The position numbers were made by a program, and so were the translations under genes. This document shows positions 1 to 64,000 of a stretch of 64,000 nucleotides of DNA, in pieces. The stretch covers positions 558,001 through 622,000 of the forward strand of contig NZ_CP053435.1 of assembly GCF_013127955.1 (NCBI RefSeq), in the 5' to 3' direction. Below the pieces are notes generated by a model. It worked only from the letters and a program-made list of their open reading frames with translations, was not told the origin of the DNA and searched no databases. The DNA comes from Spirosoma taeanense. GTDB lineage: Bacteria; Bacteroidota; Bacteroidia; Cytophagales; Spirosomataceae. Numbering within the stretch: position 1 is the stretch's first letter; each line of letters opens with the position of its first letter.

Positions 1-477
1 TTTGTAGCGACTACCAAGAATCAGCTGTTCAACCGCCACCGAACAGCGGGGTATCAGTGGAACCGTCGACTACCCAAGGATTATTATGACGATGTAGTAG
101 GGGATAAAGGCATTTATTCAACAACGGGCGATCTTTTCCGGTGGTACAGGGCGCTGAACGGTGACTGCCTGCTCCAGAAAAAGACCCTGGCCGAAGCCTT
201 TGTGCCGCGTAGCTTCGAACGAAAGGGGGCTAAAAATTACGGCTACGGCTTTCGGATGATGTTGAATTCGCTCAATCAGCCGGAATACATTTATCACTCC
301 GGCTGGTGGAAGGGTTACAACACGATGTTCTGGTTCAGCCCGAAAGACGAGTACGTAATCATCATGCTGGGAAACCGGTATAACAAGACTGTATATCGAG
401 TTAAAGAGTTAGTAGATGTTCTGGATGGGGGATCAAAGGAGAGTAGTCCTCATGAAGACGCCGAAGTAGAGATATGA
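1..477 (+). CDS. Serine hydrolase, beta-lactamase (class C) family, C-terminal part
   Basis: The reading frame is open from base 1, so the gene starts before the window and about 158 codons are visible. The segment GDKGIYSTTGDLFRWY (about bases 112-159) and the later HSGWWKGYN stretch (near base 295, HSG in place of the KTG box) are typical of the C-terminal half of beta-lactamase-related serine hydrolases and esterases. The SxxK and YxN boxes would lie upstream, outside the window. The protein ends in an acidic tail and is followed directly by a strong terminator. Family assignment is reasonable; the substrate (peptidoglycan peptide, ester or beta-lactam) cannot be told. Confidence 0.75.
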   Translation, partial: FVATTKNQLFNRHRTAGYQWNRRLPKDYYDDVVGDKGIYSTTGDLFRWYRALNGDCLLQKKTLAEAFVPRSFERKGAKNYGYGFRMMLNSLNQPEYIYHSGWWKGYNTMFWFSPKDEYVIIMLGNRYNKTVYRVKELVDVLDGGSKESSPHEDAEVEI

Positions 478-481
478 GTAG

Positions 482-510
482 AGCCGACGGATTAGTCGGC
501 TTTTTCTGTT
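482..510 (+). terminator. Intrinsic terminator of the serine hydrolase gene
   Basis: A 7-bp stem (AGCCGAC / GTCGGCT) with a 6-base loop is followed by a T-rich run (TTTTTCTGTTTT). It starts 5 bases after the stop codon at 477. Confidence 0.8.
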
Positions 511-542
511 TTCAGATACCCATCCCCGGCTGACTCTCCTTT

Positions 543-1466
543 ATGACACGTTCTGTACTGGTTTCTCTCGTTCTAGGCATTGTGTTCACCCAAACCGCTT
601 TTTCACAGGAAGTTCTCAACCTCTGGCCCAACGGAGCTATTCCGAATGCAATTCCGGGCGTAACCCTCACAGAAAAGGCCGAAAAAGGAGCGGACGGTAT
701 TGATCGTATTAGTAACGTATCGGTTCCAACGCTGACCGCTTACGTACCGCCGAAGGACAAGGCCACCGGAGCCGCCGTGATGGTATGCCCTGGCGGAGGT
801 TACTCGATTCTGGCGTCGGGGCACGAAGGAGTTGACATTGCCCGGTGGCTGAATGGTATGGGTATAACCGCGTTTGTGCTGAAGTACCGGCTGCCCGACT
901 CAACAAGCATGAGCAATCAGCAGGAGGTGCCCCTTATGGACGCTATGCAAGGCATGACGCTGATTCGGCAGAACGCCGGACGTTATGGCATTGACCCGAA
1001 CAAAATAGGCGTCATGGGATTCTCGGCGGGTGGTCATCTGGCGTCTACGCTCGCCACGCATTATCACCGCGGCCCCAGAGCCAGCGAACAGGCCAAACCA
1101 AATTTTTCCATTCTACTGTATCCAGTCGTTACGTTCGGGGAGAAGGCGCATGGCGGCTCGCGCGATAAACTGCTGGGTAAACTTAATAAATCGCCCGAAA
1201 TGATCGCCTACTACTCAAATGAGCTGCAGGTGTCGAACCAGACACCCCCTACATTTCTGGTTCATTCGGAAGACGACAAAGCCGTTCCGGTCGAGAACAG
1301 CATCAGTTACTACCTGGCCTGTCTGAAAAATAACGTGCCGGTAGAAATGCACCTGTATCCGACAGGTGGACATGGCTACGGACTGCGTACAGCGAAGTTT
1401 GGCTCACTGAATACGTGGCCCGAGACCTGCCGCGCCTGGCTGGCTTCGCTGGGAGCTGTAAAGTAG
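543..1466 (+). CDS. Exported alpha/beta hydrolase (BD-FAE / acetylxylan esterase-like)
   Basis: The 307-residue protein starts with a signal peptide (about 1-21). It has the alpha/beta-hydrolase layout: an oxyanion-hole motif CPGGGYS at 82-88, a nucleophile elbow GFSAGG with Ser161, Asp245 in HSEDDKAVP, and His277 in TGGHGYG. The combination of PGGGY, GFSAGGHLAS and GGHGYG is that of the BD-FAE/dienelactone-hydrolase-like group often annotated as acetyl esterase or xylanase, which removes acyl groups from plant polysaccharides. No sugar-utilisation genes are adjacent, so the substrate is open. It is transcribed alone, between two hairpin terminators. Confidence 0.85.
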   Translation: MTRSVLVSLVLGIVFTQTAFSQEVLNLWPNGAIPNAIPGVTLTEKAEKGADGIDRISNVSVPTLTAYVPPKDKATGAAVMVCPGGGYSILASGHEGVDIARWLNGMGITAFVLKYRLPDSTSMSNQQEVPLMDAMQGMTLIRQNAGRYGIDPNKIGVMGFSAGGHLASTLATHYHRGPRASEQAKPNFSILLYPVVTFGEKAHGGSRDKLLGKLNKSPEMIAYYSNELQVSNQTPPTFLVHSEDDKAVPVENSISYYLACLKNNVPVEMHLYPTGGHGYGLRTAKFGSLNTWPETCRAWLASLGAVK

Positions 1467-1482
1467 AGGCTTCTTCTTGGAA

Positions 1483-1524
1483 ACGGGCGTGAGCAGCCTT
1501 TATAGCCTGCTCACGCCCGTTTTG
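1483..1524. terminator. Hairpin terminator between convergent genes
   Basis: 14-bp perfect stem (1483-1496 with 1507-1520) and a 10-base loop, followed on the + strand by TTTGATTT. It lies between the esterase (+) and the YceI gene (-) and could stop transcription from both sides; the T-run favours the + strand. Confidence 0.75.
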
Positions 1525-1526
1525 AT

Positions 1527-2093
1527 TTAGTTCTGGATGAACTCAGCGTTGGCGCGGATATTTACCTCATCGCTCACAACTGCAACCGGGATGGTGCCGA
1601 CACCAAAATCACTACGCTTCAGCATGCCCGTAATCTTGAAACCCGCCATTGGCTTCTGAGTCCGTTGATTCTTGCCGATGCCGTTCAGCGTTACATCGAG
1701 TACAACGGGTTTGGTTACACCGTGCATGGTCAAGTTGCCCTCCATGCGGTATTTTTTACCTTCCACTTTTCTGAACGATGTGCTTTTAAAGGTGAGGGTG
1801 GGATATTTGGCAGCGTCGAAGAATTTCTCGCTTTTCAGGTCAGAATCGCGTCGCTCATTCCCGGTGTCAATGCTGTTTACGTCGGCAGTCAGTTCGACGA
1901 CTGCGTCCGAAAAATCGTCTTTAGCCGAGTTAATAGTTGCGTCGAACGTTTTGAAGTTGCCTTCAACATCCGAAAGCATGAGGTGGGTAACTTCGAAACC
2001 AAGTTTGGCATGGGCTTTATCCACCGACCAGGTCTGAGCATAAGTAACCAGACCAGCGAGTACCAGAGCAGCTGAGAGCACAAAACGTTTCAT
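1527..2093 (-). CDS. YceI family protein, secreted
   Basis: 188 residues with a signal peptide (1-19, ending TYAQ) followed by a YceI-like lipocalin fold. Family features are visible: WSVDKAHAKLGFEVTHL at the start, the segment NERRDSDLKSEKFFD, the turn TMHGVTKPV and the RSDFGVG strand near the C-terminus. YceI proteins are periplasmic beta-barrels that bind polyisoprenoid or similar amphiphilic ligands. The upstream gap to the LytTR regulator is about 208 bases and contains that gene's terminator, so this gene has its own promoter. Function beyond the family is unknown. Confidence 0.9.
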   Translation of the reverse strand: MKRFVLSAALVLAGLVTYAQTWSVDKAHAKLGFEVTHLMLSDVEGNFKTFDATINSAKDDFSDAVVELTADVNSIDTGNERRDSDLKSEKFFDAAKYPTLTFKSTSFRKVEGKKYRMEGNLTMHGVTKPVVLDVTLNGIGKNQRTQKPMAGFKITGMLKRSDFGVGTIPVAVVSDEVNIRANAEFIQN

Positions 2094-2250
2094 TGAGAAA
2101 AGAGTTTTGAGTTGAATACAAGAGGTTTACGACGATAAATCTGCTTTATTAACAGGACTATGTCAATATAATCTGGCCGAATGACGGTTTTGCAGTCCTG
2201 AATCGGCGAAATAGCCCTATTAGTGTTAACGTCAGTTCTCCGCATAGCGG

Positions 2251-2280
2251 AAAAGCCTCTACCTAATAGAGATAGAGGCT
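2251..2280 (-). terminator. Terminator of the LytTR regulator gene
   Basis: An 8-bp stem AGCCTCTA / TAGAGGCT (2254-2280 with inner loop) is followed, reading the minus strand, by TTTT. It sits 22 bases past the stop of the response-regulator gene. Confidence 0.7.
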
Positions 2281-2301
2281 TTCTGGTCAAAGAAGAAAGA
2301 A

Positions 2302-3114
2302 TCATTTACCCATCCATTTCTTGAAGTCCATCGCGCGTTCCCGGCTTACCAGAACCTCATCGTCGGGCGTCGGTTTAAGGGTTAATTTGAGCTTGTTATT
2401 AAAATAAGGATGAATCTGCTGGACGGTGTTTATATGGACGATAAACTGGCGGTTAGCCCGGAAAAATTGCGCCGGGTCGAGCATCTTCTCTAAATCGTCG
2501 AGCGTGTAGTCGAGCGAAAACTTCTGATTGCCTACGGTGCGGAACAGGCTAACCCCCTCTTCCGAGTAAAAGTAAGCGATGTCACTTACTTCCACGGGTA
2601 CCCACTGCTGAAGATGTTTAACCAGGAAGCGACGGCGGTAGTCGGTGGGCTGAATGTGCTGGCGAAGCTGCTGCACCAGGGCATCGATATCCATCGCGCC
2701 AAAATCGGCTGAGCGGGGTTCGACTGTTTCGCCGTTGGCTCCTACTTTCGTGCGCCTGTATTTGAACAGGCTGGCTTCCAGCTCCTGGCGCTTGATAGGC
2801 TTGAGCAGATAATCAATGCTGTTGACCTTAAAGGCACGTAAAGCATACTCATCATAGGAAGTCGTGAAAATGACCGGCGCGCTGACCGTTGTCTGCTCGA
2901 ATATTTCGAAACTTTGCCCATCGGCCAGTTCAATATCCATCAGAATCAGATCAGGGGCCGAAGGCTGGTTGGGACCATTGGCATTGAGCCAGGCTACCGA
3001 CGCCCGCACACTGGCTGCTGTTCCCACGATCTTAATGCTTTCGTCGACATCCTGCAACAGTTTAGATAATTTACGGACGGCCAGTTCTTCGTCTTCAATG
3101 ATTAGCACGTTCAT
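2302..3114 (-). CDS. LytTR-family response regulator
   Basis: 270 residues. An N-terminal receiver domain (about 1-125) has the acidic pocket E7/D8, phospho-acceptor Asp60 in LILMDIEL, a Thr in FTTSYDEYA and Lys107 in DYLLKPIK. A C-terminal LytTR DNA-binding domain (about 165-268) contains RRRFLVKHLQQWVPVEVSDI, the FSLDYTLDDLE segment and FRANRQFIVHINTV. Such regulators bind direct repeats upstream of target genes. The likely partner kinase is the LytS-type gene 220 bases upstream on the same strand. Confidence 0.93.
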   Translation of the reverse strand: MNVLIIEDEELAVRKLSKLLQDVDESIKIVGTAASVRASVAWLNANGPNQPSAPDLILMDIELADGQSFEIFEQTTVSAPVIFTTSYDEYALRAFKVNSIDYLLKPIKRQELEASLFKYRRTKVGANGETVEPRSADFGAMDIDALVQQLRQHIQPTDYRRRFLVKHLQQWVPVEVSDIAYFYSEEGVSLFRTVGNQKFSLDYTLDDLEKMLDPAQFFRANRQFIVHINTVQQIHPYFNNKLKLTLKPTPDDEVLVSRERAMDFKKWMGK

Positions 3115-3334
3115 GGCTTCTGAGAGTAGATAAGGAGTTATGGGCTTTTTGTAACGGATATATAGCGTTAGGCTGTCAGCGAAGGGCCTGACAATGGGTT
3201 AATAAAGGTCTGAGTTAGTAGCGTAAAGCGCAACAGATGGGGCGGTGAAACGGCAGTAACATCCCTTGAAGTGTTAGTTCTGACAAATCAGCGATAAGGT
3301 TATCTAAAAAACTGATCATTGTTATACGACCCGT

Positions 3335-4429
3335 TCAGCCGGCTGACGCTTTATTGACAAGCGATGGAAAGACAAGCTGTTCCTTCCGGACTAACGTCAG
3401 GCAAACCTTAAACTGCTGTCCGTCATCTTCAATGAGAGGCCGGGCTAAACCCAGTGCACTAAGGCGAGCGGCCAGAGTGGTTAGTCCGCCCTGTTGCGCC
3501 AGAACAGGCGTTTTTTTGCGCTGGATGCTATTACAAACAATGAGTTTTCCCTCCCGAATCGCAATATGCAGGGTCAGCGGTTGTTCGGTTAGCAGGAGAT
3601 TATGCCGCAGCGCATTTTCAACCAGCGTCTGGAGGGTGAGCGGGGGGATCCACTGATCCATATACCGGTCATCAACGCCAACTTCCCAGTGAAGCGCCTT
3701 GCCAAAGCGTGTATCGAGCAGATAACGGTAGGCAGTCAGAAACGCCATTTCGTCGGCCAAGGTAACGAGTGGTTGCTGGGCCGCCTGAAGCAAATACCGA
3801 TAAACGCTCGACAATTCATCCAGGAACAAACCGGCTTTTTGCCGGTCCTCCGAGATAAGGGCCGAGAGTGAATTGAGCGCATTGAATAGAAAATGCGGAT
3901 TGACCTGGTTTTTCAGGTTGTCAAACTGGCTTTGCAGGCCTGCTTTCTGGACGGCTTCTGATTCCTGAATCGCTTCGCGGTATGTCTGCAGATAATAGCG
4001 TACTTCGTAGACGTTGCCCATAAACAGGGTGCAGACAAAACCAGTCAGCAGACCGGTGATATACACGCCCCTGCTGACCGGAATGAAGGCAGTATTCAGG
4101 ATGTCAATGACATACAGAAAGGCAAGCGAGTGAACCGCCGTAATGAGCAGGTACCCGGCAAGCGTAACAAATACCCGTCGGCGGGTCTGGGCAATGCCAG
4201 CGTATTGCCGCCGAACGTAGAGCAGCCACCGCATAACCACCTCCCACACGACGGCAACGTAAACCATGCCGAAGAGCGACCACCCAAAATACCGTTTCGG
4301 ATTATAGTGGTAGTCTTCGAGATAGAACAGGTTGGCCACTAGAACAACTACCGGAATACCAACCCAACGGAGCCATTTATCGTTAGGGGGTTCCAAGCGT
4401 GAAAACGGTTGAACAAGGCAATGGATCAC
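3335..4429 (-). CDS. LytS-type membrane sensor histidine kinase
   Basis: 364 residues. Four hydrophobic segments (about 22-38, 50-72, 88-112, 121-142) are followed by a short helical linker and the His_kinase domain with the hallmark NPHFLFNALNSLSALI, phospho-acceptor His179. The ATPase part has the N box LQTLVENALRHN; its G boxes are degenerate, as is common in this group. No periplasmic sensor domain is present, so sensing is within or near the membrane. It is paired with the LytTR regulator downstream. The 220-base gap between the two genes shows no obvious terminator. Confidence 0.92.
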   Translation of the reverse strand: MIHCLVQPFSRLEPPNDKWLRWVGIPVVVLVANLFYLEDYHYNPKRYFGWSLFGMVYVAVVWEVVMRWLLYVRRQYAGIAQTRRRVFVTLAGYLLITAVHSLAFLYVIDILNTAFIPVSRGVYITGLLTGFVCTLFMGNVYEVRYYLQTYREAIQESEAVQKAGLQSQFDNLKNQVNPHFLFNALNSLSALISEDRQKAGLFLDELSSVYRYLLQAAQQPLVTLADEMAFLTAYRYLLDTRFGKALHWEVGVDDRYMDQWIPPLTLQTLVENALRHNLLLTEQPLTLHIAIREGKLIVCNSIQRKKTPVLAQQGGLTTLAARLSALGLARPLIEDDGQQFKVCLTLVRKEQLVFPSLVNKASAG

Positions 4430-4497
4430 AAAATACTAAAGTTAATTCGTTATGATTCGCGCAGGAAATCAGTTTCTTAGAATTACTATATAAAAGT

Positions 4498-4532
4498 AAA
4501 AACCCATTTGCCGCTTGAAAATGGCAAATGGG
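4498..4532 (-). terminator. Terminator of the 4582-6233 operon
   Basis: 10-bp perfect stem CCCATTTGCC / GGCAAATGGG (4503-4532), followed on the minus strand by TTTTTACTTTTA. It ends the VOC / exported-protein pair. A second weaker stem (GGAATACA / TGTATTCC, about 4543-4571) lies just before it. Confidence 0.85.
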
Positions 4533-4581
4533 TCGATCAGGCGGAATACAGGGCTGAACTGTTGTATTCCGGCTTGAATTG

Positions 4582-5511
4582 TTAGTGGAGTTCCGCCAGC
4601 CACTGCTGGGCCATTAGTCTGGCTTCGGCAACAGGCTCCTTACCCAAACGGTAAAGAAACTTCCACTCCGCGGGTTTACGCTGATACACCGGGTTGGCAA
4701 ATTCATGCTTATACCCCATAGGCACCAGTCGGGCTTCGAAATCAACAGAGTTGGCGAGTGCGATAAAGTCCTGAAGGCGCTGTTTCAGCAACGGGCGAAA
4801 ATCAGCATGCGCATCAAATTCGGCCTTTTTTCGGCGTTGCTCCGCTAGTCGTTCTTTATCAATTTCGGGTGCCTGACCGGCATGGGCAGCCTCCGCCCGA
4901 TACTGTTGCTTCAGATAAGCCAGATACTGTTTTTTACACTCAGCCGGAGCGAGCGTCAGCATCTTCTTCAGGGCGGTTACGTGGCCTGAATGCGCCGTCC
5001 GCTCGTTGCCGGAAAGCGAAGCCAGTTGCTGCTCTTCTCTGGCCAACTGCGATCGTATAGCCAGTTGCAGTATGGCGGGGTCCATAGCCAAAAACACCTG
5101 ATCCATAGATGCTACCTGCTGGTCAACAGCGGCCTGCTGCATCTTCTGTAGCTGTTGCCGTTCGGCCTGCGTTTCTTCGCGGTACGAATCGTCGTAGGGA
5201 TAAGTTACACGCAAGTCCTGAAGCCACTCCTGCCTGAACTGGGTTGACTCAACGTACAGACGGACTACTTTCCCCAGCGCTCGTACCGTTGCGGCACGGG
5301 ATGACTCCGGAATCCGGCGCGCCATCTGCCGCATAGAACCGCTTGCGTTAAAAAAGAACCACTTTGGCTCTTTCAGGTTCAGGAACACATCCTGCCGGAG
5401 CTTGTCCGAACTGATGCCCAGGTCGGTCATAACGTCGATGGGGCGGGTTGCCATCAGGCAGGGACCAGCGACTACCAGCGCTAATAGCGAAAATCGTGTG
5501 ATCGCTTTCAT
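4582..5511 (-). CDS. Exported protein of unknown function
   Basis: 309 residues, not recognised. An N-terminal signal peptide (about 1-21) is followed by a mostly alpha-helical, Gln/Arg/Ala-rich body. A long probable helix (about 115-245) has many Q, E, K and R and could form coiled coil. The C-terminal part has an aromatic-rich stretch (HEFANPVYQRKPAEW). It overlaps the upstream VOC gene by 4 bases (ATGA at 5508-5511), so the two are translationally coupled and probably function together. No catalytic motif is apparent. Confidence 0.6.
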   Translation of the reverse strand: MKAITRFSLLALVVAGPCLMATRPIDVMTDLGISSDKLRQDVFLNLKEPKWFFFNASGSMRQMARRIPESSRAATVRALGKVVRLYVESTQFRQEWLQDLRVTYPYDDSYREETQAERQQLQKMQQAAVDQQVASMDQVFLAMDPAILQLAIRSQLAREEQQLASLSGNERTAHSGHVTALKKMLTLAPAECKKQYLAYLKQQYRAEAAHAGQAPEIDKERLAEQRRKKAEFDAHADFRPLLKQRLQDFIALANSVDFEARLVPMGYKHEFANPVYQRKPAEWKFLYRLGKEPVAEARLMAQQWLAELH

Positions 5512-6233
5512 AAGGCAGAAAGGGTATAGGGTTTAGGGCGGTTGGGGACCTGATACCCAATGGGCATCTGATTGATATCGTAACCAAGTAAGGTCTGAAG
5601 CTGGCAGCCGGGTGTGCGTTCGAACTTGATCCGGCAGTAGTTGAGCGCGGCCGGCGTGTCGGTGAAGAGCCAGTTACGACCTACTTTCGACAGAATGAGC
5701 AGGCCGTTGTCGTCGCCCATTGCCATGAAATCCGGCAGCTGAACCGATTTGGCGAACGGACCGATACCAAAGCGCTGGATAAGCTGGCGGGCTGTTTCGG
5801 AGACGCATTCGGTGGCAATACCAATCTCGCTGATGCACTGAAACAGATCGCCGAGGGTTAGGTTCGGACTGTCCAGAGACAGGTCATTGCGGGCGATGAA
5901 CTCCAGCAGGTTACCATTGTTATCGTAGAAATAGGTCGATCGGGCCCGCCAGGAAGGAAACTCGGCAATGGTCTGACCCGGTGCCTGGGTATCAATATAG
6001 TCCAGCTGATACCAGTGCATACAAACCTCCAGCGTACCGCTGGGAACATTGATTGCCAGGTGGTAGGGCGCTACCGATTCGGTTACGGCCCGGAACGTCA
6101 GACGGGTCCAGCCTACCTGAAGCGTAAGGTAATCCGAAGACTCGGCGACGATAGGCAGACCCAGTTGCTGCGTATAGAACGCCCGGGTACCTGCCGGGTC
6201 GGCCGTGTAAAGTTCGATGTCGAGGAATCGCAT
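5508..6233 (-). CDS. VOC (glyoxalase/bleomycin-resistance) family protein
   Basis: 241 residues. The N-terminal half (1-115) is a VOC module: FLDIELYTADPAGTRAFYT at the start, a LTFRAV strand, and YFYDNNGNLLEFIAR as the closing strand with the usual G-N-x-L-E-F. The C-terminal half looks like a second, more diverged VOC repeat (IGIATECVSETARQL, GDDNGLLILSKVGR, then PAALNYCRIKFERTP). VOC proteins are metal-dependent isomerases, dioxygenases or binding proteins; the substrate cannot be told. The gene is first in a two-gene operon with the exported unknown protein. Confidence 0.8.
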   Translation of the reverse strand: MRFLDIELYTADPAGTRAFYTQQLGLPIVAESSDYLTLQVGWTRLTFRAVTESVAPYHLAINVPSGTLEVCMHWYQLDYIDTQAPGQTIAEFPSWRARSTYFYDNNGNLLEFIARNDLSLDSPNLTLGDLFQCISEIGIATECVSETARQLIQRFGIGPFAKSVQLPDFMAMGDDNGLLILSKVGRNWLFTDTPAALNYCRIKFERTPGCQLQTLLGYDINQMPIGYQVPNRPKPYTLSAL

Positions 6234-6247
6234 TGGTCAGCGGGGCT

Positions 6248-6751
6248 TTAGATGGCTTTCCAGGTCATCGTGGCTTTGAGCGATACGCCATCCTCAACGA
6301 CCGAAACTTCTACTTTCAGTGTTTTTGCCGAAGCCTCCAGAACATGCCATTCCGAAATGTCCGTTTTGTCTTCGGCATCAATGATGCGCAGGATTTTCGT
6401 CTGCTCGTCATAACTCCAGGTGCCGGCACTGCCCGTTGCAGGTTCATCATCGTCGCAACGAAGTGCGCCGTTATCGCCCGACAGACGACCGCCTTTTTCG
6501 AACACGATCGTGTTGTCTTTATCGCATTCCTGCATGAAGGCCATCAGGTCGGGGTCGACTTTACCGTCGCCATCGAAATCAACGGCTGGACTCATAGTAA
6601 ACGCTGATAAGATCAGTCGTTTGCCCACAAAAGCCTGCGTACCTGTGGTGGCTCCATCAGGTTTGACGATGTCATTGGTTTTTTTGCAAGCCGACGTTGT
6701 CAGCATCATTGCGGCCGTTACGGCCAGGATGAAGGGAGTAAACCGTTTCAT
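6248..6751 (-). CDS. Small lipoprotein with lipocalin-like domain
   Basis: 167 residues. A lipoprotein signal peptide ends in the lipobox TTSAC with Cys22. The mature protein contains DFDGDGKVDPDL (about 58-69), which resembles a Ca-binding DxDGDGxVD loop, and a C-terminal beta-rich part (GTWSYDEQTKILRIID onward) like small lipocalin-like proteins common in Cytophagales. It lies 14 bases upstream of the VOC gene start and could head that operon. Role unknown; probably attached to the inner face of the outer membrane. Confidence 0.65.
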   Translation of the reverse strand: MKRFTPFILAVTAAMMLTTSACKKTNDIVKPDGATTGTQAFVGKRLILSAFTMSPAVDFDGDGKVDPDLMAFMQECDKDNTIVFEKGGRLSGDNGALRCDDDEPATGSAGTWSYDEQTKILRIIDAEDKTDISEWHVLEASAKTLKVEVSVVEDGVSLKATMTWKAI

Positions 6752-6911
6752 TGTCTTGTATTTGTTGGCTAAAAAGAGGTTGGTTCCTGTCGGTAAGCCT
6801 AAATGGCCCGTTGACAGGACAAAAATGGCACGGCGAAGAGGGTAGTATCAATCCTAGAAGGACTGAACTGCATTATTTAGCCAGTGAAGCGGTATAAAAA
6901 GCGACGGGGCG

Positions 6912-8351
6912 TCAGGCAGGCCGGATGAGTTGAATAATCACCTCAAACATCTCCGCCGTTTCTGTAATCTGGATGTCGGGATGATTCAGCAGCTTGTATT
7001 TCTGGGTAATATTTAACAGGCCCTTCTGGGTGGATTGGCTTCGGCTGCCAACTTTACGTTGCAGGTTATTCCGAACCGATAGCCGGGCCGCATCATCGGT
7101 TGCAATGCGAATGCAGAGCGGCCGGTCGGCCGATACAATATTGTGTTTGACGGCGTTTTCCAGCAAGAGCTGAAGGGTCAGGGGCGGCAGCAGATACGAG
7201 GAATACGGGTCGGCAATGGCAATGTCGAGCTGAATTCCTCGATTGTAGCGCGTTTTAAGCAGATGGTAGTAGGACTGGATGAACGTCAACTCTTTAGCCA
7301 ACGTCGTGAGTTCGCGGTCGCTGGACTGCAGCAGATACCGGTAAACACTCGACATTTCATCGACGAACTTCTCTGCCCGGTCCGGCTCGTCGGCAATCAG
7401 CGACGACAGTGAGTTCAGACTGTTAAAAAGAAAATGCGGGCTGATCTGCGACTGTAAGGCCCGCATCTGCATATCAATCATTTCCTGCCGCAGTTGCTGA
7501 ACAGACAACTGGGCCTCAGCCTGCTCACGCCTGCGCTGCTCGCGTTCCCGGGCCAGTTCCTTATCAACCAGAGCCTGCCGAATGGCTTCACGTCGGTGAC
7601 GGTAGGCCAGGCCCAGCGAAAAGAACAGCAGCTCAAAAACAATACCGATGTGCAGATACGTTAAAGGGGCCCGCCAGAAAGGCGTTGGGTCCGGATCGTT
7701 GGCGTTCATCCAGAACAAGGTGAGGAGCATGGCCGTCAGGCCACCCAGCACCAGCAACAGCGAACCCGTGATAAATAACCGCGCCATCAGATCCTGCCGC
7801 TGGTAAATTCGGACAATAATAAAGCCCGATAACACCGTCAGCATCAGCCGGACAGCCGTATGGACGACTTCATGGACAGGTTGTGCCCACAGCTCCGTCG
7901 CGAAGCAGAAGGCAGCTTCAAGCCCTACGTAAGCGCCTAGTGCCACCTGCGCGTAGCGGAGCAGACGTACTAGGTTCGGGTGCTTTTTAGGCAGGCCAAG
8001 GAAAGTTATGGTAAACTCAAAGTAAACGAAGTAGGCCAGCATGGGGCCAATAGTTCGCACAAAATACCAGACATTGTCGGGAAGTTTGAGCGAGCTGGCT
8101 GGATTACGTAGCAGGAAGTAGCCCAGCCAGATGAGCATGTAGACCGTGTATAGACCGTACACGCGTTCGCGGTACCATAGCCACTGCACAATATTGTAGA
8201 GCAGCATGGCAGAAATCATTCCCAGAAACACTAATACCCAGGTCTCGTAGGTCATTCGAGCGAACGTTAGAATCGACAAAGGTACGGACGGGCTGCTCGA
8301 AGTCCATGAGTTTGATTGTGGGAACGGTAAAAGCAGGCATTCAGCCAACAA
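6912..8351 (-). CDS. 7TM sensor histidine kinase (LytS-type, 7TMR-DISM-like)
   Basis: 479 residues from the first in-frame ATG; an ATG at 8255 (residue 33, MTYETWVLVF) is a likely alternative start because the membrane region begins right after it. About seven hydrophobic segments span residues 36-250, in the style of 7TMR-DISM receptors but without the extracellular sugar-binding-like domain. A coiled-coil linker (250-300, REQRRREQAEAQL) leads to His_kinase with SPHFLFNSLNSLSSLI, phospho-acceptor His306, and the N box LQLLLENAVKHN. No response regulator is adjacent; the nearest LytTR gene is 3.8 kb away with its own kinase, so this is an orphan or shares that regulator. Confidence 0.9.
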   Translation of the reverse strand: MLAECLLLPFPQSNSWTSSSPSVPLSILTFARMTYETWVLVFLGMISAMLLYNIVQWLWYRERVYGLYTVYMLIWLGYFLLRNPASSLKLPDNVWYFVRTIGPMLAYFVYFEFTITFLGLPKKHPNLVRLLRYAQVALGAYVGLEAAFCFATELWAQPVHEVVHTAVRLMLTVLSGFIIVRIYQRQDLMARLFITGSLLLVLGGLTAMLLTLFWMNANDPDPTPFWRAPLTYLHIGIVFELLFFSLGLAYRHRREAIRQALVDKELAREREQRRREQAEAQLSVQQLRQEMIDMQMRALQSQISPHFLFNSLNSLSSLIADEPDRAEKFVDEMSSVYRYLLQSSDRELTTLAKELTFIQSYYHLLKTRYNRGIQLDIAIADPYSSYLLPPLTLQLLLENAVKHNIVSADRPLCIRIATDDAARLSVRNNLQRKVGSRSQSTQKGLLNITQKYKLLNHPDIQITETAEMFEVIIQLIRPA

Positions 8352-8399
8352 AAATTTCCGATGGAGTGTATGCTAATCGCTCGAACGGCTGAAAACATC

Positions 8400-8434
8400 G
8401 ATGTCGTATAAACCAGTCTGGTTTATACGACATC
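8400..8434. repeat. 35-base perfect palindrome upstream of the 7TM kinase gene
   Basis: 17-bp perfect arms (GATGTCGTATAAACCAG and its complement) around a single central base. It lies about 50 bases before the kinase start and after the outer-membrane barrel gene. Neither strand has a clear T-run next to it, so it may be an operator-like site or a weak terminator. Confidence 0.75.
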
Positions 8435-8448
8435 TGACAACGAAGAGC

Positions 8449-8568
8449 TTACCGGGCGCTGATGCGCGAAGATGTCAGGCGGATGGGCCGCGTCGCTGGG
8501 GACGCAAAGCCTAAGAGCTGATCCCGTTGCGTGCGAAACACGGTTCGGATGGTGCGAGTTGATTTCAT
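8449..8568 (-). CDS. Possible small basic protein (39 residues)
   Basis: A short ORF with ATG at 8568 and TAA at 8449 lies between the barrel gene and the palindrome. Its product is rich in Arg, Thr and Ser (MKSTRTIRTVFRTQRDQLLG at the start) with no hydrophobic segment. It follows the barrel gene's stop by 37 bases on the same strand. There is no homology that I recognise; it could be a chance ORF. Confidence 0.3.
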   Translation of the reverse strand: MKSTRTIRTVFRTQRDQLLGFASPATRPIRLTSSRISAR

Positions 8569-8605
8569 GGTTGTATATGTTGTTTACGTGTTTACTTAAT
8601 CCTGA

Positions 8606-9355
8606 TTAAAACTTGGCCGATACACCCAGGCGCAGGGCTGACACACCGTAGCCAACTTCGGCAAAACCGCCGATTTTTTCGCTGAACATATAGCGGGAGC
8701 CAAGATGGATGCCCAGGTACAGACCGCTGGAGTAGGGGCTGTAATAGTCGTTGCTATAGCCATAGGTATCTTTATACGACGCGTGACGGAAGCCCAGTGA
8801 AACGCCAGCGTAGGGGTCGAACTTATCGTTGCCAACGTTTAGCAGTTCGCCAAGGTGATAGGAGGCACGAGCGCCTACGTAGATAAAGTTATAGTGCCAT
8901 TTGTAGCCACCGTAGTTGTAGCCGTAGCGTGAATAGTCCACCGAACCGCCCACAGAGATGTTGTCGCGGATCGTTTTTTCGAACGAGATGCCAATTGGAA
9001 TGCCGCCCGCGCCGTAAGCCGCCAGGCCAATTCCCGCATTCAGGTAAGCCGTGCGGTCACTCGATGATAGCACGGCTTTGGCATGTACTGAACTGAGCAC
9101 TGGTGCGGCTGGCTTGGGTGCTGTTTGGGCAACCGGCTGTGCTTGGGCCACAGGTTGAGCTTCAGGAGTTGGTTTAGTGGCTGCCACCGGAGTAGCTTTC
9201 GCTACAGGCTGAGCAGCTTTTGTGGTTGGCTGAGTCGCTTTGGCAATGGGGCGGACCGCATGCGTTGGCGGAACGGCTTTACGCGCGGTTGATTGCGCAC
9301 TGACCCCGAGGCTGCTCAGCGAAAGGAGGGCAATTGAGTACAGAATCGTTTTCAT
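8606..9355 (-). CDS. Outer-membrane beta-barrel protein with Ala/Pro/Lys-rich linker
   Basis: 249 residues. A signal peptide (1-20) is followed by a low-complexity stretch (about 21-90) built from repeated A-x-P-x-A/K units (QPVAKATP, QPVAQAQP). From about residue 95 there are alternating amphipathic strands (YLNAGIGLAAYGAGG, YNFIYVGARASYHLG, GLYLGIHLGSRYMF) and a terminal Phe (LGVSAKF), the usual sign of a BAM-inserted barrel. It resembles the small porin-family / OmpW-like barrels of Bacteroidota. The linker may reach into the periplasm. Confidence 0.8.
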   Translation of the reverse strand: MKTILYSIALLSLSSLGVSAQSTARKAVPPTHAVRPIAKATQPTTKAAQPVAKATPVAATKPTPEAQPVAQAQPVAQTAPKPAAPVLSSVHAKAVLSSSDRTAYLNAGIGLAAYGAGGIPIGISFEKTIRDNISVGGSVDYSRYGYNYGGYKWHYNFIYVGARASYHLGELLNVGNDKFDPYAGVSLGFRHASYKDTYGYSNDYYSPYSSGLYLGIHLGSRYMFSEKIGGFAEVGYGVSALRLGVSAKF

Positions 9356-9554
9356 TGTAGTATTTGGTCTTTACGAGGAAAAGGTGATTAAGGTCGTTTG
9401 GCTTGCCGTTGTCGGCGTTTGGTGTGACAAAGTTGGGGCAGGACGGAGGGAGACCCAATCAGCATATGGATGAATCGGTACTTTTACCGCCTGGATTGGG
9501 GAATTAGGCAAGCAGGGCGGAAGCCGCCCGAAACGTAATTGGAAGGAATTGCAT

Positions 9555-9588
9555 AAAAAAGCCGACTTCATTTCAGAAAGTCGGCTTT
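9555..9588 (-). terminator. Terminator of the acyltransferase gene
   Basis: 10-bp perfect stem AAAGCCGACT / AGTCGGCTTT (9558-9588), followed on the minus strand by a T-run. It lies 35 bases past the stop at 9623. Confidence 0.85.
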
Positions 9589-9622
9589 AAGAACGCTTGA
9601 AAGGCGGGTTTAAGCGGGTAGC

Positions 9623-10771
9623 TTATACCCGCAGGAATACGTTTTTCCGATACAGGAAATACAGGAAGCCCCATTTTATGGCCAGAAAGGCCAGCACACC
9701 TCCGAGCGCCCGAACGGGTTCACTGAAGAACCGCAGCAGTCCGCCAAACAGGTAATGGGCAGCGTGTTCAAAATCAATAACTTCGCCAGCCAGATAGATC
9801 AGGATGGAGTTCATTCCAATGACAACGAAGAAGAATGTCCACCGGCGTAGGTTCTGTACGTCAATAATCCAGTAGAACAAACTTAAGGCTAATAGGCTCC
9901 AGCCACCGGCAACCAGTACGAATGAGCTGGTCCAAAGGTTTTTATTCACAGGAAAGACCAGATTCCATAGCCAGCCTACGGCAACGCAGGCGACACCCGC
10001 CAGCACCAGTTGCTGAAGTTTACGCCCGTCGCTGAGGTCTCTCCGGCGAAGGACCGTACCCGCAAAGACGCCCAGCAGCCCGGTAGCAATGGCCGGCAAG
10101 GTCGATAATAGGCCTTCGGGGTCATGAACGACTTTATAGAGCCGGCCCGGCAAGACCATCTGGTCAACGTAACCGACCAGACTACCTTCCATGGTCAGAC
10201 TACCAGCTCCGTAGCCTGGTACGGGTACAAGCATGAGCAGGGCCCAATACAGGAAGAGAATTCCTATAAAAACCCCGTAGCGCGCCCGTTCGCTGCGGAC
10301 GTAAAGAAAAATAAGCTGCGCGAACATACCGGCCAGACCAATGCGGGCCAGCACGCTTGGAAAGCGCATCTCGGCAAGTGGCCTGGCAAACAGGCCGTTG
10401 TTGTAAATAATTCCCAGCAGAACCAAGACCATCCCGCGCATGATGACTTTACGAGCCAGCATAGCCCGGTCGTCGCCCCTGGCGAGACGGCTTCCGAGCG
10501 AGTAAGGCGTTGATACGCCCGCCAGAAATAAAAACAAAGGAAAGATGCAGTCGTAAGGGCGAAAGCCGTTCCAGTCGACGTGCGTGAACTGATCGGCCAT
10601 AAATATGGCCCATGCCCAGCCAGTGGTTTTAGCCAGAACATGAAAGATTTCTTCTCCGCCAATAATCCAGAACATATCAAAGCCGCGCAGGGCGTCGAGC
10701 GATAGCAGCCGCCGGACAGGGGCAGGTTGAGCAACGGCGGGCTCCTGTCCGGCAACGGTAGAGGTCTGCAT
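9623..10771 (-). CDS. HGSNAT-like multi-pass acyltransferase (DUF5009 family)
   Basis: 382 residues from the ATG at 10771; the frame is open to 10810, but the extra 13 residues lack family features and lie against the upstream operon's terminator. The family opening is clear: RRLLSLDALRGFDMFWIIGG (about residues 19-38) matches heparan-alpha-glucosaminide N-acetyltransferase / NagX-type proteins, with about ten hydrophobic segments. Conserved features include DWNGFRPYDCIFPLFLFLAG and STLPAIATGLLGVFAG. Members move acetyl groups across a membrane onto amino sugars. It is a single-gene unit. Confidence 0.88.
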   Translation of the reverse strand: MQTSTVAGQEPAVAQPAPVRRLLSLDALRGFDMFWIIGGEEIFHVLAKTTGWAWAIFMADQFTHVDWNGFRPYDCIFPLFLFLAGVSTPYSLGSRLARGDDRAMLARKVIMRGMVLVLLGIIYNNGLFARPLAEMRFPSVLARIGLAGMFAQLIFLYVRSERARYGVFIGILFLYWALLMLVPVPGYGAGSLTMEGSLVGYVDQMVLPGRLYKVVHDPEGLLSTLPAIATGLLGVFAGTVLRRRDLSDGRKLQQLVLAGVACVAVGWLWNLVFPVNKNLWTSSFVLVAGGWSLLALSLFYWIIDVQNLRRWTFFFVVIGMNSILIYLAGEVIDFEHAAHYLFGGLLRFFSEPVRALGGVLAFLAIKWGFLYFLYRKNVFLRV

Positions 10772-10810
10772 GAATAAGTTTGTTCGGTTAGGGTCAGAAC
10801 AATGATACAT

Positions 10811-10852
10811 AAAAAACGCAACTCGTCAAACCAGAACGGCTGGCGGGTTGCG
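10811..10852 (-). terminator. Terminator of the FIST-kinase-Hpt operon
   Basis: An 11-bp stem with two G-T pairs (10817-10827 with 10842-10852), followed on the minus strand by six T residues. It lies between the Hpt gene stop (10896) and the acyltransferase start. Confidence 0.75.
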
Positions 10853-10895
10853 TCGCTGAAGCAATTACTCTATGTGAAAGCCTGCTGTCTGATTC

Positions 10896-11267
10896 CTATT
10901 CCATTCGGGCCAGTTCCTGCCGCAGGAGAGGAACGGTTCGGTCGAGGCCCGCTTTGAACCGGTCCCAACTGGCCGTCATACTCTGCGTAGTCGGGTTGTG
11001 CTTGGCCTGTTTCTCCAGGCTTCGTAGCTCTGTTTCCAGCGAGGTCAACCCAACCATGCCTACCCAGGGCACAATCTTATGGGCCATGTCGGCTACTTCC
11101 GGCCACTGCTGCTGTTGCATACCCTGCTCCAGCTCCAGAAAGTCGGGGAGAACTTCATCCAGGAACAGCTGGAAGACGCTGATAATTTGCCGACGATCGC
11201 CACTGTGTAATTTGTTGAGTCGTTCGTGGTCAATTGTGTGTTCACCGACCGGATGTAGTAAAGCCAT
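10896..11267 (-). CDS. Histidine phosphotransfer (Hpt) domain protein
   Basis: 123 residues from the ATG at 11267 (MALLHPVGEHTIDHERLNKL). The open frame extends to 11342, but that part overlaps the kinase gene. It is a single Hpt four-helix domain with a probable phospho-acceptor His in DMAHKIVPWVGMVG; the usual AHKLKGSS is altered after HK. It follows the hybrid kinase stop by 40 bases and would receive phosphate from the kinase's receiver domain, passing it to a regulator encoded elsewhere. Confidence 0.85.
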   Translation of the reverse strand: MALLHPVGEHTIDHERLNKLHSGDRRQIISVFQLFLDEVLPDFLELEQGMQQQQWPEVADMAHKIVPWVGMVGLTSLETELRSLEKQAKHNPTTQSMTASWDRFKAGLDRTVPLLRQELARME

Positions 11268-11307
11268 AACGCAGCAGAAGATTGAATGAAAGCAGAAGTC
11301 GTCAGGA

Positions 11308-12837
11308 TCAGACAGGTAGCTGACGCTGGCTGTATTTAACAATTTTATGGAACAGGTCTTTCGGATTGAAGGGTTTGGTCACGTAATCGTTGATACCTAC
11401 CCCAATAGCCCGGTCTTTATTGCTGAACGTAGCTGAAGCCGTTAGGGCAATGATAGGCATGGTGGGGCTTAGTTTCCGAATCTCCTGTGAAGCCGTATAA
11501 CCATCCATAACCGGCATCTGAAGGTCCATCAGAATCAGGTCATAATTGCCAGTCTGGAACTTCGTTAAGCCAACCAGTCCGTTTTCGGCCGTATCGACCT
11601 CCAGGCCCCATTTGTGCAGGAACTTCAGGGCTACTTTTACGTTAACCGGATAATCTTCTACCAGCAGCACCCGAACCCCTTTGAGGGTCTGGTCGTCAAC
11701 GGCATCGGGCAGGGCCGCCGTTGGTGCTGGCGAATTGCCAGTAGCCAGGTTCAGCGTAAAATAGAAGGTTGATCCCTTCCCTTCTTCACTTTCTACCTTG
11801 ATTGTACTGCCGTGAAGTTCCAGCAACCGCTTGGTAATGACCAGTCCCAGTCCTGTGCCGCCAAATTTGCGGGTCGTTGCCGAATTTGCCTGGGTAAACA
11901 TGCTGAAGATATCCTGTTGTTTCTCCGGAGCGATACCGATACCGGTATCCTGAACGGATACGTAAATAGACGCCCGGTCGTCGGTGCGGCTCTGCAGGGA
12001 CAGTTCAATGGTAATGGTTCCCTCGTGGGTAAACTTGATGGCGTTGGAAACCAGATTCGTCAGAACCTGCCCGATACGTAATGAATCACCAATGAGCGAA
12101 TCCGGAATGTCATCGTCCACCATCAGCCGGATGCGGTTACCGTTCTCCTGCGCTTTGGTCTGCTGAGCCCGTTTGATATTCGAGACAAGCTGCTTCAGGC
12201 TGAAGTTGGTTTCTTCCAGCTCAACCTTGCCGGCTTCAATCTTACTGAAATCCAGAATATCGTTAATCAGCGCCTGTAGGTGTTCAATGGAAAATTGCAG
12301 CGTCTTCAGGTTCTCAATCAGATTGGGCGGTACCTCTTCCTGAAGCATCAGGTAGGTCATTCCCACGATACCATTAAGGGGCGTCCGAATCTCATGACTC
12401 ATCATGGACAGAAAGTCTGACTTGGCCTGAGTGGCGTTTTCAGCTACTTCTTTCGCTAGCCGGAGTTCGGCTTCAATCGACTTGCGGTATTCAATCTGAC
12501 GCTGCAAAAAATCGACTAAGCCAACTAAATTGTTCGGCTCGAAATTAGGCATAGACTCCTCTTCCGGTACGTCAATCAGGTAGATGGCTTCAATCAGCTT
12601 CTCGACCGACTGCCGGCGCTGGGCAATCTCTTCCTTTAGTTTGCGGTTGATTTCTGAATAGTCCCGTTCATTCAGCGCAGCCGAATGTTCAAACAATTCT
12701 TTATCGCGATCAAAATTGTTATAAGAGTCGTTGACCGCCCGAATGAACTGCTGGAAGGTTTCGTTCTGGAGACATTCCGGGGTTAGATATTTGTTTATCT
12801 GCCGGGTTAAAACTTTATGTAAAGACTTTACTTCCAT
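11308..12837 (-). CDS. Cytoplasmic hybrid histidine kinase (HisKA-HATPase-REC)
   Basis: 509 residues with no membrane segment. A coiled N-terminal region (about 1-140) is followed by HisKA with MMSHEIRTPLNGIVGM, then HATPase_c with N box IGQVLTNLVSNAIKFT and G boxes DTGIGI and GGTGLGL, and a C-terminal receiver (about 390-505) with phospho-acceptor Asp in YDLILMDLQMPVMDGY and KPFNPKDL. It lies 4 bases after the FIST gene and before Hpt. The FIST protein is the likely sensor, giving a soluble FIST to kinase-REC to Hpt relay. Confidence 0.93.
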   Translation of the reverse strand: MEVKSLHKVLTRQINKYLTPECLQNETFQQFIRAVNDSYNNFDRDKELFEHSAALNERDYSEINRKLKEEIAQRRQSVEKLIEAIYLIDVPEEESMPNFEPNNLVGLVDFLQRQIEYRKSIEAELRLAKEVAENATQAKSDFLSMMSHEIRTPLNGIVGMTYLMLQEEVPPNLIENLKTLQFSIEHLQALINDILDFSKIEAGKVELEETNFSLKQLVSNIKRAQQTKAQENGNRIRLMVDDDIPDSLIGDSLRIGQVLTNLVSNAIKFTHEGTITIELSLQSRTDDRASIYVSVQDTGIGIAPEKQQDIFSMFTQANSATTRKFGGTGLGLVITKRLLELHGSTIKVESEEGKGSTFYFTLNLATGNSPAPTAALPDAVDDQTLKGVRVLLVEDYPVNVKVALKFLHKWGLEVDTAENGLVGLTKFQTGNYDLILMDLQMPVMDGYTASQEIRKLSPTMPIIALTASATFSNKDRAIGVGINDYVTKPFNPKDLFHKIVKYSQRQLPV

Positions 12838-12841
12838 ACGT

Positions 12842-13981
12842 TTAGTGTTCAGAGAGGGTAGTTATGGTCATGGTCTGGTTGTGAAGTTCACCCGGTGTAT
12901 CGGGCCCGGCTGGAGCAATTTCGCCATAGGAGTAAAATCCGGTCATGACGGGGAAATCGCCGAAAATATTCCGGGCTACCTCCACTTCTTCCTCTGTGCG
13001 CTGCCCCAGTACCAACTTCCGGCCGATGCAGCTAACGAGCAGGGCTAGATCAGGCGTTGTGCCTAACTGCCGCAGCGACCGTTGGGCAGCTATCGCAGAG
13101 GCATCGACCAGTCGGTCCAGATTAGCGCGCATGAACCGAACCAGGGAACCTTCGGGTATATCCCCGGCGAAGGTCATGCTCTTTGCCTTCTCATCGATAG
13201 TCAGGATCGTTCGCACAAGCGGACGCGATTCGGCCGTTGCCCGAATGGATAAAGGAAACAGCAAAGCCGTTGCGGGCAGATCGTTGGCATACTTGCCCAG
13301 GTAATCTTTATACAAGTCCAGCGCCTGTCGGTCGTCAATCTGATAAAGTGTGGTGTAGGCTGACTTGGTCACTTCCCGCTCGGGGCCAAAGGCGTCCCAG
13401 CCGCCCATGCTTCCGTGACCAACTTTGATCCCGTCTCCGTAAAAACCAATACCAACCACTTTTCCGGGCTGCGGATCCTGATTAAGCCCCACCACTGTCC
13501 GTTCAAACCGGGCTGCGTCGCCCGCCAGGCCGCCTGTTACCGGCACATGACGTTTCAGGGATTGATTCGTGGCGCTGATCAGATCGCTGCCGTTAACGAC
13601 ACCTCCATCGGAAATAATGAGGACGGTGGACAGGTCGGGCGCGTCCAGAGCCGCTCCAATCTGTTCGCCGGCACGATAGCTTTCGGTATGGTCGGTAATA
13701 TCAATCTGCGTCGTCCGAATCGTTGATTTTTCCAACTCGATCGCAGTGACAATGATCGTATCGTCGTGAACCTTATCCGAGAAAATCTCGCCCGAGGTAG
13801 AGTTTATAACAATGTGAGCCGATGGATAAAGCAAGCGCAGGTGAGCATAGGGCTTGAGCTCTTCCAGTAATTTACGTTCGCCGAAGGCCAGTACCAGCTG
13901 TGCCTGCTGTGGATCGAAGTTTAACGTCTCAGAAACAACCTTCCAGGCACCGGCTGCATAACGGGATTGGGCGATTTTCAT
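12842..13981 (-). CDS. FIST domain sensor protein (FIST_N + FIST_C)
   Basis: 379 residues. The N-terminal FIST_N region (about 20-220) has the family segments QLVLAFGERKLL, INSTSGEIFSD and VLIISDGGVVNGSDL with GGLAGDA. The C-terminal FIST_C region has LYQIDDRQALDLYKDYLG and a late GFYSYGEIAP motif. FIST domains are thought to bind small ligands such as amino acids and usually sit next to signalling proteins. It is first in an operon with the hybrid kinase (4-base gap) and Hpt gene. An AT-rich leader with a promoter-like site lies upstream. Confidence 0.92.
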   Translation of the reverse strand: MKIAQSRYAAGAWKVVSETLNFDPQQAQLVLAFGERKLLEELKPYAHLRLLYPSAHIVINSTSGEIFSDKVHDDTIIVTAIELEKSTIRTTQIDITDHTESYRAGEQIGAALDAPDLSTVLIISDGGVVNGSDLISATNQSLKRHVPVTGGLAGDAARFERTVVGLNQDPQPGKVVGIGFYGDGIKVGHGSMGGWDAFGPEREVTKSAYTTLYQIDDRQALDLYKDYLGKYANDLPATALLFPLSIRATAESRPLVRTILTIDEKAKSMTFAGDIPEGSLVRFMRANLDRLVDASAIAAQRSLRQLGTTPDLALLVSCIGRKLVLGQRTEEEVEVARNIFGDFPVMTGFYSYGEIAPAGPDTPGELHNQTMTITTLSEH

Positions 13982-14035
13982 CGGAGTAACGGATAGAGGC
14001 TAACGACTATTTAGTAAGTGTATATTTAATAAGAG

Positions 14036-14064
14036 CAAATATATATAAGTTTATAAATTACAAA
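14036..14064 (-). promoter_or_regulatory. Candidate Bacteroidota promoter for the FIST operon
   Basis: On the minus strand TTTG (14061-14064), 17 bases, then TATATTTG (14036-14043), matching the -33 TTG / -7 TAnnTTTG pattern. It lies 55-83 bases before the FIST start in a very AT-rich stretch. The spacing is slightly shorter than usual. Confidence 0.45.
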
Positions 14065-14126
14065 AACATAAAACTTATATTTAATTAAGTATGCTTCAGG
14101 AAGTTATTTAAAACTCAAATTATACG

Positions 14127-14188
14127 CTAAACGGGTCGCGGGTTGGGAGAACTTTACGTAAAGTTCTCCCAACCCGCGACCCGTTTAG
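14127..14188. repeat. 62-base perfect palindrome
   Basis: 31-bp arms with no mismatch and no spacer; the centre is TTTACGTAAA at 14153-14162. It lies between the prohibitin-like gene stop (14232) and the FIST operon leader. Neither side has a direct T-run. It may act as a transcription stop by stem strength alone, or it may be a small repeat element or protein-binding site. Confidence 0.9.
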
Positions 14189-14231
14189 GCTTGATGAGCT
14201 ATAGAACAGATCGCCTGGTTAAAGCTGATGA

Positions 14232-15167
14232 TCAGCGGTTGTCCAGAATTAACGGAACGTTGCTGCGGCTGCCCATAATCACAATCTTGGCGTTGGGCGA
14301 TGCAGCCAGTTCGCGCTGCGCTTTAATCTGTTCATACTGCAACTGTTTGTCGCTCAAACCTGTAGAAAGAATCTTCTGATAGTCGGCGATGCCCTGTGCT
14401 TCAACGCGTTTCCGTTCTGCTTCCTGCCGCTCTTTCTGGAGCACAAACTGCATTTTCTGAGCCTCCTGCTCCGCGTTGATCTTTGACTCTATGGTCTTCT
14501 TAACCGACGTAGGCAGGTCAATATTCCGAATCAGCAGCTGTTCGAGCATCAGTCCCCGCTTACGAAAATCAACCTCAATGGTTTTGTATATCCGTCCCTG
14601 AAACTCATCCCGGCGGGTTGAATAGAGTGCCACGGCGTCGTAGTAAACAGCATTATCGCGGATACGGGTACGGGTAATAGGGCGAACAACCTTATCGGTG
14701 TAGTCAGGGCCGATCTCGCGGTAAATTTTCGGCGCATCCGTAGGCACCACCCGGTAAAGCACCGTCAGGTCAATAACAACCTCCAGGCCATCGGCAGTGA
14801 GCACGCGAATAGCGTCGTCCCCCTGTTTCTGACCTTCATCCCGGGTAGCCGACATTGTATAGTTCTGGGTCTTGATGTCAAACTCCGTTACGCTGGCGAG
14901 GGGATTGACAAAGTTCAGGCCTGCGTTCAGGGCGCGGTCGCTGACGTTACCGAATAGAGAAATCACCCCTACATGCCCGGCGTCAATTTGCCGAACGCTG
15001 GAGCTTAGTAACCCAAGTACAATTAAAATGATTCCGACTACTTTAATGGGTCGGGAATAGCGTGAGAAAGCCAGCGCGGGCGTATTAATGGCAAATCCGG
15101 CAACGAGGGCCAGGATACCAAGCACAAGAAAAAACATAGCCGTAAGAGAATAAAAGACGATGAACAA
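14232..15167 (-). CDS. Prohibitin-like SPFH domain protein
   Basis: 311 residues. Two hydrophobic stretches at the N-terminus (about 4-27 and 40-60) anchor the protein. The SPFH/PHB domain follows, with VRQIDAGHVGVISLFG at its start and LNFVNPLASVTEFDIKTQNY. A long charged helix (about 215-285, with AEQEAQKMQFVLQKE and EAERKRVEAQGIADYQKI) is the coiled-coil segment typical of prohibitins. These proteins form large rings at the inner membrane and organise proteases or membrane domains. No NfeD or FtsH neighbour is present. Single-gene unit. Confidence 0.92.
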   Translation of the reverse strand: MFIVFYSLTAMFFLVLGILALVAGFAINTPALAFSRYSRPIKVVGIILIVLGLLSSSVRQIDAGHVGVISLFGNVSDRALNAGLNFVNPLASVTEFDIKTQNYTMSATRDEGQKQGDDAIRVLTADGLEVVIDLTVLYRVVPTDAPKIYREIGPDYTDKVVRPITRTRIRDNAVYYDAVALYSTRRDEFQGRIYKTIEVDFRKRGLMLEQLLIRNIDLPTSVKKTIESKINAEQEAQKMQFVLQKERQEAERKRVEAQGIADYQKILSTGLSDKQLQYEQIKAQRELAASPNAKIVIMGSRSNVPLILDNR

Positions 15168-15492
15168 ACAAATCGCTACTAGCTCGGCTAGCTACGACAG
15201 TAAAACAATTCTGTCTGATCTGCTCAGGAGCGTAGGAAGCTCTGGCGATATAAAGCAGAAATGGGGAAAGCAGGAACTTGCCGGCCTCAGGGCGGATTCA
15301 TAGAGGAACTTAGGTCAGAAGACACGCCAAATGTAGAACCTAAGGGCCTGTGTAGAAAGTGGTTTTACAGGAACGGGCGCGGCTGTAGCCGGTCGGTCTC
15401 TCAATCGGATGAGCTACAAAACAGGCACAAAAAAAGGCATCCGGTAAACGACCAGATGCCTTTCGAGACCACACTATTAACCCTTCAGCGTG
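15168..15492. other. Gene-free stretch between the SPFH and DUF1573 genes
   Basis: 325 bases without a convincing ORF on either strand. It contains the DUF1573 terminator at its left-hand edge near 15430-15465 and should hold the promoter of the prohibitin-like gene on its right-reading minus strand. A short CTAGCTCGGCTAG inverted repeat occurs at 15180-15192. Nothing else recognised. Confidence 0.6.
15428..15463 (-). terminator. Terminator of the DUF1573 gene
   Basis: Stem AAAGGCATC / GATGCCTTT (15433-15463) with a 13-base loop, followed on the minus strand by a run of eight T residues. It lies 30 bases past the stop at 15493. Confidence 0.9.
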
Positions 15493-15945
15493 TTATCGTG
15501 AAGTCTTAGTACCTTTTTTCTTATTCTTGTCCGACGGAGAAGCGGCCGGAGTCGCAGCCGTCTGTGCATCTTTCTGGGTAACAACTTCGCCTTTCAGATA
15601 AAGAACCGTCTGGCCAGATTCTGCATTGCTCGTTACGGTCACCGTTTTGGTAAACTGACCAGCAGCCGCTGCATTGTAGGTAGCCGAAACAGTACCCGAT
15701 TTACCCGGCATTACCGGCTCACGGGAGAAGCTTGGCTTGGTGCAACCGCACGATGCTGTTGCGTCGCTGATGATTATAGGATCAGTACCGGTATTCTTAA
15801 ATTCGAATACGTGCGTCACGGGCTTGCCTTGCTCAACCTTGCCGAAGTCATGCGTTTCTTTCGCAAACTTCATAACCCCTTTCTGGGCGTAGCCAACTGC
15901 GACGAACACAAATAAAGCTACGAAAAGTGAAAAAATCTTTTTCAT
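15493..15945 (-). CDS. DUF1573 domain protein, secreted
   Basis: 150 residues with a signal peptide (1-20, ending GYAQ) and one DUF1573 immunoglobulin-like domain: THDFGKVEQGKPVTHVFEF, then FKNTG and the conserved ATASCGCTKPS cysteine pair, and the strand TVTVTSNAES. The C-terminus is a basic Lys-rich tail. This is a very common Bacteroidota periplasmic domain related to ASH/MSP folds. Its function is unknown. It is divergent from the E1 gene. Confidence 0.92.
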   Translation of the reverse strand: MKKIFSLFVALFVFVAVGYAQKGVMKFAKETHDFGKVEQGKPVTHVFEFKNTGTDPIIISDATASCGCTKPSFSREPVMPGKSGTVSATYNAAAAGQFTKTVTVTSNAESGQTVLYLKGEVVTQKDAQTAATPAASPSDKNKKKGTKTSR

Positions 15946-16187
15946 TGGACTATATAGAATTATGGTTTGGTTGTTTGGATACGACGCCTAATAAACAATT
16001 ACTTGAGCAAACATTTTGCCAAATAGCCGTTGGTTTTCTTTTGCCTAACAAAGAAACGGAAAAAATCGTTTTTTTGAAAGCTGGGTTGTTTTACCTTAAA
16101 TTTACTTTCGCTTGGCCTCCGTATAGGGTGCCAAGATTACTTCATCAAGGAAACTAACGTTGGACGCTTTCAACCCGTAGCTTCACT

Positions 16188-18599
16188 GTGATAGCAAACG
16201 AACAACTCCGCTCAACCGATATTTTAAGTCGCGAAAAAATCCTATCTGATTATCGACTGGCCTGCGAAAGTCGACAGGTCAGTTTATTGGGTAGGCGCGA
16301 CGTTATGGGGGGGCGAGCGAAGTTCGGAATCTTCGGCGATGGTAAGGAAATAGCTCAGATTGCGGCTGCTCACGCGTTTCAGCGGGGCGATTTCCGGTCG
16401 GGTTATTATCGGGATCAGACGTTCGTAGCCGCCCTGGGCGAGCTCCGCTGGACGGAGTTTTTTGCGCAGCTCTATGCGCATACTGACCTTGCAGCTGACC
16501 CTAATACCGCTGGTCGATCCATGAACGGGCACTACGCTACCCGCTGGCTCGACGAACAGGGCCTGTGGCGTAATCAGACCGAACTGTTCAACTCGGTTTG
16601 TGATATTGCTCCTACGGCCGGGCAGATTCCGCGCGCGCTCGGGCTGGCCTATGCCTCAAAACTCTTTCGGCAGAATCCGGCGCTACGTAGCCTGACTAAC
16701 TTCTCGCGGAACGGCGACGAAATCATATTCGCTACCATCGGTGACGCGTCTACGTCGCAGGGTATGTTCTGGGAAACCATGAACGCAGCCGGGGTTTTGC
16801 AGGTTCCTCTGTTGATGTCGATCTGGGACGACGGATACGGTATCTCCGTACCCGTCGAGTATCAGACGACCAAAGGCAGCATATCGAAAGCCATGGCTGG
16901 CTTCCAGCGGGATAGTCACGACGAAAAAGGAATTGAGATATTCACCGTAAAAGGATGGGATTACGTTGCCCTGCTCGAAACCTATCTGCAGGCCGCCCGC
17001 CTTTGCCGCGAGCAACACGTACCGGTTCTTGTTCATGTGCAGGAGCTTACCCAGCCGCAGGGCCACTCAACGTCGGGTTCTCACGAACGTTATAAAACAA
17101 AGGACCGACTGGCCTGGGAAGCCGCTCACGATGCGAACCGGACGTTCAGACAGTGGATTCTGGAGAACGGTTACGCTACCAACGACGAACTCGATACGAT
17201 TGATTCGGAAGCTAAAAAGGCTGCGCAGCAAGCGCGATCCGATGCCTGGAATGCGTTTCAGACATCTATGAAAGCTGATTATAACGAGTCTGTTGAGCTG
17301 CTCCAGCAGGTGGCCCGCCATAATGCGAAATCAGCCGAGCTAATGGCCATTCGCGAGGAGTTACGGAAGACTGTTTCACCGCTCCGGCGCGATATTGTAG
17401 GCGCCGTTCGGAAGGCATTGCGTGTCTTACGTATGGATGCCGGTGCGGGTAAACAGCAGCTGAAAGCATGGCTCGAACGGGCCGAGCCCGAAAATGCTGA
17501 TCGGTTCAATTCCTATCTATACAGTCATTCACCAGAGTCACCCCTGCTGGTCGAAGCCGTACCTGCTCAGTATAGTGACGATGCCAGCCTGGTAGATGGA
17601 TACGTGCTTATGCAGCGGTATTTCGACAGTTTGTTTGCCCGCGATGTTCGCGTGGTAGCGCTGGGCGAGGATGTTGGGCAGATAGGTGACGTAAATCAGG
17701 GCTTTGCAGGTTTACAGGAAAAATACGGCGAAATCCGGATTACCGATACTGGTATTCGCGAAACAACGATTATTGGACAGGGAATAGGACTGGCTATGCG
17801 CGGTCTTCGTCCTATTGTCGAGATTCAATATTTCGATTATATTTTCTATGCCCTGGCAACGCTCACCGATGACCTGGCGACCCTGCAATACCGAACCAAA
17901 GGGGGACAAAAGGCTCCGCTGATTGTTCGGACGCGCGGCCATCGGCTGGAAGGAATCTGGCATTCGGGCTCACCTCTGGGTGCAATGCTCAGCAGTCTGC
18001 GCGGTATGCATATTCTGGTGCCCCGTAACATGACCCAGGCCGCCGGTTTTTACAATACACTCATCAAAGGTGACGATCCGGCGCTGCTCATCGAATGCCT
18101 GAACGGCTACCGGCTGAAAGAAAAACTACCCGACAATCTCGCTGAGTTCTGCGTACCTCTGGGCATTCCCGAAATACTGCGTGTCGGCTCAGACGTTACG
18201 GTCGTTACCTACGGCTCGATGTGCCGGATTGTTCTGGAGGCAGCTGCTCAGCTAGCGCCGATGGGTATTAGTGTTGAAATTGTTGATGTACAGTCGCTGC
18301 TACCGTTCGACCGGAATCAGTCCATTGTCGAGTCGATTAAGAAAACAAACCGGGTCGTGTTCGCTGATGAGGACGTACCGGGTGGTGCATCGGCGTATAT
18401 GCTGCAGCAGGTTGTCGAAGGCCAGCAGGCTTATCGGTATCTGGATTCTATTCCCCGGACGTTGTCGGCTAAAGCACATCGTCCGCCCTATGGTTCCGAC
18501 GGAGATTATTTTGCCAAACCCAGCGTTGACGATGTAATCGAGACGGTGTACGCGCTCATGGGCGAGGCCGAGCCGGATCGGTTTCCTTCGTTATACTAA
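16188..18599 (+). CDS. 2-oxoacid dehydrogenase E1, fused alpha and beta subunits
   Basis: 803 residues from a GTG start. Residues about 1-380 are an E1-alpha domain (GRRDVMGGRAKFGIFGDGKE, RSMNGHYATRW, and the ThDP segment IGDASTSQGMFWETMNAAG, with GYGISVP). Residues about 470-800 are E1-beta (LGEDVGQIGDVNQGFAGLQ, DTGIRETTIIGQGIGLAMRG, RTRGHRLEGIWHSGSP, FADEDVPGGASAYMLQ). Fused alpha-beta E1 proteins are typical of Bacteroidota branched-chain 2-oxoacid or pyruvate dehydrogenase. E2 and E3 genes are not adjacent. The NuoI-like gene follows 80 bases later on the same strand. Confidence 0.92.
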   Translation: MIANEQLRSTDILSREKILSDYRLACESRQVSLLGRRDVMGGRAKFGIFGDGKEIAQIAAAHAFQRGDFRSGYYRDQTFVAALGELRWTEFFAQLYAHTDLAADPNTAGRSMNGHYATRWLDEQGLWRNQTELFNSVCDIAPTAGQIPRALGLAYASKLFRQNPALRSLTNFSRNGDEIIFATIGDASTSQGMFWETMNAAGVLQVPLLMSIWDDGYGISVPVEYQTTKGSISKAMAGFQRDSHDEKGIEIFTVKGWDYVALLETYLQAARLCREQHVPVLVHVQELTQPQGHSTSGSHERYKTKDRLAWEAAHDANRTFRQWILENGYATNDELDTIDSEAKKAAQQARSDAWNAFQTSMKADYNESVELLQQVARHNAKSAELMAIREELRKTVSPLRRDIVGAVRKALRVLRMDAGAGKQQLKAWLERAEPENADRFNSYLYSHSPESPLLVEAVPAQYSDDASLVDGYVLMQRYFDSLFARDVRVVALGEDVGQIGDVNQGFAGLQEKYGEIRITDTGIRETTIIGQGIGLAMRGLRPIVEIQYFDYIFYALATLTDDLATLQYRTKGGQKAPLIVRTRGHRLEGIWHSGSPLGAMLSSLRGMHILVPRNMTQAAGFYNTLIKGDDPALLIECLNGYRLKEKLPDNLAEFCVPLGIPEILRVGSDVTVVTYGSMCRIVLEAAAQLAPMGISVEIVDVQSLLPFDRNQSIVESIKKTNRVVFADEDVPGGASAYMLQQVVEGQQAYRYLDSIPRTLSAKAHRPPYGSDGDYFAKPSVDDVIETVYALMGEAEPDRFPSLY

Positions 18600-18679
18600 A
18601 TAATAAGCGTTAAGGAGCAACAGGTGCTGACTTATACACGTCTTTCGGACTTTATGCCAACTCCACGTTTAGACTGATA

Positions 18680-20026
18680 ATGAGTTACTTTCAGGACATA
18701 CAAGCGGGTATCCGGACAACGCTCAAGGGTCTGAGTCTGACGTTCCGGCACTTGAAAAACGCTACCCACCGGCGGACACCCGAGGGTATAGCAGATGCCA
18801 ATTATTTCGATCAGCAGAACGGTCTCGTCACCCTTCAGTACCCGCACGAGCAACTTCCTATTCCGGATAACGGGCGTTATCGGCTCCGTAACGAGATTGA
18901 GGATTGTATCGTTTGCGACAAGTGCGCCAAAGTCTGCCCGGTCGATTGCATTACGATTGATGCCATCAAGGCAACCGAGGAGGTGGGTCGCGCATCTGAT
19001 GGATCACCTATCCGATTATATGCCGCCAAGTTTGACATTGACATGGCCAAGTGCTGCTACTGTGGTTTATGCACCGCAGTATGCCCGACAGAGTGCCTGA
19101 CCATGGACAAAAAATTTGACTATAGCGAGTTTGAGTTAGGCAAATTAACGTACCAGTTTGCCGAATTAACGCCTGCTGAAGCCGAGGAGAAACGGGCGCT
19201 ATACGAGCAATTTGTTCGCGAAAAGGAAGAGCAGAAAAAAGCGCAGGCCGCTGCAAAAGCCGCTGCTCAACCAGCACCCGCCCCAGAACAGGCTGCGCCT
19301 GCAGCCAAACGCCCCATCTTTCGACCAACGGCTAAACCGACGGCACCACCAGAAACCGTTAATTCGGCTGGCTCATCGGCGGAGCACCCGTTAACGGATG
19401 CCACGCCGGATGAAATGCAGCAAATTGCGCAGGGCGGACTGGAAACCCAGAAGCGGCCCGTATTCAGGCCAACGCGGAAACCCGAAACGCCTTTGACCGA
19501 CACGCCGTTAGAGGATAAAACTGAAAAAATTACTACCATGCCGGCTGATGAACCAACGTTGCCGGATACTAAAGCCGTTACGCCTAAACCAGCTTTCCGC
19601 CCGACAATGAAACCGGGGGCAGGCTCGTCAAAACCAGCTGAGGCTCAAGCAAAGACGCCCGCCAACGAACCGGCTCCGGCTGAACTACCTAAGCCGGAGC
19701 CTGCGTTTCGGCCAACGATGAAGCCAGGTGGAGACCAATCGTCCAAACCGGCTCAGCAGGAGTCGGAACCTACGGCTAAGCCGCAGCCAGCCGCCGAAGC
19801 ACCAAAGCCCAAACCGGCCTTCCGACCGACGATGAAACCGGCTGTCGCACCGTCTAAACCCAGCGCGGAACCAGCACTTTCCGGAGCCGACGATTCGGCT
19901 GAGGTTTCGGAAAAGCCAGTTGCTGAAGCGCCAAAGCTCACAGAAGCCCGACCGAAACCCGCGTTTCGACCAACCATGAAACCAAAACCAGACGCGACGC
20001 CCCCGAAACCCGACGAGTCTGCATAA
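18680..20026 (+). CDS. nuoI: NADH-quinone oxidoreductase subunit I with long repetitive C-terminal tail
   Basis: 448 residues; ordinary NuoI proteins are about 160-220. Residues 1-165 are the ferredoxin-like subunit with two 4Fe-4S motifs: C76xxC79xxC82xxxC86-Pro and C125xxC128xxC131xxxC135-Pro, which carry clusters N6a and N6b in the peripheral arm of complex I. From about 185 the protein changes to a Lys/Ala/Pro/Glu-rich tail carrying six copies of a [KRE]P-[AIV]-FRPT-x-KP unit (most often PAFRPTMKP), probably disordered. Base composition does not change at the junction. Only nuoJ follows; other nuo genes are absent here. Confidence 0.9.
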   Translation: MSYFQDIQAGIRTTLKGLSLTFRHLKNATHRRTPEGIADANYFDQQNGLVTLQYPHEQLPIPDNGRYRLRNEIEDCIVCDKCAKVCPVDCITIDAIKATEEVGRASDGSPIRLYAAKFDIDMAKCCYCGLCTAVCPTECLTMDKKFDYSEFELGKLTYQFAELTPAEAEEKRALYEQFVREKEEQKKAQAAAKAAAQPAPAPEQAAPAAKRPIFRPTAKPTAPPETVNSAGSSAEHPLTDATPDEMQQIAQGGLETQKRPVFRPTRKPETPLTDTPLEDKTEKITTMPADEPTLPDTKAVTPKPAFRPTMKPGAGSSKPAEAQAKTPANEPAPAELPKPEPAFRPTMKPGGDQSSKPAQQESEPTAKPQPAAEAPKPKPAFRPTMKPAVAPSKPSAEPALSGADDSAEVSEKPVAEAPKLTEARPKPAFRPTMKPKPDATPPKPDESA

Positions 20027-20044
20027 CATAAATCAAACGAATCG

Positions 20045-20587
20045 GTGGTTCAGATTGCCTTTTACGGGTTTACAGCCCTAACCCTTGGCGGAGCGCTGGC
20101 GGTGTTACTAACCCGCAACGTGCTCTATGCCGCTTTTTTTCTTCTCTTAACGCTACTGGGTGTCGCCGGGCTGTTTGTCCTGGCAAGCGCTGATTTTCTG
20201 GCGGTTGCTCAGATAATGATTTACGTGGGTGGGGTGCTGGTGCTGGTTATTTTTGGGGTTATGCTAACGCATAAGCCCGAATTGCCAGCCGCTACCAGCA
20301 GTCAGACACCCAACCGAATTCCGGCGCTCAACCGAGCCGGATCGCGTTCGGCCTGGGTTGTGGCTCTGCTGGTCGCGGGGGCATTATTTGTTGCGTTATA
20401 TACCCTGCTGGCGCGGTCGAATTTTGCGTTATTGAACCGGCCCGTTGGCTGGCAAACAACGATTAACACGGTAGGTCGGCAATTGATGACGGAGTACGTC
20501 GTGCCGTTTGAGATTGTCGGGATTCTATTACTGGCTGCATTGATCGGCGCTACGTATCTGGCTGCACCCTTAACCAAGCGGCTTTAA
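20045..20587 (+). CDS. nuoJ: NADH-quinone oxidoreductase subunit J
   Basis: 180 residues from a GTG start 18 bases after nuoI. The first 80 residues match NuoJ: FYGFTALTLGGALAVLLTRN, the AAFFLLLTLLGVAGLFVLA helix, then FLAVAQIMIYVGGVLVLVIFG, a highly conserved NuoJ stretch. There are five membrane segments in total. It is a proton-channel-side membrane subunit of complex I. No nuoK follows; the next gene is convergent, so the I-J pair is detached from the rest of the complex-I genes. Confidence 0.92.
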   Translation: MVQIAFYGFTALTLGGALAVLLTRNVLYAAFFLLLTLLGVAGLFVLASADFLAVAQIMIYVGGVLVLVIFGVMLTHKPELPAATSSQTPNRIPALNRAGSRSAWVVALLVAGALFVALYTLLARSNFALLNRPVGWQTTINTVGRQLMTEYVVPFEIVGILLLAALIGATYLAAPLTKRL

Positions 20588-20614
20588 TTGAGGTAAGGGA
20601 GTAGGCCCAAAGGC

Positions 20615-21439
20615 TTAGTAATCGCCCCCGGCGCCACCCCCACCGAAACTGCCTCCGCCAAAGCCGCCGAAGCCACCACCTCCACCACCGCCCCAACTGC
20701 TTCCTCCGCCCGAGCCGCCCCAGCCCGAATAGGTTGAAGTGGGAAAAAAGACCGGCGGAAAGAAACCTCCACCCCGGTTACGATTGCTGCCTCCCCCGCG
20801 ATTCCGTCGCGAGATAAAAAAGATGATAGCCAAAATTATCAGCGCCCAGATTATGAATGAGCCAAAGCCGCCGTCGTCGCTGCCGGTATCGGGGTTGGCT
20901 TTATACTCACCGCTGGCACGTTGAATGATCTCCGTTGTGGCGTCATCCAGGCCCTCATAGTACCGTTCCTGTTTAAAGGCCGGGGCAATCGTGTTGCTGA
21001 TGATGCGTTTGGCAATGGCGTCGGGGATGGCACCTTCCAGCCCATATCCGGTTGCAATGAAAACCTTGCGGGTCTGGGTTGCCCAGGCGATAACTAGTCC
21101 ATTGTTTTTGCCCTGCTGACCGACCCCCCATTTGCGGCCTACCTGAAACGCAAAGTCGCCAATCGGATAGGGCTCAGTTGTCCGAACGATGACAATCGTA
21201 ATCTGGGTAGACGTTGAGTCGTTGTAGGCCCGGAGTTTCTGCTCCAGTTGAGCGCGTTCAGAACTCGCCAGTACACCCACAAAATCATTAACCAATCGGG
21301 GCGGGTTGGGCCGGTTAGGAATAACAGAATCCGCACTACTGATCTGGGCCCGCAAGCTGCCCGCCAGCATGAGTAACAGCAGCAAACTGCCCAGACCCGT
21401 TGTGCGGACGAAGCAGTAAAGTAAGGTGGGTACGTTCAC
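20615..21439 (-). CDS. TPM domain membrane protein (YgcG family) with Gly-rich tail
   Basis: I choose a GTG start at 21439, 8 bases after the previous gene's stop; an ATG at 21493 would overlap that gene by 47 bases. A signal peptide ends about LRAQ. The TPM domain follows (RLVNDFVGVLASSERAQLEQ, ITIVIVRTTEPYP, FQVGRKWGVGQQGKNNGLVI, TRKVFIATGYGLEG). Then come a membrane helix (FIIWALIILAIIFFIS), an Arg/Gly cluster and a C-terminal tail of glycines with W, F and S. YgcG-type TPM proteins commonly follow lemA. Function is linked to envelope or photosystem-repair-like tasks in other organisms; unknown here. Confidence 0.88.
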   Translation of the reverse strand: MNVPTLLYCFVRTTGLGSLLLLLMLAGSLRAQISSADSVIPNRPNPPRLVNDFVGVLASSERAQLEQKLRAYNDSTSTQITIVIVRTTEPYPIGDFAFQVGRKWGVGQQGKNNGLVIAWATQTRKVFIATGYGLEGAIPDAIAKRIISNTIAPAFKQERYYEGLDDATTEIIQRASGEYKANPDTGSDDGGFGSFIIWALIILAIIFFISRRNRGGGSNRNRGGGFFPPVFFPTSTYSGWGGSGGGSSWGGGGGGGFGGFGGGSFGGGGAGGDY

Positions 21440-21446
21440 AGATAGA

Positions 21447-21884
21447 TTAGTCAAACGAAATGTCGTCGGTAAGTTCGTTGATATCGTCGGCACCGGCGTG
21501 TGGGAAATACTGTTTCAATTGCTGGCCGGCGCGTTCGATGCCCCGGCTTAGCCCGCCGACATAATCCCCCTGCCTGAAATGGTTCCTGAGCAAATCTTTC
21601 GTGCTCTCCCAGAAGTCGGCCGGGACGCGGGCATTGATGCCTTTATCCCCAATGATGGCAAACTTCCGATCGGCATGAGCGAGGTAAAATAAGACGCCGT
21701 TCTGCTCTTTGGTCTGGTGCATGCCCAGCTGGGCAAATACGTCGATTGCTCGCTGTATGGGGTCGGCATGCGGACAATTCGGTTCTACATGGACCCGGAT
21801 TTCCCCCGACGTGGCTTGTTCAGCCTGCCGGATGGCGTCGATGATCTGTTGCTGTTCGTCGGGGGTAAACGGGTTTGTGGGCAT
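21447..21884 (-). CDS. Short TPM domain protein
   Basis: 145 residues, no signal peptide. A TPM domain covers most of the protein (PFTPDEQQQIIDAIRQAEQ at the start, TSGEIRVHVEPNCPH, KEQNGVLFYLAHADRKFAII with GDKGINARVP). It is a second TPM protein in the same lemA-TPM-TPM gene set, here soluble, suggesting a pair of domains acting on the two sides of the membrane. 60 bases separate it from lemA. Confidence 0.88.
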   Translation of the reverse strand: MPTNPFTPDEQQQIIDAIRQAEQATSGEIRVHVEPNCPHADPIQRAIDVFAQLGMHQTKEQNGVLFYLAHADRKFAIIGDKGINARVPADFWESTKDLLRNHFRQGDYVGGLSRGIERAGQQLKQYFPHAGADDINELTDDISFD

Positions 21885-21943
21885 AGACTAGATGAGCAGG
21901 GCTAAAAGCGGGACTAACATACTCCATGCCTTAGCCTGTCCTA

Positions 21944-22525
21944 TTAAAACTGAACCGTTGGAGCGTTCTGAGCAGCCTGGGACGCTTCAAATAAACCCCG
22001 GCGTTCAAAGCCGAAAATACCCGCGAAAATATTGTTTGGAAACGACCGCACCGACTGGTTATAACTCGTGGCAACGCCGTTGAAGTCGTTCCGGGCCACG
22101 GTAATCCGGTTTTCGGTGCCTTCCAACTGCGCCTGCAGCTCCGAGAAATTCTGCGTAGCCTTTAGCTGAGGATAGTTTTCGGCTACGGCCAGCAGGCGCG
22201 ACAGCGAACCGGTCAGCTGATCCTGAGCGGCCTGGAACTTCTGAATATTTTCGGGCGTCAGCTGGTCGGCGTTCAGGTTGATGCCCGTGGCATTCGCGCG
22301 AGCCTGAATGACAGCGGTCAGCGTGCTTTTCTCGAAATTAGCCGCGCCCTGAACTGTCCGGACGAGGTTGGGAATCAGGTCGGCCCGGCGCTGGTACTGC
22401 GTCTGGACATTAGCCCAGGCGTTCTCAACCTGAGTATCTTTCTCCACTAAGCCGTTATAGGAACTACAGCCATACATGCCCAGAAACAGGGCGATAACTA
22501 CAACGATAATTAAGGTTTTTGACAT
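21944..22525 (-). CDS. LemA family protein
   Basis: 193 residues. An N-terminal hydrophobic segment with Cys20 (GMYGCSSYNGL) looks like a lipoprotein signal. The LemA core follows: GLVEKDTQVENAWANVQTQY, QRRADLIPNLVRTVQGA, LTAVIQARANATG and a C-terminal NRITVARNDFNGVATSYN. LemA proteins form helical bundles at the membrane; their role is unclear. It is first in an operon with two TPM proteins, a very common arrangement. Confidence 0.93.
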   Translation of the reverse strand: MSKTLIIVVVIALFLGMYGCSSYNGLVEKDTQVENAWANVQTQYQRRADLIPNLVRTVQGAANFEKSTLTAVIQARANATGINLNADQLTPENIQKFQAAQDQLTGSLSRLLAVAENYPQLKATQNFSELQAQLEGTENRITVARNDFNGVATSYNQSVRSFPNNIFAGIFGFERRGLFEASQAAQNAPTVQF

Positions 22526-22601
22526 GGTTTTTTGGGATCAAAAAGGTTGTTACCCGGTTCAAAATTGGTTAAAACTCGTCAACTTGTCATGTAAAACTAC
22601 G

Positions 22602-24071
22602 TTAGCGGTGCTTTTCTGGCTTGGTCCACTTGTCTGGGTTGATGATCGGCAGAGGGTAATTTTCGCCCAGCGTAACACCAAATTTCACCTGTTCATCGGC
22701 AGATAAGCTGGAAACCAAATGCACTTTATCTGGGGGAACATGGGCAAGTTCGGGTAGCCAGTGTTTTACGTATTCGCCCGCTGCATCATAGCGCATAGCC
22801 TGCGCATAAATATTGAAGTAACGTTCCTCATGCGGGTCGTTGCCCACGCCCGCAATATAATTCCAGTTGCCCCAGTTGCTGCATGGGTCGTAATCGATCA
22901 GCATACTTTCAAAATAAGCGGCTCCCCAGGTCCAGTCAATCCCCAGATCATTAACCAGAAAGCTCCCGACGTTCTGCCGACCCCGGTTCGACATGAAGCC
23001 CGTAGCGTTCATTTCGCGCATATTCGCGTCAATAAACGGAATGCCGGTCTGGCCTTCTGCCCAGCGCTGGAACAAGGCTAGATCGCGACGCCATTTTCGA
23101 TTCAGATTGTGCCGGATACCGCTCGGTTTGAATATGCGCGTACCGTAGCGTAAAGCCACAAACCGGAAGAAGTCCCGCCAGATCAGCTCAACGATGAGCC
23201 AGTAGGTCGAGTCATTTTTAACGCGTTCAGTCTCGTAACGTTTGACTTCCTGATAAATCAGGCGGGGCGATAAGCAGCCCAGCGCCAGCCAGGCCGAAAA
23301 CTTCGATGAATAATCTTCGCCCAGCATGCCATTGCGGGTTTCCTTGTAAGTCCGGATAAGCTCTTTTCCCCAGATATACTGATTCAGGCGGGCCAGGGCT
23401 ACTGTTTCCCCGCCCGTAAAACGAACAACTCCCCGGCTGTCGGGGTGCTGCAGGGCTTCGGGCGAAAAACCGAAGGTAGCCAGCGTCGGCATTTCGCCGG
23501 GCGGTATAGTTTCGCCCGTTGCCGCCCCCGCAAGCCGAACCTGCCCGGGTGCTGGTATCGGTTCACGTACGGGAGAAGATTCTTCGACCTGTTTCCGGTA
23601 CTGGGTATAGGTATTGGGCAGGCGCGAAACCCAGAACGGCAGATCGCGCACGTGGTAAAGCGTCGACGCCCAGAACATTTTCAGATCGATATTGACCGGT
23701 TTCAGGCGCTTGCTTAGGTCTGATTCAGTGTCGGTTTCTTCCTGGGTAACTTCCTTGCTGGCATAGATGGCCTCGGCGTCAATATCTTCGGCCAGTTCCG
23801 CCAGAATGGTAACAGGATTGCCCACGCGAACAATCAAGTTCGAACCTTTAGCCTGCAACGACCGGCGCAGGTCGGTTACGGCTTCAATGAGGAAATTGGT
23901 TCGGTAGACCCCGGTTTTGCGAAAACCCAGCTCAGCCAGGTCGGTATACCATCGCGAATCAAACACGAACACGGGCAGAACCGCATCGGCTGATTCGACG
24001 GCCCGGGCGAATCCCTCGTTGTCGTGCAGGCGCAGGTCGTTTCTAAACCAGTACAGAATGCGTTTAGGCAT
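22602..24071 (-). CDS. Cryptochrome / photolyase, DASH type
   Basis: 489 residues. The N-terminal antenna-binding domain (1-175) has RILYWFRNDLRLHDNEGF. The FAD-binding domain (about 200-470) has GCLSPRLIYQEVKRYE, the block WRDFFRFVALRYG, and the highly conserved MREMNATGFMSNRGRQNVGS and YDPCSNWGNWNYIAGVGNDP. NRGRQNVGSFL with this GNDP form is diagnostic of cry-DASH, which repairs cyclobutane dimers in single-stranded or looped DNA using light. Single-gene unit. Confidence 0.95.
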   Translation of the reverse strand: MPKRILYWFRNDLRLHDNEGFARAVESADAVLPVFVFDSRWYTDLAELGFRKTGVYRTNFLIEAVTDLRRSLQAKGSNLIVRVGNPVTILAELAEDIDAEAIYASKEVTQEETDTESDLSKRLKPVNIDLKMFWASTLYHVRDLPFWVSRLPNTYTQYRKQVEESSPVREPIPAPGQVRLAGAATGETIPPGEMPTLATFGFSPEALQHPDSRGVVRFTGGETVALARLNQYIWGKELIRTYKETRNGMLGEDYSSKFSAWLALGCLSPRLIYQEVKRYETERVKNDSTYWLIVELIWRDFFRFVALRYGTRIFKPSGIRHNLNRKWRRDLALFQRWAEGQTGIPFIDANMREMNATGFMSNRGRQNVGSFLVNDLGIDWTWGAAYFESMLIDYDPCSNWGNWNYIAGVGNDPHEERYFNIYAQAMRYDAAGEYVKHWLPELAHVPPDKVHLVSSLSADEQVKFGVTLGENYPLPIINPDKWTKPEKHR

Positions 24072-24177
24072 TTATCTAAAACGATGGTCTGCTGACTTAA
24101 CTGATTAACCGGGGGAAAGGATTTAAAACAGCGCCCCAGCCCAGAGAATCACTTGCGTGGAAGCACTCCGAAGCAGG

Positions 24178-24969
24178 CTACTGCTCGTTTAAAGCCCAGT
24201 TGTATTCCAGGAAGGAAATGTCGGTATCCTTATTGATTTTGGTCTTCGAATACTTGTTCACCCAGTACTCAACTGATTTATTGTTCTCTTTCCAGTCGCC
24301 TTTATACCAGTCAAAGTATTTCGACAGGCTGGCTTTTTTAGGCGTAATGGCGTTTTTGGCCGGGTTATTCAAGAAATCCGAACCCTGGTCGTCTAGCTGA
24401 GCATCAAGCTTGTCGCCTGTATAGGCCTCATTTCGTAACCGGGGGCACGACCGGGCTGCACACACCAGCGCAAAGTGAATCCGTGGATCATTATAGTTTT
24501 TGCGCAGCGTACCATGCTCAATGTTATCAAGACTCATCGACTCGTCCCCAATCTTGAAAAACTTACTGGCCCAGGGCGTCGTCACGAATGGAATTTTGAT
24601 TTTAGAGCCGATATCCTTGATGCTCTCGACTGGATAATGGTTCAGAATCAGTTGGATCGTATAGGCATTGTAGGCGTTAATCCAGTAAGCGATCTGATCA
24701 TTTTTGCTCCATTTACTGGTTGGCGGGTTGCTGCTGATCATATCGAGATACTTCTTCAACTCTTTTTCCTCGCTTTTAAACCCTTTATAATTAACCAGCC
24801 CTTTGTCATTTACGTATTTTTTCAGGAGCCGATCATAAATGCTGTGATCAACGGGGGCGCTGGTTATCACGGCTTCAACCGGTGACTTAACGTCCGTAAA
24901 GGCTGTCAGATTTATCAGAATAAAGCCCGCAAGTGCGAACGTTATTCCTTTCAGCGTGTAGTGCTTCAT
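24178..24969 (-). CDS. DUF547 domain protein, secreted
   Basis: 263 residues from the ATG at 24969; the open frame begins at 25011, but the later start gives a clean signal peptide (KGITFALAGFILINLTAF). The DUF547 core shows YDRLLKKYVNDKGLVNYKGF, WINAYNAYTIQLIL, LDNIEHGTLRKNYNDPRIHF and the CAARSCPRLRNEAY motif with its conserved Cys residues. A papain/transglutaminase-like fold has been proposed for the family; the substrate is unknown. It is divergent from the SDR gene. Confidence 0.9.
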   Translation of the reverse strand: MKHYTLKGITFALAGFILINLTAFTDVKSPVEAVITSAPVDHSIYDRLLKKYVNDKGLVNYKGFKSEEKELKKYLDMISSNPPTSKWSKNDQIAYWINAYNAYTIQLILNHYPVESIKDIGSKIKIPFVTTPWASKFFKIGDESMSLDNIEHGTLRKNYNDPRIHFALVCAARSCPRLRNEAYTGDKLDAQLDDQGSDFLNNPAKNAITPKKASLSKYFDWYKGDWKENNKSVEYWVNKYSKTKINKDTDISFLEYNWALNEQ

Positions 24970-25057
24970 AAAATTTCGTTTGTTTACGGTATATACGTTG
25001 GCTATCCGCAAAAGGTTTACCAGGACCGGAGCGGACTAATCGGTCTCCAATTCGTTT

Positions 25058-25846
25058 ATGAACCTTAATTTAATCGGAAAAACGGCTCTTGTCTGCGGTA
25101 GTACGCAGGGAATTGGCCGGGCTACGGCCGTGGAACTGGCTCTGTTGGGCGCAAGTGTCGTTCTAATGGCCCGTAATAAAGAAGCGCTTAAAACGACGCT
25201 CAGAGCGCTGGATACGAGCAAAAACCAGACACACCGCTATCTCGTAGCCGATTTTAGCCAGCCGGGAGCGGTGGAAGCGGCCATTGCGCAGCATTTGGTG
25301 CAGTTTCCCGATCTGCATATACTTATTAACAATACGGGTGGACCGGCCGGCGGCCCTCTACTCGATGCGCCAGCAGACGCCTTCGTGCAGACGTTCCACA
25401 ATCACCTGCTGAACAACCAGGCGCTAGTACAGGCGGTCGTACCCGCCATGCAGCGGGCGGGATATGGACGTATCGTTAACATCATCAGTACATCCGTAAA
25501 ACAACCAATTGTGGGCCTGGGCGTGTCAAATACGATCCGGGGCGCTGTTGCCCAGTGGGCCAAGACGTTATCGCTGGAAATCGCCCGCTTCGGTATTACA
25601 GTCAACAATGTATTACCGGGCTATACCCAGACCGCCCGACTGGACGCTGTGCTGACTATGCGGGCTAAAGCAAGCGGGATAACCGAAGACGAGATGGCCG
25701 CCCAGATGGAACGTGAGATTCCGACCGGACGGTTCGTCCGACCGGAAGAGGTTGCTGCCGCGGCTGCGTTCCTATGCACACCCGCAGCCGCTTCTATCAA
25801 CGGCATCAACGTACCGGTAGATGGCGGAAAGACGGGTAGCCTTTAA
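25058..25846 (+). CDS. Atypical short-chain dehydrogenase/reductase
   Basis: 262 residues. The Rossmann motif GSTQGIG is at 14-20, with the NNTGGPAGG segment (about 93-101) in place of NNAG. The serine of the active site is present (IVNIISTSVKQP), but the Y-x3-K pair appears as S-x3-R (VSNTIRGAV). Proteins with NTGGP and this change form an SDR branch near BKR-like FabG homologues, in which the standard catalytic tetrad is incomplete. C-terminal DGGKTGSL is normal. Substrate unknown; it may need a different proton donor or be non-catalytic. Confidence 0.85.
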   Translation: MNLNLIGKTALVCGSTQGIGRATAVELALLGASVVLMARNKEALKTTLRALDTSKNQTHRYLVADFSQPGAVEAAIAQHLVQFPDLHILINNTGGPAGGPLLDAPADAFVQTFHNHLLNNQALVQAVVPAMQRAGYGRIVNIISTSVKQPIVGLGVSNTIRGAVAQWAKTLSLEIARFGITVNNVLPGYTQTARLDAVLTMRAKASGITEDEMAAQMEREIPTGRFVRPEEVAAAAAFLCTPAAASINGINVPVDGGKTGSL

Positions 25847-25914
25847 GACCATAACAGAGCACTATCCTGTAGACACGGCAGAACCTGGCTGCCCTTCTTA
25901 CCTGGAAAAGCCCG

Positions 25915-26574
25915 TTAAACCAAACTGTTTTTAAAGGCGTATGCGACCATGCCGGCTGTGTTTTTGGTGCCGGTCTTTTCGAGGATTCGCAGCCGATGTC
26001 CTTCAACTGTGCGGGGGCTCAGGAAAATTTTCTCACTGATTTCGTTGGTAGATAAACCTTCACATATCAACATCAAAACTTCTTTTTCGCGCTCCGAGAG
26101 CAGGATTTTGCTGTTGTAGAACGCGTTGATCGGTTTGGTTACCGTGGTCTTGTTGGTCATCTTTCTGAGCATGGCCTTCGAGACGAACTCATTGAGGTAA
26201 ACGCCCTCATCCATTACTTTCCGCACGGCTTTTTCAACCTCCCCCGCTTCGGCATCTTTCAGCAGGTACCCGCTAACGCCTTTCTCCAGCAGGTGCAGGA
26301 CCATCCGGTCTTCATCGTGCATCGTCAGAACGACAATCTTAACGAGCGGATAGTTTTCTCGTAGGTAGTCGGCTGTGGCGGTGCCATCCATAACGGGCAT
26401 CTGCAGATCAAGCAGCACTACGTCGGGCATTTTGCGCGGGATCCGATCAATCAGTTCCTGCCCGTTTCCAGCTTCCAGAATTAATTCAAAATCATGAATC
26501 TGACCCAGAATGGTGGCCATGCCAACCCGGAACAGGGTATGGTCGTCGCAAAGTGCCAATTTAATTTTACGCAT
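25915..26574 (-). CDS. NarL/FixJ-family response regulator
   Basis: 219 residues. Receiver domain (1-120): acidic pair D10-D11, phospho-acceptor Asp56 in VVLLDLQMPVMDGT, Thr in VVLTMHDED, Lys in GYLLKDAEAG. C-terminal LuxR-type helix-turn-helix (about 150-215): SEREKEVLMLICEGLSTNEI and SPRTVEGHRLRILEKTGTKN. It lies 120 bases after the NarX/DegS-like kinase on the same strand, its probable partner. Confidence 0.94.
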   Translation of the reverse strand: MRKIKLALCDDHTLFRVGMATILGQIHDFELILEAGNGQELIDRIPRKMPDVVLLDLQMPVMDGTATADYLRENYPLVKIVVLTMHDEDRMVLHLLEKGVSGYLLKDAEAGEVEKAVRKVMDEGVYLNEFVSKAMLRKMTNKTTVTKPINAFYNSKILLSEREKEVLMLICEGLSTNEISEKIFLSPRTVEGHRLRILEKTGTKNTAGMVAYAFKNSLV

Positions 26575-26694
26575 GAGAGTGGGAAGGTAAAGGTTTAGTT
26601 GACTAGCCGGTTAGTCGGTCTATTGGCAAACGAAGTAAACAGTTTAACCAATAAATTTCTGACAAACAAACGAACGAACAGAGCGACACGCAAA

Positions 26695-27507
26695 TCAGCT
26701 CTGTAAACTAGCGAGTTCCAGCTCGGGCAGGCGTACCTGCACGTGAATCTGCGACCCGCGGCCGGGTGCAACATCGAACGTTACGTAGCCTTCTACGACG
26801 CTCAGGCGGCTTTCAATATTACGTAAGCCCAAGCCACCCTGTTTATTTTCCATAACGGCGTCAAAATCAAAGCCAATGCCGTTGTCCAGCACGGACAACC
26901 GTACTTCTTGATCAAAACAATGCAGTTGAACGGTGATGAGTTTGGCCCGGGCGTGCCGAATCGCATTGTTAACCAATTCCTGCGTAATTCGATATAACAT
27001 GAGGTTAAGTGCAGGCGGCAGGCTGGCTACCGTTTCAGTGCAGTCTAGCTGTACCTGCAACTCGCCGTCGGTTGCGCGATCGGCCAGTTCTTCAAGAGCG
27101 GGAAGCAATCCAAATCGTTCGAGCGTGGTCGGAACCAGGTCGCGGCTGATGCGCCGGACATTCGTCATTGTTTCGTCAATCATGGAGCGGGTTTTCTGAA
27201 TCTGAAGGCTTGTACGAACGGTGGCGTCGCCGTTCATTTGCCGCTCCAGCTGATTGAGACTCATCTTGGTAACCGACAGCATCGTACCGATGCCGTCGTG
27301 CAGGTCTTCGGCCAGCCGCCTGCGTTCTTCTTCCTGCCCCCGAAACGTAGCGGCCATAAGCTCACGCCGGTGCTGCTCCTGCAACTCTTTGAGCGCAAGT
27401 TGTTGCTTTGCCTGCTTTTGTTGATAGTAGGCGACAAAAATGATGATGAACACCGCCATCATTAACAGCACGGCCGTTCCGACCGCAATTACAAAACCGG
27501 AGTCCAT
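26695..27507 (-). CDS. NarX/DegS-type sensor histidine kinase with one membrane helix
   Basis: 270 residues. One N-terminal membrane helix (about 6-28) has almost no extracytoplasmic part. A coiled-coil linker then leads to HisKA_3 with EERRRLAEDLHDGIGTMLS, phospho-acceptor His70. HATPase_c has ITQELVNNAIRHARAK, VLDNGIGFD and GGLGLRNIESRL. With no sensor domain of its own it probably takes its signal from a partner; the 7TM protein directly upstream on the same strand is the obvious candidate. Downstream is the NarL-type regulator. Confidence 0.94.
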   Translation of the reverse strand: MDSGFVIAVGTAVLLMMAVFIIIFVAYYQQKQAKQQLALKELQEQHRRELMAATFRGQEEERRRLAEDLHDGIGTMLSVTKMSLNQLERQMNGDATVRTSLQIQKTRSMIDETMTNVRRISRDLVPTTLERFGLLPALEELADRATDGELQVQLDCTETVASLPPALNLMLYRITQELVNNAIRHARAKLITVQLHCFDQEVRLSVLDNGIGFDFDAVMENKQGGLGLRNIESRLSVVEGYVTFDVAPGRGSQIHVQVRLPELELASLQS

Positions 27508-27615
27508 CGGCGTTGCGTTTACTTACGGCTCAATCCGATTAAAACAAAATTGAGCAAACTCATTTTGAATGTCAATTTCCGGGGCCTAGGATTGAGCGAA
27601 TGGCAAAATTCACAC

Positions 27616-28293
27616 CTATATCAGGTTCTTGTATTCATACTTACTGAACGAAAGGCCAACGGTTGCCAACAGTGAGAAAAGTATAAATAAAACCTGGCTT
27701 GCATTCCAATACCGGTCAAATTCCGCTGCGGGTACTTTATTTATGTCTTTGTACCAGTACTCGCTGAAAAGCACAATAAAGAATGTACCAGCGGCATAAA
27801 TAAGTAAGCCCGCACTAAACCAGAACAAGGTGTGGATAGCAACATTTTTTATGCGCATATCCTGCAGAATTTTGTTAAAATAAGACAGGACCAGGCATAT
27901 CGCAAAGACTCTGAAGATGATAAGGTCAATAGCGGATATTTCGTAACTTTTAAAAAAGATCAGGCCTATTGCCGAACAAATAAGTGTATAGAACAAAATT
28001 AAACGTTTGACCAGATGGCTTTCGAAACTATAGTAATAAATGCAGCCGACCAGAATAGTTTGAATAATAGCCTCGGAATTTTGTATGAATAAATTATTCT
28101 GTTTTAACAGAGAAAGCCACAGGGCGGTGGTATCCTGAATAAAATATAAAGCAAAAAATAAACCAATGAATTTTGACGTAGTGGGCAATAGCCGGTAGTT
28201 TACTATACTAATTAAAATAGGAAAGCCACCACTCAGTTGAGTAATAAAATCCAGAGGATATTTCTCGGCCTGTAGTAGTAGCTTTTCTATCAC
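27616..28293 (-). CDS. Seven-helix membrane protein, possible sensor partner
   Basis: 225 residues, mostly hydrophobic, with about seven membrane helices (for example FIGLFFALYFIQDTTALWLS, LVKRLILFYTLICSAIGLIF, NVAIHTLFWFSAGLLIYAAG). No soluble domain or enzyme motif is visible. It is clearly more AT-rich than its neighbours. Its place just upstream of a kinase lacking a sensor domain, and its size, resemble 7TM proteins that accompany such kinases in Cytophagales. Function inferred only from context. Confidence 0.7.
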   Translation of the reverse strand: MIEKLLLQAEKYPLDFITQLSGGFPILISIVNYRLLPTTSKFIGLFFALYFIQDTTALWLSLLKQNNLFIQNSEAIIQTILVGCIYYYSFESHLVKRLILFYTLICSAIGLIFFKSYEISAIDLIIFRVFAICLVLSYFNKILQDMRIKNVAIHTLFWFSAGLLIYAAGTFFIVLFSEYWYKDINKVPAAEFDRYWNASQVLFILFSLLATVGLSFSKYEYKNLI

Positions 28294-28316
28294 TGCGTTA
28301 ATAGGATCTAGTCTTT

Positions 28317-28724
28317 TTAACGGCCGCAGTGTTGCGGGCAGGTGTGTCCATCGCCCAGGGCCTGACTCATCCCGTCGCTGCCCGCCATATCTTTCAATCC
28401 GCTGCTGCCCATACGTAGGAAGATATCCCGGCCGTCGGCGTCGACGCCGGTTAACAGCACACGGGGTTTGAGCTGGCCTTTGCCTTCTTCTGTGGGCCGG
28501 CCTTCGGCGTCTTCCCAGCGTTTGGCGTGGTGAACACGTAAGCCTACGCAGCCCGGCTGGCTCAATAAATACTGAATCTGGTTAAGGCCGAAGTACTCCG
28601 AGCGAACGTAATCCTCGTCGGTCAGGCCAGCGGCTAATTTACGGTCGCGGTACGCACCCGTCATTAATTTTGTTTCTTTCGGGTCCAGAAAACGGCCAAC
28701 GTTTTCGTTGAAAATAGAATCCAT
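28317..28724 (-). CDS. Conserved small protein of unknown function
   Basis: 135 residues from ATG at 28724 (MDSIFNENVGRFLDPKETK); the open frame starts at 28787. It is hydrophilic with no membrane segment. It has FLDPKETKLMTGAYRDR, a stretch LSQPGCVGLRVHHAKRW and RVLLTGVDADGRDIF, and ends GDGHTCPQHCGR with a C-x3-C pair and His residues that could bind metal. I do not recognise the family. It sits 24 bases before the 7TM protein on the same strand, so the pair may be cotranscribed. Confidence 0.6.
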   Translation of the reverse strand: MDSIFNENVGRFLDPKETKLMTGAYRDRKLAAGLTDEDYVRSEYFGLNQIQYLLSQPGCVGLRVHHAKRWEDAEGRPTEEGKGQLKPRVLLTGVDADGRDIFLRMGSSGLKDMAGSDGMSQALGDGHTCPQHCGR

Positions 28725-28932
28725 ACAGGTTTTGGGTAAAAGAATAGAAAGTGCCCGAAAGCTATCAATAAACGCCGGACTTGTCAATTCAGGACGGGGA
28801 CAGTCTATATTTAACGGTAAATAATCGGCGCAATCAGGTAGTTCTACGTAATGGATTACGGGCTTATGCCTGATTTAGGAAGAACGGCCAAAAAGCGGGT
28901 TTTTGCGCTCGGAGAGAAAACCTTCGGATGCC

Positions 28933-29054
28933 TACCTTTGTATCGTAGCGGCCCGGTAATTAGTAGCCGGTAGAGAATCATCGCAAAAGACTTTTCTCAT
29001 CTCATAGGTTAGGTTAATAAAAACGCCGGGGCAATTGCTCCGGCGCTTTTTTTT
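28933..29054 (+). ncRNA. Candidate small RNA with own promoter element and terminator
   Basis: A -7-like element TACCTTTG (28933-28940) is followed about 85 bases later by a strong intrinsic terminator (stem 29024-29045, then eight T). The region between has no ORF but contains complementary stretches (GCCCGG and CCGG near 28950-28970). No good -33 TTG is found at the usual distance (nearest is 27 bases upstream of the -7 box). I do not recognise an RNA family. The same hairpin also ends the rfbA transcript, so the small-RNA call is tentative. Confidence 0.3.
29018..29054. terminator. Bidirectional terminator after rfbA
   Basis: 9-bp stem with one G-T pair (29024-29032 with 29037-29045). Reading + it is followed by eight T (29047-29054), reading minus by TTTTTA. 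On the minus strand it lies 47 bases past the rfbA stop. Confidence 0.85.
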
Positions 29055-29091
29055 GCAGTAATACAGTAAAATCACCCGTCTGACCGGCAAG

Positions 29092-29952
<861 letters not shown>

Positions 29953-29960
29953 CTTGTATA

Positions 29961-30036
29961 AAGAGTGAAAGAGTGAAAGAGCGATTGAGTGACTTCAGCG
30001 TCGGCCGCCTTGCACTCGTTCACTCGTTGACTCTTT
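29961..30036. repeat. Dispersed intergenic repeat, copy 1
   Basis: Shares GAGTGAAAGAGCGAT (29971-29985) and CACTCGTTCAC (30013-30023) with a second locus at 38306-38367, spaced 27 and 25 bases apart. Here the two arms (29961-29984 and 30013-30036) also form an imperfect 24-base hairpin with four mismatches. It lies between rfbB and rfbA. Confidence 0.7.
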
Positions 30037-31090
30037 AACGATTTGCGTACATGCCTTCGTAATATTTCTGGTAGGCGCCGGAGGTGACGTTGTCTAACCA
30101 TTCCTGGTTGGCCAGGAACCAGTCAACGGTTTTTTCAAGGCCCTGCTCAAACTGCAGCGATGGTTGCCAGCCCAGTTCGTTCATGATCTTGTGGGCATCA
30201 ATCGCGTAACGCAGATCGTGCCCGGCGCGGTCGGTTACGTAGGTAATCAACTGCGTAGAAGTGCCCTCCGGCCGGCCGAGCTTACGGTCCATGATTGAAC
30301 ACAGCAGGTTAACCAAGTCGATGTTTTTCCATTCGTTGAAGCCGCCGATGTTGTAGGTATCACCCAGCTTTCCTTTGTGGAATACCGTATCAATAGCCCG
30401 GGCGTGATCGACGACGTATAGCCAGTCGCGGACGTTCTCGCCCTTGCCATAGACAGGCAGAGGTTTGCTGGTCTGAATGTTATGAATCATCAGCGGAATC
30501 AGCTTCTCGGGGAAGTGATTCGGGCCGTAATTGTTTGAGCAGTTCGACAGGACGACCGGGAGCTTGTAGGTATTGCCGTAGGCCCGCACGAAATGGTCCG
30601 ACGCGGCTTTCGAAGCCGAGTAGGGCGACTGTGGGTCGTAGGGAGTTTCTTCGGTGAAGAAGTCCTCGGGATTGTGCAATGACCCATAAACCTCGTCGGT
30701 CGATACGTGGTAAAAGCGTTTGCCCTCAAAATTGCCCGCCCAGGCGGTTTTGGCTGCGTTCAGTAGGTTTACCGTTCCAACCACGTTGGTCATAACGAAC
30801 GACATGGGGTCCGTAATGGAGCGGTCAACGTGCGACTCGGCCGCGAGGTGAATGACGCCGTCGAAAGGAATTTCGGCGAACATATCGTTCAGAAAACCGG
30901 CGTCCGTAATGTCGCCTTTAATGAACGTATAGTTCGGTTCGTTCTCGATGTCCGTCAGGTTGGCCAGGTTGCCGGCATACGTCAGTTTATCGAGGTTATA
31001 AATCTGATACTCGGGGTATTTGGTAACGAACAGCCGGACAACGTGCGATCCGATAAAGCCAGCTCCGCCGGTAATTAAGATTGTTTTCAT
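30035..31090 (-). CDS. rfbB: dTDP-glucose 4,6-dehydratase
   Basis: 351 residues from the ATG at 31090 (MKTILITGGAGFIGSH), preferred over the longer frame to 31162. NAD-binding TGGAGFIGSHV, the STDEVYGSL motif with catalytic Asp-Glu, and Y-x3-K in PYSASKAASDH are all present, as is the NNYGPNHFPEKLIPLMI block. It converts dTDP-glucose to dTDP-4-keto-6-deoxyglucose. It follows galE by about 72 bases, so galE-rfbB-rfbA probably form one surface-polysaccharide sugar operon. Confidence 0.97.
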   Translation of the reverse strand: MKTILITGGAGFIGSHVVRLFVTKYPEYQIYNLDKLTYAGNLANLTDIENEPNYTFIKGDITDAGFLNDMFAEIPFDGVIHLAAESHVDRSITDPMSFVMTNVVGTVNLLNAAKTAWAGNFEGKRFYHVSTDEVYGSLHNPEDFFTEETPYDPQSPYSASKAASDHFVRAYGNTYKLPVVLSNCSNNYGPNHFPEKLIPLMIHNIQTSKPLPVYGKGENVRDWLYVVDHARAIDTVFHKGKLGDTYNIGGFNEWKNIDLVNLLCSIMDRKLGRPEGTSTQLITYVTDRAGHDLRYAIDAHKIMNELGWQPSLQFEQGLEKTVDWFLANQEWLDNVTSGAYQKYYEGMYANR

Positions 31091-31162
31091 GGTAGTTTGT
31101 TTGGTAGTCAATAGACTGTATAGCTGTTCAGGTGGCAGGTAAGGTCCCGGGCCTGGAACCAA

Positions 31163-32203
31163 CTAAACAGCCGAACCTAACTTCTGCTGCCACCGCCATG
31201 CGTCGCGCAGCGATTCGCCCAACGTACGGCGGGTTGTCCAGTCCAGTACGTGATTGGCCTTCGTAACATCGGCATAGACCTGTTCGACATCACCCGGTCG
31301 GCGGGCCCCAATCTGGTAATTGAGTTTAACCCCTGTTTCCTGTTCAAACGTTTTAATGATGTTCAGAACCGTTTCGCCCCGGCCCGTTCCGATGTTAATG
31401 ACGTCGTAGAACGAGTCCGCAGGATTCTCACCAAGTTTTCTGAGCGCCTGAACATGGGCTTCGGCCAGGTCCATGACGTGAATATAATCGCGGACGCAGG
31501 TGCCATCGGGCGTATTGTAGTCGTTGCCGTACACCGTCAGACTGTGGCGGATGCCGGCGGCCGTCTGCGTAATGAAAGGAACCAGGTTAGCCGGAACGCC
31601 CAGCGGCAGTTCGCCAATCTCCGCCGACGGGTGCGCACCAATGGGGTTGAAATAACGGAGTGCCAGCGCCCTGATGGGCGATTTCGACAGTACAGTGTCC
31701 CGGATAATATCTTCGCTGATCGCCTTGGTGTTGCCATAGGGCGACTGCGCCGGAAGCCGCGGTGTTTCTTCGGTTACGGGCAGCTGTTCGGGCTGGCCGT
31801 AAACTGTGCAGGACGACGAAAAAACAAGGCTCGGGACCTTGTATTTCGGCATCAGTTCCAGCAGCAACATCAGCGAGTCGAGGTTGTTGCGGTAATACAT
31901 CAGTGGCTTCTGCACCGATTCGCCAACGGCCTTGTAAGCCGCGAAGTGAATAACGCCGGAAAAGGCTTCCTTCCGGAAGATATTTTCCATGGCCGTCTCG
32001 TCGTTGCAGTTGGCTGCGTAACATGTTACGTCGCGGCCCAAAATAACCCGCAGACCATCGAGTGCCGAACGCTCTGAATTGGAAAAATTATCAACGATAA
32101 CCGGCTCGAAACCAGCTTCGACCAGCGAAACAACCGTGTGGGAGCCGATGAATCCTGCTCCGCCGGTGACCAGAATCTTGGGAGAATTGCCTGTAGGTGT
32201 CAA
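31163..32203 (-). CDS. galE: UDP-glucose 4-epimerase
   Basis: 346 residues. NAD motif TGGAGFIGSHTVVSL near the N-terminus, SSSCTVYGQP with the catalytic Ser/Thr, Y-x3-K in SPYGNTKAISE, and the RYFNPIGAHPSAEIGE block; C-terminal RRPGDVEQVYADVTKA is typical of GalE. It interconverts UDP-glucose and UDP-galactose for cell-surface glycans. It is first gene of the galE-rfbB-rfbA run. A TACTTTTG element on the minus strand at 32260-32267 could be its -7 box. Confidence 0.95.
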   Translation of the reverse strand: MTPTGNSPKILVTGGAGFIGSHTVVSLVEAGFEPVIVDNFSNSERSALDGLRVILGRDVTCYAANCNDETAMENIFRKEAFSGVIHFAAYKAVGESVQKPLMYYRNNLDSLMLLLELMPKYKVPSLVFSSSCTVYGQPEQLPVTEETPRLPAQSPYGNTKAISEDIIRDTVLSKSPIRALALRYFNPIGAHPSAEIGELPLGVPANLVPFITQTAAGIRHSLTVYGNDYNTPDGTCVRDYIHVMDLAEAHVQALRKLGENPADSFYDVINIGTGRGETVLNIIKTFEQETGVKLNYQIGARRPGDVEQVYADVTKANHVLDWTTRRTLGESLRDAWRWQQKLGSAV

Positions 32204-32333
32204 ACCGTTTTATATAAAATTTTTGTTGTTACTTTAGCATAGCGGCCAGTGAAACCAGACAAAAGTAGTATATTCAGGAGGTTTGCGAAAGCAGTATTTA
32301 TTCTGGGGCAATCCCTCAACGCAGTAAAAGGAT

Positions 32334-33209
32334 ATGAATGACAACGAATTAAAAGCCCTGATCTCACTGCTGGACGACGAAGACCAGGAGGTAGTCGAGC
32401 ACGTTGAACAGCGAATCCGACAGATGGGCGGGCAAATGATACCGCTTTTGGAGACCGAATGGGAGGGGAGTTTTAACCCCGCTCTGCAGAAACGGATCGA
32501 GGAAATTATTCATGATTTGCAGTATGAATCGGTCCTGGACCGGATGCGCGACTGGAAAAACGGCGGGGCAATGGACCTGCTCGAAGGCCTGTGGATCGTG
32601 GCGACGTATCAATACCCGGACCTGTCGCTGCAGAAACTGAAGCAGGACGTTGAACAGCTTTATTATGACGTATGGCTCGATATCAAGCCCGATATGCACC
32701 CGACGGATCAGGTTCGGGCGATGAACAATGCGTTTTTTACCAAACTGAAGTTTGCGCCGAACACCAAGCATTTTCATTCGCCAGCCAACTCCATGATTAA
32801 TCAGGTACTTGACACGCGTCGGGGAAACCCCATTACGTTGTGTGTGCTGTATATGCTGATTGCCAATCGGCTGAATCTGCCCGTTTATGGAGTCAACCTG
32901 CCGAATCTGTTCGTGCTGACGTATAAAAACAATAACGGGGTGCAGTTCTATATTAATGTCTTTAACCGGGGACTGGTGTTCTCCAAAAAAGACATTGACC
33001 AGTATATCGATCAGCTGAATCTGAAACAGCTTGATACGTTCTATCAGCCCTGCACCAACGCCGACATTGTCCGGCGTGTGCTGCGGAACCTAACGCTGGC
33101 CTTTGAGAAAAATGGCGACACTGACCGGGTTCGGGAAGTTGAGCGAATCCTGGATGCGGTTAAAGACGACGGCGACGGTCTGCCGCTGTCAGATTACACC
33201 CAGCGGTAA
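32334..33209 (+). CDS. SirB1 / transglutaminase-like family protein
   Basis: 291 residues, start ATG preceded by AAAAGG. N-terminal helical part (1-100) followed by the SirB1-type transglutaminase-like core: HFHSPANSMINQVLDTRRGN, PITLCVLYMLIANRLNLPVY and GVNLPNLFVL, then FINVFN-like YINVFNRGLVFSKKDI. The conserved Cys (PITLC) is present. C-terminal helices could be TPR-like. In proteobacteria relatives sit near prfA/hemK; here it is alone. Function unknown. Confidence 0.85.
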   Translation: MNDNELKALISLLDDEDQEVVEHVEQRIRQMGGQMIPLLETEWEGSFNPALQKRIEEIIHDLQYESVLDRMRDWKNGGAMDLLEGLWIVATYQYPDLSLQKLKQDVEQLYYDVWLDIKPDMHPTDQVRAMNNAFFTKLKFAPNTKHFHSPANSMINQVLDTRRGNPITLCVLYMLIANRLNLPVYGVNLPNLFVLTYKNNNGVQFYINVFNRGLVFSKKDIDQYIDQLNLKQLDTFYQPCTNADIVRRVLRNLTLAFEKNGDTDRVREVERILDAVKDDGDGLPLSDYTQR

Positions 33210-33218
33210 AAAGACGCG

Positions 33219-33268
33219 GGGACGTAACACTGTAAATGTATTCTACAGGGTTACGTCCCTATCTTTTT
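33219..33268. terminator. Hairpin terminator between convergent genes
   Basis: Long stem GGGACGTAAC / GTTACGTCCC (33219-33228, 33250-33259) with an inner CTGTA / TACAG extension; followed by CTTTTT on the + strand. It lies between the SirB1-like and phosphopantetheinyl transferase genes. Confidence 0.8.
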
Positions 33269-33916
33269 CTAAAAAGCCACCGCCAGCAGGCCCGGCCCGA
33301 CTCGAAAACACTGCACGCTTAGCTGCTCTTCGTGGTCGGGCAAGCGAACGTGTCCAATAAGCTGTTCGGCTCCATCCTTGAAGGGTTCTACATGCAGATG
33401 TTCGCGGAAACTCAGCTGCCGTTTTCCATACAGTTTATAGAGCGATTCTTTAGCACACCAGTAAACAGCGAGCCGGTTTGGGTCGCCGGCCGCATGCGTA
33501 ATCTCATCTTCCGATAAAACGCGCGGCACTACGCGCCGAAACTGGTCGCGGATGGGTTCGATGTCGATGCCGACCGGCCGAACCCGATGCAGCACCGCGG
33601 CCGCCCAGCCAATCGTATGGGAAAGGGATACGTGCCAGGGCGAATCAATCAGATGCGGCTTTCCAAACTCATCTTTCTCCAATCCCAGATACGTCATGCC
33701 CTGCGCTTCGGCCAGCTGCTGAACAGCCACTCGGCAGGCCAGCCATTCTACCCGCTGAGCTGGATGGCTGATACTCCCCAGCTCGTCCAGCTCCGGAGTC
33801 GTTAAGAGTAAGCCTGACCGGAGCATTGACTCGTCTTCGGTGATTGGCCGGAGCGTTACGGTGCAGTCGTTGTTAATTTGTAGATTCAAGGTGGCAGTGT
33901 AAAAGCAAACAGTCAA
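33269..33916 (-). CDS. 4'-phosphopantetheinyl transferase
   Basis: 215 residues. Both family signatures are present: VGIDIEPIRDQF (Mg-binding Asp/Glu) and WCAKESLYKLYGKRQLSF; HVSLSHTIGWAAA gives the substrate-binding block. It moves the phosphopantetheine arm of CoA onto acyl or peptidyl carrier proteins. The Sfp-like length suggests use on fatty-acid or secondary-metabolite carriers; no synthase is nearby. N-terminal start is less certain; family similarity starts about residue 30. Confidence 0.9.
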   Translation of the reverse strand: MTVCFYTATLNLQINNDCTVTLRPITEDESMLRSGLLLTTPELDELGSISHPAQRVEWLACRVAVQQLAEAQGMTYLGLEKDEFGKPHLIDSPWHVSLSHTIGWAAAVLHRVRPVGIDIEPIRDQFRRVVPRVLSEDEITHAAGDPNRLAVYWCAKESLYKLYGKRQLSFREHLHVEPFKDGAEQLIGHVRLPDHEEQLSVQCFRVGPGLLAVAF

Positions 33917-33995
33917 AAGTCGGAAGTCGTTTGGGAAAAAGAAAGGTTAGGTGTTTGCCTTGCACGGCTTATTTTTTCTTAGCGACCTTTGCGCT

Positions 33996-34895
33996 GTGAT
34001 TATTGAAAAACTCGACACCTTCGGTGGCCACCGCGATAGTGTGTATGCGCTTGAACGCGGCCCACAGCCCGAACAGTTCTTTTCGACGGGGGGCGACGGT
34101 ATGGTTGTGCGCTGGCAACTGGACCGGCCCGACCTGGGTGAACTGGTCGCCCGGGTACCTGCATCGGTGTATGCCTTAGCGCTGCATCCAACCAGCGGCC
34201 TGCTCTGGGTGGGACAGAATTACGAAGGGCTCCACCTGATCGACCCCGCTCAGAAGCAGGAGGTGGCCTCGCTCAAACTCACGTCGGCAGCCATTTTTGA
34301 TATCAAATTTTACCGGAACGACGCGTTTGCCGCCCTGGCCGACGGCGTGGTGGCAGTCATTGACACCGAGCTACTTGTTGTTCGGAAGCATCTGAAAGCG
34401 TCGGATCAGTCAGCGCGGTGTATAGCCGTCAATCCGGTCGAACGGGAGTTAGCAGTCGGCTATAGTGATAACAGCGTACGAATTTTTGACCTTGTCTCCT
34501 ACGATCTGAAACGCGTTATTCCGGCGCACACGAATTCGGTCTTTACGGTGGTCTACTCGCCAGATTTCCGGTTCCTGCTCACGGCCGGGCGTGATGCTCA
34601 CCTGAAAGTCTGGGACGCCGAGAACCAGTATGTTCTGAGTCAGGACGTAGTGGCGCACATGTTCGCCATCAACCATCTGGTCTATAATCCAGAGGGGAAT
34701 CTACTGGCCACGGCGAGCATGGACAAATCCATCAAGATCTGGGATGCCGAAACATTTCGATTGCTGAAAGTTGTCGACCGCGCCCGACACGCCGGACACG
34801 GTACGTCGATTAATAGACTACTATGGACGGCTTACGATAACCAGTTGCTGTCGGCTAGTGACGATCGAACAATATCGGTCTGGAAACTGAGCTGA
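33996..34895 (+). CDS. WD40 repeat protein
   Basis: 299 residues from a GTG at 33996 (VIIEKLDTFGGHRDSVYAL); the frame is open to 33951, but the upstream part lacks repeat similarity and contains a promoter-like element. About six WD40 blades are visible, with endings such as GGDGMVVRWQL, YSDNSVRIFDL, GRDAHLKVWDAE, SMDKSIKIWDAE and SDDRTISVWKL. Probably a single soluble propeller acting as a protein-interaction scaffold. No partner is evident. A GACCTTTG element 4 bases before the GTG suggests a very short leader. Confidence 0.88.
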   Translation: MIIEKLDTFGGHRDSVYALERGPQPEQFFSTGGDGMVVRWQLDRPDLGELVARVPASVYALALHPTSGLLWVGQNYEGLHLIDPAQKQEVASLKLTSAAIFDIKFYRNDAFAALADGVVAVIDTELLVVRKHLKASDQSARCIAVNPVERELAVGYSDNSVRIFDLVSYDLKRVIPAHTNSVFTVVYSPDFRFLLTAGRDAHLKVWDAENQYVLSQDVVAHMFAINHLVYNPEGNLLATASMDKSIKIWDAETFRLLKVVDRARHAGHGTSINRLLWTAYDNQLLSASDDRTISVWKLS

Positions 34896-35014
34896 AAACC
34901 CGGATTCAGACCAGAAAAGCGGATTTCTATTGCTCTTTTTTGTTTAATCCGTATAATGGGTGTTACTTCACCTTAAACAGGTACCTCACTAAATACCTAA
35001 ACCGAAGCACACCG

Positions 35015-35947
35015 ATGAAAATTACGGCCATCGAAATCCGGCAGCATACGTTTGAGCGCGCGTTGCGCGGTTACAAACCTGAAGATGTGGATGCCTTTCT
35101 GGTTTCTTTGTCCCAGGAGTGGGAGCGCGTAACCGGAGAATATAAAATGCTGAAAATGCAGCTTGAACTGGCCGAGAAAGAGCTGGGTAAGCTGAAAGAG
35201 GTTGAGATGACGTTGTTCCGAACCCTCAAGACGGCTGAAGATACTAGTAACCAGATCACCGACCAGGCTAACAAAGCAGCTGAACAATACCTGAGCGAAG
35301 CCCGACAGAAATCAGACGATATGCTGGCCGACGCCCGCAAACGTTCGGCGCTGATGGTTCAGGATGCCGAGAATCAGGCTCGCTATCTGAAAGATAACAT
35401 TCTGAACGATTTACGGGCGCTGGAAAACGACTTCAAGGCGCTGGAAGGCTACAAGGAAAATCTGGCAACGCAGATACGCGCCCTGGCCGGTAATGCAGTT
35501 GACAGCGTAGATCGCTTCGAGAAAAAGTTTGTTAAACAGAATCTGAAAGGCAAAATTGATGAGGTTGCCAACCAGATTACCGACGAACTGAACCAGCAGG
35601 ACAATCAGAAACGTGCTGGCGAAGACAACGGCGCGAACGCAGCGGCCACGAATGAACCGTCGAACTCAGCTGCTGATCTGCCTCCGTTGTTTGAACGGGA
35701 AACCGCCGTGCCGGAAGCTATACCCGTCGATGAGCCAATGCTAGCTAAGATTGACGACGCAATTGATCACACAACGAAGTCGGCTAACAGCGCAGAACTA
35801 AGCGGAACGGCCGAAACCAGTCAAACTACAGAGCCGGCAATAGCGGAAGCAAACTCATCTGAACAAACCGACGATGAAGCAAAACCGGTTGAGGTAGCCG
35901 AGGAAACCCAGCCCCGGAAAGGCGGGTCGTTTTTCGATCAGATTTAA
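35015..35947 (+). CDS. DivIVA domain protein
   Basis: 310 residues from ATG at 35015 (MKITAIEIRQHTFERALRGY). The N-terminal lipid-binding DivIVA block (ITAIEIRQHTFERALRGYKP, EDVDAFLVSLSQEW) is followed by a long coiled coil (about 35-190) and a variable acidic Ala/Glu/Thr-rich region, ending KGGSFFDQI. DivIVA/GpsB-like proteins mark curved membranes and organise cell division or growth; they are rarer but regular in Cytophagales. It precedes folB by 62 bases. Confidence 0.9.
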   Translation: MKITAIEIRQHTFERALRGYKPEDVDAFLVSLSQEWERVTGEYKMLKMQLELAEKELGKLKEVEMTLFRTLKTAEDTSNQITDQANKAAEQYLSEARQKSDDMLADARKRSALMVQDAENQARYLKDNILNDLRALENDFKALEGYKENLATQIRALAGNAVDSVDRFEKKFVKQNLKGKIDEVANQITDELNQQDNQKRAGEDNGANAAATNEPSNSAADLPPLFERETAVPEAIPVDEPMLAKIDDAIDHTTKSANSAELSGTAETSQTTEPAIAEANSSEQTDDEAKPVEVAEETQPRKGGSFFDQI

Positions 35948-36009
35948 GTAGCTGAGGCTGGAACCTATTAACGAATTAGCACCCGGAGCCAGTCTGTTCT
36001 ACAATCTAC

Positions 36010-36360
36010 ATGGGAACAATTGCATTAGAAGGTCTCGAATTCTTTTCCTACCATGGTTATTACGACGAGGAGCAGAAGATCGGGAATAAATACTCGGTCG
36101 ATATTATCGTAACGGCCGACTTCTCGGAAGCCGCCCGGCGCGACCGCTTAAGCGCGACGGTTAATTATGAAGAGCTGTATCGGCTGACAGCCAACGTTAT
36201 GCGGCAGCCGGCCCGGTTGCTGGAGCACATTGCGCATCGGATCATCGAGGAAATTCGCGCGGCCTATCCTGATCTGGAATCTGTTGAAGTCAGCGTTTCT
36301 AAATTCAATCCGCCTATCGGGGGCGTTTGCCATCGGGCAAAAATTACGCTGAGGGAGTAA
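36010..36360 (+). CDS. folB: Dihydroneopterin aldolase
   Basis: 116 residues, full length. FolB signatures: IALEGLEFFSYHGYYDEEQK (catalytic Tyr and Glu region), ATVNYEELYRL, LLEHIAHRIIEEI, and SVSKFNPPIGGVC with the catalytic Lys. It forms an octamer that cleaves dihydroneopterin to hydroxymethyl-dihydropterin in folate synthesis. It could be cotranscribed with the DivIVA-domain gene. Confidence 0.95.
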   Translation: MGTIALEGLEFFSYHGYYDEEQKIGNKYSVDIIVTADFSEAARRDRLSATVNYEELYRLTANVMRQPARLLEHIAHRIIEEIRAAYPDLESVEVSVSKFNPPIGGVCHRAKITLRE

Positions 36361-36364
36361 TTAA

Positions 36365-36424
36365 GTAACTAAAAGCGGAGGGCACTGTGACTATTCGTAG
36401 CCAGTGCCCTCCGCTTTTAGTTAC
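36365..36424. terminator. Strong bidirectional hairpin between folB and ytxJ
   Basis: Perfect 23-bp arms (36365-36387 and 36402-36424) with a 14-base loop. The arms carry AAAAGCGG at one end and CCGCTTTT at the other, giving T-rich 3' ends on both strands. It separates convergent genes. Confidence 0.9.
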
Positions 36425-36427
36425 GCT

Positions 36428-36757
36428 TTAAACAGCCTGCTGTAAACCAGCAAAGGAAATTGCCATGTGGGAGGCATCGTAAACGCACTCGCCATTGCGA
36501 ATTAACAAAACCTGGGGAGATTCGTGCTCTACGCCAAATTCGCTCACAATTTTATTTGAAATCGGCCGGTTGGCGTGCAAATCAAGGTAATATGGTTTCA
36601 CGCCCAGTTGGTCGCTCCAGTTGCGTTCCATACGGCTGAGGGCCATTGCGCTGATTGAGCAGGTCGTGCTATGCTTAAAAATCAGCACCGGCTGCTTTGC
36701 CGACTCCTCTTTGATTTCGTCGAGTTGAGCGGCACTCGTTAATTTATTCCAATTCAT
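36428..36757 (-). CDS. ytxJ: Bacillithiol-type redox protein YtxJ
   Basis: 109 residues, thioredoxin fold. The redox motif TTCSIS has a single Cys33 (FKHSTTCSISAMAL), followed by PYYLDLHANRPISNKI and the cis-Pro region HESPQVLLIRNGECVYDASH. YtxJ/BrxC proteins are monothiol bacilliredoxins that remove bacillithiol from proteins. This suggests the host makes bacillithiol, as many Cytophagales do. Single-gene unit; its terminator is shared with folB. Confidence 0.92.
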   Translation of the reverse strand: MNWNKLTSAAQLDEIKEESAKQPVLIFKHSTTCSISAMALSRMERNWSDQLGVKPYYLDLHANRPISNKIVSEFGVEHESPQVLLIRNGECVYDASHMAISFAGLQQAV

Positions 36758-37006
36758 GGCATAGGTATTCTACGGTCATAGAAGCATTTTTATGCCTGAA
36801 AAGTTCGTCATTCTTCCAGACAGGGTTTCTACGCTCCAATCATTTCAGGCGATTGCCGTTTTAAGCACTCGGCGTTCTTACTGTGCTCAGGGCTGCTTGT
36901 TTTAGTTCCCAACTGCACGTAACCAAAAAGGTTACTGTTTTTCTGTTCAGTCTAAGCCACCAGGCCTCTGTACGGGTCAACCCTCGAAGGTTTGGAGCCG
37001 AGTTCG

Positions 37007-37014
37007 TAGCTTTG
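37007..37014 (+). promoter_or_regulatory. Candidate -7 promoter element of waaA
   Basis: TAGCTTTG on the + strand, 25 bases before the TTG start at 37040. No TTG at the usual -33 distance (nearest is 12 bases upstream). The rest of the 282-base gap from 36758 shows no gene. Confidence 0.35.
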
Positions 37015-37039
37015 TGCGTATAACCAACCGTATTCCGGC

Positions 37040-38311
37040 TTGATTTCGGAACTTTATAATACTTCTATTCGGGCTTATCAGGCGCTGCTTCAACTGATCG
37101 CGCCTATAAATCCTAAAGCCCGGTTGTGGGTAGAAGGTCGGCGAAGCTGGGCGGCCGTCTTGTCTAAAAAATTAGCTGAAAGCCATACAAGCGGACCTGT
37201 TGCCTGGTTCCATGCCGCTTCGCTGGGTGAGTTTGAGCAGGGACGTCCGGTCATTGAAGCTTTTCGAACGCAATATCCCGATTACCGAATCCTGCTGACG
37301 TTTTTCTCTCCTTCAGGCTATGAGGTACGTAAAAACTATGCAGGCGCCGATTACGTCGTATACTTACCGGCCGATACGCCTGCCAATGCCCGCCGGTTCG
37401 TTGAACTGGTGAAGCCGCAGCTTGCGTTTTTCATCAAATACGAATTCTGGTACAACTATCTGCGTGAGCTAAAAGCAGCCCAGGTACCCGTAATCTCATT
37501 CTCAGCCATCTTCCGGCCAGACCAGTTGTTCTTCAAACCGTACGGCGGCTTCTACCGGAACCTCTTGGGCTACTTCGATCATATTCTGGTTCAGAATTCG
37601 CAATCAGTTGACTTATTGAAGCGTATTGGCATTACGTCCGTTACGTTGGCGGGCGATACGCGCTTTGACCGGGTAGCGCAGGTGGCAGCCGCCCGCCGGA
37701 AAATTCCCGTGGCGAAGGCCTTCAAGAATAGCCAGCCGCTGCTGGTCGTTGGCAGCGCCTGGCAGGCCGATATGGACATTCTGATTCCGTTTCTGAACCA
37801 GTTTACAAAGCCGCTAAAAGTCATTATTGCCCCGCACGATATTCATGAGGACGAAATCGAACGCTGGCGCTCGCAGTTCACAAAACCTTCCAGACGCTTC
37901 TCGCAAACCAGCGAAACGGATGTTTCGAGTGGGGAAATCCTGTTTATTGACAACGTAGGCATGCTGTCGTCGCTGTATCAATATGGAGAGTTTGCTTATA
38001 TCGGTGGAGCGTTTGGGAAAGGGCTCCATAACATCTTAGAAGCGGCCACGTTCGGAATGCCGTTATTTTTTGGGCCTCGTTACGGTAAATTTCAGGAAGC
38101 CATCGATCTGATGAGCGAAGGCGCGGCTTTTCCGGTTAACAATACCGCTGAGTTGACGGCTGCCTTTGCGCGCCAGTACGCCGATCGGTCGCGGGCGGCT
38201 CAGGTTAGCCACGATTACGTGCAGCGGAACATTGGCGCAACCGCGCAGGTTATGAAGGTTGTAACGAATTTATTGAGCGGAAGAGCAAACCGGAACGCCG
38301 GACCGGAGTGA
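37040..38311 (+). CDS. waaA: 3-deoxy-D-manno-octulosonic acid transferase
   Basis: 423 residues from a TTG start. N-terminal part: INPKARLWVEGRRSW and WFHAASLGEFEQGRPVIEAF with the conserved Glu; ILLTFFSPSGYEVRKNY; the GT-B C-terminal half has VGSAWQADMDI and GGAFGKGLHNILEAATFGMP. It adds Kdo to lipid A. In Bacteroidota it usually transfers one residue. The N-terminal membrane anchor seen in many WaaA proteins is short here. It is followed by rsgA on the same strand. Confidence 0.95.
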   Translation: MISELYNTSIRAYQALLQLIAPINPKARLWVEGRRSWAAVLSKKLAESHTSGPVAWFHAASLGEFEQGRPVIEAFRTQYPDYRILLTFFSPSGYEVRKNYAGADYVVYLPADTPANARRFVELVKPQLAFFIKYEFWYNYLRELKAAQVPVISFSAIFRPDQLFFKPYGGFYRNLLGYFDHILVQNSQSVDLLKRIGITSVTLAGDTRFDRVAQVAAARRKIPVAKAFKNSQPLLVVGSAWQADMDILIPFLNQFTKPLKVIIAPHDIHEDEIERWRSQFTKPSRRFSQTSETDVSSGEILFIDNVGMLSSLYQYGEFAYIGGAFGKGLHNILEAATFGMPLFFGPRYGKFQEAIDLMSEGAAFPVNNTAELTAAFARQYADRSRAAQVSHDYVQRNIGATAQVMKVVTNLLSGRANRNAGPE

Positions 38312-38367
38312 AAGAGCGATCTAGACGTGATTCATTCCTTTCTTTCACTCGTTCACCTTTTCACTCT
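38306..38367. repeat. Dispersed intergenic repeat, copy 2
   Basis: Carries the same GAGTGAAAGAGCGAT (38306-38320) and CACTCGTTCAC (38346-38356) as the locus at 29971-30023. It overlaps the last codons of waaA and fills the gap to rsgA; arms GAGTGAAA and TTTCACTC (38306-38313, 38343-38350) can pair. Confidence 0.7.
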
Positions 38368-38375
38368 GTACGTCA

Positions 38376-39302
38376 TTGCAACAAGGCTTAGTTATCCGCT
38401 CTACCGGTTCGTGGTACGACGTGCGCGACACGGACGGGCATATCTTTCAGGGCCGTCTGAAGGGCAAATTTAAAATAGCCGGGCTAAAGGTGACCAACCC
38501 GATTGCCGTTGGCGACCGGGTAACCTTTGAGGTGGAAGATGAAGCTGAAAATACGGCCGTTATTACCGACATTGCCCCCCGCGAGAATTACATTATCCGA
38601 CAGTCGGTCCATAAAACGGCCCATGGTCATATTCTGGCGGCCAATCTCGACCAGGCCGTGCTGCTGGCTACGCTTACGCTGCCGCGTACTTCGTTGGGTT
38701 TCATTGACCGCTTTCTGGTTTCCGCGGAGTCGTTTCGGATACAAACGACGATTGTCTTTAATAAGGCCGACATTCTGAACGACGAAGGGCTGGCATTTCA
38801 GCAGGAAATCATGGATATGTACGAGCGGATTGGCTACCGGTGTCTGGCAACGTCGGCGACCGAAGGAGAAGGAGTAGAGGCTTTTCGGCAGTTGCTCGAT
38901 CATAAAGTAACGTTGCTGTCCGGCCACTCAGGCGTGGGCAAATCGTCGCTGGTCAACGCCATTGCGCCCGAGCTGAATCTACGAACAAACGAGGTATCGA
39001 CGTTCGCCAATAAAGGCGTTCATACGACTACGTTCGCCGAAATGTTTGAGCTGGCGCCCGACACGTACATTATCGACACGCCGGGCATCAAAGAACTTGG
39101 TCTGATTGATACGTCTAAAGAGGAAATCGGCCACTATTTTCCCGAGATGCGTAATCGCCTGAACCAGTGCCGATTTCACAACTGCCTGCATATCAACGAG
39201 CCCGGTTGCGCCATAAAAGACGCCGTGGCTGAAGGTGAAATAGCCGAAAGCCGATACATGAGCTACCTGAGCATGATGGAAGGCGGAGACAATCGACGCT
39301 GA
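38376..39302 (+). CDS. rsgA: Ribosome small-subunit GTPase RsgA
   Basis: 308 residues from a TTG start at 38376. OB-fold N-terminus (GLVIRSTGSWYDVRD), circularly permuted GTPase: G4 NKAD at 129-132, G5 ATSATEG, G1 GHSGVGKSS at 183-191, G3 DTPG at 234-237; C-terminal zinc site with C265, C270, H272 and C278. It assists late 30S ribosome maturation. It ends back to back with the convergent Uma2 gene with no base between the stop codons. Confidence 0.96.
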   Translation: MQQGLVIRSTGSWYDVRDTDGHIFQGRLKGKFKIAGLKVTNPIAVGDRVTFEVEDEAENTAVITDIAPRENYIIRQSVHKTAHGHILAANLDQAVLLATLTLPRTSLGFIDRFLVSAESFRIQTTIVFNKADILNDEGLAFQQEIMDMYERIGYRCLATSATEGEGVEAFRQLLDHKVTLLSGHSGVGKSSLVNAIAPELNLRTNEVSTFANKGVHTTTFAEMFELAPDTYIIDTPGIKELGLIDTSKEEIGHYFPEMRNRLNQCRFHNCLHINEPGCAIKDAVAEGEIAESRYMSYLSMMEGGDNRR

Positions 39303-39911
39303 TTACAGCACTCCTTCTTCGGTCAGGATGGTCGCTACATTCAATGTTACGTCGTCCATAACCGGAACCGTGGTATCCCAGTTAACCGTAATCCAGTTTT
39401 CGTCCTTTGTCGCTACCAAGACTTTTTTCGATTGAGTCGTAATCCAGATAACCCGCTCTGTACCAAAGTCGAGCATGGTCTGTGTTTTCTGATAAACGTA
39501 ATCCTGCTCCATCGCCGGAAAGGCTTCCAGATCGACCTTTATATCAACCTCGACAACAACCTTTGGCGCAACGTCAAAAAACTTTCCTTTGATGGTTACC
39601 TTGTCCTTCTCATAGAAGGCGATGTCATTGGCCAGATTACCGCCTAATTGGATATGTAAACCAGGTTCATTTGTGACTACCCAATAGGCTTTGCGATCAG
39701 TATGGTTTCCCAGATACAGATACAAAGCAGATACAATAATTGCCTGTAGGTCGCTACAACCCATGATTTCGCCGGGGGTTTTACGTTTAGCCAAAACATC
39801 TTTATAGCCCTTGCGGTACAAGGGTTTCCCGTTGAGTGTCTCATAAATCAGGTAGGATGGAATGGCCTGTTGTGCTGCTTCAGGTTCCATCGTTGTTAAT
39901 TCTGCTGCCAT
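39303..39911 (-). CDS. Uma2-type restriction-endonuclease-fold protein
   Basis: 202 residues from the ATG at 39911 (MAAELTTMEPEAAQQ), which has AAGG upstream; an ATG at 39938 is possible. The Uma2/DUF820 core shows GEIMGCSDLQAIIVSALYLY, GGNLANDIAFYEKDK (catalytic Asp), VAPKVVVEVDIKVDLEA (E-x-x-K type) and DYVYQKTQTMLDFGTERVIW. Uma2 proteins have a PD-(D/E)xK fold, are abundant in cyanobacteria and Cytophagales, and their target is unknown. It follows the cystathionine synthase gene by about 71 bases. Confidence 0.85.
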   Translation of the reverse strand: MAAELTTMEPEAAQQAIPSYLIYETLNGKPLYRKGYKDVLAKRKTPGEIMGCSDLQAIIVSALYLYLGNHTDRKAYWVVTNEPGLHIQLGGNLANDIAFYEKDKVTIKGKFFDVAPKVVVEVDIKVDLEAFPAMEQDYVYQKTQTMLDFGTERVIWITTQSKKVLVATKDENWITVNWDTTVPVMDDVTLNVATILTEEGVL

Positions 39912-39982
39912 AGCCTTACGATTTAAGCCAATATACAAAGGTTTTGGACACTATAACGCGGACATCTCCGGTGTTATGTTGC

Positions 39983-41374
39983 TTAGTTCGTCATTGCAGC
40001 CAGCAAATCGGCCTGCGTAATGATGTGGATCTGCTCTTTCTCATCCCGGACGAGCAATGCTTTGTTTTCCCGGTCAATCAGCGACGAAAGCGCATCAATC
40101 GTGTTGTCTAAGCCGACAAATTTGAACGGCTTGTCCATGACTTCGCTGACGGGGTGATCTTTGACGGCCGGATCTTCGATGAGTCTGTTTAACACCGTCG
40201 AATCGGTCAGGCTGCCGACAATCTGGCCGCTCTCATCCGTAACTGGAATCTGCGAGATACCGTACCGATTCAGCACCTGAATGGCCTGACTGACCGAAAC
40301 GCCCGAGCCGATTGTGGTGAGCTGCGATTGCCGATTCGTCGCCCCGCCATTTTTGCTGTGAACGATATCGCGGGCCGTCTTGAACGCGCGGTCTTCCAGA
40401 AAGCCGTGGTCCTTCATCCAGGCGTCGTTGTAAATCTTGGCGAGATAACGCGTACCGTGGTCGGGCAGCAGAATTACCATGACATCATCGTCGGTGAGGT
40501 TGTCTTTAGCCCACTCCAGGGCTCCGTGTACCGCCGTACCGCACGACCAGCCGACAAACAAGCCTTCTTCGCGCGAGAGCCGCCGGGCCATGATGGCCGC
40601 GTCCTTATCGGTGACTTTAATAAACTGGTCGATGACGTCGAAGTCTACGTTCTGCGGGAGGATATCCTCGCCGATGCCTTCGGTCAGGTAAGGATAGATT
40701 TCGCCGGGGTCGAAAATGCCGGTTTCCTTATATTTCTTGAACACCGAGCCGAAGGTGTCCAGACCCAGTGTGAACAGATCCGGGTTCTTCTCTTTCAGAA
40801 ATTTCGCCGTACCGCTGATAGTACCACCCGTACCGACGCTGGCCGCAAAGTGGGTAATCCTGCCGTCGGTATCCCGCCAGATTTCGGGGCCGGTGGTGTC
40901 GTAGTGCGCAGCCGTATTCGACAGATTGTCGTACTGATTGGGATACAGTGAGTTGGGAATGTCGCGGTTAAGTTTCTTCGCGACTGAGTAATATGAGCGC
41001 GGGTCGTCGGGCGCGACATTCGTTGGGCAGACAACGACTTCAGCGCCTACCGCCCGCAGAATATCAATCTTTTCCTTAGACTGTTTATCGGCCATCGTAA
41101 AGATGCACTTGTAGCCTTTGGCAATGGCTGTTAGGGCCAGACCGAAGCCTGTGTTACCGCTGGTGCCTTCGATAATCGTGCCGCCGGGTTTGAGAATTCC
41201 CTGTTTTTCGGCGTCCTCGATCATGCGAATAGCGATGCGATCTTTCACCGAGTTGCCGGGGTTGAAGTACTCGACTTTCGCCAGAATTGTGCCCCGAATC
41301 CCTTTTGTTACGTGATTCAGCTTGACTAAGGGCGTATTGCCAATGGTATCGACGATGGTGTTGTAGTAGTTCAT
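39983..41374 (-). CDS. Cystathionine beta-synthase with regulatory CBS pair
   Basis: 463 residues. PLP domain (1-320): Lys44 in NPGNSVKDR binds PLP, GTSGNTG (about 70-76) binds the carboxylate, and SVGTGGT the phosphate. Two CBS repeats (about 345-460) follow: VSQAIQVLNRYGISQIPVTD and ALSSLIDRENKALLVRD. It condenses serine and homocysteine to cystathionine, or acts as a cysteine synthase-like enzyme. Its start overlaps the stop of the TOPRIM-like gene by 4 bases (41371-41374), tying it to the upstream run. Confidence 0.93.
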   Translation of the reverse strand: MNYYNTIVDTIGNTPLVKLNHVTKGIRGTILAKVEYFNPGNSVKDRIAIRMIEDAEKQGILKPGGTIIEGTSGNTGFGLALTAIAKGYKCIFTMADKQSKEKIDILRAVGAEVVVCPTNVAPDDPRSYYSVAKKLNRDIPNSLYPNQYDNLSNTAAHYDTTGPEIWRDTDGRITHFAASVGTGGTISGTAKFLKEKNPDLFTLGLDTFGSVFKKYKETGIFDPGEIYPYLTEGIGEDILPQNVDFDVIDQFIKVTDKDAAIMARRLSREEGLFVGWSCGTAVHGALEWAKDNLTDDDVMVILLPDHGTRYLAKIYNDAWMKDHGFLEDRAFKTARDIVHSKNGGATNRQSQLTTIGSGVSVSQAIQVLNRYGISQIPVTDESGQIVGSLTDSTVLNRLIEDPAVKDHPVSEVMDKPFKFVGLDNTIDALSSLIDRENKALLVRDEKEQIHIITQADLLAAMTN

Positions 41375-42000
41375 GACGGTTGAGTTTTGTTGTACTGGTT
41401 CAGGAAGCCGGTCACCTGCTTATGAAAATGAGCGAAGCTGCGAGATTGTTTAGCCAGTTCATCGAAGTCTGCTCTTTCAGCAATGGCCTGAGCTATTCGA
41501 TCCATATTTGGTCCGCTATTGTTCCCTTTATAGAGAAGCCGCTTTAGTTCGTCCTGCGGTTTGCCTTCTACACCATTTACCGCAAATCTGGATGCCACAC
41601 CAGTTTTATACGCTTGGTATGACAGCCAGTGCTCAATGGCTTGAACGGGTACGAAATGCACAATTTGTTGGCCGTATTTTTTATAATTTTCCCCTAGTGC
41701 ATTCAGAATAATTTTGCACTCTGCAGCGTGTTTTGCCTGCTCAGGCTCGTGGTCAGCAACGTCTAAATCAACACCTACTATTATGAGTTGATGGTTTTGT
41801 TGTATAGCCAAAGAGCAGAAATCGGCGGCCTCTTTTAAAACCTTCGATTTGCCAGCGTCTCCACCTTTGAATCCAATACGGCTACGAATCGCCTTAACTC
41901 CGTATTGAGAAGAAATCAGTTTTAGATAAGTTGGTATAAATGCATATTCAGCGTATCCCTCTGCTATAAGCGTGTATTCTAGCCGGTTCTCGTGCTTCAT
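41371..42000 (-). CDS. TOPRIM-like protein (DUF4276 / RloB type), probable effector
   Basis: 209 residues. The opening YTLIAEGYAEYAF (Glu14) and the strand HQLIIVGVDLDVAD (Asp78-x-Asp80) give the metal-binding E...DxD pattern of TOPRIM folds; the later VQAIEHWLSYQAY resembles the IExWLl block of DUF4276/RloB proteins. It overlaps the AAA ATPase gene by 4 bases, so the two are translationally coupled. ATPase plus TOPRIM pairs such as AbiL and PARIS act as anti-phage systems. It is AT-rich relative to its neighbours. Exact family and nuclease activity not proven. Confidence 0.75.
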   Translation of the reverse strand: MKHENRLEYTLIAEGYAEYAFIPTYLKLISSQYGVKAIRSRIGFKGGDAGKSKVLKEAADFCSLAIQQNHQLIIVGVDLDVADHEPEQAKHAAECKIILNALGENYKKYGQQIVHFVPVQAIEHWLSYQAYKTGVASRFAVNGVEGKPQDELKRLLYKGNNSGPNMDRIAQAIAERADFDELAKQSRSFAHFHKQVTGFLNQYNKTQPS

Positions 42001-43112
42001 AGCTCATCTGCTGGTACACCGCCGATTAATCCATACATCCATCTTTCACCTAAGTCAGCTGTGAAATCTATTTTTTTCAAACCAAGCTTCTCGCTTTCGC
42101 GATGCGATGGCTCAATAATATCTTTTCGAAGGTTTCGAACTGTGGTTGCACCAGTTTCTTCATCTTTATCAAATACAAAGACTGATTCAGGTATTGCCGA
42201 AAAGGCGTTAACAACATGCTCATTGTGTGTAGTCATGATGATTTGCACCCCCTTTTCCTCTGCTAACGCGAAAACCAGTTTCATCACCTCCCAGATTCTT
42301 CGTGGGTGGATACCCCGTTCAGGTTCCTCCAGTAGAAGTAACCTTGGAGGATTAGGTTGATTAACAATACATAGTAAGATCAAAAAATACAATACACCCT
42401 CTGACACTTCACTTGCCCAGTAACTTGCTTCATGTTTATCAAAAAACCTTAACCCAAGCATATTCTCACCCTCAACAGGAGGTGTTCTAAACCGGGCTAT
42501 TTCAGGAACACATCTTGACAGGTCGGATTGTATCTTGACAGAATTTTCTTCGTGATTATTGAAAATTGAGAAATAAAAGGGAATTAGGTTCGAACCATCA
42601 GGTGCTAATTCTACATTGCTACCTGATAATTTGGCTGCATGGATCAGTTTAGAGGGGTCTGGCCGGAAGATTTTTGTTCTAACAAAATCGAAAAATTCTC
42701 GTCTATGCCCACCTTCAACTTTACCTTCATTTACTATTCCACTATGGGTTGTAAACCAATCACTAATGGTGCTTTTGACTTCATATGAATTATTTTGTTC
42801 CTCAACTATATAGCTTTGATTGAAGTGATATATATCATATCCATCTTCATTATAATTAGTAGCTATAAAGCCTGAAGAATCAGGTACAAATTCAAACTTG
42901 CTTGTTAAATCAATCCTTTGGTGTTTATAGCTAATCGACTCAAGATCAGCAATACGGTGCAAGTCTAGCCCACGTGCTGTAAAAAACTCCAGCGCCTTCA
43001 GGAAATTTGTTTTGCCTGAGTTGTTCGGGCCGATGAGTAAGTTGACTTTTTGCAGGTCGAGCGTTACGTCTTTCAGGCTCTTGAAGTTCTGGATGGATAC
43101 GCGCTTCAACAT
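41997..43112 (-). CDS. AAA ATPase of OLD/SMC type (AAA_21), defence-like partner
   Basis: 371 residues. N-terminus IQNFKSLKDVTLDLQKVNLL with Walker A GPNNSGKTN at 28-36; C-terminal Walker B LLLLEEPERGIHPRR and H-loop IIMTTHNEHVVNAF, the layout of AAA_15/AAA_21 proteins with a short middle coiled region. No nuclease domain is attached, unlike full OLD proteins; the separate TOPRIM-like gene downstream (4-base overlap) fills that role. The gene is strongly AT-rich (42.1-43.1 kb), unlike the flanking peptidase, a sign of transfer. 34 bases separate it from the M1 peptidase gene. Confidence 0.85.
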   Translation of the reverse strand: MLKRVSIQNFKSLKDVTLDLQKVNLLIGPNNSGKTNFLKALEFFTARGLDLHRIADLESISYKHQRIDLTSKFEFVPDSSGFIATNYNEDGYDIYHFNQSYIVEEQNNSYEVKSTISDWFTTHSGIVNEGKVEGGHRREFFDFVRTKIFRPDPSKLIHAAKLSGSNVELAPDGSNLIPFYFSIFNNHEENSVKIQSDLSRCVPEIARFRTPPVEGENMLGLRFFDKHEASYWASEVSEGVLYFLILLCIVNQPNPPRLLLLEEPERGIHPRRIWEVMKLVFALAEEKGVQIIMTTHNEHVVNAFSAIPESVFVFDKDEETGATTVRNLRKDIIEPSHRESEKLGLKKIDFTADLGERWMYGLIGGVPADEL

Positions 43113-43146
43113 GGTCTTAGGCGATTAGTGAGCGGTAAGTTAGCAA

Positions 43147-44835
43147 TTACTTGCCCATTTGGGTACGGCTCGACGCTTCGGCCCGCATCAGTACGGTATT
43201 GTCGGGGTCGATGACGATAGTAGCCGGTTTTGCCGACACCGGTATGGTAAACGACTGCGCCTGCTGGTTCATAATCAGCTTGCCGCTGCGCGACAATTCG
43301 CGGCCGCTCGCGTTGCGAACGCTGAACGTAAGCGGCAACACAAAGACCGTACCGGTACGCTGAATCTGCCGAACGTCGATAACCAGTTCCTTCTTGGCCG
43401 CGTCGTAACTCGATTCCCAGACCAGATCAGGGTAACCGGGCTGGTAGAGCCACTGCTGGAAAAACTGCCCCAGCTTTTTCCCCGAAACGCTTTCCATTAC
43501 CGACTGAAAATCGCTGGTTTGGGCGTTAGCGTTGCGAAACTTTTCATAATAGGCCCGAATGCCTTTCCAGAAAATGTCGTCGCCGACTTCGTGGCGGAGC
43601 ATGTGCAGAATCCAGCCGCCTTTCTGATAGGAAAGCGGGTTCAGTAGGTCCATCAGGTTCGTCGTGGTCGAATCCACAACAGTGCCTTTGGGCTTCAGGG
43701 CCGTATAGCGGAATATTTGGTTTTTGTTCTGATTCAGCACGGCGTTGAGGGTATCGCGGCCGTAGGCGTGTTCCAGATATAGTCCTGAAAAATACGTCGC
43801 GAAGCCTTCGCTCAGCCAAAGCTGCGACCAGTCGCTTTCGGTCGCCGAGTTGCCGAACCACTGATGCGCAATCTCGTGCGCCAGCAGGGCCTCTACGTCC
43901 GAGTCTTTATGACCGACAATGACTTTCTCATTGTAGAAAATACAACTGGCGTTTTCCATGCCACCAAAAACCGTGGTTGATTCAACGTTTGCCAGCTTTT
44001 CGTACGAATAGGGGCCAATCCGTTCAATGAAATATTGCAGAATCTCCTTCGCCGGCCGGTAGTCAATGAACCCTTTCTGGCTGTCGTTGGGGTAAAGCCA
44101 GCTTTGTACGGGTACCCCGCCCACTGCGCCAACGTCTTCGACTGCGAAGCGGGCCGCCCCAATGACCATCACTTTCGTTGGGATGGGTGTACTTTCCTGC
44201 CAGCGCGTCAGCTTGCGGGGTGTTCGGCCGCCCGCGACCGCACTTTCGCCCAGCAACTTTCCGTTGGCAATGACGCGATAGGTAGCGGGCGTATTAACCG
44301 TAAAGGAGCAGGTCGCCTTGTCGGATGGGTGATCAACAACGGGCAAATAGTTACGGGCGTTGTTGGGCCAGTTGTCGCCGAAGAACGTCCGGTCGCCGTA
44401 CTTATTCCGGCTGATGATGAGTCCACGGGCGGGTGTACCCTCGTAACGGATTGTAACTTCCGTCGGCTGGTTGGGAGCGGGAGGGAGATTGATAAACACC
44501 CGGTCGTTACGGTGGCTGAACGGGGCGGTTTTGCCATCGGCCAGACGCACTTCCCGCACCCGCATTCCTAATGTAGCGTCGGCGCGTTGGCCGGAGTCAG
44601 GCCGGGCCGCGACGAGGTCGAACCAAACCGTCTGGCGATCGTCGGCGCGGGTAAAGCGGATGGTTGTTTCACCCTGAATTTGGTTGGTTGAGTCGCTCAG
44701 CGTGAGCGAGAATGCATAGTGCTGAACGTCGACGCCTGGCTGCGTATACCGCGCCAGATTACCCGGAAACTGGGCGTAGGCAGCGGGAATTAAAAACAGG
44801 AAAAGAAATAGGTTTTTCAAACGTAAATGCCTCAT
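43147..44835 (-). CDS. M1-family metallopeptidase, secreted
   Basis: 562 residues from ATG at 44835, which shares one base with the permease stop (TAATG); the longer frame to 44940 lies inside that gene. Signal peptide LKNLFLFLFLIPAAYAQ. M1 features: GGMENA substrate loop, zinc motif HEIAHQWFGN (H-E-x2-H) and downstream WLSEGFATYF giving the third ligand Glu. The C-terminal part has a beta-sandwich. It removes N-terminal residues from peptides outside the cytoplasm. It is translationally coupled to the MacB-type permease. Confidence 0.93.
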   Translation of the reverse strand: MRHLRLKNLFLFLFLIPAAYAQFPGNLARYTQPGVDVQHYAFSLTLSDSTNQIQGETTIRFTRADDRQTVWFDLVAARPDSGQRADATLGMRVREVRLADGKTAPFSHRNDRVFINLPPAPNQPTEVTIRYEGTPARGLIISRNKYGDRTFFGDNWPNNARNYLPVVDHPSDKATCSFTVNTPATYRVIANGKLLGESAVAGGRTPRKLTRWQESTPIPTKVMVIGAARFAVEDVGAVGGVPVQSWLYPNDSQKGFIDYRPAKEILQYFIERIGPYSYEKLANVESTTVFGGMENASCIFYNEKVIVGHKDSDVEALLAHEIAHQWFGNSATESDWSQLWLSEGFATYFSGLYLEHAYGRDTLNAVLNQNKNQIFRYTALKPKGTVVDSTTTNLMDLLNPLSYQKGGWILHMLRHEVGDDIFWKGIRAYYEKFRNANAQTSDFQSVMESVSGKKLGQFFQQWLYQPGYPDLVWESSYDAAKKELVIDVRQIQRTGTVFVLPLTFSVRNASGRELSRSGKLIMNQQAQSFTIPVSAKPATIVIDPDNTVLMRAEASSRTQMGK

Positions 44836-46040
44836 TACTCTTTGGCTAATGTCCGGGAAATATTCATGCGGTAAACCCCCAGCGCAGGCAGGGCGGCCGC
44901 CAGCAAGCCAATCAGAATGGCTACACCCAATAAAGCCCATTCGTCGGGAAGAATACCGAACGCGGCCAGATCGTAATGATATTCAGAGGAGACACTGCTC
45001 GAAAACAGCCATAGACCCACGCGGCTCAACAGAATACCCAGCACAAAGCCAATCAGAGCCAGCACGAGCCCTTCGAGCAGCAGCATGCCGAATAACTGCG
45101 CCCGGGTTGCACCCATCGACAGCATCAGCGCCATTTCATAACGGCGTTCTTTCAGGGAGTTATAAAGCGATACAAACACGCTGATACCTGAAATTAGCAT
45201 AATCACAATTGCCAGCCCACGCAGCGTTTCAACGCCTACACCCAGCAGCGAAAACAGACGGTTTATTTCGATGTTCGGCAGGGCCGCCTGTAGTTTCGAG
45301 TTCGTGTTGATGCCTCGCGCCAGCATCATCCCCAGCGGGTTCCGGAACTTGATGAGCATACTCGTAATCTCGTGCGGCTCATCTTCATGCTCTTCGCCTT
45401 CAGGTGCTTCCTCACCTTCGTGGCCATGATCGTGGATGGCCCACACGCTCGACAGCGGGGTCAGAATAAGCTGGTCGGCAACCGTATTGCTTCGATTCAG
45501 AATCCCAACAACTTTGTATTTAGTATCGGCATGGGCTTCACCCTCGGCGTCCAGACCGTGTGAGCCGCTAAACGTATCGCCCAGCTTCAGACCGGCCGCT
45601 TCAGCTACGCGGGGACCAATCACGGTTTCCAGATTCTGCTGAAACAGCCGCCCCTGGCCAACGGTCGCGCCAAAATGATCAAGGTATTTTTTGTTAGTTC
45701 CGATAATCCGGAACGACTGGTAGTTGTCGCCCATCGCCAGCGGGATGGCGGTTTGAATCATGGGGTTACGTGTCAGTCGGTCGGCTTCGTCAAGAGGAAT
45801 ATTGCCCGTCGGCGAATCAATCTGATAGATACTCGACAGAATCAATTGCAACGGGCTACCCTTCGCGCCCAGAACCATATCAATCCCTTTGATATTCTTC
45901 CGGAACTGGTCGTCGAGCTGCTTGTTGAGCAGGAGCAGCAACGAGATAATGGTGATGCCAAAGGTCATGAGCAGTCCGCTCAGAAAGCTGCTCAGCGGTT
46001 TGTCTTTAAGGTTACTCCAACTGATTCGGAACAGGTTCAT
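44835..46040 (-). CDS. FtsX/MacB-type ABC permease with His/Glu-rich loop
   Basis: 401 residues. One N-terminal helix (about 15-37), a large periplasmic MacB_PCD domain, and three C-terminal helices (LRGLAIVIMLISGISVFVSL onward) in the FtsX pattern. The periplasmic domain has a His/Glu/Gly-rich insert near residue 200 (HDHGHEGEEAPEGEEHEDEP), which could bind metal. No ATP-binding gene lies beside it, although such permeases need one; the partner may be encoded elsewhere. It is coupled to the M1 peptidase gene through a TAATG overlap. Confidence 0.88.
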   Translation of the reverse strand: MNLFRISWSNLKDKPLSSFLSGLLMTFGITIISLLLLLNKQLDDQFRKNIKGIDMVLGAKGSPLQLILSSIYQIDSPTGNIPLDEADRLTRNPMIQTAIPLAMGDNYQSFRIIGTNKKYLDHFGATVGQGRLFQQNLETVIGPRVAEAAGLKLGDTFSGSHGLDAEGEAHADTKYKVVGILNRSNTVADQLILTPLSSVWAIHDHGHEGEEAPEGEEHEDEPHEITSMLIKFRNPLGMMLARGINTNSKLQAALPNIEINRLFSLLGVGVETLRGLAIVIMLISGISVFVSLYNSLKERRYEMALMLSMGATRAQLFGMLLLEGLVLALIGFVLGILLSRVGLWLFSSSVSSEYHYDLAAFGILPDEWALLGVAILIGLLAAALPALGVYRMNISRTLAKE

Positions 46041-46094
46041 CAGGCGTTGGTAAGAGTGACAGGTTAGCGAGTTATAATCCGTCAGCTTGGCTGC

Positions 46095-46526
46095 TTATAA
46101 ATCCAGTTTAAAGTGGTGCGATGCAATATTGAACCGCTTGTTGAGGTATAACCGATGCGCGTCGTAGCGAGCCGGATTCTGGCCGGAATCCAGTGAAACG
46201 CACTGGCAACCTGTTTGCCGGGCCTGTTCAATAACGAAATCGAGTAACGCGCTGGCGTACCCTTTACCCCGGGCATCAAGCAGGGTCGACAGATCGTCAA
46301 TATAAATAGTTTTGCCGCTGTAGAGCAGATTCATGGTCCGGTAACCAATCACCGCCGGAGCCGTTGACGTACTGTCGTCGATAAACGCCAGCACAAACTG
46401 TTCATGCGCCTGCTGGTAGCGAATCCGCTTGAAGGCGAGGTCGGCGGTCAGGTGTGGACGTAACGCCAGCAGTGCTGGCAGGCATCGTTGAACATCGGCG
46501 TCCGACTGGGCGATTGTTACAGTCAT
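46095..46526 (-). CDS. GNAT-family N-acetyltransferase
   Basis: 143 residues. GNAT core: PAVIGYRTMNLLYSGKTIYI, then the acetyl-CoA motif LLDARGKGYASALLDFVIE (R/Q-x-x-G-x-G/A) and a C-terminal LDSGQNPARYDAHRLYLNKR. The start overlaps the hemC stop by 4 bases, indicating coupling. Substrate unknown; C-terminal HRLY...RF resembles small-molecule or protein N-terminal acetyltransferases. Confidence 0.88.
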   Translation of the reverse strand: MTVTIAQSDADVQRCLPALLALRPHLTADLAFKRIRYQQAHEQFVLAFIDDSTSTAPAVIGYRTMNLLYSGKTIYIDDLSTLLDARGKGYASALLDFVIEQARQTGCQCVSLDSGQNPARYDAHRLYLNKRFNIASHHFKLDL

Positions 46527-47449
46527 AGCGTCTGACGAATTTGCTGAAGAAGTTCATCGCCCCCTCGCTCCAGTGTGCTCTCGGCCAGAGCATGTCCTAG
46601 TGCATCGGCCTCGCCGGGTGCTCCTACGAACGTATCCCGAATGATTTTACTGCCGTCCAGGCTAACCAATCCGCCCGTCAGGCTGATGGTTTGTTCGGGC
46701 GTCCACTGCGCCAGGGCAAAGGACGGGATGCTGCATCCGCCTTCCAGCCGCGCCAGAAACGCCCGTTCGGCCAGCAGGCAGGCCTCGGTGGGCGCATGGT
46801 TGGTTAGCTGCCGAATGGAATTCAGCTTGTTCAGGGCCAGCGTATCTGCGACTTCAATGGCAATACTGCCCTGGCCTACGGGTGGCGTAAACTCCCGAAC
46901 GGGCAGATGCTCAACAATTAAATCGTCGTAACCCATGCGGTGAACACCGGCGTAGGCCAACAGCAGCGCATCGCACTGGCCCTCATCGAGTTTGCGCAGG
47001 CGGGTTTGCAGGTTACCGCGCATTTCTACTGTCGTAATATGCGGACAAAGGTGTTTCAGCAAAGCAACCCGGCGGGTAGAGGACGTACCGACGGTGAACT
47101 CCCGGCCGCTGGTCAGTGAGAGCGTTCGGTCGCGGCTGATGAGCACATCGTTGGCGGGCTCGCGCTCGGTGAAGGCAATGAGTGCTAATCCGGTCGGTAG
47201 AGTTGACGGCATATCTTTGGCGCTGTGCACTGCGATGTCAATGCTGCCCACCCGGAGCTGATCTTCAAGCTCCTGGGTAAATACCCCCTTGCTGCCAATT
47301 TTCGACAGCGAGCGGTCGAGTACTTTATCGCCTTTAGTGTCAATAAGAACCAGTTCAGACGTAAGTCCGCCCGCCTGTAATAAGGTTTGTATGTGTTCAG
47401 CCTGCCAGACGGCCAGCCGACTGCTGCGTGTTCCAATTCTGATATGCAT
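46523..47449 (-). CDS. hemC: Hydroxymethylbilane synthase (porphobilinogen deaminase)
   Basis: 308 residues from ATG at 47449 (MHIRIGTRSSRLAVWQAEHI), the normal HemC start; the long extension to 47596 is not part of the family. IGTRSSRLA, VHSAKDMPSTLPTGL, GTSSTRR and RMGYDDLI are present, and ARLEGGCSIP holds the Cys that carries the dipyrromethane cofactor. It polymerises four porphobilinogen units for haem synthesis. A TACCTTTG element ends only 7 bases before the ATG. Confidence 0.96.
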   Translation of the reverse strand: MHIRIGTRSSRLAVWQAEHIQTLLQAGGLTSELVLIDTKGDKVLDRSLSKIGSKGVFTQELEDQLRVGSIDIAVHSAKDMPSTLPTGLALIAFTEREPANDVLISRDRTLSLTSGREFTVGTSSTRRVALLKHLCPHITTVEMRGNLQTRLRKLDEGQCDALLLAYAGVHRMGYDDLIVEHLPVREFTPPVGQGSIAIEVADTLALNKLNSIRQLTNHAPTEACLLAERAFLARLEGGCSIPSFALAQWTPEQTISLTGGLVSLDGSKIIRDTFVGAPGEADALGHALAESTLERGGDELLQQIRQTL

Positions 47450-47751
47450 AACACAACAAAGGTACGGCTTAACGCCCACGAAAACAGCCTTTCTGAGGAG
47501 CAAATACACCACAGCGGTTTGTGGAAGAGAGGCCACACAAAACCACAGTGGGTAACACCACAATTCCCCACCTTGTAAATTAGTCTGTTCGCGCAAATCT
47601 GCGCAAAAATGGCCTCAGGTGTGTCAAAACGGCATTGACGCCCTGAAAAAGGATGAAATTTGCTGACAGCTTGGCGGGGATTTAGACGGAGTTTGCCTTA
47701 GGCACGAGGTTTGATTAATAGATAATACTTGAACAGTAAACAGCAACTCCT
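47450..47751. other. Divergent promoter region between hemC and the Hsp20 gene
   Basis: 302 bases between divergent genes. It holds the hemC -7 element at its left end and, presumably, the Hsp20 promoter on the right. A GCGCAAATCTGCGC inverted repeat occurs at 47591-47604. No ORF of note and no recognisable CIRCE site. Confidence 0.6.
47457..47464 (-). promoter_or_regulatory. -7 promoter element of hemC
   Basis: TACCTTTG on the minus strand, 7 bases before the hemC ATG. With the usual Bacteroidota spacing the transcript would begin at or within a few bases of the start codon. No clear -33 TTG. Confidence 0.45.
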
Positions 47752-48159
47752 ATGAAAGCGATAGAGAATGTATTTCAGGGAACGGGCGGTCAGGTTGATT
47801 TGCTCAACACCCTCTACGGCGGTTCGAGCCAAACGACGATGAACGTTGAGCGCGAAGACGAACGGCTGATCATCAGGCTGTCGGCTCCCGGTGTTAGTGC
47901 CAATTCGTTCAATGTTCTGGTTGAAGGAAACAAGCTCGTTCTATATACCTTATTGGTTAGTACGTCGGCTCGCAAGGATGGCGAAGGCAACACACAGCGG
48001 TTAGCCGTACCGATGTTTCTGCGGGTGCTTGATATTCCCACGTTTGTTGATGCCGATCAGATTGAAGCCGTCCACGAACACGGCCAGGTGCTGGTAATGC
48101 TGCCATTCAAAGACGAAGAGCACCTGCATCGGCGGATTGATATCAAAGATCTTTTCTAA
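47752..48159 (+). CDS. Hsp20/alpha-crystallin family small heat-shock protein
   Basis: 135 residues. The alpha-crystallin domain spans about 25-135: TTMNVEREDERLIIRLSAPG, SANSFNVLVEGNKLVLYTLL, RLAVPMFLRVLDIPTFVDAD and HEHGQVLVMLPF, with the A-x-x-x-n-G-V-L-like closing strand (AVHEHGQVLVMLP). A C-terminal I-x-I-like DIKDLF end replaces the usual IxI anchor. Such proteins bind unfolding proteins under stress. The family call is good although the sequence is diverged. Terminator at 48300. Confidence 0.75.
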   Translation: MKAIENVFQGTGGQVDLLNTLYGGSSQTTMNVEREDERLIIRLSAPGVSANSFNVLVEGNKLVLYTLLVSTSARKDGEGNTQRLAVPMFLRVLDIPTFVDADQIEAVHEHGQVLVMLPFKDEEHLHRRIDIKDLF

Positions 48160-48299
48160 CTGTCCAGCGAAGAGAACAATACCAGAAAACAGTTCAGATT
48201 TTTCGGAGTTGGGTTTATCCGCCTGCGGGTATTCGTTTCGGGACATGTATTCTCATCCGGGGCTTTTTTAATATGCCCTGTAGCCTATAGATTAATTTG

Positions 48300-48329
48300 A
48301 GGTCGCTTCTACGGAAGTGACCTTTTTTG
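48300..48329 (+). terminator. Terminator downstream of the Hsp20 gene
   Basis: 10-bp stem with one G-T pair closed by a C(TACG)G tetraloop, then TTTTTT. UNCG-type loops are very stable, so this is a strong stop. Either it ends a long Hsp20 3' region or a separate small transcript. Confidence 0.8.
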
Positions 48330-48496
48330 TTTCCATTAGAAGGCATGGCCTTTCTAATCGGCTGACAGTCAAGCTGCGAATCTTTTTTAGAATTATTCCA
48401 AGATATTCCTTTTAGGCTTTTTGTTCAACCTGTTGATTCCGTTTAGGTTACCGGAAACACTCCTTGATTGCACTAGTCGCCTGCTCATAAGCCGGG

Positions 48497-48526
48497 TTGT
48501 TTAAGTGGTGAGAACGCCTAATTTTG
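48497..48526 (+). promoter_or_regulatory. Bacteroidota-type promoter of nrdB
   Basis: TTG (48497-48499), 19 bases, then TAATTTTG (48519-48526): an excellent match to -33 TTG / -7 TAnnTTTG with normal spacing. The nrdB ATG at 48606 would have a leader of about 75 bases. Confidence 0.7.
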
Positions 48527-48605
48527 TTGAAACGATTTTTTGCATCAACTCGCTGCTTCCATCGGTTTCGCCGACTGGTCATACGCTGTAAAATCACTAT
48601 CTGTT

Positions 48606-49655
48606 ATGGTACAAAACGACGCAATTGAACCGATCTTAGAAGAAGACAAAAACCGCTTTGTGCTGTTTCCTATCAAGCACTGGGATATCTGGGAATACTA
48701 TAAAACCCACGAAGCCTCGTTCTGGACGGCCGAAGAAATAGACCTCGGTCAGGATATGAAGGACTGGAACAGCCTGAACGACGGCGAACGGCACTTCATC
48801 TCCCATGTCCTGGCGTTTTTTGCGGCTTCGGATGGGATTGTGAACGAAAATCTCGCCGTCAATTTTCTGTCGGAAGTGCAGTATGCCGAAGCCAAGTGTT
48901 TCTATGGCTTTCAGGTGATGATGGAAAATATCCACTCCGAGACCTATTCGCTGCTGATCGATACATACATCAAAGATCCGGCTGAAAAAGATCGTTTGCT
49001 TAATGCCATCGACACCATTCCCTGCGTTCAGAAAAAAGCCGAGTGGGCACTGCGCTGGATTGAAAACGGTACGTTTGCAGAGCGACTGATCGCATTTGCC
49101 GCCGTAGAAGGGATTTTCTTCTCGGGTTCGTTCTGCTCGATTTACTGGCTCAAAAAGCGGGGTCTGATGCCCGGCCTGACGTTCTCCAACGAATTGATTT
49201 CCCGCGACGAAGGGTTGCACCGCGATTTTGCGTGTATGCTCTACACGGACCACATCCGGAACAAGATGCCCGAGTCGCAGATTTATGATATTATTCGTAA
49301 TGCCGTCGAAATTGAGCAGGAGTTTGTAGCCGATGCCCTGCCGGTGTCGCTCATTGGCATGAATGCCGATCTGATGAAGCAGTATATTGCCTTCGTGGCC
49401 GACCACCTGCTGACGACCCTTGGCATGCGTAAACTCTATAATGTAACGAACCCGTTCGATTTCATGGATATGATCTCACTGCAGGGCAAAACCAACTTCT
49501 TCGAGAAGCGCGTTGGCGAGTACCAGCGGGGTGAAGTCATGGCGAAGTTCAAAGCCATGAAAGCGCAGGCTACCAGTACGCAGGATGCCGAAAATCCGGC
49601 TCCAGCCCCAGTCGCCGAAGAGCCTAAAGGCTTCGTAATGGATGCGGATTTTTAG
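48606..49655 (+). CDS. nrdB: Ribonucleotide reductase small subunit, eukaryote-like class Ia
   Basis: 349 residues from ATG at 48606 ([20 protein letters not shown]); the frame is open to 48540 but the nrdB family starts here and the promoter sits between. Features: iron ligands in [20 protein letters not shown], whose Tyr in CFYGFQ is the radical site of eukaryote-type R2, [12 protein letters not shown], and the EIEQEF helix. The C-terminal end GFVMDADF is the R1-docking tail of eukaryotic-like R2 proteins. It supplies the tyrosyl radical for dNTP synthesis. The large-subunit gene is not in the window. Confidence 0.97.
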
Positions 49656-49703
49656 GCCTAGACATAGACTTGTGGTCAGTTGTTCGGGTTGCTGACCAAT
49701 CCT

Positions 49704-49805
49704 ATGTTAAAGCCTGATTACAGTACGCGTATTCGTCAACACAGACAAGCAACCCAACGTTGTGAAATCTGTTTACAAGACGTCGAAGATACAAAAGTAC
49801 CATGA
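49704..49805 (+). CDS. Possible small protein coupled to the DUF2283 gene
   Basis: 33 residues, ATG at 49704, ending TGA at 49803-49805 so that ATGA overlaps the DUF2283 start. The sequence is charged (MLKPDYSTRIRQHRQATQRC onward) with one C-x2-C pair (RCEICLQDVED). DUF2283 genes often have a small partner, usually DUF4258; this peptide could be the truncated tail of such a partner or a leader peptide. Unrecognised, and too short to be sure. Confidence 0.4.
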   Translation: MLKPDYSTRIRQHRQATQRCEICLQDVEDTKVP

Positions 49806-49996
49806 AGGTAAAGTATGACCGTGAAGTAGATATCCTATATATCAGGATCGCGGACTCGCCTGTTGAAGAAAGCGATGAAGAGCGGCCGGGTACTGTGATC
49901 GATTACGATGCAGAAGGAAGAGTGGTTGGTATTGAGATTATGAACGCATCGAAACGAGTAACACGGCCAGATGCTATTGAACTGGAAATCGCCTGA
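49802..49996 (+). CDS. DUF2283 domain protein
   Basis: 64 residues, full length for the family: VKYDREVDILYIRIADSPVE at the start, then PGTVIDYDAEGRVVGIEIMN and ASKRV. DUF2283 proteins are commonly next to DUF4258 genes and are thought to be antitoxin-like. The upstream partner here appears reduced to a 33-codon ORF overlapping by 4 bases. Ends before a strong terminator. Confidence 0.9.
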   Translation: MKVKYDREVDILYIRIADSPVEESDEERPGTVIDYDAEGRVVGIEIMNASKRVTRPDAIELEIA

Positions 49997-50019
49997 TATC
50001 GTCATCTTTGTTTCGTATT

Positions 50020-50072
50020 AAATAGAAAAGTCCCGGTATAGCAGCACGCTGTACCGGGACTTTTCTATTTTT
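50020..50072 (+). terminator. Terminator of the DUF2283 gene
   Basis: Very long stem of about 23 bp (50020-50042 with 50048-50070, one G-T pair) and 5-base loop, with TTTTCTATTTTT at the 3' end. Also symmetrical, so it could act on the other strand. Confidence 0.9.
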
Positions 50073-50136
50073 AGGCATAATTACTTAGATGAAGCAGACA
50101 CGGCACACATATTGTCTTCTGCGCATCAGTTGACTT

Positions 50137-50934
50137 ATGGCTGTTGAAGGCGTAAATAGGTATTTTAGATTGTGGAACCATATCGCCAATCCGGGTGAGT
50201 ATGTATTTCATAAGGGGGAGCGACGCAAACGTGACCTTCAATTCACGACAAGGCCCCTGCCTATACAGTTTCAGGTAGCTGAGCGTCTGTATCAGGTATT
50301 CAAAGAAATATTCATGGCAGATGTTTATGAGATTGATACGCTTGTTCACCAACTGCCTTCTAACCCCGTAGTCATTGATATTGGCGCAAATGCCGGTTTT
50401 TTTGAGGCTCTGCTGCTGTCCAAAATTAATCAGGCCACGATTTACGCCTATGAGCCGATTCCGGCCAACGTAAAAACATTCCAGCGGATGTTGCAGGGCA
50501 ATCCAAGACTTCAGCATCAGGTCCGGCTTTTCCAGACGGCCGTGACCGGATTGCCGCTCGACAAGCTGGAACTGTTTGCAGAAGCTGCCGAGAACAGCCA
50601 GGTGGTAGCTTCCCGGTTTGCAGGGTTTAATGAGAATAATACTCAAAAACTAGATGTCAGCTGCGTAACGCTGTCGGCTATTATCCTGAACAACAATCTG
50701 CAATCCATTGACCTGCTGAAGCTGGATTGCGAAGGCAGCGAATACGATATCCTATATCACACGGCTCCGGAACTTATAAAGCGGATCAACCGAATGGTCA
50801 TTGAAGTACATGATATTGATGAGGACCAGAATAATATCAGCGCCTTCAATGAATACATTCAGTCATTAGGCTATAGCACCACGCATGAGCCCATCAATGC
50901 ATTTTGCCATATGATGGAAGCGATTCGCCAGTGA
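50137..50934 (+). CDS. FkbM-family methyltransferase
   Basis: 265 residues. SAM-binding motif PVVIDIGANAGFFEALLLSK (about 80-98), then IYAYEPIPANVKTF and the FkbM block SIDLLKLDCEGSEYDILYHT. FkbM enzymes O-methylate sugars or natural products and are frequent in polysaccharide clusters. It is convergent with the glycosyltransferase gene (10 bases between stops), which supports a role in surface glycans. Confidence 0.9.
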   Translation: MAVEGVNRYFRLWNHIANPGEYVFHKGERRKRDLQFTTRPLPIQFQVAERLYQVFKEIFMADVYEIDTLVHQLPSNPVVIDIGANAGFFEALLLSKINQATIYAYEPIPANVKTFQRMLQGNPRLQHQVRLFQTAVTGLPLDKLELFAEAAENSQVVASRFAGFNENNTQKLDVSCVTLSAIILNNNLQSIDLLKLDCEGSEYDILYHTAPELIKRINRMVIEVHDIDEDQNNISAFNEYIQSLGYSTTHEPINAFCHMMEAIRQ

Positions 50935-50944
50935 TTGGATGGAA

Positions 50945-52039
50945 TTATAAAGCGTTTGACGCCTGCTGCTGCAGTTGGCTCATTTCGCCGGAATATACCT
51001 GCTGATAAAGTTTCCAGTAATCGGCCGCTACGGTCTCCCAGCGAAACCGCTGGCTTTGCTGCCGGAGCCGATCGGGCATGGCAGGATCGTTGCGAAAGGC
51101 TTCCATACCGCGCCGAAACGTTTCGACAACATCCGCGGCTTCGAATGAGGAAAAGTAGAAAGCGTCAGATCCACCAACTTCGGGTAAACTGGTCAGGGGC
51201 GAGCAGAATACGGGCTTGCCCAAAGCCATAGCTTCCACAACGGGCAGACCAAAGCCTTCAAGCAGCGATGGGAACATAAACGCGTCGCAGTTAGCGTAAA
51301 GCCACCATTTGGTTGACTCGTCGATTGGGCCGGGCATCAGCAGCCGGTCGGCTATACCCATCTGGCGGGCCTGCTCCCGAATCTCCTGCCCATACGGACG
51401 ATCGTCGGGACCCGCCAGCACCAGGCGATACTCCGGAAACGCTTCCAGAATCGGCAGTAGGGTATGCACATTTTTATACGGCTGCAGCATCCCGATAAAA
51501 AACAGAAACGGACCATCGGGCCGAATGGAGGGGGGCGTTTCGGGGGCTTTTGAAGGTGTTTCGACTCCGCAGTAAATAACCTGCAAGGGGGTGTGGGCGG
51601 GTACCGCCAACTGCTCCCGAATGTCCTGCGCTACGTACGCTGATATAGTCGTAATGGCAACCGCCTGATTAATCCGTTGCTGATAACGCTTTTTCTGGCG
51701 TGCTCTCCGTTGAAGAGAGTATTCCGGCAGTGACAGATAGTTGAGATCCAGAATCGTATAGATCAATGGGGTACTACGGCCAGGTAAAAAACGGGTTCCC
51801 TGATAGGGGCAGTGCCAGACGTCAAACTTCCACGGATGCCATAATCGGCGCCATTTGGCCGCTACTTTGTAGGTAGCCAAAGGGCCAAAAATACCCACCT
51901 GTTCGCGGGAAACCAGAAAGGTGATTTCCCAGCCCGGTGGTTTCTGACGCACCAGTTCCCGGCCTAGATGTAAACAAAGCTGACCCAAGCCACTGGTTAG
52001 GTTAGCCATGCGTTCGGTATCCAGAAAAACTCGGGGCAT
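50945..52039 (-). CDS. Glycosyltransferase family 4 protein
   Basis: 364 residues. N-terminal domain with MANLTSGLGQLCLHLGRELV; C-terminal GT-B domain with PFLFFIGMLQPYKNVHTLLP, LLMPGPIDESTKWWLYANCD, FPSLLEGFGLPVVEAMALGK and PVFCSPLTSLPEVGGSDAFY (E-x7-E). Family-4 enzymes transfer sugars with retention, often in LPS or exopolysaccharide assembly. It sits beside the FkbM gene. Confidence 0.93.
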   Translation of the reverse strand: MPRVFLDTERMANLTSGLGQLCLHLGRELVRQKPPGWEITFLVSREQVGIFGPLATYKVAAKWRRLWHPWKFDVWHCPYQGTRFLPGRSTPLIYTILDLNYLSLPEYSLQRRARQKKRYQQRINQAVAITTISAYVAQDIREQLAVPAHTPLQVIYCGVETPSKAPETPPSIRPDGPFLFFIGMLQPYKNVHTLLPILEAFPEYRLVLAGPDDRPYGQEIREQARQMGIADRLLMPGPIDESTKWWLYANCDAFMFPSLLEGFGLPVVEAMALGKPVFCSPLTSLPEVGGSDAFYFSSFEAADVVETFRRGMEAFRNDPAMPDRLRQQSQRFRWETVAADYWKLYQQVYSGEMSQLQQQASNAL

Positions 52040-52102
52040 AGGGTCGGGAAGAATGATAAAGTCACAAAATTGGGTAAAAAAGACCTATTGAGAAAATGCC
52101 CC

Positions 52103-52561
52103 TTAGTCCTCACTACCCAGCACCGCAAAGATGAGATCCGATTCATACCCTTTGCTCATTGCATAGCGCACCAGCTTCTGCCTGATAACCAGAGGATTGT
52201 CGTCGCGCAGGCTCCGGCGCTTTTTATCGAGCAGATCGGCCAGCGTTTCGCGGTAGTCGTCCGGAGCGATTTCTTTCATGGCCTGATCGAGATTATAGCC
52301 TGTGATGCCGCGCTGCTGCAGGTGCTGCTTGATTTTACGTCGGCCCCAGCCTTTTACGCGAAATTTGCCACCCGCGAAGCTTTTGGCAAAGCGCTCTTCG
52401 TTGAGGTAGTTCTGCTGAATCAGCTTGGCAATCACTTCTTCGGCATCGTCGCCCCAGACGCCCCATTCTTTCAATCGGTCGCGGACTTCCTGCTGCGTTC
52501 GCTCCTGGTAAGCGCAAAACATGGCGGCTTTGCGAAGTGCGTCTTTTAACGTATCGGTCAT
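52103..52561 (-). CDS. recX: Regulatory protein RecX
   Basis: 152 residues from ATG at 52561 (MTDTLKDALRKAAMFCAYQE). RecX pattern: CAYQERTQQEVRDRLKEWGV, LIQQNYLNEERFAKSFAGGK and WGRRKIKQHLQQRGI, then DLLDKKRRSL. It limits RecA filament growth. The recA gene is not adjacent. The start lies only about 5 bases after the T-run of the upstream gene's terminator, so its promoter may overlap that hairpin; the open frame extends up to 52627. Confidence 0.92.
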   Translation of the reverse strand: MTDTLKDALRKAAMFCAYQERTQQEVRDRLKEWGVWGDDAEEVIAKLIQQNYLNEERFAKSFAGGKFRVKGWGRRKIKQHLQQRGITGYNLDQAMKEIAPDDYRETLADLLDKKRRSLRDDNPLVIRQKLVRYAMSKGYESDLIFAVLGSED

Positions 52562-52565
52562 ACAT

Positions 52566-52603
52566 AAAAAACACGTCCCGCCGGGAGGAGGTTCGACGGG
52601 ACG
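52566..52603 (-). terminator. Terminator of the RraA gene, abutting recX
   Basis: Stem CGTCCCG / CGGGACG (52574-52603) followed on the minus strand by GTTTTTT. It ends the RraA-family gene (stop at 52631), yet the recX start codon is at 52561. Confidence 0.75.
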
Positions 52604-52630
52604 ATGAGGAATAATGGGTTCCTGCAAACC

Positions 52631-53563
52631 TTACCAGGTCCGTTTGCTCATGACTTTATCTAACTCAGCTCGGGTCATGGTGCCCAGCTCCGGGTGCTGA
52701 CCTAGCCATTTAAGAAAATCCGTTTTGATTTCGTCGGTCCACTGGCTATCAATCTGACCGGTGGTGTATCGGCCCGATTTAACCGTTTCAAAACCGAACT
52801 GATCCTTTCGGGTGACGAATTCAGCGGTGCTGATAACCTGTTCAGCCATATGAGCCGGAACGAAAAGCACCCCTTCGCGCTGGGCAATCACCAGATCGCC
52901 CGGTAAAACCATCGCATTGCCGATACGGATGGGTGCGTTCAGACCCATCAGAACCATTTCTTCCAGAAAGGACGGGTGAAAATCGCGGACGAAGGCGTTG
53001 AACCCTTTAATGTTCTGAAGTTCCTGCAAGTCTCTGGCGGCTCCGTTGAACACGACGCCATTACCAGTTTTACTAAAGATGGCATTACCTAGCGTAGCGC
53101 CCATGAGCGTTCCTCCGCCAATCTTGCCAAAAGCATCGGCCACGTAAACATCGCCTTTCGTCAGCACCTCAATTGGCCAGGCGTTGGTGTTACCTTTGCG
53201 GCCCTGTTTGCTGATGCCCCGCTCCTTAATATTCTTTTCAATATCCGGTCGGCTAGGCATAAACATGGCGGTAACCGCGCGGCCAATTACCGGCACGTCG
53301 TCTTTAATTAGCTTCCAGTTGCCTTCAAACTGATTGGTATACCCTTCGTTTTTTAGAACCGTCCAGGCGTCATCAATTCCAATATTTTTCGCGCGTTCCA
53401 GCAGGTTATCGGGAATTTTGGGCCGTCCGTCCGAAAAGCGCTCCCCTTTCCACTCCGAAGTCAGAAAAATTAGTTCGTCTTTCGGAATTGTCTGGGCTAA
53501 CGCAGAGCCGGCAAAGCAAAAAACGGCAAGGAGCAAAGCCGGAAACGTAATTCTAAATTTCAT
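52631..53563 (-). CDS. Secreted RraA-family protein (aldolase/decarboxylase-like), copy 1
   Basis: 310 residues from ATG at 53563. Signal peptide (1-24, ending SALAQ), unusual for this family. The RraA core shows VYVADAFGKIGGGTLMGATL, VVFNGAARDLQEL (catalytic Arg-Asp), and LPGDLVIAQREGVLFVPAHM. RraA-type enzymes act as 4-hydroxy-4-methyl-2-oxoglutarate aldolases or oxaloacetate decarboxylases; others regulate RNase E. It is a paralogue of the next gene with the same start (AQT...SEWKGERFSDGRP). Confidence 0.85.
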   Translation of the reverse strand: MKFRITFPALLLAVFCFAGSALAQTIPKDELIFLTSEWKGERFSDGRPKIPDNLLERAKNIGIDDAWTVLKNEGYTNQFEGNWKLIKDDVPVIGRAVTAMFMPSRPDIEKNIKERGISKQGRKGNTNAWPIEVLTKGDVYVADAFGKIGGGTLMGATLGNAIFSKTGNGVVFNGAARDLQELQNIKGFNAFVRDFHPSFLEEMVLMGLNAPIRIGNAMVLPGDLVIAQREGVLFVPAHMAEQVISTAEFVTRKDQFGFETVKSGRYTTGQIDSQWTDEIKTDFLKWLGQHPELGTMTRAELDKVMSKRTW

Positions 53564-53616
53564 TGGTCTGTTTGGGTTTTGACACGACAAGATTTCAAAG
53601 CGAATATTGGTAAACA

Positions 53617-53664
53617 AAAAATCAAAAAACAATAAACGCAGATGGTCCTTGTTTTTTGATTTTT
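53617..53664. repeat. A/T hairpin between the two RraA genes
   Basis: 16-bp perfect arms (53617-53632 and 53649-53664) made of A and T runs, with a 16-base loop. It separates two minus-strand paralogues and probably ends the upstream one; on either strand it would leave a T-rich 3' end. Confidence 0.75.
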
Positions 53665-53701
53665 GCCTGTTCAGATCGCAGATTCACCGCCTGGTTACGT
53701 A

Positions 53702-54634
53702 TCAATGGCCCTTTGCCAGATACGCTTCCAGGTCTTTATCCGTAATGGCCAGTTTCTTGGGATACTTGGCTACCCAGGCCCGGAAATCATTCTTTATCTT
53801 GTCGGACCAGTCGCCGTGAATTTCGCCGGACGGGTATTTGCTCTGCTGCAGGAGAACCCGCTCGAATTCATCGCGCAGGGCGGTCATTTCCGAGGCCGAC
53901 ACCAGACCCTCCACCAGGTGGGCCGGAATAAATACGACCCCATATTCATTGGCAAAGACCACATCGCCCGGCAGCACGCTCACGTCGCCAATGCGAATAG
54001 GGGCGTTGATGGCGGTAGGCGTCATGTCTTTGATATATGACGGATCGTGGCCTTTTACCCAGGCGTTGAAGCCTTTAGTATCTTTCAACTCCTGCATATC
54101 CCGGACCGACCCGTAAAAGATAACCCCTTTACCGGTTTTGCCGTAGATGGCGTTGCCCAGGCTGGACCCAATCAGCGTACCATCTTTAATCTTACCATAG
54201 CCATCGGCTACGTAAATATCGCCTTTAGTCAAAATATCAATCGGCCAGATGTTGATCCCGCCCTTCTGCGAGCGGCCTTCAGCTTTCCCCTGGGCCCTGA
54301 CCAGACTATCGAGGTCGGGCCGGGTCGGCATAAACTGCGCCGTTACGACGCGGCCGGTCATGGTTTCGCCGGGTTTCAGAATAATCCAGTTTTTTTCGAC
54401 CTGATTCCGATACCCTTTGTTGCCCAGATAACCCCAGATTTGCTCCAGCGTGCAGTTCTGCAGTCGCTCCAGAACCAGGTCCGGTACGTGCGGCCGACCA
54501 TCAGCAAACCGTTCGCCTTTCCAGTTGGCCGTCAACGCTTTTACGTATTCAGGAGAAGAGCCAACGCGCTGGGCCTGCGTTACGATACTTCCCGTTAGAG
54601 CAATTGTTAAGGCTAATAGCGTTCTCTTTATCAT
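53702..54634 (-). CDS. Secreted RraA-family protein, copy 2
   Basis: 310 residues with a signal peptide (1-21, TQAQ). Same layout as copy 1: LTANWKGERFADGRPHVPD, VYVADGYGKIKDGTLIGSSL, VIFYGSVRDMQELKDTKGFN (Arg-Asp), LPGDVVFANEYGVVFIPAHL. Both copies keep the residues used for metal and pyruvate binding. It is divergent from the Tat-signal enolase-superfamily gene, suggesting the three enzymes act on the same exported substrate. Confidence 0.85.
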   Translation of the reverse strand: MIKRTLLALTIALTGSIVTQAQRVGSSPEYVKALTANWKGERFADGRPHVPDLVLERLQNCTLEQIWGYLGNKGYRNQVEKNWIILKPGETMTGRVVTAQFMPTRPDLDSLVRAQGKAEGRSQKGGINIWPIDILTKGDIYVADGYGKIKDGTLIGSSLGNAIYGKTGKGVIFYGSVRDMQELKDTKGFNAWVKGHDPSYIKDMTPTAINAPIRIGDVSVLPGDVVFANEYGVVFIPAHLVEGLVSASEMTALRDEFERVLLQQSKYPSGEIHGDWSDKIKNDFRAWVAKYPKKLAITDKDLEAYLAKGH

Positions 54635-54845
54635 CGTTTTAACAGCTATTGAGTGTTATTGAAATAGGTTTAGGTATCCTGAGATTCACAGGTGTCGACA
54701 CGTTCTGAGGGTCTGCCGTTACGCGATACACATCTGATTCCGAGCCAGACACGGGTTAATGCGCCCATGGCGAAAAGAATAAGTAAAGCGGGTTTTAGTC
54801 GTCAGAAACAGAATGATTCGAGTGATTCTGCCCATTAAAGGATAA

Positions 54846-54878
54846 AAAATAAGTAAAATACTGGCATTTACTTATTTT
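54846..54878. promoter_or_regulatory. Inverted repeat upstream of the enolase-superfamily gene
   Basis: 12-bp perfect arms AAAATAAGTAAA / TTTACTTATTTT (54846-54857 and 54867-54878) with a 9-base spacer, 38 bases before the ATG at 54916. Symmetry and position suggest an operator in the 281-base divergent region; no other hairpin of note is there. Confidence 0.5.
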
Positions 54879-54915
54879 ATGGGGGAATAGCCATAAACCA
54901 AGATAAACCTTTACC

Positions 54916-56367
54916 ATGAAAAAAATTTTTGATCGCTTTTTGATGCCGGAACACCCCTCAGACGGCTCGTCTGACCGCCGGGATTTTCTTCGTAATGCCG
55001 GACTAGGAGGCTTATCACTGGGCATGATGTTCGATAAACTCAGCAATCCTTATAAAACCGAGCAGGAGCTGGAGTTCATCACCCAGAAGGTCGGTCGGGA
55101 TTCTAAACCATCCGATCTGAAAATAACGGATATGCGGGTGGCTACGCTCGTGGGCGTTCCTTTCTCGAGCCCGATTATCCGTATTGATACTAACCAGGGG
55201 CTCGTTGGCTGGGGCGAAGTACGTGACGGAGCCAGTGCGAACTACGCGCTGATGCTCAAAAGCCGGCTATTGGGCAAAAATCCCTGCAACGTCGAGAAGA
55301 TATTCAAGGAGATCAAGCAGTTTGGTAACCACAGCCGGGCGGCCGGTGGCGTTTGTGGCGTTGAAATGGCCCTCTGGGACCTGGCTGGCAAGGCGTATAA
55401 CGTTCCTGCCTATCAGCTGTTGGGCGGAAAGTACCGCGACTTTATCCGGCTATATGCCGATACCCCCGAAGCGAATACGTATGAAGGCTTTGCCGAGAAC
55501 ATGAAGAAGCGCCGGGATCAGGGCTATACGTTCCTGAAAATGGATTTTGGTATTGGTATGCTGGCCGATCAGCCGGGTATGCTGGTCAACGCCAGCAACT
55601 GGAGCGTTAAGCGGCAGTGGGATGACCGGGAATCAGGCAAGCTGGGGAATTATGCCAATACCAAACACCCGTTTACACGTATCCAGGTCACGAAAAAAGG
55701 ACTCGATAAACTCGTTGAACACGTAGGTAAAGTGCGCGACATTGTTGGTTACGATACGCCCCTGGCGGCCGATCACTTTGGCCACTTTGACGTGAATACG
55801 GCCATTCAGATCGGGGAGGCTATGGAGCCATTCCGGCTGGCGTGGCTGGAAGACCTGGTGCCCTGGTTCTATACCGACCAGTGGAAACAGATTTCGGATG
55901 CCATTGAAACGCCAACGCTGACCGGCGAGGATATCTTCCTGAAAGAAGAATTTATTAAGCTGATTGATGCTAAAGCGATCGATATGATCCACCCGGATCT
56001 GGCGTCGTCGGGTGGGTTGCTGGAAACCAAGAAAATTGGCGATTATGCCGAAGAAAAAGGAATTCCAATGGCCATGCACTTCGCCGGTTCACCAATTTCT
56101 ATGATGGCTAACGTGCACTGTGCGGCTGCAACCGAGAACTTTGTTGCACTTGAGCACCATGGCGTAGATGTAACTGGTTGGGAGGATATTGTTACGGGCC
56201 TGAAGCCCATTGCCGACAAAGGCTTTGTTCGGGTGCCCGAAAAGCCAGGTCTGGGGGTTGAGTTGAATGAGGACGTCGCCAAAAAATTCCTCAAAAAAGG
56301 CGCAACCTGGTTTGCTCCGACCGATACGTGGAATACCAAGGATTCGGCCGACCGGGAGTGGAGTTAA
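54916..56367 (+). CDS. Tat-exported enolase-superfamily dehydratase (MR/MLE)
   Basis: 483 residues. Twin-arginine signal SDRRDFLRNAGLGG (Arg21-Arg22) at the N-terminus. The mandelate-racemase domain follows: GLVGWGEVRDG, FLKMDFGIGM (K-x-K-like general base region near 207), and metal ligands Asp near 285 (AADHFGHFD), Glu near 311 (AWLEDLVPW), Glu near 337 (LTGEDIF), with HPDLASSGGL and MHFAGSPISMM. It probably dehydrates an acid sugar such as galactonate or fuconate. Export before folding is unusual for this family. Terminator at 56390. Confidence 0.9.
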   Translation: MKKIFDRFLMPEHPSDGSSDRRDFLRNAGLGGLSLGMMFDKLSNPYKTEQELEFITQKVGRDSKPSDLKITDMRVATLVGVPFSSPIIRIDTNQGLVGWGEVRDGASANYALMLKSRLLGKNPCNVEKIFKEIKQFGNHSRAAGGVCGVEMALWDLAGKAYNVPAYQLLGGKYRDFIRLYADTPEANTYEGFAENMKKRRDQGYTFLKMDFGIGMLADQPGMLVNASNWSVKRQWDDRESGKLGNYANTKHPFTRIQVTKKGLDKLVEHVGKVRDIVGYDTPLAADHFGHFDVNTAIQIGEAMEPFRLAWLEDLVPWFYTDQWKQISDAIETPTLTGEDIFLKEEFIKLIDAKAIDMIHPDLASSGGLLETKKIGDYAEEKGIPMAMHFAGSPISMMANVHCAAATENFVALEHHGVDVTGWEDIVTGLKPIADKGFVRVPEKPGLGVELNEDVAKKFLKKGATWFAPTDTWNTKDSADREWS

Positions 56368-56389
56368 GCTGAAAAGGCCCAAATAGCTT

Positions 56390-56434
56390 GCAGGGGGCGA
56401 ATGATTCAACGGAGTCATTCGCCCCCTGCTTTGT
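56390..56434 (+). terminator. Terminator of the enolase-superfamily gene
   Basis: 15-bp perfect stem GCAGGGGGCGAATGA / TCATTCGCCCCCTGC (56390-56404, 56415-56429), then TTTGTTT. The right arm overlaps the end of the NHL remnant. Confidence 0.85.
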
Positions 56435-56684
56435 TTATCCCTTGGTTTAATCCTACATCGGTGACCCAAATGTTGTTTCGATCAACGGTTAGACCATGGG
56501 GCATGATAAACAGGTTGTCACCCCAACTGTTTAGAAGTTTTCCCGTTTTCGCATCAAGCATTAAGATTGTTTTAGAAGCGATATAGGTCTGGGGCAATGC
56601 CCCCAGTAAAGGCCACTGCCTATTGGCTCGATGAAAAACAAAAAGGTGTTGATTCGTATCAACACCGATGCCGGTTGGATTGCC
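56415..56684 (-). pseudogene. Remnant of an NHL-repeat / peptidyl-amidating-lyase-like gene
   Basis: An open stretch on the minus strand without a proper start encodes NHL-type repeats: GIGVDTNQHLFVFHRANRQW, then TILMLDAKTGKLLNSWG and MPHGLTVDRNNIWVTDVGL. These match the middle of exported NHL-repeat proteins (peptidyl-alpha-hydroxyglycine alpha-amidating-lyase-like). It is cut by a TGA upstream (56685-56687) and lost after VTDVGLN, where the HQVFKF-type continuation should be. About 90 residues survive of some 350. Confidence 0.7.
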
Positions 56685-57103
56685 TCATTGGAAGTTATGA
56701 GCAATAATGATCAATCATGTACCAATGGGTACGAGACACGCTTAGCCACAGCTTTTGTGGTTTTTGACTCTTAGGCGCTATTGCAGGCACTCATCCATAG
56801 GCTCATAACACCATGATTGTAGTACTACAACGGGTTTCGGGTAAAACCAACAAAAGAAAATACTCATGCTTAGAATAGTGTTAAGTTTGCCAGTGGGTAG
56901 AGAGATAAGCACTCCAAAAAAATAATGGAGGTGTAGCCGTTTATTCGGAGAAACTATAAGTTAAGAAGCTACGGTTACCATATCAGATTTTACGGAGTAA
57001 AATCACTCCGAACTAGGCTGCTGATTCCGTCTTGCCACATTTACACCCTTTTTAAATAGCCACAATAAAAGGTGGACTTGCAACAGTATAGTGGAGATTA
57101 TTC
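56685..57103. other. Non-coding stretch at the left edge of a decayed islet
   Basis: 419 bases with no supported gene. Contains short hairpins, e.g. TTTTACGGAGTAAAA near 56989-57003 with a second CGGAGT / ACTCCG pairing. Probably remnant DNA between the NHL and ORF-3 fragments. Confidence 0.5.
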
Positions 57104-57439
57104 TTAGATATCACATAATCGGGTGGTCTGAGGAATTTCTAGAAACGGCTCACCATCCGTGTAGTCGATCCCGTAGCGTCGGCCGGCAATCTGAAAGAAA
57201 GGCAAGTGCCAATTGGTCCAGCCCATCACTAACTGGACTATAGGGTGCATTTGAACCACAGTGGTATCTGCTCTTATGCCAAACCGGCGATATACCTCCG
57301 GGCTGATGTCAAGTAAATGTATCTTGAGTTGATACAGGCTCTTGTACGGCTTAACCTGAGTGGGTTCAGGTGTGGACCGTTTTAGCTTTTCATGGTGAGA
57401 TGACAGGCTTATCCTGAAGTACGAAATTACCTGCCTCAC
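57104..57439 (-). pseudogene. Truncated pRiA4b ORF-3-like protein
   Basis: 111 residues. The part KPYKSLYQLKIHLLDISPEV to QLVMGWTNWHLPFFQIAGRR matches the N-terminal half of plasmid pRiA4b ORF-3 proteins (IS1096 passenger-type), usually about 180 residues or more; here it stops after QTTRLCDI. This family often travels with transposons and plasmids, in keeping with the recombinase remnant on the other side of the large gene. Confidence 0.65.
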
Positions 57440-57539
57440 CCCAAGCTTTTACATGCTCCCCCTTTTCCGTAGAACTACCCAAGTTGGGTGTAGTGAGGAA
57501 AATGAGCATGAGTTGTTGTTAAAACAGGAAGTTGTACCA

Positions 57540-60500
57540 TTACCTGACAGGCAGCACCCAAGTGAAGGACATGGGTAGGCCCTCGCTGGTCAATCCCTGT
57601 ACCACCAGCCGCAACCGCTTGGCAGTGTCACTCAAAGGAAACAGCAGCCTGGCCTGCCCATCGGCATCATTCTGTCCCAGTGGCTCCCAGAACAGCACAT
57701 CCCGACGGTCGTTGACGGACTGAGTTGTCGACGGCGCATAGCGTGGCACGTAAAACTCGCGGGGCGTGGCGAAGCCGAACACAGTGGCCGACACGCTACT
57801 AGGCGAAGTAAACGGCTCAACAATGCCTTTAGTCGTGTAGATGGCAATGACCCCCGCCCCCCCACGGGCACCATACATACCCGCAGTAGTCGCACTTTTT
57901 AATAATTCAATGCGGCTCACTTCCAGAGGATTAAGGGCATCGAGCATATCCTTATCGGCGGGCATCCCATCAATCAGATACAATGGGGTGTTGTTTCCCA
58001 GGCTGCTGATTCCACCGATCGTTACCATACCGCCAATTACACTTACACCCGGTAAACGCATAATTAGCTGATCCACTTTAATAACCGAGTTAGCAACGTT
58101 TCTATCCACCACCAGCACCCCGTCAGCAGCTCCGTGCAGACTGGCTTGTTGTATGTCTTTGGGGCGTTCGGGTTTTGGTTTGGCCGCCCGAACGATGACT
58201 TCGGCCAACTGGCGGGCTGTTGAGTCGCGATAATAAGCCGGCCAGGCCGTCTGGCGCGCCCTGATACTGGCCAGCGAAGCACTAAGTGCCCCCCAGTCGG
58301 GTGGGGCTACGGCCGGAGAGGGAAAACGCATACCCGGGGCATCGAAGCTCACCACCGCTCCCCCCGGACCCGGATCGCGAACCCCCGCCTGCACCTGCAC
58401 TGTGTCGGCGATACTCAGCTCGCCCAGGCGAAAGGCGCCCTGCGCATCGGTATTGACCCGGCGCAGTATCCGCTGGCCACCCTGTTCCAAGCTTATCAGG
58501 ACCGGTTTGCCCGCCAAGGCCCGGCCCCGCTCATCCCGAACCCGGCCGCTCAAGCTCCAGCCCTCCGTCGAGTCGAGTGGCTGGGGAGCCGGTAGCCGAC
58601 GCCAGCCCTGCGTCAGTAGGAGGTTATCCACATCAGCCCGGTGTTCGGGCTCCAGGTAATACGCCGGCGATTCAACCACCCCGCGCAGGCCGCCCGTCAG
58701 GAGCAGGTAGGTCCGCAGGTCGGCCCCGCTCGTATCGGCTGGCAGTTGATCGGCATCGGTGACAGCCGCCGACCAGCTACCCGTCACGGGGTAGCCCTGG
58801 GCATCGCGGAGCTGAAGGCCAATGACCACCTGTTCGCGGGCCTCGTAGCGGGGTTTCCCTGTAATCACTTGCATCTGAATGCTGCCGGCCCCTTCGGGCA
58901 CATACACTAACCGTTCGGCGCGGGGCTGGTTGGTCATGTCCCATAAGGTGAGCCGACATACACCGGGCGGCAGGGTAGCGGTCGAAAGGGCGAAATGGGC
59001 TTCCCCCTGGAGCAGCAGCCACTTCTGACGGTAGACCAGCTGCTCACGGCTTTGCAGTGTCACGTACACTGGCTGCTGGCTGTAGCGACCCGTAGCCCGC
59101 ACGCTCACTAACAGGCGACTGCTATCGGAGAGGGCATCGGCCTTCAGCGACCAGCCCTCCGGCTCGACGGCCGGTAAGACCACGGGCCGGGCGGCTGAGC
59201 CCGCAGCCCCGTCCATGAAGGCCGTGTAACGCTGACCTGCCTGTGGGATGAACGTCACCTGTCCCATGCCCAGGACGTTGGTTCTAAAACGGCCTACTTC
59301 AGCGCCGGCCTGATCGACGATACGTCCGCTAACGAGCCGGCCTCGGCCGTCGGCTTGCAGGACCTTGATACCTAGCCGCCCCGGTATCCCCGCCAGCCAG
59401 CGGCCCCCTTCGGGCAGGAACTGCAAATCGAGGGTGTCTGCCAAGGGGTGCTGGGCTAGGTCGGTAGTGCCGGGCGGAGTAGTCACGTCCCGGCTGGTTG
59501 GGCTGCCGGGGGCTGGTTGTTTGAGGTTATGCACGGGAAACGAGCACTCGAAGGCCGGAGAGCTGGCTATTTGGTCCATCGCCGTGTAGGCCCGCAGCCG
59601 ATAAGTTCCCGCGGTGAGTGTATCGGCTAAGTGGATGCTGGCTGCCGCCCGTCCGTTGGTCAGTCGCAGCCACTGGTGCAGCACCGACCGACCCGACGGA
59701 GCAATCAGTTCCACATGGAGGGCTGTCTCGGCGCGGCTGACGAGGGGTAACTGCCGGGCCGCATCCAGCACGTAGGCGCTCAGCCAGAGCCCGTCACCGG
59801 TAGCATACAGGGTCTTATCGGTCTGCACGTAGACGATAGGAGCGGTTTGCTCGTACTGCCGTCGGCGCAGGGCCACTAGGGAGTCCAGCCCGGCATCAGG
59901 CTTCAGGGGCCGCCCGGCGGTAATGTTGATAGGGACTAAACTTTCTTCCTGGCTCGGTACCCAATCCCCCGGCAGCAGCGTCGCCAGCCGTTCGCTGCCC
60001 AGATAACCCCGCACGTCGAGACCATTACTCTGGGTTATGCCGCCGTTGACGGTTAGTTCCAGTCGCCCCTTAGGCAGCAGCAACAGCGAGTAGGCATAGG
60101 GCGAGTCGCGGTAGGGGGAGTTGGCGGCATACACCTGATTGTAGTATACCTCTAAGGGTTGATCAGAAATAAGTCGTCGCTCAGACGGCAGTTCGCCCGG
60201 CCGAAACAAGGCTTGGGCCTGTCCGCTGCCGATGTATTGCCGCTCGGCGGTACGTACCAACGGGAATACCTGATTGTTGCTCTCACCGCTTAGCGGTGTC
60301 CGGTACACCGAGTAGCCAGCCTGCTCATGGGTACCCGCCATCAGGTTTGCCATCAGGTGCTGTAGTGACCCCTGGTATACTTTTTGCCGGTTCGCCTGCC
60401 AGAGTGCCTGCTGGTGGGGGTCCGTCGATGGTATCTCCTCAAAGCGAGCGGTACCAGCAAAGAGCAGCTTGCTCTGAAAGAAATCAAAGTGGAGTAGATT

Positions 60501-61082
60501 GTAAGAGAGCCTGTAGCCCAGCGCTCTATTTTCGATCACCAATGGCTCAGCCGCTTGCGCCCGTAGGTGGCCTTTCTCTTCCTGGAAGGAAATCACATTC
60601 GGATTGACAATGCGGCACTGGCGGGCCTGAGGCCGGTTTCCGAGTAACTCACGGTTAAAGGTGCGCAGTTGGCGGGCATAGGCCGGACTGCGCCGGGCCG
60701 TTACGATAACGGTGGACAGCGCCTGATCAGCTGATTCAAGTTTGAGGTCTACCGTGCGCGGGCGCGTATCGGTCAGGCGTAGGGGCTGGCGTAGGAGCTG
60801 ATAGCCCAGCGCCGAACCAACCAGTTCGGCATTGCCTAATGGTACGTTCGTCAGGTGGTAGGCGCCGTTAGAGTCGGCCACGGTGCCTCGGGAACTATTA
60901 TTTATATAAATGGATGCGAAAGGAAGGGGTTGGCCCGTTTTAGCATCGCTAACCCGCCCTGTCAAGGTAGCCACCGGCGTTTGAGCAAGGGCAGGGGTAA
61001 GCAGTAGCAAGCAGAATAGCCCAATTACAGCTAAAACTGTTGGTTTACCAAGGTGACGTTTAGTGGCCATTGCTCTCATCAT
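57540..61082 (-). CDS. Large CarboxypepD / MG2 / TonB-plug protein, secreted
   Basis: 1180 residues. Signal peptide (about 13-34), then a CarboxypepD_reg-like domain (ATLTGRVSDAKTGQPLPFAS, about 38-125), an unknown region, an MG2-like domain (PIVYVQTDKTLYATGDGLWL, about 405-500), further beta domains including a second carboxypeptidase-type repeat (LSGRVRDERGRALAGKPVLI), and near the C-terminus a TonB receptor plug (VDQLIMRLPGVSVIGGMVTI, NTPLYLIDGMPADKDML) without a barrel. Such plug-ended proteins occur in Bacteroidota envelopes; function unknown. It is more GC-rich than the surroundings and flanked by mobile-element remnants. Confidence 0.85.
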   Translation of the reverse strand: MMRAMATKRHLGKPTVLAVIGLFCLLLLTPALAQTPVATLTGRVSDAKTGQPLPFASIYINNSSRGTVADSNGAYHLTNVPLGNAELVGSALGYQLLRQPLRLTDTRPRTVDLKLESADQALSTVIVTARRSPAYARQLRTFNRELLGNRPQARQCRIVNPNVISFQEEKGHLRAQAAEPLVIENRALGYRLSYNLLHFDFFQSKLLFAGTARFEEIPSTDPHQQALWQANRQKVYQGSLQHLMANLMAGTHEQAGYSVYRTPLSGESNNQVFPLVRTAERQYIGSGQAQALFRPGELPSERRLISDQPLEVYYNQVYAANSPYRDSPYAYSLLLLPKGRLELTVNGGITQSNGLDVRGYLGSERLATLLPGDWVPSQEESLVPINITAGRPLKPDAGLDSLVALRRRQYEQTAPIVYVQTDKTLYATGDGLWLSAYVLDAARQLPLVSRAETALHVELIAPSGRSVLHQWLRLTNGRAAASIHLADTLTAGTYRLRAYTAMDQIASSPAFECSFPVHNLKQPAPGSPTSRDVTTPPGTTDLAQHPLADTLDLQFLPEGGRWLAGIPGRLGIKVLQADGRGRLVSGRIVDQAGAEVGRFRTNVLGMGQVTFIPQAGQRYTAFMDGAAGSAARPVVLPAVEPEGWSLKADALSDSSRLLVSVRATGRYSQQPVYVTLQSREQLVYRQKWLLLQGEAHFALSTATLPPGVCRLTLWDMTNQPRAERLVYVPEGAGSIQMQVITGKPRYEAREQVVIGLQLRDAQGYPVTGSWSAAVTDADQLPADTSGADLRTYLLLTGGLRGVVESPAYYLEPEHRADVDNLLLTQGWRRLPAPQPLDSTEGWSLSGRVRDERGRALAGKPVLISLEQGGQRILRRVNTDAQGAFRLGELSIADTVQVQAGVRDPGPGGAVVSFDAPGMRFPSPAVAPPDWGALSASLASIRARQTAWPAYYRDSTARQLAEVIVRAAKPKPERPKDIQQASLHGAADGVLVVDRNVANSVIKVDQLIMRLPGVSVIGGMVTIGGISSLGNNTPLYLIDGMPADKDMLDALNPLEVSRIELLKSATTAGMYGARGGAGVIAIYTTKGIVEPFTSPSSVSATVFGFATPREFYVPRYAPSTTQSVNDRRDVLFWEPLGQNDADGQARLLFPLSDTAKRLRLVVQGLTSEGLPMSFTWVLPVR

Positions 61083-61169
61083 CCTAAAAGCGTATGCTAG
61101 GGCTTACGTTTGACATTAATGGGAACCGAAAGGAGTGATTTTATAAGCACAATCTTCTTTAGCCAGATG

Positions 61170-61826
61170 TTAACTGACTGATTGGGTGTTTTCCTGCTTG
61201 GCCTTCATTGCCCGTTTCACCCGCTGAACTGTATCCATTGACACCTGGCGTAGTACCGCCGTTTGTCGGATGCTTAGGCCGTTCTCCAGGTCTTTGGCTA
61301 TCATCGCATAATCAATCAACAATTGATCCTGCTGTTTAACCGAGCCTTAAGGGCGACCTAATTGCTTGCCACGACGTTGAGCCTCCGCCAAGCCCGACAT
61401 GATACGTTCGGAAAGTCGCTCGGTTTCCATCGCATCAATTTCGATCATCACGGCGATCACAATGCCGGCCACCGGATTCCGTTTGCCATTGGCCAGCAGG
61501 GTTTCCAGCCCTAAGTTATGGGCATAGATAGAAACGCCAGCTTCGGTAATGACTTCCATTAGGGCTGGCGTCTCACTACGTCGTCTTCCTAGTCGGGAAA
61601 ACTCGGTAACCAGCACCTTCTTGATAGCCTTCGTCCTGCAAAGATTGAGCAACTTGTCTAACTCGGGTCGATCCACATTGCTATGCTTGGTAGCGGAGCC
61701 TGTCTCGTGAATGATGTGCGCAATGTAATAGCCCTGCTTATCTGCGCAGGCCGTCAGGTCAGCTACTTGTCTTGAGTAAGCTTGTTCCTTCGTCGAAACA
61801 CGAACAAAGAGGGCGACGGGAATCAT
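61170..61826 (-). pseudogene. Serine recombinase (resolvase) split by an in-frame TAA
   Basis: The first 159 codons give a resolvase catalytic domain: MIPVALFVRVSTKEQAYSRQ with the Ser nucleophile, VLVTEFSRLGRRRSE, and AMETERLSERIMSGLAEAQR, ending LGRP then TAA (61347-61349). The frame reopens immediately (GSVKQQDQLLIDYAMIAKDL, then a helix-turn-helix LSIRQTAVLRQVSMDTVQRV) to a stop at 61170. Relatives read LGRPKGS here, so one base change (AAA to TAA) separates catalytic and DNA-binding domains. Probably inactive, marking a decayed mobile element. Confidence 0.8.
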
Positions 61827-61947
61827 GGCCGTTGGCGTTTAGCTTATGTAAGTTAGCTAATTGGCCTCATAAGCTGGCCAAGATTTATCTGTTATCTTTA
61901 GGCTGTGATTGATACGCTTAACTACACGGGGCTACTTTATGAGTAAT

Positions 61948-62901
61948 GATCAGCGCGTTCGTCGAGATTGACGGCAAGGCGGTGCTGTACATACCCGTGG
62001 GGACGATGTCCGACGAGCGGATGCTTCGCAGCGCGGGTCTCTAGCAGCGTGATATGCAGACTGGAAGGCTACACCTTAGCCGCAGCCTTGCTCTTCGGCA
62101 CCCCGCAGACGCTGCTGACGACTGTACCGCAGCACTTCATGGATGCGCTGCTGCGCCGGGTGGATGAAGATCGTTACGAAGACCGGGACTACTCCGCGAC
62201 AACCTGCTCAATACGTAAGACCGGCTCATCAACTTCGTTGTAAGCATCTTTACGATCCTTTTTACCTGGAAGGCCCACAGCGCATCAGCATCCGGAGGGT
62301 CATCTTCTGGGAAGTGATCGTCAACCTGCTGGCTCACCGGGAGTACAGCAGTGGCTTCACGACCCGTATGATGATCTACAGAGACCGGGTAATCTTTGAG
62401 AATCCCAATCGGGCCTTCTATCAAGGACCCAGTGACACTGATACGTTTACGCCCCGCACCAAGAATCATACCCTGTCCAATTTCTTCAAAGAAACCGGCT
62501 TCATGGATCAACTGGGATCGGGCGTCATAAAGGTAACGAAAGACATAAGGGCATATGCCAACGGTAAAGAAACTCAGTTTATTGAGGGCGATATGTTTCG
62601 TACCATTATCCCCCTTGATGAGCGGTTAGTAAATACACGTTTTGCTTCCAGCAATGAGGTTTCTTTGAGCGGGCAAAAGGTCGATGTCCTAATAAATGTC
62701 CTATTAAGCGATTCGTCTCGCCACCAGATTGAGGGCATAATAAGGAATGTTGCCCAAAACAAACCTCTTCAGCCCACCTAATGGACAGAGCGCTATGGTG
62801 TTACGGAAAAGACCATTCGCAGGAACTTGGATATCCTGCGGAATGCGGGTCTAATTCAGTTTGAAGGGTCCAAAAAATTAGGTCATTATGTTCTCACCTA
62901 A
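61948..62901 (+). pseudogene. Broken AlbA_2 / RecG-related helicase-like gene
   Basis: Pieces of one family appear in different frames. MISAFVEIDGKAVLYIPVGT at 61948 (AlbA_2) ends at a TAG; LEGYTLAAALLFGTPQTLLT and DALLRRVDEDRYEDRDY follow in another frame (to 62243); then YDPFYLEGPQRISIRRVIFW, VIVNLLAHREYSSGFTTRMM and FMDQLGSGVIKVTKDI (62143-62781) form the HATPase_c_4 part. A TAA at 62779-62781 splits off a final winged-helix (YGVTEKTIRRNLDILRNAGL) ending at 62901. At least three disablements. Confidence 0.75.
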
Positions 62902-62947
62902 ACAGGTAGGCAACGGCTTATAGATGAATAGTGTACTGATATAATCA

Positions 62948-63859
62948 CTATTTTAGTAAATCCTCCAGTGCTCTACGCAGGTCTGCGTACTGGTACTGAA
63001 ACGACGTTTCTTCAGCAATACGTTTGTTGAGTACGTAGTTGCCTCCCGTGACGACGATGGCCAGTTCACCGAACATCAGTTTAATGGCAAAAGTGGGGAT
63101 GTTCGGTAGAATCAGCGGCCGGTGCAGGACCTGAGCAATGGCCCGCGTCATGGTTTCGTTGGTGACGGGCGTCGGCGCAACAGCATTGTAAACGCCCTGC
63201 CACGATTCGTCCGTTAATGCCTGAATAAACAGCTGGCAGAGGTCGTCAATGTGAATCCAGGAAACATACTGCTGACCAGAGCCAAGTGGCGCCCCCGCTC
63301 CCAGCCGGATAGGTTGTACTAGTTTAGGCAACGCTCCACCATCCATGGTCAGGACCACCCCGGTTCTGAACTTAACCGTCCGAATGCCGAGGGCAGCGAC
63401 CTGATCTTCGGAGCGTTCCCACGCCCGGACGACCTGCGCCATAAAATCGCTGCCTCCTTCACTGGTTTCGGTCAGCGGTCTGTCGCCGGTGTCGCCCCCG
63501 TAATAGCCGATAGCCGACGAACCGATAAATGACTTTACGTGGTGAGTTTGGCTGGCGAGCGTCTGAGCCAGCAGATCTGAGGATTGGGTGCGGCTGGACA
63601 GAATCTCGTCCTTACGGGTATCGGTCCAGCGCTTGTCGGCAATGCCTTCGCCTACCAGATGAACAATGTGGTCGGCAGTCAGGACAGCCTCCGGATCCAT
63701 CCGGCCTTTCGTTACGTCCCATTGATAAACCGTAACGCCAGGAATGGACTTCGCTGAACGGCTGAGTATGGATACCTGATAATTCTGCTGACGGAGCAAC
63801 TGGGTTAAGCGACGGCCGATAACGCCGGTGCCGCCCGTGATTAAAACGGTCTGGCTCAT
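62948..63859 (-). CDS. TIGR01777-family NAD(P)-dependent epimerase (SulA/YfcH-like)
   Basis: 303 residues from ATG at 63859 (MSQTVLITGGTGVIGRRLTQ); the frame is open to 63937. NAD motif TGGTGVIGRRL, VYQWDVTKGRMD, IVHLVGEGIADKRWTDTRKD and IGSSAIGYYGGDTGDRPLTE are hallmarks of TIGR01777 epimerases; the C-terminal DUF1731 part has VYNAVAPTPVTNETMTRAIA and RPLILPNIPTF. Related proteins include yfcH and the plant SulA. Substrate unknown. The last 140 bases of the window contain nothing I recognise. Confidence 0.92.
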   Translation of the reverse strand: MSQTVLITGGTGVIGRRLTQLLRQQNYQVSILSRSAKSIPGVTVYQWDVTKGRMDPEAVLTADHIVHLVGEGIADKRWTDTRKDEILSSRTQSSDLLAQTLASQTHHVKSFIGSSAIGYYGGDTGDRPLTETSEGGSDFMAQVVRAWERSEDQVAALGIRTVKFRTGVVLTMDGGALPKLVQPIRLGAGAPLGSGQQYVSWIHIDDLCQLFIQALTDESWQGVYNAVAPTPVTNETMTRAIAQVLHRPLILPNIPTFAIKLMFGELAIVVTGGNYVLNKRIAEETSFQYQYADLRRALEDLLK

Positions 63860-64000
63860 AACTGGACAGAGTGGGTTATGCCTGATATAACGCCATGTCC
63901 CGCTGGGTGTTTTAGCATAACCCGGCACGGGCGACAACCGGATGAAACCCCGGCAGGGTTTCGCGGCTGACCCCTACCAGCTACCTTTCAGATTATCCAG

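Follow-up and report, generated by a model that had tools for sequence, protein, structure and literature searches.

A largely fixed, mosaic ATPase and DUF4276-like gene pair in Spirosoma and related genera: a candidate two-part conflict system

Introduction

Why should two AT-rich genes, one for an ATPase and one for a possible nuclease, lie between a peptidase gene and a cystathionine beta-synthase (CBS) gene? The question is raised by a locus in Spirosoma taeanense, found in the stretch of 64,000 nucleotides analysed here (the window). A first-pass annotation had proposed an anti-phage module related to known ATPase-nuclease pairs. Based on comparison of sequences, we consider it probable that the two genes form a two-part conflict system, most likely directed against phages, in which a sensor holds a nuclease and exchange of alleles at one fixed site has generated the diversity.

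Composition of the locus

Gene A (41997-43112, minus strand) encodes a 371-aa ATPase of ABC/OLD type, the proposed sensor and switch, and gene B (41371-42000, minus strand) a 209-aa DUF4276/HEC-01B-like protein, the proposed TOPRIM-type nuclease effector. Two further genes provide context and lie outside the system. The CBS gene (39983-41374, minus strand), with PALP and CBS domains, is a marker of the site in four genera, and the M1 peptidase gene (43147-44940, minus strand; open reading frame as listed, the true start being possibly later) is the neighbour on the other side within the genus. The open reading frames of the window place the pair exactly as first annotated, with overlaps of 4 bases between A and B and between B and CBS. 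The AT-richness originally noted is likewise borne out, as GC content over the pair is 0.36-0.46 vs mostly 0.49-0.59 in the surroundings, with a median of 0.34 in codons 46-150 of A. Low GC (0.45-0.46) is shared by a Uma2-like gene at 39.3-39.9 kb.

The description of A as an OLD/SMC-type ATPase without a nuclease was correct: it matches Pfam AAA_15 (3e-27, 96.6 bits) and AAA_21 (3.4e-23, 83.6 bits), has no nuclease domain and carries the Walker A (GPNNSGKTN) and Walker B (LLLLEEPERG) motifs. Residues K34, E262, E263 and H296 are invariant in all 46 aligned relatives. The predicted structure of A was unusable (pLDDT 42). Elsewhere in its own genome (G000), the matches of A are limited to a paralogue at 29% and a short stretch of its N-terminus.

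B had been described as both TOPRIM-like and DUF4276/RloB-like. It covers positions 1-191 of the 192 in the DUF4276 profile (PF14103), at E 1.3e-4 and with 22.7 bits, under the gathering score of 30.2, and five of 16 B members match this profile at E up to 0.1. A Pfam profile search of B found neither RloB nor DUF4435 at E up to 1. A conserved glutamate together with a DxD motif is the mark of a TOPRIM domain. The IEHWL block, E14 and D78-L-D80 were all located in B, and the putative metal ligands Glu14 (41959-41961, minus strand) and Asp78-x-Asp80 (41761-41769, minus strand) are invariant across 46/46 B proteins despite identities down to about 23%. A conserved C-terminal block, QSRSFAHFHKQV (41413-41448, minus strand), contains S188, F189, F192 and H193, again invariant in 46/46. 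The predicted structure of B is of moderate quality (pLDDT 66, pTM 0.70) and has a strand order compatible with TOPRIM, E14 following strand 1 and the DxD following the third strand. Foldseek returned no match for this model at E up to 0.001, none among the 50 matches listed was named TOPRIM, and the B profile matched no solved structure. The conserved residues of B fit the TOPRIM proposal; a TOPRIM fold is putative.

Distribution and genomic neighborhood

Among 36 genomes of the genus, 25 carry both genes intact; one genome with a split A (G016) and one with a broken B (G026) were not counted as A-B pairs. In 22 of the 25 it directly adjoins CBS, as it does in three further genera, and A and B are retained together in relatives. 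Of the 34 genomes in which the site was readable, 9 have lost the pair or hold a broken one, and these losses and remnants indicate that it is dispensable. The first-pass annotation had also suggested that CBS may ride on the same transcript. A lasting link to CBS was not supported: the 4-base overlap between B and CBS occurs in only 7 of the 22 intact CBS-adjoining genus pairs (10 lie within 5 bases), whereas 12 show gaps of 122-936 bases, so that the coupling is not conserved.

None of the 10 chosen neighbours of copies located away from CBS matched PADLOC at 1e-6, and the sole PADLOC match among 10 neighbours in the window was an FtsX-like permease, recovered via a shared LolE/FtsX part. 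The Pfam names of the neighbours are those of housekeeping proteins. No copies of B were found on phages or plasmids at E 1e-5, and a scan of viral contigs using A as a query returned no relative.

Modular divergence of A and co-variation with B

Median amino acid identity between species varies along A, from 0.93 in codons 1-45 to 0.12 in 46-146, 0.47-0.51 in 147-232, 0.90 in 251-280, 0.68 in 281-331 and 0.46 in 332-371; it is 0.22-0.55 along B vs 0.88-0.94 for CBS. These medians and those for silent sites include one faulty A row (G027), which was corrected in the invariance counts and module correlations. Codons 1-45 (42978-43112, minus strand) form a constant anchor that contains Walker A and in which silent divergence between species is also reduced. 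Its four-fold difference is 0.37, whereas windows in the flanking genes have a median of 0.58, and with G027 left out its silent divergence is below that of all 324 overlapping control windows from these genes. The following codons 46-232 (42417-42977, minus strand), comprising a V module (46-150) and an M module (151-232), are hypervariable and swapped, and constitute the proposed sensor. Between the swapped modules, the SEG/Walker B block (codons 233-281; 42270-42416, minus strand) is near-invariant as protein, yet its silent sites differ as much as anywhere (0.64-0.69). Codons 1-45 alone therefore show the low silent divergence expected for a recently shared joint.

The C module (codons 282-371; 42000-42269, minus strand), which includes the H-loop, co-varies with B and is proposed to be the part that docks it. 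Pairwise identities were used, because single-linkage clustering lumped M and C sequences too coarsely. Identity in the C module correlates with identity in B at rho 0.78, whereas for V the correlation is 0.06, small yet non-zero (p 0.038). Along A the correlation climbs from 0.10 (codons 241-270) to 0.72 (281-310), and for M the correlation with B reaches 0.37 when only B supertype 1 is considered. The H-loop follows the same division, HNE being found with B supertype 2 in 20/20 cases and HSP, HSE or HHP with supertype 1 in 25/25.

Replacement and transfer of modules

Pairs of close species reveal individual events. In G142 and G164, CBS is 95% identical at the nucleotide level and B 94%, vs 44% for V and 48% for M, a clean swap of the middle of A in which the modules must have been replaced and cannot have drifted; G004 and G027 differ by a similar clean swap. 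Conversely, G059 and G094 have 0/83 four-fold differences in B vs 66/235 in CBS, which marks a recent transfer, and some close species share identical B blocks within diverged flanks. Sister species can hold different pairs at one site. At a broader scale, the B tree rejects monophyly of Spirosoma (p-AU 7e-35), while the CBS tree leaves each of its four genera whole.

A peptide search for the V+M module of the window found no second copy in its own genome. Across the genus this peptide matches once per genome in 25 of 36 genomes, always inside gene A at this site; a silent module with a different type of V would be missed by such a search. No match to the reverse transcriptase family PF00078 was obtained in G000, while 3 of 14 controls matched; with no reverse transcriptase in that genome, the locus was ruled out as the target of a diversity-generating retroelement.

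A model of the system and its alternatives

In the model that we propose, the variable middle of A (codons 46-232) would recognise a trigger made by an invader, and the C-terminal part of A would keep B inactive. Recognition may lead to an ATP-dependent rearrangement of A by which B is freed or activated, and B, as a putative metal-dependent TOPRIM-like nuclease, would then halt the cell or destroy the nucleic acid of the invader. The locus itself would stay put, and species would trade sensor alleles independently of effector alleles. Homologous recombination is the most likely mechanism, with the invariable first codons of A and the neighbouring genes serving as joints and selection as the presumed driver. 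More tentatively, the locus might be a bacterial counterpart of polymorphic immune-receptor loci: it would be a fixed site retained across genera, with alleles that cross genus boundaries and with sensor and effector-docking modules that recombine independently, and would be maintained by an advantage of rare alleles against phages.

The same machine could instead face another opponent, with A restraining a toxin, B, in a toxin-antitoxin-like or plasmid- or element-exclusion locus diversified not by phages but by mobile elements, or strains, competing with one another. The two overlapping genes, their allelic diversity, swaps and losses are all accommodated by this explanation, and the identity of the opponent cannot be read from sequence. 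We nevertheless regard it as unlikely, given that B is absent from the plasmids and phages searched and that the nearest models carry defence-system labels.

A housekeeping function, in DNA metabolism or in a stress response linked to CBS, is improbable; on this view weak constraint would let the middle of A change rapidly. Its appeal lies in a largely fixed place, between CBS and the M1 peptidase in this genus and next to CBS in three more genera, and in ordinary neighbours; there is also a precedent in Cran1, an OLD-family enzyme reported in PMC12796447 to have a role in the cell cycle. For the first-pass annotation, a defence role would be refuted if all relatives held homologues at this same fixed site and no defence genes lay nearby. 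This is largely what we observe, yet fixation misleads here, as the alleles at the site are exchanged and mosaic, which is expected of a conflict locus under diversifying selection and not of a metabolic operon. Weak constraint sits poorly with the near-identity of CBS DNA between G142 and G164 next to V and M modules that were replaced, a pattern that argues for conflict, and a housekeeping role likewise with the lost or broken pairs.

Repeated independent insertion, in which a mobile element or site-specific integration delivers different pairs to one attachment site with no homologous exchange of parts, is very improbable, for although it would account for sister species with different pairs, for the lack of silent-site conservation in the Walker B block and for an integrase gene near the CBS gene in G005, where B remnants flank the broken site on both sides, it is at odds with the separate exchange of modules inside the single gene A and with the low silent divergence of codons 1-45.

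For defence pairs made up of an ATPase gene and a nuclease gene, what the ATPase recognises is mostly an open question, and at this locus evolution seems to have repeated a domain-swap experiment many times. Comparison of alleles between close species points to one part of A as the presumed sensor and another as the presumed docking part, providing a map for finding triggers and a test of modular immunity. If the comparison with immune receptors is correct, specificity should be predictable and portable, codons 46-232 carrying the trigger response and the C-terminus of A with B the effector. The locus also suggests that chromosomes may keep defence loci durably, as sets of alleles, and not just as passing islands.

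Comparison with known systems

The nearest catalogued relative is HEC-01, a candidate two-gene system in PADLOC, in which HEC-01A and HEC-01B are adjacent like A and B. HEC-01A is the best model for A (4.5e-38, 129 bits), and its profile PDLC04175 is matched by 16/16 aligned members. HEC-01B is the best PADLOC match of B but a weak one (8.6e-6, 23.7 bits), PDLC04210 being matched by 7/16 members at E up to 0.1. Among titles and abstract openings of open-licence literature, where absence says little, we found no publication treating HEC-01 as a defence system; open-licence papers, with the same caveat, yielded none on DUF4276.

The relation to PARIS- and AbiL-type pairs that had been suggested survives in part. 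AbiL consists of two genes, AbiLi and AbiLii. A matches AriA (1.4e-27) and AbiLi (1e-23), which with HEC-01A are models of known or candidate defence ATPases, whereas B has no AbiLii match at E up to 1, in a library that may hold no AbiLii model. A also matches mad3 of MADS (2e-19), and B weakly mad4 (7.9e-4); membership in MADS was rejected, as A scores 81.4 bits against a MADS3 cut-off of 420. Fused OLD nucleases (classes 1-3, with C-terminal TOPRIM) were rejected as well, because the 371 aa of A have ATPase matches only and B is a separate gene.

PARIS (AriA/AriB, class 4 OLD) is alike in its split genes for an ABC ATPase and a TOPRIM-like nuclease; it acts by abortive infection, which an anti-restriction protein sets off. 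According to PMC9122126, its detection requires an ATPase scoring at least 32 bits for AAA_15 or 27 bits for AAA_21 and an adjacent DUF4435 protein scoring at least 27 bits. A exceeds both ATPase thresholds, but B has no DUF4435 match, and PARIS membership is rejected on this ground. For PARIS, PMC9122126, PMC12409363 and PMC11455837 describe AriB as held by AriA and released by a trigger, upon which AriB cleaves tRNA.

Two other comparisons concern diversity. In bacterial conflict systems with retroelement-diversified sensors, putative sensor parts are variable (PMC10907252), and the locus described here resembles them in this respect, but its genome has no reverse transcriptase, and whole modules are replaced instead of being point-mutated. 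The enteric immigration control region, whose restriction loci are discussed in PMC12707154 to illustrate negative frequency-dependent selection, holds variable defence genes within constant boundary genes. The locus described here likewise has variable, putative defence genes between constant neighbours at one site; gene content varies widely in the enteric region, whereas here one ATPase-nuclease pair persists and its internal modules are exchanged.

Identity and genomic site of the gene pair

The two genes under study lie as the first-pass annotation had described them, with its coordinates, motifs, AT-rich dip and 4-base overlaps: an ATPase gene (A; 41997-43112, minus strand), a DUF4276-like gene (B; 41371-42000, minus strand) overlapping it, and the cystathionine beta-synthase gene (CBS; 39983-41374, minus strand) overlapping B. 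The M1 peptidase gene (M1; 43147-44940, minus strand) flanks A. According to Pfam, A is an AAA_15/AAA_21 ATPase and B scores against DUF4276 only under the family cut-off. The nearest PADLOC models are HEC-01A for A (4.5e-38) and HEC-01B for B (8.6e-6), the AriA, AbiLi, Old and mad3 models being more distant from A than HEC-01A. The same genome encodes a distant A paralogue elsewhere (G000:C1:2370347-2371255, locus L101; 29% identity).

Across 36 Spirosoma genomes, one per species, both genes are intact in 25, and in 22 the pair is directly beside CBS. In three related species (G004, G020, G027; loci L084, L087, L099) the pair adjoins M1, and CBS lies 11-12 kb off after a rearrangement that moved CBS, RsgA and the Kdo transferase gene to the other side of M1, so that CBS adjacency was lost. 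One gene is broken in two genomes (A in G016, B in G026), only remnants persist in four (G005, G008, G011, G018), neither gene is at the site in three (G001, G010, G029), and the site is unreadable in two (G021, G024). What is left in G011 is the two conserved ends, residues 2-37 of A and residues 142-204 of B.

Other genes also occur at this site. In G005 it is broken (L096:4835-9055, L152:7211-7366), with an integrase and a DUF5906 gene near CBS and B remnants on two contigs, beside CBS and beside M1. A 91% identical ECF sigma factor gene (185 aa; L039:10318-10875, L086:10417-10974) is inserted with unassigned companions between M1 and A in G003 and between B and CBS in G016. An AT-rich Uma2-like gene (39303-39938, minus strand; weak PF05685 match, below cut-off) adjoins CBS in the window and is present in some relatives but absent from others. 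A conserved opposite-strand gene (131-189 aa), absent from the window, adjoins CBS in 15 Spirosoma genomes, even where the pair is missing; its reference copy (L034:7371-7778) has no Pfam match at 0.01, and related ORFs, 56-81% identical to it, occur in L037, L038, L043, L044, L045, L048, L050, L051, L085, L088, L089, L090, L095 and L098.

In the family sample A was matched at 1e-20 in 56 of 200 genomes and 10 of 36 genera, some matches being distant paralogues. Thirty of the matching genomes are from outside Spirosoma, and A adjoins B in all 20 of these that were fetched. The pair is beside CBS in 11 of the 20 (six, two and three genomes of genera g37, g39 and g24); CBS was not found in the fetched stretch of the other nine, two of which are short contigs (L140 and L142, the latter stopping 458 bases past B). 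Two g52 genomes (L145, L146) carry the pair at one common location, next to a nucleoside symporter gene, and two g29 genomes (L136, L141) at another, near an SdrD_B-domain gene; each of these genera appears to hold the pair at a site of its own. At wider scales B is patchy: 24 of 291 genomes sampled from the order and 4 of 395 sampled from the phylum carry it, Spirosoma included.

Variability along the locus

We divided A by codon into a start with Walker A (1-45), modules V (46-150) and M (151-232), a Walker B block (W, 233-281) and a C-terminus (282-371). Since genome pairs are not independent, the identity and four-fold figures that follow are to be read as descriptive and not as exact tests. 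Median protein identity between Spirosoma genomes (24, usable A from 23) was 0.68-0.94 for CBS, RsgA and M1 segments, 0.12 for A residues 46-146 and 0.22-0.55 for B, and reached 0.93 in A 1-45 and 0.90 in A 251-280. Median GC was 0.452, 0.337 and 0.412 in A 1-45, A 46-150 and the remainder of A, 0.418 in B without its last 25 residues and 0.453 within them, and 0.515 and 0.523 in the flanking CBS and M1.

Four-fold differences in A codons 1-45 came to 0.37 with the 276 pairs among 24 genomes pooled, a value to which none of 324 overlapping 45-codon control windows from CBS, RsgA, M1 and KdtA descended (lowest 0.42, median 0.58), and were lower than in CBS for 251 of 276 pairs. The Walker B block (0.64-0.69) and the A C-terminus with B (0.61-0.70) have no such lowering. 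The protein constancy of the Walker B block thus reflects selection, and it is A 1-45 that argues for a DNA joint shared recently.

Independent exchange of A modules and B

At 45% identity, V from 45 of 46 A proteins falls into 28 types; of the 10 with at least two members, four occur with both B supertypes and three span genera. Rank correlation of pairwise identities over 45 A-B pairs was 0.78 between the A C-terminus and B (p 0.001), 0.06 between V and B (p 0.038), 0.09 between M and B (p 0.009) and 0.33 between V and M. In sliding windows along A the correlation with B stayed at 0.03-0.11 to residue 270, was 0.29 at 261-290 and 0.55-0.72 from 281. In all 45 typed pairs the H-loop letters of A accord with the supertype of B. 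Among supertype 2 pairs (n=20) the correlations with B were 0.53 for C, 0.13 for W, 0.11 for V and -0.04 for M; within supertype 1 (n=25) they were 0.82 for C, 0.54 for W, 0.37 for M and 0.15 for V, indicating that the middle of A is not fully free of B there.

Closely related genomes capture such exchanges. G142 and G164 share 95% of bases in CBS, 94% in B and 86% in the A C-terminus, against 44% in V and 48% in M; the corresponding values for G004 and G027 are 93%, 95% and 97%, against 39% and 48%. Set in surroundings of 93-95% identity, modules with 39-48% matching bases are not accounted for by point mutation; they were replaced. The sisters G025 and G026 have B in common (0.81-0.96 per 100-base window) but not V (0.37-0.46), whereas G035 resembles G026 in M (86%) and, loosely, in V (59%) and differs from it in B type (0.49-0.64).

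A single branch separates each of the four genera from the rest in the CBS tree, which has 45 rows and is restricted to genera with CBS at the site. Placing the 26 Spirosoma rows in the B tree (46 rows) takes a minimum of seven changes on its starred branches, and a tree constrained to keep these rows in one group is worse by 676 log units (p-AU 7e-35). The B supertypes are about 25% identical to one another and both are found across genera, so the alleles must either predate the genera or have passed from one genus to another. On silent sites, G059 and G094 show at least one recent movement of B (four-fold differences 0/83 in B and 2/38 in the A C-terminus, versus 66/235 in CBS).

Predicted function

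In the alignment of relatives, A has invariant Walker and H-loop residues and B has invariant E14 and D78xD80, which points to A as an active ATPase and B as a metal enzyme. The structure model of B, of moderate confidence, has a strand order compatible with TOPRIM; its fold comparison gave no significant match. In PARIS, AriA sequesters AriB until a trigger frees it, and AriB cuts tRNA (PMC11455837; PMC12409363). By analogy, V and M would be the putative sensor, the C-terminus the putative B-docking part and B the putative nuclease; this partition of A is supported by the break in co-variation near residue 281, and we infer sensing, docking and cleavage by the respective parts.

The window neighbours are housekeeping genes by Pfam: CBS, RsgA, Kdo transferase, porphobilinogen deaminase, a GNAT protein, FolB, bacilliredoxin, Hsp20, M1 peptidase and an FtsX-like permease. 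With PADLOC at 1e-6, one of ten window neighbours matched, namely the permease, whose match falls on a LolE-type membrane segment of a CARF model and is read here as common permease sequence; none of ten chosen neighbours of copies at other sites matched. The first-pass annotation, which proposed an anti-phage module, held that a site fixed in relatives and lacking defence neighbours would refute it. The site is largely of this kind, although some Spirosoma members lack an intact pair. Despite the fixed site, we take the replacement of modules, the losses and the alleles that cross genera to favor a role in conflict. The enteric immigration control region (PMC12707154) likewise holds variable defence genes between constant borders.
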